26,476 nucleotides of DNA, taken from Chrysochromulina tobinii (lineage: Eukaryota; Haptophyta; Prymnesiales; Chrysochromulinaceae). The first letter of the stretch is position 1. Every line of letters begins with the position of its first letter. Positions 1 to 26,476 of the stretch are shown piece by piece. The position numbers and the translations under genes were made by a program. The stretch lies in NCBI GenBank assembly GCA_001275005.1, contig JWZX01003224.1:1-26476 (forward strand), given 5' to 3'. The notes under the pieces were generated by a model. It made no database searches. It had not been told where the DNA came from and saw only the letters and a program-made list of their open reading frames with translations.

Positions 1-1542
1 ATGCCAGACGCGTCGTGGCACGGTGAACGCCTGTAGTCCTAACCCTAACCCGAACCCCTTCCAATTCGCCGCGGGAGACGCAGACGCGCTCTCAGACGGC
101 CAGCAGGCGGCCGGGTGCGACCCGGCTCTGTGTCACGCTATGAATGTACGATTTTTCGGTCCCCTACGTGTGCTGGTGGCCCAGCGAGCATGTTTATGCG
201 CTCAGTACGCATATGCGGTAGATATGTAGGTGGAGCCAGGTCCTGAAAATCTCGATTTTGACCCCCTCCGGTGTTTGAGGGACCTAAGGGTAAGGCATAG
301 CTCTCGATCGGGGACGGGGGGCGAGAGTGAGGGGGGGTGAAGGTTCTGATGACAATCTCATGAGACATGACGCTCTGATGTGAATTGTGATGGTAAAATC
401 TAAGCGGAGACAGATGAATGATCCTAAGCTCCCCCCACCTACCCTTCATCAGAGACCATAATCCTTGCCATTGTGGGTGCCACTCCGAACCCCAGGGCTG
501 GTCCGACTTGGCTGCCGCGCCATCGTCCGTGCGGCCGCCTGTGTTCGCGTCCCTATCCAGGGCAACACCCTCACGCCTCCGCTTCCCCGCGCCCTTGCCG
601 CCCCGCCAGAAGTGCCCTCGCCGCTCGAGGCGCCTCCCCCGCGCGCCGAGCCCCCCGAGCCCCCCGAGCCCCCCGAGCCCCCACTTAGCCCCCCGAGCCC
701 CCCGGGCTCCCGGCCCCCACTGGGGGCAAGGCTTGGGTGGACCATTAACAGGGGGGTTTTCAAAACTGCCACATAACAGTTCGCAAAAGCCAAAACTGCC
801 TGGTAGATGGAAATGGTTGAGTTTTGGGGCTGGGTGTTACATCCCAGATACTGCCAGATAATACCCAGATAACTGGCAATCATTTCAGTGGGTGAGATGC
901 TTCTTGGCTTTCCCTGCGGTCGTTCACACGCGTCGGTGGGTTTTCCCCCCGTTCTTCTTGAGTGTGGCAAGTAACGGTTGCAAGTAACGGCGCTGGCTGA
1001 ACGGCATCTATCAGCAGCGTCGAGACGACGCGTCGGCACAAAGAGGCGGCGGTAACTAAATGCTCAGCAGGCGCCATGCCGCCAGCCGAGGGTTTCTTTA
1101 TGCGGAAAGCAGATCAGCAGCGCCGTCGTGCGGACGCCACTGCCCTGCGCGAGGACCGCCATCGTGCTGAGCCGCATTCGCGTGGAGGCTCAGTCACGGT
1201 CAACAGGCGCCGTCGGCGGCGCCATTCGGCAGCTCCACGCGCAGGCCATGCGGTGGAAGTGCGGGACGGTCCGTGCTCAAGCTCTCAGTTGCACAGATGC
1301 AGCATGCTGTCGCGATTGCCTGCGGGCTGCAAGCTTTTGCTCGATCTGTCAACGTCTCGTGTTCGTGCTTGCTGCACGGGTTTGGCGTGAATCAAGCATT
1401 ATCGTGTAGATGGGGTACCGCCGGAGGCCCCGGCGCTCACCGGGAAAGCCCCACCACACCTGATGTGCGAAACTACGCTTGACCGAGACCTTCCCTGCCG
1501 CTCTTCGCTAGTGCGATTCCTGCAGGATGTACTTGAATGTCA
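1..1542. other. Intergenic region, no supported gene
   Basis: I see no convincing gene. The open frames are short, mostly lack ATG starts, and look like GC-rich chance frames. The stretch holds a short telomere-like tract near the left end, a 9-bp proline-codon-like repeat (CCCCCCGAG) around 640-700, and an AT-richer patch around 740-900. It contains or abuts the 3' flank of the minus-strand FERM gene, so 3' UTR may lie at its right edge. Confidence 0.5.
37..56 (+). repeat. Short telomere-like CCCTAA tract
   Basis: About three degenerate units of the type CCTAACCCTAACCCGAACCC are visible. The C-rich strand is on top at the left end, which is the orientation of a left chromosome end. The tract is very short and is preceded by ordinary sequence, so it is an interstitial or chance tract unless the assembly shows otherwise. 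Confidence 0.3.
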
Positions 1543-1733
1543 TTAATCTAGTACCTTTCCACCGAGGCCACCGCGCTTGACAGTTGGTCCAGCAGTCTTC
1601 TTGAGGCGCGAGGCGCCCGAAGCAATACCAGCCAGCATCTGCGCTCGAGGATCGCCGCCGCTGACAGAACCACGGCGATTGCCACCGCTATCGCTGGCAG
1701 GCGGTGGCAGCGGGGGAGGCGGCGGTGGCGGCG

Positions 1734-1767
<34 letters not shown>

Positions 1768-4700
1768 CGGATGCGGTGGGCGAGGAGTCGCGCCGCCCGG
1801 CAGTGGCGGTGGCGGCGGTGGCGGCGGTGGTTGTTGAGGATGGCCGCCGGGCGGTGCTAGTGGCGGCCGCCGTTCGCCTCCGCCCTGCGGAGCTGGCGGC
1901 CCGCCGGGTGGCGGCGGTGGTGGCGCGCGGCGCTTGGGTCCGCCAACGCCTTGCGCGGGATCGGCAGAGACCGCTGCCAAATCGGCCTCCTTGATCTGCA
2001 CAGGCAAGCTCTCAATCTTGCGCTCGAGCATCGCAACGAGCCGCGCAGCGTCGGCGCTCGTGTTGAGCAACTCCATCTCTATCGAGAGCCGATAGTGCAG
2101 CGCGCGCACCTCCTCGGGTTTGAGACCGCCGGTGCCCATGGATTTGTACATACCGGGACCGATCTTCTTCAGCTCGGCAAGGTCACACAGGATCATGCGC
2201 AGCTCGAGACGGTTTTGAAAGCGTTGGGCGAGACGGCGCTGCTCGCCCTGGAGCGAGCTTGGCTTGACGCCTGCGACGCGGTGCAGCAGGGGCATGAGCG
2301 CCTCGAAGGCCTGGCGGTTAAGCGCCTTTTGCCGCTCGCGCTTCGCGGCGAGCTTTTCCTGCTCCTTTTGGTTCATCATCTGCTGCTCCTGGCCCTTGCG
2401 CCTCTCCTCGTCCTCCTTGGCGAGCTTGGCAATACGCTGGTGACGCGGCTGATCCATCATCTCACCCAGCTTGATTGAGAGACCCTCAGCGACGCCCTTG
2501 ACCTTCTCCGAGACGAGCGGATCGTCGTTGAGGATGATCTCCATCTGCGTGATGTACTCCTTGCGGATGTCCTCGTCGTTCATGCGCACCATTGTGTCAT
2601 ATATGCGCGGCATGAGCTCACCCGTGCGCGGGGCCGATGACGCCAGCGATTCCATGATCTCGGCGTAGAGCACATTGTACTGCTCACGGATCGCGCGGTC
2701 CTCGTCCACCGAGACGTACATGTCGCCCACGATGCGGCGCACCTCTTCATTCTCCACCTGCAGCCTTTGGTGAGACTGTCGAAGCGCCTCATATCTGCGC
2801 GAACGTAGGTTAGGTTGAGCAGGGGATGAACATCTAAATCGGGGTGGAAGCCGGGTGTGTGGCTCGCGCACTCTCGCTTCATCTTCTCCATCGCCTCAAT
2901 CTCCCGTTTGACGCGTTCAAACTCATTGCGCATGCCCTCAATGCGGATGCCTTCCCCCGACGCCATAGCCGCGAGCATCGTCGCAAGGCTTGCCGCGCCA
3001 ATCGAGCTCGCAAACAGGGCGCCACCGGCGCCACCGGTGCCAGTCGAGGCTTCCTCGTCGGTTGCAGCTACGTCGCCGAACGCAACCACGTTGGCAACGT
3101 ACGTGGCAGCGGTTGCTGTCTCAGCCGGTGGTGACCGCTGCAGAGGCAGCGCCAATGCACTCTGGTGCGTCGTAGGCACGCTGCCTTCCACGCCACCCAG
3201 CTGCGGGATTGCCAGCTGCGGCGTCAATGGCTGTGGCGTGAATGTGGTGACGGCGAGTGTCACGGCAGCGCTTCCGCCGAGCTTGGACGCTTCGATGCCT
3301 TCGCCTTCGTCACCGCTGTCCGACTCGGCCTCGTAAGCGATGTGGCCACGTTTGCCCTTGGGCAGCATGGGTGAAGACGGTGCAGCCTCGGCCGTGTGAA
3401 CTGATACGTCCGTTTGCATGAGCACCTGCACAGAGATGAGGGCGAGTGGGGCGACGGATTTTGCCTAGAAGGCACCGGCAGTGCGGGCCAGGGGGATGAA
3501 GACAACGCATATCCGTCCGTATTTTGGCATCTCACCTTGTAATACGAGTGCAGCGTGGTGGATATCTCCCAACCTTGCTTCGTCGACAGCGAGTACTTGA
3601 CGAGGTGGCGGCCCTGCGCAACGCATATAAGGGCACGGGACAAGGTGAGAGGCGCCTATTGATCCCCATCTGGAAACGTGGCCCGCTGAACAAACCTGGG
3701 CAGTGTCCTCAAGGAAGTCGCACTTGGTGGACCAGAAGCAAAATACTTTGGGCGTGTACTCCCACCTGCATTGAAGATGGCACAGGGACAATGTGAGATG
3801 AGAATGGCATATGGACGCGCAAGGGAAACTCTTGATACCGTTGCAGGTCGGAAAAGAAGAAAGCAGAATGGAGCTCTTCCTTAGTGATTGGATGTAAGAA
3901 CTGTTTCCAAGTGTGGCACATGTTCAGTCGGTAGGTCGTCAGGCATGGGCGCGTCGAAACCACGGCGAACAGCCGAAGTAAGCGTTCGAGGCTGCACGCG
4001 CCTGCACGCCACTCGAGTTGGCGGCTATGAAGAAATGGCCAGCGGCAAAGATCTTGGAGTTATGCACGTGGAAGAGCGTCGTGCCATACATGGGCAGCTT
4101 GCGCACCTGACGAAATGGAGCGGGCGCTTTCGGGTGGGGTGGGTGTTGGAGACTCTTCAAGCAGACTATCCTGGTTGGAGATTATTGGTGTCTGAAAGCG
4201 GATCGAGGATCGCAAGGGCTATGCATGCCTTCTTGATGTACATAACCTTAGCCTCGGAGGAGGAAATGCCTCGGCCTCCCGCGAGCTTCGAGAAGATATC
4301 TGAAATTTTCATCTGCTCCTTTTGAATTCTGCTTTCCCAATCGAAGTTGACCTGTGTTGGAGGGTTTCAGTAGGCGACGAGAAAGCGCTTACAATCAAAA
4401 CTACAGAACCAGCGCGATGGCGATTGCCCCCTCGGCTGCATCGGATGCATCGGAGTCATCTCACCTGGGCGGTGACGAGAGGCGTAGGCATGAGCTGTTC
4501 GCCTAGACGCAGCTCGCGCATGTAGGCGATGGAGAACTGCTCGCGCGATGGATCGTACGGGCCGTGCCAGACGTAGTAGTGGATGGCGGCAAGCTTGACG
4601 GCATCCGAAGCCTTGCAAAGGTAATTGCCACGCTGCACGTCTGAGACAGCCTGCGATGGGGCCGGTTTTGGAGGAGGGACACATGGATATGCCATCAAGG

Positions 4701-7001
4701 ATTGAGTTCGGACAATGGCTTCAAGGACGGGAGCGAAAGGCACTTGGATAAAGAAGAGATGGATGAAGGCCTTCTCGGTAACAAGGCGCTCGTCGTGCTT
4801 GGTGAAGAGATATTTTTTGAAGAGGAGCTTGGGGCGACGCTCTTTAATGCCTAGCGCCTTGGCGCGGCTGTCCGTTGACGAGCGGATCTCGGAGATCAGT
4901 GCGTTTTCATGCAGCAAGTAGTGCGTGCCCCGCTGCACCTGGTAGAGGGCAAACGCATTCGTGGCCGCGAGCCCGAGGCGCACTTTGACCTCGGCAAGCA
5001 GCTGGCCGACCGTCATGCCCGACGCTACCTCAAAGAGCTTGCACGAGCCGTCGAGGAAGTACACCTGCCAGGGAAGCGGCAAAGAGAAGAGCTTCTGTGT
5101 GGAACTTATGGCGGGAGTCCTTCGATTGGCACACCTTCGTCGACCCATCTGGAGCAGCCGCCTCATCGGCACCGGCACTGGCGCCTCTGTCAACGCCCGC
5201 GCGCTTGGCGCGACGTCCGAAGGAGGATGTACGCGAAAAAGACCACGTGCGCACCTATTAGCGGGACGTGCGGGAGGCGACGTGGTCGCGCAAAACGCGG
5301 CAAGGATGGCAGGGCACGTAGTCACAGCTGGGCGGTACGTGTGAACTGCAGTGCAGCAAAGAAAGCTTTGTACCTGCTTGGATTTGCCTTTCTCGGCGTG
5401 TGCGTCAGCGTCGATGAGATCCGCTGAATCGACTTCCATCAAGCGGGGCGTTGAGATCGGTGCCATAGCCGGCACTATCATCGGTACTGGCACCAGGGCC
5501 GGTACCAGTTCCAGTGCTCCGTCCGCGCCGCCCCCAGTACTGCCCACGCCTGCGGCAACGGTTTCAGAAGGAGATGACAGCGCTGCTGCAGCGGTCTTGA
5601 CGCCGTCCACATCTGCGCGGCTCGCACCGCCCGCACCGCCCGCACCACCCGCGCCACCATTCTGCTCGTTTTTACACGAGTTTTCCGTCTTGGCCTCCTC
5701 TTGCTTCTTGCGCCGTGTGTTCCACGAGAGCGACCGTGTGATCTTGCTCATTTTTGAGCCGCTCCGCCGCCCAAATGAAGACGACGCCTTCAGCGGCTCT
5801 TTTCCCCCCTCCGTGCCGGCTGCTGCACCCATCGCAAGCGAGACGGTTGCCGTTCCAGTGCTGCTGTTGCAGCCGCTGGTCGGCAGCACCATAGGGGCGG
5901 ACGACGGCGCAGCGACTGCCGAGGCAGCGGTCGCCGCAGGTGCGTCGGCTGGAGCAGGTGGCTTTTGCGGCGACTCGGCCGCGGCGGCCGCAGCGGCCGC
6001 TGCGGCTTGTTTCGCAGTCTGGGACGCCGCCGCATCGGTTGCCGCCGCATCGGAAGCTGCCGCCTCGAAAGCTGCTCCCTCGGCCACCGTTGCCTTGGCC
6101 ACCGTTGCCTCGGCCACCACTGCCTCAGCAGCTGCTACCTCAGCGACAGATACCTCCGGCCTCGCAGCCTTGGCGGCTGCAACCTTGGCTATCGCAGCCC
6201 TGGCTGACTTTGCGTCGGCTACTATTACGTTGGCTGTTGCCGCTGGCTCAGTCGTCGCTGCTTCAGGAACGTGCGCTTCATCGCCATGTGACAACGGCCG
6301 CGGCGCGGGCTGTTCCGGCATATTGGGCATCTTCAGCGGCGACACCGAGGTCGCTTCCACAGTCGTCGCCTTCGTGATCACTGTCAGTACGTTGAGGGTC
6401 TCATCCCGCCCCATAGGACACGGTGACCTCGGCGGCACCTCTCCGAAGGCGGAGACCTCTGCTTTCACCATCCGCACTGTTGCTGCCACTTCATCCACTT
6501 GTATTTGTGCTTGTGCTTGTTGTTCCAGCAGTGCCATATTTGCAGATATATCCACCTCCGTTGACTCTGCAACCGCCGTCGTCGCGTGCAGAGGACGTGA
6601 GGAGCGGTAAGTGGCGACCAGCTCCATCAGCGCCTCCGCAAAGATGGCGGCCGCATGGCGCTGCCATGTCTGAGTGAAGCGTTTGTCACAGCGTGCGTCA
6701 GCGCACACCTCAACGTACGCCTCAAGCGCCTCAAGGTAGGCGGCGTCAGGGCCTTTGTCGAGACCTTCCCATCGATCATCGTCGTCCTCGAGCAGCTCCG
6801 GTGTGGCAAGTAGTGCTGCAGCGTCCACGCCATCCAGGAGCATCTGCTTGCGCTCGAGCAGATCAGCTGCTCGCAAAAGCATGCACAGCAAAGCAGGAAC
6901 AGATGGTGGAAAGATTGATGAGGTGCACATGCAGGGTGACGCAGCATACCTGTTGCACGAAGGCGTGCCAGTCCTTGAGCAGTAAAAGTCATGGTGGACA
7001 T
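1543..7001 (-). CDS. FERM / coiled-coil / polyproline / WH2 protein (11 exons)
   Basis: Probably a cytoskeletal adaptor linking membranes to actin. Inferred exons: 7001-6950, 6866-5374, 5064-4744, 4650-4465, 4351-4229, 4106-4002, 3900-3839, 3765-3696, 3613-3536, 3425-2872, 2794-1543. All junctions keep frame, giving about 1,431 residues. Residues 1-515 are acidic to Ala-rich and unrecognised. About 516-830 form a FERM domain: the F1 lobe (VYFLDGSCKLFEVASG), F2 (DAVKLAAIHYYVWHGPYDPS), and F3 (VRKLPMYGTTLFHV, then RWEYTPKVFCFW and GWEISTTLHSYYK). F2/F3 resemble talin and myosin-tail FERMs. A charged coiled-coil region follows, then a polyproline tract (about 1302-1382) and a WH2-like motif (RAQMLAGIASGASRLKK) near the C-terminus. 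There is no myosin motor or MyTH4 in view. The start is the first ATG of exon 1, which splices in frame to exon 2. The FERM call is firm; the exact ends of exons 5, 6 and 10 are less so. Confidence 0.8.
1692..1930 (-). repeat. Polyproline-coding GC-rich microsatellite
   Basis: On the plus strand this is a run of GGC/GGT triplets, and on the coding strand it encodes uninterrupted proline tracts separated by short Gly/Arg spacers. Proline runs directly before a WH2 motif are typical of profilin/actin-recruiting proteins. Triplet slippage probably makes its length variable between strains, and it is prone to assembly error. Confidence 0.8.
3901..4001 (-). other. Possible second GC-AG intron in the FERM gene
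   Basis: The upstream coding ends AANSSGVQ and the downstream begins FLHPITKEELH, which aligns with the F3 beta strands of talin-type FERM domains. The best donor is CAG|GCGCGT. A GT donor six bases earlier would also keep frame, dropping two residues, so the GC reading is not certain. Confidence 0.4.
4107..4228 (-). other. Putative GC-AG intron in the FERM gene
   Basis: The coding sequence before it ends in KVMYIKK, and after it begins VRKLPMYGTTLF. Joined, these match the F2-F3 junction of FERM domains with no residue gained or lost. The intron would begin GCATGC after AAG and end CGTCAG. No GT donor nearby gives the same continuity, so a GC donor is inferred. Confidence 0.55.
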
Positions 7002-7946
7002 GGGGCGAAAGAGATCGAGCCTCGGGCGGAAGTATTCCCCTTCTCTCTATAATTGGCTGACCTATTTTCCTGTGGAAAGCCCAGCGAGACTCGAAACGAG
7101 TCTCTCAGCGCTACGCAGGCAAAAGCACCCTCTACGAGCACTCCGGCTTGGCCGGCGCGAAGGTGGGCTGCTGTCGCCTCCCACGCTGGCGCGTCGGGCC
7201 GCCTGGCGCGTGATTTCGATCCACCAGACGGCTCTCCGGCCTTTATCGGCTCTCACAACCAGCCGGGCGATGAACCCTTGTAAGGTGCAGTGCACGACTG
7301 CTGAATTCACTGACGCTGTGAGGACCGCTCCGGGCCACTCATCTCACAGCACATTCCGCACAAGATCCTTCCATACTGGGAGTCCTTTCCTAATACGGTA
7401 ACAGGGAGTCGTGTAGTGAGTCGGGTACGGTCTACCCCGTAGAGTGTATGGTATTCAACACTGAGATAAAGAGTGGTCGACGTATGACTCACACTGCAGT
7501 ACGGAGTACCTACATTATGCACACAAGAACCCTGTACGACAGAACGACACACGCGAGTATGCACTGTGTGCTCCCCTACGGAAGGAGAGTGATGCTCTCC
7601 GATCATCAGCCCTGTCGGGATATCTCACGAGGCGACTCCGGCATGCCGTGAGCCGCCCATGCGACGATATCTGCGCTGTCCTGGAGCCATCTGCTGTCCT
7701 GCGCCTCATGCGCTACGGGTGGTGCTGCAGCCACCTATCGGCGGTCAAACTCACTCAAGTACACGTTCGGACAAGGTGCGGCAGCTCCTTGTCCCCACTG
7801 ATTGACATAGTCCAGCCGTCGCCGGCCGCTGGCCGTGGCTGGCACGTGCTGCACACCACCACCACTTGCGGAGCCATTTTTTATGGCTCCGCACCCGCCA
7901 CCCACGCCTCACCCCATCCCCGTGCTCCCGGACACATCTCCACTAA
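7002..7946. other. Intergenic region between divergent genes
   Basis: No gene is supported here. The region lies between the start of the minus-strand FERM gene and the plus-strand mobile element, so it should contain the FERM promoter. I do not recognise a core promoter element with confidence. Its one clear structure is the hairpin at 7868-7892. Confidence 0.5.
7868..7892. repeat. Perfect hairpin (10-bp stem, 5-nt loop)
   Basis: GCGGAGCCAT and its exact reverse complement ATGGCTCCGC flank a five-T loop. It lies about 55 bases upstream of the first inferred exon of the recombinase element. It could be an element-end structure, a transcription-related hairpin, or chance. No second copy was seen in the window. 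Confidence 0.6.
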
Positions 7947-8047
7947 CCGTGGCACTCGCGTGCGCCGGCCGCCGCACCGTACCGCGAGCTTATCAAGGAC
8001 ACCTGGGCAAGGCTCAAGCGCTCGAAGCCTGAGATGCAAAGCGCCTC
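7947..8047 (+). CDS. Possible upstream exon of the recombinase gene (partial)
   Basis: A frame open from 7947 ends in PYRELIKDTWARLKRSKP..., followed by a strong donor (GTGAGT at 8048). Splicing to an AG at 8107 (60-nt intron) joins frame exactly to the recombinase reading frame just before its first ATG at 8118. The PY..x..IK..WARLK pattern loosely recalls HMG/YABBY-type boxes, but this is only a resemblance. The 5' end is unknown because no ATG lies in this frame. If the exon is not real, translation would start at 8118. Confidence 0.35.
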
Positions 8048-8117
8048 GTGAGTGGAACACAGCTCGAACCCTGATTCGATTATAATAAGCTTGTTCGGAT
8101 TCTCAAGGGATGCTTGC

Positions 8118-10226
8118 ATGGGTGTGAACAGGCACCCGTTCGTGAAGGACAAGTGGGACGAGCGTGCTTACTTCCTCGTCCAGGACGTGCTCTACGAGGG
8201 CATGGACGACGGCCACGTGAGCGTGAATGCGGGCATCTCAGACCTGGCTATCCTTGCGTTCATTCGAGCGACGTGTTCTCGGCCGGGGGCGCTGTCGAAA
8301 GATTGGTTTGACATGAGCGGCGCCATCGCAAAGTGGGCAAGTGTCGGCGGCGAGAACGTGATGAGTGTCAGCGCCTTGACGTTCTCGCGGGACGGGTTCT
8401 TGATCAAGCTGCCTGATGGCACGATCGAGAATGGCGCTCAACGTGGCGAGATCGACATGACGAGGATCAAGGCGTTGTACGAGGAGGCAGCGGCTAGCGG
8501 GTACACGTACTCAATGTCACTCACGCCTGACACGGTGGCGGAGCCTCGGCGTGCGATCGACCTGATCATCCTGTACTGCTGGCGACGTGCACTATTCAAG
8601 GTTCAGTACGAGGGCATGAGCAAGGCCGAGATAGCTTCGGCGCTGGCGGCAAGGAAGGAGAAGTCGGGCCACGAGGGCGGCATGCCGATTGGCGCACGGA
8701 TCGATGCTGCCGAAGCGGTGACTCGCTTCCTCGAAGGCGAGAAGGCTTTTCTGCCCGAGCTTAAGGGAGAGCCGCTCCTCGTGGCACTAACGCGTGCGGG
8801 TGGCTTCGGGCAGGACGAGATGAGCACGAAGCAGATCCTCTCCGTCTTCCAGCGTGCCGCGCAGCAGACGGGGTTCAGGCCTGGGAGCGGCGGGGTAAAT
8901 AACCTGCGCCGGGGCGTGATGGTGGGTGTCCAGAAGGGATCTGAGCGCGCGGGCTTCGATCCGGCGATGCATGCCAAGAAAGTGGTCAACCACCGGCAGT
9001 CGGGCCACGGGTGCCGCGAGGTCGTGTACGAGGACACGTTGGCAACGACGGATGCGATGGCGTTCTTGTGTGGGCGCGTGCCGCAGCCAATTGAGAGCCT
9101 CAAGAACCTGTCGAATCTGCGTGTGCCCGAGCTGGCCAAGTTTCGCACCTATGCCGACGTGCCCAAAAAAGACCCGGTGCAGAAGCTGCTTTCAGACAGC
9201 CCGGAGCTCAAGCAGCTGCATGCGGCCATCACAAAACAAGAGGTGGTCGTCCAGGAGCTGGAAAAGTTGATCGTCAAGCTCGAGAAGAAGCCAAAGAAAG
9301 AGCAAAAGGCGATTCAGGATAGGCTCGAGGCTGTCCAGAAGGCGCTCGCGATTCTCGTTGCAGAAGAGGCACGCATGGGGCGCTACCTGAGGGAGCTCGT
9401 CCTGTATGAGAAGCAGATGCAGGTCTACAAGGCCGGTGTCGAGGCGCTCGAGTCCATGCCCCTGCATGAGATGCGCATGCGGCTGGAGGTGAACAGCTAT
9501 GAAGGTGTGACGCTGGAGAGTGTGCTGCTGCGCTACGGCTGCGACGACGAAGACGTGCCTTTCGAAGTCGAGTCGATCCTCAACGAGCGCATCTCCGGTA
9601 AGGGCAAGACGGTGCACACTCAGTATCTCGTCAAATGGAAAGGGTACAAGGAGAGCCGGGCAACATGGGAGAGCAAAGAGAGCATTCTGGACGAGAGCCT
9701 CATCACAAGCCTGAAGGAGAAGATGGCGATCGCGGCGGGGCCAGCAACCGAGCTCAAGGCAGCACCTGAGAAGAAGGCGGCAGCGATCGCGGAGGAGCCG
9801 GAGAAGCCGGCAACCGAGCTGAATAGGTCCAAAGACGACGAGAGGGTGGACGAGAGGGCGGCGGCATTCTGGGCGGAGCAGAAAGCGTTGCTGGAGGAGT
9901 TGGCCGCGACTGTCCAGAAGGCGACCGTGGAGCGTGCTGTGGCGAGCAGTGGAATTCCGCACGAGAGCAAGACGGCGACGCCTGATGTAGCAATGCGGGT
10001 ACCAATGGCACCATACTCCGTGCGCAACATAGCGTGGCAGAAGGAAGAGGCCCTGGCTAAGAGCTTTCTTGAGCTGTGCTCAATGGGAATGATGAAGAGT
10101 GCGGCAATCTTGCGGTTGTCCAAGGAGCTCGACGTTCCAGCAGAGACGATTCGCAAGCAGTTCCAGCAGAGACGATTCGCAAGCAGATCCGACGCGCGGA
10201 GAAGCGGTTGCGTGAAACGATGGTGA
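8118..10226 (+). CDS. Tyrosine recombinase-like protein with chromodomain
   Basis: Likely catalyses strand exchange to move the element. From the ATG it is about 702 residues. An R box (TCSRPGALSKDW, about residue 50), an HxxR-like box (NNLRRG, about 260), NHRQSGHG (about 290) and a candidate nucleophile Tyr in VVYEDT (about 303) form the usual R...R...H...Y order. A helical linker rich in Lys/Glu follows. A chromodomain sits at about 481-525 (FEVESIL, YLVKWKGYKESRATWE), with the aromatic-cage pattern of modified-histone readers, which could guide integration to chromatin. A helix-turn-helix-like segment (MMKSAAILRLSKELDVPAET) follows. The frame ends early because of a 26-bp tandem duplication at 10134-10185. 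Frames upstream of 8118 use GTG, which is unlikely as a eukaryotic start. Confidence 0.65.
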   Translation: MGVNRHPFVKDKWDERAYFLVQDVLYEGMDDGHVSVNAGISDLAILAFIRATCSRPGALSKDWFDMSGAIAKWASVGGENVMSVSALTFSRDGFLIKLPDGTIENGAQRGEIDMTRIKALYEEAAASGYTYSMSLTPDTVAEPRRAIDLIILYCWRRALFKVQYEGMSKAEIASALAARKEKSGHEGGMPIGARIDAAEAVTRFLEGEKAFLPELKGEPLLVALTRAGGFGQDEMSTKQILSVFQRAAQQTGFRPGSGGVNNLRRGVMVGVQKGSERAGFDPAMHAKKVVNHRQSGHGCREVVYEDTLATTDAMAFLCGRVPQPIESLKNLSNLRVPELAKFRTYADVPKKDPVQKLLSDSPELKQLHAAITKQEVVVQELEKLIVKLEKKPKKEQKAIQDRLEAVQKALAILVAEEARMGRYLRELVLYEKQMQVYKAGVEALESMPLHEMRMRLEVNSYEGVTLESVLLRYGCDDEDVPFEVESILNERISGKGKTVHTQYLVKWKGYKESRATWESKESILDESLITSLKEKMAIAAGPATELKAAPEKKAAAIAEEPEKPATELNRSKDDERVDERAAAFWAEQKALLEELAATVQKATVERAVASSGIPHESKTATPDVAMRVPMAPYSVRNIAWQKEEALAKSFLELCSMGMMKSAAILRLSKELDVPAETIRKQFQQRRFASRSDARRSGCVKRW
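10134..10185 (+). repeat. 26-bp perfect tandem duplication causing a frameshift
   Basis: Two identical 26-base units (10134-10159 and 10160-10185) lie head to tail in the coding sequence. Because 26 is not a multiple of three, the second unit shifts the frame and leads to the TGA at 10224-10226. With one unit, the recombinase frame runs uninterrupted into the ubiquitin-like domain, ending at 10495. Confidence 0.9.
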
Positions 10227-10495
10227 ACGTGAGCCTCATGTGCAACGACCAGAAGATGGAGGTTCTGTGCAAGTCCGACACGACGCTGCTTGAGCTGCAG
10301 GTGATCGTTGCCGGTCGGCTAGAGCAACCTGTGAGTAAGCTCAGGCTCGTCTCCGAAGGCGAACGCATGGCTGGGAGCGAGACCGTGGCCTCGGTGCTCT
10401 TGCGTGGGCCGAGCATTGAGGTCTTCCTAGAACAGAGCGGTGGCGGTGGCACCGTTCAGGATGGCAAAAGTCAGGACTCTGCAATTGTGAATTGA
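10220..10495 (+). pseudogene. Ubiquitin-like domain, displaced C-terminus of the recombinase
   Basis: The frame encodes a beta-grasp, ubiquitin-like pattern: VNVSLMCNDQKMEVLCKSDT, TLLELQVIVAGRL, KLRLVSEGERM and IEVFLEQSGGGG. The spacing of strands and helix matches ubiquitin-like folds of about 75 residues, and the Gly run after the last strand recalls ubiquitin C-termini. The frame is open from upstream of the 26-bp duplication, so it was most likely the C-terminal domain of the recombinase. An ATG at 10220 overlaps the recombinase stop, but independent translation is not shown. Confidence 0.55.
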
Positions 10496-11840
10496 GCTCT
10501 CTCCCGGCGGGGACGTTGAGGACCTCTTGCAAGGTGGCACAGAGGTGGACGCAATCTCTCTGTGCGGAACTGAGATCGACGTTGTCTCACCGAATGGGCC
10601 TGAAGTCATGATCGACAAAGAGCAAGCGGCGGCTCCTGCGGTGGGCGCTGTTACGGGCACGCCGCAGAAGAGCACTGTGCGTGTGGTGCCCTGGCTGCCG
10701 CGTCAGCTCTGGGAATCTGATGGCGCGTATGAGAGCCGTGTGCAGTTCGACGAGGCCCGCTTTGGGCCTGCGCCGCCACAAAGTGAGTCAGAGGGTATGC
10801 GCCGTGCTGCCCGGTCGATGGCGAAGGCCAATGCCTCTGTGCTCGGCTGCAGCTACCCGGCGGAAGACGAGGTTGCTTTCTCGTCAACGCCAATCAAGCG
10901 ACCACGGGCGGCAATCGAGACTGACTTAGAGGAGGACGAGGAGATCATTGCCATGTCGCTGGAAGCGCTCAAGGCGAAGCTCGAGCAGGTCCAGGCGGAG
11001 GCTAAGATTGCCATCGCAAGCATCGGTGCGCACGACCTTGCACAAGATGAAGTTGAAGACGGCGATGGTGAAGACGGCAAGGATGATCGCGTTCGTGTTC
11101 GTGCTGCCATCGATCTTTTGCTAGACGGAGAAGGCGATCGTCCAGCTTTTTCTGTTGATCTCTCTCAAGACGGAGAAGGCAAAGACGGAGGAGGCGAAGA
11201 CGGAGAAGGCGAAGGTGATCGTCGGCGTGCGTTGGTTGTTGATCTTGCGAAAGACGGAGAAGACGGTAGCGAGGGCGGCGAGGGCAATGGCGAACATCCC
11301 GACGGAGATGAGGATGGTGATGACAGCAGGTATGGCAGCTTCCATCCAAACGTCGCCCAGAGCGCGGCACTGGCCGTCATGGAGGCAGGCAAGAGCGTCG
11401 TCGTCATCGGTGCCGCCGGGACGGGTAAGACAGCACTGATCCTCGGCAAGGTGAAGGATCGTCTGCGGCGCTCGAGTGGCAAGGTGCTGTTGACGGGCCC
11501 GTACAACACCCACGTGGACAAGCTGCGCACTGACGTTAGCAGCGATCCAGAGCTAGCAGAAGCCGTAGCAGCTCGTCGGATTATCTTCAAGACGACGGCC
11601 GCGGCATTCTCGTTCCCAACGCGCGGGATAGCTAAGCCCCTAGAGCCGGGACACACACGGGCACACGGACACACAGACGAACCTCACAACCATCCCAACC
11701 CACCAACGCACCCGAGCGACCGCGAGACGACCGAATCAGCGGCCGACACCGCCGACTCAACGGCCGCAGCCCCGGAGCCGGTACGAATGCAATTGTACGA
11801 ATGGCGACCGCAAGATATCTGCGGTCGTATACACATGTGA
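10491..11840 (+). pseudogene. Truncated P-loop ATPase / SF1 helicase-like protein
   Basis: The frame opens right at the end of the ubiquitin-like frame. Its first ATG is at 10608, giving about 410 residues. It has a Lys/Glu helix (about 115-145), an acidic Asp/Gly/Glu repeat region, then SFHPNVAQSAALAVMEAGKS followed by VVVIGAAGTGKTALI, a clear Walker A (GAAGTGKT) in the Q-motif/motif I layout of Pif1-like and other SF1 helicases. A DE(x)(x) motif II and motifs III-VI are absent. After RGIAKPLEP (about 11632) the sequence becomes a His/Pro/Thr-rich tail unlike a helicase. It is probably a 5' fragment of an element-encoded helicase, unless an intron removes the tail. Confidence 0.5.
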
Positions 11841-11982
11841 AGTCTGTGTCAAGTCAAGACTATACAGTACATAAACAACAAACAACCAGACAGAAGCCTA
11901 TCGAATGTGCTCCGGAAGCGCTTGGTAGGATGTGGAACTTGACTTGACGTGAACTTGGGCATCGACCTGTGCGGGGTTTTGC
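11841..11982. other. Short intergenic spacer
   Basis: A 142-base AT-richer spacer between the mobile element and the Mpv17-family gene. It presumably holds that gene's promoter and 5' UTR. No motif is recognised. Confidence 0.5.
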
Positions 11983-12642
11983 ATGCGGTCCATCGCTCAA
12001 ATGCTGGCGCTCGTGCTGCACTGCCAGGATTGCGTGGCGACTCCTGTGTCGTTCGTGAAGCGGCTTGCGGCGCTCCCAAGAGAGCAGCCGCTGCTTTTTG
12101 GCGCAAGCGTCACTTGCGTCAAGACAGCAGCCGCTGACGTATTGACGCAGACCGCTGGCCTTGGCAGAGGATGGAGCGAACTGGATTGGCGGCGCATTGG
12201 CGTCTTTGCATTGTTCGGGGCACTGTATCTGGGCGGCGTGCAGTACGCCCTCTTCATGAAGATCTATCCGCGGCTGCTGCCCCTCGCCTCGACGTACGCT
12301 GCAATGAATTGGAGGGCGAAGCTTGCGGATGGCCGCGGGTTCGCGTCGGTGCTCGCGCAGGTCGCACTCGATCAAGGTCTCCACTGGCCGTTTGCAGCGA
12401 TCCCATGCTTCTATCTTTTCAAGGGTCTTGGCGAGGGCGAATCGATTGGCGCCACGGGGCGCGCGCTGCGGCAGAATTGGTCATCGGATGTGCTCGCGTG
12501 CTGGGCTTTCTGGCTGCCCGCGGACGCGGTGAGCTTCGGCGTGCTGCCGCTTCACTGGCAGGTCCCCTTTGCAGCGGCGGTCAGCTTCGCGTACACGTCA
12601 TTTGTGAGCTTTCGACGGGGTGAGCGGCTCGCGTCGGAGTGA
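11983..12642 (+). CDS. Mpv17/PMP22-family membrane protein
   Basis: A 219-residue single-exon protein of the Mpv17/PMP22/PXMP2 family. These are small multi-span proteins of peroxisomal or inner mitochondrial membranes, implicated in channel activity and metabolite balance. Visible signatures are the N-terminal PLLFGASVTCVKTAAADVLTQ, WRRIGVFALFGALYLGGVQY, VALDQGLHWPFAAIPCFYLF, and the C-terminal NWSSDVLACWAFWLPADAV followed by VPFAAAVSFAYTSFVSF. Together these make about four membrane segments at typical family spacing. The ATG at 11983 gives the family's usual length. It lies 242 bases before the dioxygenase gene on the same strand. Which organelle it serves cannot be decided here. Confidence 0.85.
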   Translation: MRSIAQMLALVLHCQDCVATPVSFVKRLAALPREQPLLFGASVTCVKTAAADVLTQTAGLGRGWSELDWRRIGVFALFGALYLGGVQYALFMKIYPRLLPLASTYAAMNWRAKLADGRGFASVLAQVALDQGLHWPFAAIPCFYLFKGLGEGESIGATGRALRQNWSSDVLACWAFWLPADAVSFGVLPLHWQVPFAAAVSFAYTSFVSFRRGERLASE

Positions 12643-12884
12643 TGCGATCGCTCCGATCGCTTTTGTACCATTGTAGGAGCACCACTCTCTCCAAACGCTT
12701 AGTCCTATCGTGAGACTGGTGCGATCGCGTGGCGCCGTGAGCCGGGAATGGCTTGGCTTGGCGGAGTCTGAAGCAACAGGCCTACTAAGAGGCCCCCTAC
12801 GGAAGGCCAAAGAATGTGGTGCTTTTGACACTTCTTCGAAAGATCGCGGATATTTCGCGCAAACCGCGGCCTCTGAGCGCTTCA
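12643..12884. other. Spacer between Mpv17-like and dioxygenase genes
   Basis: A 242-base spacer. The dioxygenase frame is open for 69 bases upstream of its first ATG at 12885 but begins with GTG there. No promoter motif or RNA gene is recognised. Confidence 0.5.
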
Positions 12885-14351
12885 ATGCTCGCCGCGCTCG
12901 CCTTCAGCGTGGCATCGTCTTCGGCGGCGTTGGCCGTGCAGTCCGTTGCACTCAAGCGGCCGGTTGCGATTAGCGCAGCTGCCGTCGAGAACGAGGGCAA
13001 GACGCTCGCGATTCACTTCAACGACGGTCTCAAGTGCCGCTTCCATTCTCTGTGGCTTCGTGATGCATGCCGCGATGACGCGCACGTGGCGAAATACGCT
13101 GGTGAGCGCCTGCTCACCGCCACGCCCGTCGGCCCGTCTGGTGTGATTCCCAGCCGGCTGCGCGCGTCGGCGGCTGAGGTGCACGATGGCGAGGAGCTGC
13201 GCATCCACTGGGACGAGGAATCGATGTGCAAGCATGAGCTTGCAGTGGACCCGCCGACCGTCTCCATGTTCCCGGCGGCCTTTCTGCGCGCGTACGCCGA
13301 GGTCGTGGCTGAACGCATTATCGAGCCCGAGCAGGCAGACGCGGCGCAGCCCTCCGTTGGCGATGCGCTCAACGACGAGCTCGCGTGGCTTCGGCCGTAC
13401 TCTGCTTTCCAGAATGCGCCAGCGCCCAGACCCGAGGAGATGTGCCTGTGGAAGAACGACGGCGGCCTCGAGCTGCCCGTGTACGACCATGACAATGTCC
13501 TCGACGTCGAGTCGACGGCCAACCTGCGCATGCTTCAAGACGTGGTGAGGTACGGAGCTGTAATCATCGACGGATGCGCCAACCCGGGCGTCGAAGGACT
13601 GCACAACTTTGCTGACAAGGCGCTGGGCGGGCTGCAAAAAGACCCGACGCGCCCCAAGGCGCACTGGAAGATCGTCAAGAAGGACGGTGCCACGTCTGTC
13701 TCGTACGACCACCTCAAGCGCCTCAACCAGCACACAGACTCGTCCATACCCCCGCATGGCCTGCCCGCGCTCTGCCTTCTTTTCCACTATGCCGAAGGCA
13801 CCGGCACCAATACGCTCACTGACGGCTTCGCCGCCGCCGCCCAGCTGCGCGCCGAAAACCCCTTGGGCTATGCGCTCCTCGCAAAGTATGGCTACGATGG
13901 CGAGCGCGACTTCGTGGCCTCGCGCGCCGACTCGACGCAGCAGTTCAACCGGGGTCTGGTGGTGTCCACGCAGGTCCCAATGCTGCAGCTCGACGATGCA
14001 GGCGAGCTCAAGCGCATCCAGTACAACGAGGTCTTCCGCATGCCGCTCTCATTACCGTACGACATCTTCCCCAGGTGGTACGCCGCCTTCGACCGCTTCG
14101 TCGAGCTGCTCCACTCGAACGACTTCGAGAGGCAGATCCCGATGAGCAAGGGGCGCTTCATCCTGATGCAAAACTGGCGCGTGCTGCACGGCCGCGCGGG
14201 CGGGCGCGCCTCGGCCAACCGAGTGCTTGTCGGCGGCACGATCACACGCGAGGCGTTCTACTCGCAGGCGCGCCGTCTCACGCGCGAACGGCGCGCCTTT
14301 GCCGACGTGGCGCAGGAGGAGGAGCTCGTCTTACGCCGACGCGCTGACTGA
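12885..14351 (+). CDS. Gamma-butyrobetaine / trimethyllysine dioxygenase-like enzyme
   Basis: A 488-residue Fe(II)/2-oxoglutarate oxygenase of the family that hydroxylates trimethyllysine or gamma-butyrobetaine in carnitine synthesis. It has a GBBH-type N-terminal domain (HFNDGLKCRFHSLWLRDACR) followed by the TauD-like catalytic domain. The HxD iron motif is in NQHTDSS (His about residue 283); the distal His is in WRVLHGRAG (about 435); the likely 2-oxoglutarate Arg is in the following NRVLVGGTITREAF stretch. In human BBOX1 the N-terminal domain binds zinc through three Cys and one His; here the equivalent loop keeps only one Cys, so that site may be lost. The start MLAALAFSVASSSAALAV could be a mitochondrial or secretory leader. 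Which of the two substrates it uses cannot be told. Its stop codon lies in a tandem duplication. Confidence 0.85.
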   Translation: MLAALAFSVASSSAALAVQSVALKRPVAISAAAVENEGKTLAIHFNDGLKCRFHSLWLRDACRDDAHVAKYAGERLLTATPVGPSGVIPSRLRASAAEVHDGEELRIHWDEESMCKHELAVDPPTVSMFPAAFLRAYAEVVAERIIEPEQADAAQPSVGDALNDELAWLRPYSAFQNAPAPRPEEMCLWKNDGGLELPVYDHDNVLDVESTANLRMLQDVVRYGAVIIDGCANPGVEGLHNFADKALGGLQKDPTRPKAHWKIVKKDGATSVSYDHLKRLNQHTDSSIPPHGLPALCLLFHYAEGTGTNTLTDGFAAAAQLRAENPLGYALLAKYGYDGERDFVASRADSTQQFNRGLVVSTQVPMLQLDDAGELKRIQYNEVFRMPLSLPYDIFPRWYAAFDRFVELLHSNDFERQIPMSKGRFILMQNWRVLHGRAGGRASANRVLVGGTITREAFYSQARRLTRERRAFADVAQEEELVLRRRAD

Positions 14352-14413
14352 ATGGAGGGGCGAGAGCTCGCCGCCGACGCGCTGACTGAATGGAGGGGCG
14401 AGAGATCGCCGTA
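14338..14413 (+). repeat. 38-bp tandem duplication over the dioxygenase stop codon
   Basis: CGACGCGCTGACTGAATGG and the following bases occur twice with a 38-base period and almost no differences. The stop codon TGA lies inside the first copy, so the second is in the 3' UTR. It is a recent local duplication similar in scale to the exon-segment duplications of the downstream armadillo gene. Confidence 0.8.
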
Positions 14414-14724
14414 TGGTGTAGCGGGGGAGGGCGTGATCGTTCGGTGCCTGCACAATGAGTACTTGGGTAGCCTCCCGATGGCGGCTTACGAATTCCAGCC
14501 CCTTGTGCATAGCACGCCCCCCGCGCCCCCGGGCGGGTGTAGTGGCTTCCTTACAGATCATGAGCCTGAAAAGCGCGCATGGCGGCGGGCATGTCGTACA
14601 AGTGTCCTTCCTTTGCATGCAGACCCACCCCAAAAAAGAAAAAGGATGTCCGCACCAACCGACCTCTCAAAAGTGATTTCGAGCCGTGCCTTAGCCGTGC
14701 CATCCGTGTGAGTGACGACCATCC
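14352..14724. other. Intergenic spacer before the armadillo gene
   Basis: A 373-base spacer holding the second copy of the 38-bp duplication and presumably the armadillo gene's promoter and 5' UTR. No other gene is seen. A purine-rich stretch (AAAAAAGAAAAAGGATG) lies at about 14632-14648. Confidence 0.5.
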
Positions 14725-17700
14725 ATGGGCCGCAAGCGCTGCAAAATCACAGCGAAGGACATAGCTCAGTACTCGTCTCTAGGTGCCTTCATCGCTGAGC
14801 TGATCAAAAACGTCTCCGACAGCACTGGCTCCGAGTTGCAAGAGGACGCAGCAACTGCACTGCGCTCTCTTGCACAGCAGTCACATCATGAGCACGTGGA
14901 CGCCATATTTGCAGCGGGCGCGGTGCGGCCGCTCATCGCGCTGCTTCGCACATCCGCCTCGGCCAATGCGCAGGCCTCCGCTGCGGGCGCACTTGCCGCG
15001 CTCGCACACGAAAAGCCAGAGCACCAGGCGGCCATCGTCGCGGGCGGCGCAATCGCACCACTCGTGCGCATACTGAGCGCAGGCGGCACCAAGGCGCAGG
15101 AGGAGGCCGCCTCCGCGCTCGCGTCGCTCACCTCGGACAGTCTCGTCGAGGCGCAGCGCGACGTGATGCGCCAAGGCGCCGTGCATCCGCTCGTCGTACT
15201 GCTTGCGGGTGGGAGCGCAGCTACACAGGCCTATGCCGCGCAGGCCCTCGCCAACATGGCGCGCTGCACGAACGCCGACGCACAGACGGTCGTCGCCAAG
15301 GCGGGTGCCATCCCCCCTCTGCTTCGGCTGCTGAGCGACGCCAGGGCGCAAACGCCTGCGGCCGGCTGCCTCGCCATGCTCGTGAGCAACAACTCTGGCG
15401 TGCAGCAGCAGGTAGCGTCCGCGGGCGGCATCCCGCCGTTGCTCGCGCTCCTCAACGGGCGCAACATCGAGGCGCAGGTGCAGGCGGCCGCCGCCCTCTC
15501 GGAGCTGGCCAAGGAGAACCCCGACATCCAGGCGCAAATCGTGAGAGCAGGCGGCATCGGCCCCCTGCTTGCGCTCTCCGGCTCGTTCCGCAGCACGGCG
15601 GCGATGGCGCTCGGCACGGCGGCCCTCGCTCGGCTGGCCCACCAGAATCCGAGCAATCAAGACGCGATCGCTCGTCAGGGCGGCATCAAGGCCCTCGTCG
15701 ACAACCTCGGCTCGCCCCACGGCAGTGAAGACCCGCGCGTGCTCGCGAACGCGGCCACGGCTTTGATGGAGCTCTGCCGCTCCAACCATGCCAACCAGGC
15801 CGCCGTCGCGAACCACACGGAGGCGATCTCGCTGCTCGCGTCGCTGGTCAAGAGCAGCATGCATATGAGCGTCAAGGCCGAGTGCGCCGGGGCCCTTTGG
15901 TCTCTCTCGCAGGACCCGAAGATCAAGACGATGATCGCTCGCGCCTTCGCCATCCCGCCGCTCGTCGCGCTGCTCAGCTCGACCGATCAGCGCGCGTGTG
16001 AGCAAGCCTCTGATGACCTCTGATGACCTCTGATGACCTCTGATGGCCTCTGATGGTGCTCAGCTCGATCAAGCAGCGCGCGTGTATTAAATTTGGCACT
16101 GCAACCCCTCCCCCGGATGGATTTGGCAGGTGAACATGCCTCGTTCGCGCTCGCGTCGATTGCACTCCAGAATGGCGACAACATGGTGCAAATCACCGGG
16201 ATGCTCGTCGAGGTGCTCGTGGATGAGGCCGAGAAGGCCGCGCACGTGCGCGCCGTGCGTGCGCTGGAGGCTCTCGTGCAGCAGAATCCAACGTTCCACG
16301 ACCGGATCGCCAAGGCAGGCCCGATGAATGCGCTCGTCGAGCTTCTGAAGCATGGGATCGCACCGGCGAAAGATTATGCGCTCTGGTCGCTCTCTCTCTC
16401 GATCACGCGCGCTGACCAGCCTGTGATCGCGGAGGCGGGGGGCGTGCTGCCTCTCATCGCACAGCTCGCGGACCAGCGAGTCCTCAACCAAGACGCAGGC
16501 GAGTCATCTATGTCCTCTGATGACCGCTGACGACCTCTAATGACCGCTGATGACCTCTAATGACCTCTGATGACCTCGAATGACCTCTGATGACCTCTGA
16601 TGACCTCTAATGACCTCTGATGACCTCTGATGACCTCTGATGACCTCTGATGACCTCTGATGACCAGCGAGCAGGTGAGTCATCTCGCTCTGATTGCGAG
16701 TCATTGATTGCGAGTGATGGCCACTTCCATGACGTGTGATGACGATCGATGGGTCATGAATGGGGCGATGGCGATGGATGGACACTGGGTGTCTATTGGG
16801 TGTCACACCCCTGTCGATTGATGGCGATTGATGGCGATTGATGGCGATTGATGGCGATTGATGGCGAGTCCGAGCTCGTCCTTTCCCCCGAGTGCACAAG
16901 TGGCGGCTGCTCTGATGACCTCTGATGAGCTCTAATGAGCTCTGATGAACCTCTGATGACCTCTGATGAGCTCGTCCTTTCCCCCCGAGAGCACAGGCGG
17001 CGGCTGCTCTGGCCAAGCTCGCGCATGAGAACAAGGAGACCCAGGACCACATCGTGCGGTGCAGCGGCGTCAAGCCGCTCATCAAGTTGCTCGAGATGGG
17101 CCGAGGTCTCTTGCCATCGCCGTTCAGCTTTGCCCGGGTAGTCTCCATGCAGGTGGCCAAGAGCTTACCGGGTGCATCTGCGGTGGAGGACGTCGCCGAG
17201 GGTGGCAGCTTTCGACGCAGCAGAGTCGGCCACTGGAGAGCCTTGCAGGCCGACCTCGCGGAGGCGACGGCTCAATTGGACGAAGATCCAAACGTCAAGT
17301 ACCGCTCTGCACGCCAAAACGCCGCATTCGCTCTGGCGAGCCTCTCTGACGAACCCGCGGTTCGTCACATGGATGTTCGAAGTCGACGGAACCTCGAAAT
17401 GTGCCCAAGAGCACGTTCGCTGATTGCCGCTGATGACCCATGATTGCCTCATCATCAGGCACGTGACGAGATCGTTGGGGCGGGCGGCATCCGCCCTCTG
17501 GTCCTCGCGCTCGATGACGATAATCATCAGACGAAGCGGTTTGCGCCCACGGCCCTCGCACACGCGCCACACGCCACTTCATGGCCCACGACGGCGCTCT
17601 CTGATTGCCGCTGATGATGACACGTTTGAGTGTGCCCCTCATCAGGTTTGCGGCCACGGCCCTCGCACGCCTCTCGAAGGCGCACGAGGCGACGCAATCG

Positions 17701-20700
17701 GCCGTGGCCGAGGCAGGTGCCGTCGTGCCTCTCGTCTCCCTCGAACATCGCGCATGCAAGTGCTCACCACGGCGCCTCCTCGCCATGCTCTCCCCACAGG
17801 TGCCATCGTGCCTCTCGTCTCTCTCCTCGACGGGAAAGAGGGGCCGGAGGCGCAGGAGGCGGCCGCGGGCGCGTTGCTGTGCCTGGCGGATCACGAAGGC
17901 GCTCGGCTGGCGATCACGGAGGCCGATGGGATCGGGTGGCTCGTGATGCTCCTCGGCTGCGAGAACCCACGCGCTCGACAGCACGCCGAGGGTGCTCTCG
18001 TGCGCCTTTCGATCTCCGTCTCGAACCGCGTGCTGATCATTAAGAAGCTCGTCGACATGCTGCAAGACGCAGGCACTTCCGCGCAAGAGCAGGCGGCTGC
18101 CGCACTCGCCAAGCTCGCACGCGAGTCGGCCGACAATCGCAAGTCGATCGTGGACGCGAACGGCATCGTGCCGCTTCTCGAGCTGCTGGACTCGACGTCG
18201 ATGAAGGCGAAGGAGAACGCGGCGGCTGCAATCACGCAGCTCGTGCGCAAGGGCGTCGAGAGCAGTTCGCAACAAGAGAAGCTCTCCAAAGATAACCAGT
18301 CGGTCATTGCGAAGGCGGGCGGCATCGAAAAGCTCGTGGGCGTGCTGATCGGCTTGCAGGTGATTGCCCTGATTGCGTCGGATTGCATCAGATTGCAAGT
18401 GAGAGAGTGGCGTGGTCGTCTGCCAGGGGACCCCTCGCGCAGGCGATTGCACCTGATAGAATCTGATTGCATCTGATTGCATCTGATTGCATCGAACCGC
18501 ATGCGCGCCTGTCAGGGGACCGGCCTCCAAGGCAAGGAGCTCGCCACCGTGCAGCTGTGCAGGCTGACGGCGGAGGCCATCAAGGAGATGGCGTTTGGGA
18601 ATGCCAAGATCCAGACGGCAGTCGCCGAGTCGGGTGGCATCGCGCCGCTCGTCTCCATGCTCAACTCGAGCGATGCCGAGATGCAGGCCAATGCCGCGGG
18701 TGCGCTCGCCAACCTCGCACGCAACCACCAGATCAACCAGTCGGCCATCGCGAAGACGGGCGCGGTCGGCCCGCTGTGCACGCTCGTGCGTGAAGGTACG
18801 TTGATTGCCACTGATGACCTGCCTGGCATGCAAGTGCTCACCACGGCGCGGTCGGCCCGCTGTGCACGCTCGTGCGAGAAGGTAGTGCGGAGACGAAGGA
18901 CGAGTCGGCGATGGCGATCTGGGCCATCTCGACCGACAACGCACCCAACAAGGACACGATCGCCAAGCTGGGTGGCATCGACCCGCTCATCGGGCTGCTC
19001 CAGAACGGATCCTCACAAAAGTCGCTCGATTGCGTCGCGGGCGCCCTCACGTCCCTCGCGCACAAGCACCTGGACAACCGCGACTACATTTCCAAACGGC
19101 TCGTCAACCTGCTCGGCTCGTCGTCCGTGCGCTCCGCTGACAAGGCTGTGCGCGTGCTCACGACGTGCAAGGCGTTCACTCATGGCTCGTCACCCAACCA
19201 GATGGCCATCAGCAAGGCCGGGGGCATCTCGCCACTCATTACTTGGCTCGCGTCGACACACATCACCGCGTGCGCCCAGGCGGCCATGGCTGTCCTCTCA
19301 ATGATCCTTCATAACACGACCACCCAGTCCCAGTTCGCTCGATCCGACGGCATCCCGCCGCTCATCAACTTGGTCAAGAAGGCCTCCCCAGACCGTCGAA
19401 CCGTCCACGCCGAGCTCGCACAAGAGTATGCGTGCCGCGCGCTCTTCCATCTCGCGTCACAGGCCGACAACCGTGCGCTCATTGTCGACTCGCACGTGAT
19501 GCAGCCTCTCGTGCGCATGCTCACGGCCGAGACTGAATGTGCTCCGGAGCTCGCGGCTATGGTTCTCGTACGTCTCTCCCGCGGCAATGTGGACGTTTGT
19601 AACGACTGTGCGAGTAAGGGCGCCATCGTACCCCTGGTGAAGCTCGTCTCTTCGGGGCTGCACGGCGCGCAGCAGCAAGCCGCCGCCACGCTCGCTGAGA
19701 TTGCCCTCGTCTCTCAGAACCGCGACGCCATCGCCAATGCAGGCGCGATCGAGCCGCTCATTCGCTTAATGGACTCGTCCACCGTCGGCTCGCCCGAGAC
19801 GGCGGCGCGAGTGCTCGCCCACCTGGCGGTAGAGGACGACAAGATTGATGACTCGGGGAGCCTCGTTGCTCGAAAGGCCAAGGCAGCGGCAGCGGCCAAG
19901 GCGGCGGCAGCGGCGGCAGCAACGGCGGTGGCGGCGGGCGGCAAACCAGCCGGCGCGCCGAGCGCCGCCGTGAGCGTCGCCGAGGCATCGGATGCTGAGA
20001 CGTTGGCACGCGAGCTCACGGGTGCGTCGGAGCGGCGCGCGCAGATCCACGTCCTCGGCGGCGTGTCCCGACTCGTGGCCATGCTCGACGGATCGCTCAT
20101 GATTACAGTCAGCCAGAGCACGCTACGAGTGCAGGCAGAGCAGGCGGAGCAGGCCAGGGCGGCCATGCAGGCCAAGGAGGCGGCGGACGCCGACGCCGGC
20201 GCCGAGCCGCTGTCATCCTCGGATGCTCTCGAGGGGGATCTCAAAACAAGCAAGGTCAGGCGGACCTCCGCCGAAGTGATAGTCGAGGCTAGCGAGCTGG
20301 AAGCGTTGCTCAGGGGCACAGCATACAAGCCGAAGTCGACGCACAAGGTGTGGTCGATAGCTCCCAATCTCATCGACGTCGACGAGAACGGGCGAGCTCG
20401 GGAGCAGATCCAAATCGCCACGGCCAATAAGATGGCGATGCAGGAGCAGTCGGCCGCCGCGCTCGCAGAGCTCGCGAAGGTGCGTTCATTGATGTCCCTG
20501 ATGACCCTCGATTACGTTGATTGCCACTGATCCGCCGTGCTGGCGGGTCTCGCGAAGGGCAACGGCGAGCTGCAGGATGCGATCATCTTGGCGGGGGGAG
20601 TGCCTCCCCTGCTGGCCTTTATCCGCATCGGCTCGTCAGTGGGGCAGGAACATGCGGGGCGCGCCATCTGGCATCTATGTGCGGACATTGAGAATCAGAA

Positions 20701-23700
20701 GACGATCGTCAGGTGGGTCGCAGCACACTTCATCCTCTGCTGTTCGAGGACTGATTGAGTGCTAATTGAGTGCCTCCGAGTGCCTCTGACTGCCTCTGCG
20801 TGCGGCGTGATTGCAGGTGCGGCACGATCACCGAGCTAGTGATGCTGGTGCGGGCAGGCTCGCCCAAGGCCCAGGAGGTGGCCGCCGCGGGCCTCTCCGA
20901 GCTCGCGCGCGGCGGCGTCGCCGAGCTGCTCCGGCAGCAAGAGCACAAGGTTCATCAAGAGGAGCTCCAGATGCAGGAGGAGGAGAAGGCGCGGCGCTTG
21001 CAACTCAGGAAGGGAGCTGTCTTCTCGACCGCTGGGGCCCTCACTGGAGACCTCCCCTCAGCCGCCGATGGCTCGATGACGAACCCCGCGCAAGGCGACC
21101 CAGGTGCTCCGCAGAGCGCATCTTCCGAGGATGTCCTCGAGGACGGTAGCGCCAATCGACTCCAAGCGATCGCGGATGCGGGTGGGATCGCGCCGCTCGT
21201 CAACCTACTGGGAGTGGGAGCCACGACGCGTGCGCGAGAGAATGCGGCGGGGGCGCTCTGGCATTTGGCGCTGGACGCTTCGAATCAGATCGCCATCGCA
21301 CGCGCCAATGGCATCATGCCACTCGTGATGCTCCTTGAGCACGAGGCGAGTGCTCTCTGATGGCTCCTATTTGCTCCTCATTGCTTCCGCTGATAGCCCC
21401 TGAGTTACCCCTGATCCCCCAAGATCGCCCCTATGCGTGTCCCTGATTGCCGCCGAGTGCCACCGAGTGACTTTCTGATTTGTCTGGGCTCCCGCGCGCA
21501 CCGCAACTGCGCCGCATACGCACCGCAGGACATTTATCGGGCAGAGGGGACTTTGATGGACGATGGCATCACGCCACGCGCGCACCAGCACGCGTCGGAT
21601 GCGCTGCAACGGCTCGCGGATGGTAACCCAGAGAACCAGGCGGTGATTGCGAAGCATGCAGTTTCGCTGCTGAGCAACCCGAGCGCCGGCGCGCAGAGGC
21701 GTGCCGCCAAGACCCTGCAGACGCTTGGTGCACGCAACCTCGGCTCTCCGGTGCTCATCGTCAATGCTGGCGCGATCTCGCCTCTGGTCAACCTGCTGGC
21801 GCTCGGGATCACTGCGGTCAAGGAAGAGGCGGCGAGCGCGCTCGCGACACTCTCACTCAACTCGCCCTCCACACAGCTCGCGATCAGCACGGGCATCATC
21901 ACGCTCCTCGGCACAGGCAACGCCGAGACACAGGAGCACGTCACCGGGCTGCTGCTTACACTCTCCCAGGACAACGACAATCGCATGGCAATCAGCAAGG
22001 CGGGCGCCATCCCGCGGCTTGTGACGCAGCTGCGCACGATGGCCTCTCCCGCGGGCGCGCGCTCTCAGGAGCTCGCCGCCGCCGTCCTCGCGCGCCTCTC
22101 GGGTGACTCCGATAAGAACGTGAGCGCGATTGCCACCGCCGGCGGCGTGCGCTCCCTCGTGCCCCTCCTCGCGTCAAGCTCAGCGGCGGCGCAGGCGCAC
22201 GCGGCCGCCTGCCTGTCGGACCTCTGCCGCACATCGCTGCGCAACAAGAACGCGATCCTAGCCGAGAACGGCATCCAGATGCTCGTGACGCTGCTGAGCA
22301 ACCCGCTGAGCCACTCGAACACTAAGGCCGAGGCGGCCGGCGCTCTGCTCGCCCTCTCGTCCGGCCAACCCGAGAACCAAAAGGCAATCGCCGACGCCGG
22401 CGCCATCAAGCCACTCGTGGCGCTCCTGGGCGATGACGATAACTACGCTCGCAGGAAGGCGGCGGGGGCGATCGCGGCAATCGGCTACCGCAACACGGCC
22501 AACCAAGATGCCGTCGATAAGTTCAACGGCATCGAGAAGCTGATCGCGCTGCTCGGGCCGACGACGAGGCCGAGGGAGTCGTCGGTTGGACGGAACCGCT
22601 TGGTGACGCGCGACGTCCCCCTCCCCCCCGATACCGAGGGAGCCGGTGGTTCGAGGGAGCCGGTGGGGCGAAGCCGCTTGATGTCAACCGATGTAGTGGG
22701 GGAGCTGGTGGGGCGAAGCCGCTTGGTGTCAACCGATGTCGTGGGGGAGCCGGTGGGGCGAGGCCGCTTGATGTCAACCGATGTCGTGGGGGAGCCGGTG
22801 GGGCGAAGCCGCTTGGTGACTCGCGACGTCGTGGGAAGTACGACGTTGGCCCTTCCGGAGGAGGGAGCATCAACGGGCATCGCTCCCAGTGCGGTGGCGC
22901 CGGTGCAGCTCTCAGCAGCGGCAGCTGGTCCGACCGCAGCTGTTCCGGTCGATGACGAGGTCCGCGCCGAGGCGGCGGCGGCGCTCGCTGTGCTCGCACG
23001 CAAGAATGCCAAGATTCAGGACAAGGTCGCGAGCGTGGGCGGCATCGAGCCGCTCGTGGCACTGCTACAGGGAGACCATGTGTCAGAGAGGGCGAAGGAG
23101 GAGGTACGCTGATTGCCACTGATGACCTGCCTTGCATGTAAGTGCTCATCGCAGCGCCCTCGACCCACTCGTGTGCGCACCAGGCGGCCGCCGCCCTCTG
23201 GTCGCTCGCGAAGCAGCACTACGCTAACCAGATCAAAGTGGCCGAGGCGGGCGGCATCGCGCCTCTCGCGGCGGTGATCGGGCTCAATAGCATACGTGCA
23301 CAGGAGCAGGCGGCGGGCGCGCTGGCCGCGCTCGCGCTCGACAACCCGCAGAATGTGGTGGCGATCGCGGGGCTGCTCGTGTCGTTGGTCATCGGTGTGA
23401 TGGACACGGACGGTGATGGGAAGGTCTCGATGGCCGAGCTCGCGTCGCGAGATCGCGCTCCGAAAGCGGCCGCGGCGCGAGCCGAGCGCTCGCTGGAGGA
23501 GAAGCAGGCCTCTGCCAAGGCAGCTCGCGCCATCTCGTACCTCGCACGCGCCCACCCGGCCAACCAGGCGGCCATCGCGGCGGCGGGTGGCGTTGGGCTT
23601 CTCGTCTCGCTGCTCGATGCGGAGGAGGGCGGCGTCCTCAAGCGCGCGGCGCCGAGCACAGCCCCCGAACGAACGACGCCTGAACGTGGCACGAGGGAGC

Positions 23701-26476
23701 CTCAGAAAGAGCCTGAGGCCGCAGGTACGTTCAGCCATGAGCAGCACCACAAGGAGCTCGCGCGTGCAAGTGATCACCACGGCGCCCGATCGCCCTTCTC
23801 TCTACTTCTCTCCCCACAGGTACGTTCAGCCATGAGCCGCACCACGAGGAGCTCGCGATGGTACAAAAGGATCTCTCCTCCGCGATCTGGCACATGACCA
23901 AGAATAGCGAGCAGAACCAGATCGCCGCGAAGGAGGCGGGCGCGATCATGCCGCTGATCGCGCTGCTCGAAGGGAACCCGATCGTCCGGCCGGACGTCGG
24001 GGGAGCTTTGTGGTCTCTCGCAGCCCACGAGGCCAACCAGGTGGCGACCTCATTGCGTCTGATTACGTCTTGCTGCGCGTCTGATTGCATCTGATTGCAT
24101 CTGGACGTCTGATTGCGTCAGGTGGCGATCGCCGAGAGCGGCGGCATCGTGCCGCTCGTCAACCTGCTGCGAGCGGGCGGGCCCGAGGTACAGCCCGAGG
24201 TGCGCAAGGCGGCGCAGGAGACAGCCGCCGGAGCATTGCATGCGCTCGCCAGGGCGCCCGCCAACCGCGTGTCCATCGCCGACGCTGGAGGCATCCCTCT
24301 GCTCGTGACCCTCTTCGACATCGCGGACGGGTCAGACGAGAGCAAGGAGCAGGTGATGACCACTGATGACTTCTGATGGCCCTTGATTGCCTCCGGGGTG
24401 GCCTCTCATTGCGAGGGTTCGACGTGTGGTTGGAGCAGGCTGCTGGCGCGCTCCTCACGCTCGCACTGCACAACGTGCCCAACCAGATCGCGATCTCGAC
24501 GGAGCTCATCGAGATGCTGCGAGGTTACCCGAGCACCTGCTCTGCCAAGGCGGCCGAGCACGTGACCCAGCTGTTGGGGAGCCTCGCGCAGGACGACGAG
24601 AACCGCGGCGTGATTGCCAAGGCGGGCGGCGTGCCCGAGCTCGCGCGCCAGCTCGCGCTCGGCTCCGAGCCGGCGATGGCGTCGGCCGCCTCGGGCCTCG
24701 CGTTGCTCGCTCTCGGTTCGCGCGCGACGGTGACGCAGGAGCTCGTCAAGCTGCTCGCGTCCGAAGACGAGGCCGTCCGCCAGCGAGCCTCCTCGGCGTT
24801 GCGAGACGTGGCGGCCGGTGAGAAGATGAACAAGGCTCAACGACAGGGGAGTAAGTCCAACTCGGGCGGAGGGGGTGGCTGTGCACCGCTAGTCCGATTG
24901 CTTCAAGATGGTCTCAAGGATGGCAACGTCGAGGCCCAGGAGTACGCGCATCGATGGCCTCTGATGGCCTCTGATGGCCTCTGATGGCCTCTGATGGCCT
25001 CTGATGGCCTCTGATGGCCTCTGAATGCCTCTGATGGCCTCTGATGGCCTCTGATGGCCTCTGATGGCGACCCTCATCAAGCGTGCCCAGGAGCACGCGT
25101 TCTGGTCGCTCTCGAACATCGCGCATGCAAGTGCTCACCACGGCGCCTCCTCGCCATGCTCTCCCCACAGGTACGCGCTCTGGTCGCTCTCGAACGTCGC
25201 CGAGTCGGTCGCGTCTTGGCGCTCGGGCGATCGCCGAGGCGATCGTGTCGGCGGGCGTGATCCAGTCGCTGATCCGATCGCTCGTCGAAGGGCGCTTGAG
25301 CGAGGTCGCCCAGGAGCACGCGGCGCGGGTGCTCTCGGGCCTCGTGCCCCTCGGCACCAATGCGCAGGTGCGTTCATGACCTCGGATGGCCTCGGATGAC
25401 CTCGGATGACCTCTGATGACCTCTAATGACCTCTGATGGCCTCAAATGGTGATGACACCTGATGACCTCTGATGGCCTCTGATGACCTGATGACCTCTGA
25501 TGACCTTTGATGAAATGGCGTCTGATGACACCTGATGACACCTGATGGCATCTGATGGTCACTGATTGGGTCTCGTCCCTTTGGCTCCAATTGCGCAGGC
25601 CATCAAGGAAGGCGGTGGGATCGAACCCCTGTGCCAGCTTCTCCGCCGCGGGAACCCGAGCGCCAAGGTACGCGCCGCGACGACGCTGGGGGAGCTCGCG
25701 CATGAAAGTGCTCACCACGGCGCCCACCACGCCATTCTCTCCCCACAGGTACGCGCCGCGACGACGCTGGGGGAGCTCGCGCTGCGCGCAGGCGCGGCGC
25801 TCGACGTTGCGAAAGCGGGTGCAATCTCCGCCTTTGTTTCGTGGCTCGTCGACCCAAACCTAGGGCAGCCCGAGGTGGCGGCCGCTGCCCTCTCGGACAT
25901 CGCGCTCGACAACCCGGACACGCAGGCGCAGATTGCCGAGGAGGGCGCCATCGAGCCGCTCGTCGCGATGATCGCCCAAGGCACGCGCGCCAATGCGCTG
26001 TTCACGCGGCCCCTCGCGGGCGCCGTCGTGGAAGCCGTCGTTGAAGCCGTCGTGGGCGCAGGCACAGCGCACCCTGCCAGCTTACCGGTACCGATACCGG
26101 CTCCGGCACTGGCATCTGAACCGGTGGAACCGGTGCCCCCCTTGTTACCCCCCTTGTTACCCCCCTTGGCCCTCACTACCAGCGTCGTCGCGAGCGTCGT
26201 CGTGAGCGCTGCCGGCGTTGGTGCGGAGGAGATCGGCGTACCGGTACTCACTGGAGCCTCTCCCATCGAAGCGGGCGCTGTGGTGGGCGTCATGGCGGGC
26301 GCTGTGGCGGGCATTGATGAGGCGGGCGTCGTGGCGGGCGCTGTGGCGGGCATCGACGAGTCGGGCGTCGAGACGGGCGCTGTGGCGGGCGCGGAGCTTC
26401 CAACGCCCCGGCTGGCGACGTCGCAGACCGAGAGCTCGATGCGCTCGCCACAGCGCTCGCCACGTGCCGGTCAGCC
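14725..26476 (+). CDS. Giant armadillo-repeat protein (at least 18 exons, 3' truncated by window)
   Basis: A long solenoid of dozens of ~42-residue armadillo repeats of the type AGGIPPLVALL...AAGALANLA, most like Vac8/ARO-type scaffolds. The likely role is protein binding; the partner is unknown. Inferred exons: 14725-15997, 16130-16498, 16992-17359, 17459-17538, 17646-17716, 17800-18359, 18516-18795, 18882-20479, 20558-20712, 20817-21345, 21529-23103, 23184-23724, 23820-24040, 24122-24352, 24439-24941, 25171-25367, 25599-25667, 25749-beyond 26476. These give about 3,115 codons with frame kept at every junction except for one apparent indel in exon 16 (25202-25245). Exon 8 has an Ala-rich non-repeat linker. 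Exon 11 has a 45-bp coding minisatellite, exon 12 an EF-hand loop, and exon 18 a Pro/Val/Gly-rich tail. Start: ATG before MGRKRCKITAKDIAQYSSLG. Splice calls rest on repeat continuity, without transcripts. Confidence 0.85.
15998..16129 (+). other. ARM intron 1 (minisatellite, exon-end copy)
   Basis: Donor GTGAGCAAG, acceptor GGCAG. Splicing joins DQRAC to EHASFALASIA. It contains five 10-bp units (CTCTGATGAC type). After these comes a degenerate copy (16057-16085) of the last 29 bases of exon 1 (15971-15999). The bases at the donor (GTGAGCAAGCCTC) also resemble the start of exon 2 (GTGAACATGCCTC). Confidence 0.7.
16499..16991 (+). other. ARM intron 2 (GC donor, three repeat arrays)
   Basis: The longest intron (493 nt). 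The donor appears to be GC (CAG|GCGAGTCATCT). A GT version of the same stretch (CAG|GTGAGTCATCT) occurs inside the intron at 16672-16685. It holds an array of TGATGACCTC units (16511-16662), five GATTGATGGC units (about 16813-16865) and a second TGATGA array (16915-16970). A 43-base segment ending in an exon-3-like start (16872-16914) is repeated at the true intron end (16968-17011). Acceptor CCGAGAG is chosen because it keeps frame. Confidence 0.55.
17360..17458 (+). other. ARM intron 3
   Basis: Donor GTTCGTC, acceptor ATCATCAG. Splicing joins LSDEPA to ARDEIVGAGGIRPL. It contains GATTGCCGCTGATGACCC, a relative of the motif in introns 4, 7, 8 and 11. Flank duplication is only weakly visible. 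Confidence 0.6.
17539..17645 (+). other. ARM intron 4 with duplicated exon-5 start
   Basis: The first bases of the intron (GTTTGCGCCCACGGCC...) are a near copy of the start of exon 5 (GTTTGCGGCCACGGCC...), about 22 of 23 bases. Splicing from the first GT to the AG before the second copy gives TKRFAATALARL, a perfect armadillo helix. The core contains CTGATTGCCGCTGATGATG. Confidence 0.7.
17717..17799 (+). other. ARM intron 5, introner-like module copy A
   Basis: The intron begins with a near copy of the exon-6 start (GTGCCGTCGTGCCTCTCG against GTGCCATCGTGCCTCTCG). It ends with a module running from CTCGAACATCGCGCATGC through CAAGTGCTCACCACGGCG to CTCTCCCCACAG. The last 60 bases (17740-17799) are identical to 25111-25170 in intron 15. 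Splicing gives EAGAIVPLVSLLDG. Length 83 nt, so retention would shift the frame. Confidence 0.8.
18360..18515 (+). other. ARM intron 6
   Basis: Donor GTGATTGCC, acceptor CTGTCAG, joining VLIGLQ to GTGLQGKELA. It is rich in TCTGATTGCA units (three in a row near 18461-18494). A stretch CTGCCAGGGGACC inside it echoes the true acceptor and exon start CTGTCAGGGGACC. Confidence 0.65.
18796..18881 (+). other. ARM intron 7 between 40-bp exon duplications, module copy B
   Basis: A 40-base segment at the end of exon 7 (18759-18798) is repeated at 18845-18884 with one mismatch. The 46 bases between hold GTACGTTGATTGCCACTG and GGCATGCAAGTGCTCACC. Splicing from GT of the first copy to AG of the second removes the whole duplication and joins LVREG to SAETKDESAM. 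The first 43 bases match intron 11 with three substitutions. Confidence 0.8.
20480..20557 (+). other. ARM intron 8
   Basis: The exon-8 end CTCGCGAAGG is duplicated at the intron end (20550-20559), and the acceptor AG is the duplicated AAG. Splicing gives ELAKGNGELQDAI. The core includes TACGTTGATTGCCACTGAT, the motif shared with introns 7 and 11. Confidence 0.65.
20713..20816 (+). other. ARM intron 9
   Basis: Donor GTGGGTCG, acceptor ATTGCAG; CAGGTG occurs at both junctions. Splicing joins QKTIVR to CGTITELVML. The body carries GAGTGCCTCTGACTGCCTC-type units. Confidence 0.65.
21346..21528 (+). other. ARM intron 10 (possible GC donor)
   Basis: Phase and repeat continuity favour donor GAG|GCGAGTGC and acceptor CACCGCAG, joining LLEHE to DIYRAEGTLMDD. 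The donor hexamer GCGAGT is the same as in intron 2. The body has degenerate CCCCTGATTGCC-type units. The donor choice is less certain than in the shorter introns. Confidence 0.5.
22657..22836 (+). repeat. Coding 45-bp minisatellite in ARM exon 11
   Basis: About four 45-base units encode variants of EPVGRSRLMSTDVVG, with a related half-unit (VGRNRLVTRDV) just upstream at about 22585. The units keep frame and replace a normal armadillo repeat with an Arg/Ser/Thr-rich linker that could hold phosphorylation sites. Copy number may vary between strains. Confidence 0.85.
23104..23183 (+). other. ARM intron 11, module copy C
   Basis: Begins GTACGCTGATTGCCACTG, followed by ATGACCTGCCTTGCATGTAA, matching the first 43 bases of intron 7 apart from three substitutions. 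Ends GTGTGCGCACCAG. Splicing joins RAKEE to AAAALWSLAKQ. No long exon duplication is obvious at this copy. Confidence 0.75.
23403..23438 (+). other. EF-hand calcium-binding loop within ARM exon 12
   Basis: DTDGDGKVSMAE fits the 12-residue EF-hand loop: Asp at positions 1, 3 and 5, Gly at 6, a hydrophobic residue at 8 and Glu at 12. It is flanked by hydrophobic helix-like sequence (LLVSLVIGVM before, LASRDRAPK after). Only one loop was seen; EF-hands usually pair. Confidence 0.75.
23725..23819 (+). other. ARM intron 12 with 38-bp exon duplication, module copy D
   Basis: GTACGTTCAGCCATGAGC... (23725-23762) is repeated at the start of exon 13 (23820-23857), 36 of 38 bases. Between them lies GTGCAAGTGATCACCACGG followed by CTTCTCTCCCCACAG. 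Splicing restores EAAGTFSHEPHHEELAM. Confidence 0.8.
24041..24121 (+). other. ARM intron 13
   Basis: CAGGTGGCGA occurs at both junctions. Splicing joins HEANQ to VAIAESGGIVPL. The body is built of TCTGATTGCA-type units. Confidence 0.7.
24353..24438 (+). other. ARM intron 14
   Basis: GGAGCAGG occurs at both junctions. Splicing joins SDESKEQ to AAGALLTLAL. The body contains GTGATGACCACTGATGAC. Confidence 0.7.
24942..25170 (+). other. ARM intron 15, minisatellite plus degenerate exon copy plus module copy E
   Basis: The donor GTACGCGC is also the start of exon 16 (GTACGCGC at 25171). Splicing gives EAQEYALWSLSNVAE, a perfect repeat. Inside are twelve 10-bp units (CTGATGGCCT, 24951-25070), then a degenerate copy of the same exon preceded by an AG (GAGCACGCGTTCTGGTCG at 25091), then the module identical to that of intron 5. 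Confidence 0.75.
25202..25245 (+). other. Apparent frameshift within ARM exon 16
   Basis: The frame encoding ALWSLSNVAESVAS must change to the frame encoding IVSAGVIQSLIRSLVEG. Both parts are good armadillo sequence. A one-base indel explains it. A 31-nt GT-AG excision (GTCGCGTC...CGCCGAG) would also restore frame but would be unusually short. Confidence 0.6.
25368..25598 (+). other. ARM intron 16 with minisatellite and exon-end copy
   Basis: The exon-16 end (25341-25368, CTCGTGCCCCTCGGCACC...) reappears in degenerate form at the intron end (25572-25599), so the acceptor AG lies in the copy. Splicing joins LVPLGTNAQ to AIKEGGGIEPL. The body is an irregular TGATGACCTC/TGATGGCCTC array. Confidence 0.7.
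25668..25748 (+). other. ARM intron 17 with 34-bp perfect exon duplication, module copy F
   Basis: The first 34 bases (GTACGCGCCGCGACGACG...) are identical to the start of exon 18 (25749-25782). The rest is CATGAAAGTGCTCACCACGG followed by CATTCTCTCCCCACAG. Its length (81) is a multiple of three and it has no in-frame stop, so retention would simply insert 27 residues. Confidence 0.75.
26133..26390 (+). repeat. Low-complexity coding repeats in ARM exon 18
   Basis: Three 12-base units (CCCCCCTTGTTA type, about 26134-26168) encode PPLL repeats. Then a GGCGCTGTGGCGGGC-based repeat encodes GAVAGIDEAGVV/GAVAGIDESGVE. The frame stays open to the window end, so this is a non-armadillo tail or linker. 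Confidence 0.7.

Follow-up and report, generated by a model that had tools for sequence, protein, structure and literature searches.

It has long been asked how genes acquire new introns, and a long armadillo-repeat gene of the haptophyte Chrysochromulina poses the question directly, because several of its introns lie between two copies of exon sequence; at issue is what was inserted and what made the copies. We analyzed the window, a whole contig of 26,476 nucleotides (C2065) that includes this gene, within a 53.15 Mb assembly of 2,253 contigs. Our preferred explanation, to which we assign a probability of roughly 0.6, is that the introns arose when a short mobile fragment of an intron (an introner) was inserted, duplicating the exon at the insertion point.

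A direct-repeat scan of the window recovered, in the same places and with the same identities, the clearest exon duplicates that a sequence-only reading had reported, at introns 17, 7, 12 and 4: 25666-25701 and 25747-25782 are identical at 36/36 positions (34/34 counted from the GT), 18759-18798 and 18845-18884 at 39/40, 23722-23762 and 23817-23857 at 39/41 (36/38 from the GT), and 17538-17561 and 17645-17668 at 23/24. The same scan found further duplicates at 17714/17797 (27/29), 25095/25173 (26/28), 15971/16057 (26/29) and 16885/16982 (27/30); those at introns 1, 2, 14 and 15 are weak, being old or short. As that reading also held, the near-perfect copies of 23-40 bp in the armadillo gene are much longer than ordinary target-site duplications, and they are far above chance. 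Mutual resemblance of armadillo repeats, which the reading had named as the circumstance that could undo its claim, is rejected as the source of the duplicates. In a scan over the loci collected up to that stage, with spacings of 45-399, eight armadillo-paralogue loci (L001-L008, including two overlapping pairs) contributed one of the 60 listed repeats free of the core sequence described below, with 64 core-containing repeats outside that listing. Furthermore, among copies of the core across the genome, an exon duplicate starting right after an AG downstream of the core was present in 89/154, compared with 12/459 mismatched flank pairs (Fisher p ~6e-51).

Within these introns, the similarity to the exon breaks off abruptly and is followed by an insert that is repeated elsewhere in the genome, so that the exon copies enclose a mobile sequence with a 21-24 bp core, GCATGCAAGTGCTCACCACGGCGC. 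A 24-base core pattern, with up to 3 mismatches allowed, had 2,312 matches genome-wide (1,113 + 1,199), and the reversed-pattern control had 0. By direct reading, the core extends from 14 nt before to 9 nt after a branch-point-like A, and it has no stop codon in any forward frame. Its left end is fairly sharp (461 exact 24-mers vs 514 exact 18-mers without GCATGC), as expected of a defined mobile unit more than of random template switching. The two ends, GCATGCAAGT and CTCCCCACAG, form no inverted terminal repeats, since neither is the reverse complement of the other. The introns starting at 17717, 25093 and 25668 share a longer segment, GCATGCAAGTGCTCACCACGGCGCC...CTCTCCCCACAG, with one core change in the 25668 copy; a genome search with this segment gave at least 48 matches, with 40 of 173 candidates scored. 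We read 178 distinct copies of the core on 85 contigs, a non-random sample consisting of best matches and clustered places, and these reveal similar introns at non-homologous places in one genome, the property by which introners are recognized.

These observations bear on the mechanism originally suggested for the locus, in which an AGGT-containing stretch of exon is duplicated in tandem at a proto-splice site to yield an intron. The part of that proposal that stands is recent creation at AG|GT-like sites, and the exon copies on either side of the intron are as it predicts. However, duplication of an exon segment should make the whole intron match the exon, whereas here the copies are separated by a sequence that is repeated genome-wide. 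Tandem exon duplication alone is therefore refuted for the clear cases, and we give it next to no credence in general.

The copies fall into several architectures. In the 3' half-intron (type A), a left duplicate starting from GT is followed by the core, a pyrimidine-rich tract, CCCCACAG, and then the exon again. In the 5' half-intron (type B), the upstream exon ending in AG is followed by GTACGTTGATTGCCACTGATGACCTGCC plus the core and then by a duplicate of the exon end, the AG of which is the predicted 3' splice site; the 5' half pattern has 238 matches genome-wide at up to 3 mismatches, of which 42 places were read, with 18796-18881 as the window example. Complete copies, such as 23104-23183, have both halves and lack a long duplicate. 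Finally, core-only copies (type C) are repeated with duplicates of ~20-40 bp, for example with units of 48 bases (C416, C40) or 60 bases (C343). Duplicates anchored at the AG begin with GT or GC in 77/89 copies and with neither in 12/89; no anchored duplicate was detected in 65 of the 154 copies tested. Among the 77 GT/GC cases, the predicted introns are 63-99 nt long and their remainders modulo three number 23, 23 and 31, so that plain translation cannot account for the class as a whole. Unanchored duplicates with a score of at least 14 were found in 119/178 copies, namely, 80 3'-half, 12 5'-half, 11 core-only and 16 other, under a simple rule that misfiles a few (the tandem 3'-half units C187 and C167, together with two intronic rows of C395). 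The unit length is a multiple of three in 8/11 core-only copies vs 23/80 3'-half copies (p 0.0065); with four doubtful rows removed, the core-only fraction is 6/7, from four contigs and including tandem units that are non-independent. A frame open on both sides was seen for C416. Core-only copies may survive mainly where the reading frame is kept.

Some unrelated inserts, consisting of CTGATTGCC- or CTGATGACC-like units, are flanked by similar exon duplicates (L057, L062, L023, L011 and the window intron at 17539); these examples come from the 60 listed core-free rows, some of which are not introns. The feature is genome-wide and confined neither to the armadillo gene nor to a single insert family. 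The core-bearing insertions are best interpreted as a family of introners, probably accompanied by others in this genome, whose half-introns are made whole by exon duplications of unusual length. In several places, whole intron units, each a duplicate plus an insert, are arranged head to tail at a spacing of ~63-86 bases (C913, C90, C88, C846, C1644 and C2180; loci L015, L059-L061, L011-L012, L117, L125 and L129), as if introns had multiplied in tandem at one site.

Features of the armadillo gene and its predicted introns in the window
Position	Strand	Feature	Basis
14725-26476	+	Host gene, long armadillo-repeat protein, apparently continuing past the contig end	Arm E 1.8e-46 on first exon, 14725-15996
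15998-16129	+	Older intron, duplicate GTGARCAWGCCTC; extra exon copy 15971-15999/16057-16085	11/13 by direct reading; 26/29 in direct-repeat scan; frame check
17539-17645	+	107-nt intron with an unrelated insert that consists of CTGATTGCC-like units and ends in CATCAG; exon duplicate of 23 bp	23/24 duplicate; frame check
17717-17799	+	83-nt intron of the 3' half type, comprising the duplicate (17717-17742) and the insert (17743-17799)	27/29 duplicate; Arm match across junction
18759-18795	+	Left exon duplicate of 5' half-intron insertion, ends AAG	39/40 with 18845-18884; T 37
18796-18844	+	Inserted 5' half-intron, GTACGTTGATTGCC...GCATGCAAGTGCTCACCAC, providing the 5' splice site	Exact match to 5' half pattern
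18845-18881	+	Right exon duplicate inside predicted intron 18796-18881 (86 nt); terminal AAG is the 3' splice site	Eight homologues gapless
23104-23183	+	Complete 80-nt family member with the 5' half, the core and a CAG of its own; no long duplicate	One-mismatch 5' half match; duplicate score 3; frame check
23725-23819	+	3' half-intron insertion, 95 nt: duplicate 23725-23762, insert 23763-23819	36/38 with 23820-23857; direct-repeat scan, frame check
24041-24121	+	81-nt intron built from TGATTGC-like units; insert long (74), duplicate short (7 bp, GTGGCGA)	Direct reading; frame check
24942-25170	+	Probable composite intron with TCTGATGGCC array and a second, nested insertion; likely donor of the 17717 intron	Removal joins armadillo frame
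Within 24942-25170	+	Nested insertion: left duplicate at 25093-25122 and right copy at 25171-25200, flanking the core insert 25123-25170	26/28 duplicate
25668-25701	+	Left exon duplicate, 5' part of the intron, providing the 5' splice site GTACGC	34/34 with 25749-25782
25702-25748	+	3' half-intron insert: the core, which contains a branch-point-like CTCAC, then a tract rich in pyrimidines and CCCCACAG	Core family; predicted intron 25668-25748, 81 nt
25749-25782	+	Right exon duplicate, exon proper	Arm match crosses junction

Denoting the copied exon piece as T and the insert as E, the event converts X-Y to X-T-E-T-Y, where the predicted intron is T+E in the 3' half type and E+T in the 5' half type. 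The insert brings a branch-point-like CTCAC and one splice site, with the duplicated exon providing the other. Judging from the sequences, we consider this anatomy, insertion plus duplication, to be close to certain. T and E were measured in 80 type A and 19 type B cases, leaving out those with E below 28 (3' half) or 30 (5' half), which are mostly tandem units. The median of T was 31 in the 3' half type (n=80; interquartile range, 25-35 bp) and 17 in the 5' half type (n=19; 9-24 bp in 17/19), and the respective medians of E were 48 and 62. The sum, nevertheless, was almost the same, with medians of 79 and 78, and was between 63 and 99 nt in all 99 cases bar one; shuffling T would yield 11.3 cases below 63, and the single exception, with a sum of 48, is the core-only C416 unit. 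Across the range of 9-57 bp, T is variable and is not a short fixed target duplication of 3-9 bp. T and E are anticorrelated (rho -0.67), in part as a measurement artefact, a decayed duplicate being counted as insert, so more weight can be put on the contrast between the half types and on the floor near 63. Combined with the half-introns themselves and with the junction microhomology and same-contig donors described below, the near-constant sum suggests that splicing constraints, and not an enzyme, set the visible duplication length. Probably, a splicing size limit selects long duplicates: splicing would need ~63 nt or more, and the duplicates would look long because only a T that fills the half-intron up to this limit allows the insertion to survive as a neutral intron.

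If the predicted introns are spliced out, the reading frames should be restored, and removal restores most of the frames tested along with several conserved domains, as assessed at the level of sequence. The claim that splicing returns the pre-duplication protein agrees with most of the nine introns, out of the 17 that had been inferred, for which boundaries were set: removal joins an armadillo-like frame in seven, and in the eighth (23725-23819) it joins an open linker frame that continues into armadillo sequence. Just upstream of the ninth, 25093-25170, lies a stop codon, and this intron is better read as nested in the composite intron 24942-25170, the removal of which yields a clean armadillo frame. 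Across the 18796-18881 junction, eight homologous proteins, chosen from 48 found, align without a gap, and one relative (P0032, by eye) runs on through the intron positions at 17539 and 17717 and through one near 18360-18530, the ends of which are not fixed; what the relatives show is an uninterrupted protein, which is not the same as proven intron-free DNA. A nearly identical relative of the first exon (P0001, listed as 100% over 66% of the query) was dropped as splicing evidence since it terminates within unspliced intron 1.

Outside the window, we compared the codon usage frames of the flanks. With 75-base flanks free of other intron motifs, the frames agreed after predicted splicing in 27/33 cases and without splicing in 6/33, with 8 more ambiguous; under the same filter, spliced agreement was 28/35, 26/32 and 26/32 for flank lengths of 48, 60 and 90 bases, respectively. 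In the unfiltered set at 75 bases, agreement was 35/52 spliced and 12/52 unspliced, 17/52 disagreeing after splicing and 25 being ambiguous. The shorter flanks and the filter were adopted because an L022 flank contained a neighboring intron; a first, cruder test with 120-base flanks gave 40/64 spliced vs 15/64 unspliced, with 13 ambiguous. Eight spliced peptides, picked from the 77 as conserved-looking, were compared to Pfam. The matches cross the predicted junction for DSPc (2.4e-24), CRAL_TRIO, gelsolin and two window Arm cases; the ABC_tran match passes it by only about four residues, in the ankyrin peptide (L067) the junction falls at residue 11, which leaves its matches uninformative about the join, and the L086 peptide matched no Pfam family. 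The DSPc and gelsolin peptides also align with solved structures without gaps at the junction. Duplicate plus insert thus resemble a new intron, one that would be excised cleanly.

How the insert is copied is the least certain part of the scheme. E would be copied from existing introns, from the same contig more often than chance, and the copying would occur during repair of staggered breaks or through template switching directed by short matches of a few bases, without a fixed-stagger transposase. We hold this repair or template-switch route tentatively, at slightly less than even odds. Between the exon and the core, left-junction microhomology of at least 2 nt is present in 10/24 non-tandem copies compared to a null of 15% (p 0.0015); this count omits eight of 32 copies in which the duplicate runs into another GCATGC (tandem units), and with these included it is 18/32. 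Some copies have extra bases between the duplicate and the core. The nearest core relative is on the same contig in 9.8 of 134 cases vs 1.46 expected. The clearest case is the 17717 intron, which is identical to the 25093 intron (at 25121) over 52/52 bases; its insert, whose nearest relative is at edit distance 0, combines an identical core with CTCGAACATCGC, the intronic copy of the exon duplicate of the 25093 intron, where the exon reads CTCGAACGTCGC. Given this identity and the presence of CTCGAACATCGC rather than CTCGAACGTCGC, the 17717 intron was most likely copied from the 25093 intron, 7.4 kb away, along with part of the exon duplicate of the donor. That some unrelated inserts have similar duplicates argues against a family-specific integrase and favors host repair or template switching.

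Other routes could produce some of the same scars. SINE/LINE-type retroposons generate variable target duplications, with a precise 3' end and a ragged 5' end, and use an autonomous partner with a common 3' end. Under target-primed retroposition, a short RNA ending in CAG would be reverse-transcribed at a nick by LINE-type machinery, with variable, SINE-like target duplications starting at the nick, and indeed the duplicate lengths vary, the 3' half-introns are precise at the 3' end but ragged at the 5' end, where microhomology and additional bases occur, and the genome contains reverse transcriptase frames (26 matches, 22 over the curated cut-off, including L111). Nevertheless, the 5' half-introns display the opposite geometry, a precise 5' end and a variable 3' end, and relatives on the same contig are more frequent than chance, so we consider this route unlikely, at about the level of a serious outside candidate. 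Two of the reverse transcriptase frames are without stops, Gypsy-like in L110 and LINE-like in L111, by family labels of our own. The two half types, each with one exact intron/exon junction and with a duplicate of the exon adjoining the intact junction, are also what reverse splicing would leave if intron RNA joined a proto-splice site in mRNA and partial cDNAs (the 3' part of the intron with the downstream exon, or the upstream exon with the 5' part) recombined on the exon side and were end-joined on the other, duplicating the exon. The position of the core around the branch-point-like A and complete copies without a long duplicate, such as 23104-23183, agree with this scenario. Yet, core-only copies, which have neither splice boundary, still carry duplicates, and selection alone could impose splice boundaries; overall, we find reverse splicing of such fragments improbable but still a serious rival. 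A slightly less improbable, more speculative variant is that an intron-RNA fragment around the branch point propagates itself: leftovers of splicing or reverse splicing would be copied into exons, the cell would complete the missing half by exon duplication, and splicing size alone would act as the sieve.

A cut-and-paste element whose integrase cuts with a constant long stagger (~35 bp) could explain the interquartile range of the 3' half duplicates and the sharp left end of the core, but it is disfavored by the shorter duplicates of the 5' half type (17/19 at 9-24 bp), by the same feature at some unrelated inserts and by ends that are not inverted repeats, and we regard it as very unlikely. 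A viral vector for the family is not supported either: a viral collection gave one exact 21-mer match, a 3' half-intron copy (L089, 4495-4542) lying at the very end of a contig that by eye resembles phage DNA and is probably chimeric or misfiled. This copy places the family in another metagenome. Horizontal spread of introners is reportedly the subject of a 2025 PNAS paper.

Against this background, the insertion of half-introns completed by exon duplication can be compared with known systems. The introners of Gozashti et al. are likewise many similar introns at unrelated places, in which the target duplication gives one splice site and some families carry only a 3' or only a 5' splice site; in contrast to the 3-9 bp duplications of the earlier families and the 4 bp of the Symbiodinium and Chrysochromulina examples (the Chrysochromulina sp. 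family bears its own 5' splice site), the duplicates here are 9-57 bp and form a large part of the intron, and one core occurs in 5' half, 3' half, complete and core-only copies (PMC9860276). Direct repeats of 3-5 nt flank Amoebophrya introners (PMC7789003), and Micromonas introners have been linked to reverse splicing (PMC3879977). In Daphnia neointrons, for which repair of staggered double-strand breaks was proposed, adjacent exon is similarly repeated directly at the other end of the new intron, but those repeats are 4-12 bp, shorter than ours, and ours surround one highly repeated insert (PMC4202315). The potato RdRp intron gained by tandem genomic duplication shares the combination of duplication and new intron and differs by the repeated insert that lies between the exon copies here (PMC4974935). 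Like Rogers and Bendich, who reported direct repeats averaging 11.1 bp near nuclear spliceosomal splice sites, we take intron-border repeats as insertion scars, although ours are longer, with duplicates of at least 20 bp at 90% identity or higher in 53/72 non-tandem 3'-half cases (PMC11782384). Among the titles and abstract openings searched, with subscription papers and preprints outside the scope, no report of introners with duplications of tens of bases was found.

The genome thus offers many intron-gain events with readable scars, including the insert, the duplicated piece, the origin of the splice site and, in one case, the donor, within one small genome, and half-intron copies offer a fresh view of intron origin. 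Half-introns, near-constant total length, junction microhomology and same-contig donors make the insertion mechanism testable by counting in sister strains. If intron-RNA fragments did propagate themselves, exon duplication joined to a half-intron would be a general route of intron making that several unrelated inserts use in this genome.

Several other features of the window were recorded. No known structured RNA was found in it at gathering thresholds. Upstream of the armadillo gene, 12882-14351 encodes a dioxygenase (trimethyllysine dioxygenase in some relatives) with 98% identity to a metagenome protein and 71% to the best named relative, probably from the haptophyte Scyphosphaera, so that this one gene points to a haptophyte source. 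A 724-residue frame at 8052-10223 matches a chromodomain (Pfam E 2.2e-13) and, on visual inspection, contains tyrosine-recombinase-like motifs; the next frame, 10527-11837, has AAA/helicase matches, all below the cut-off; the two could be a mobile element. Within the armadillo gene, introns at 16510-16680, 24952-25066 and 25370-25550 are full of short tandem units, TCTGATGACC, TCTGATGGCC and CTGATTGC, respectively, each resembling a branch-point motif, and comparable arrays occur in several other fetched loci. Downstream of 25170, the armadillo-like frame shifts within the exon at ~25200-25240, reflecting either a small unrecognised intron or an assembly slip. The gene also contains tandem repeats of 45 bases at 22655-22835 and of 39 bases at 26285-26390, both unit lengths being divisible by three.
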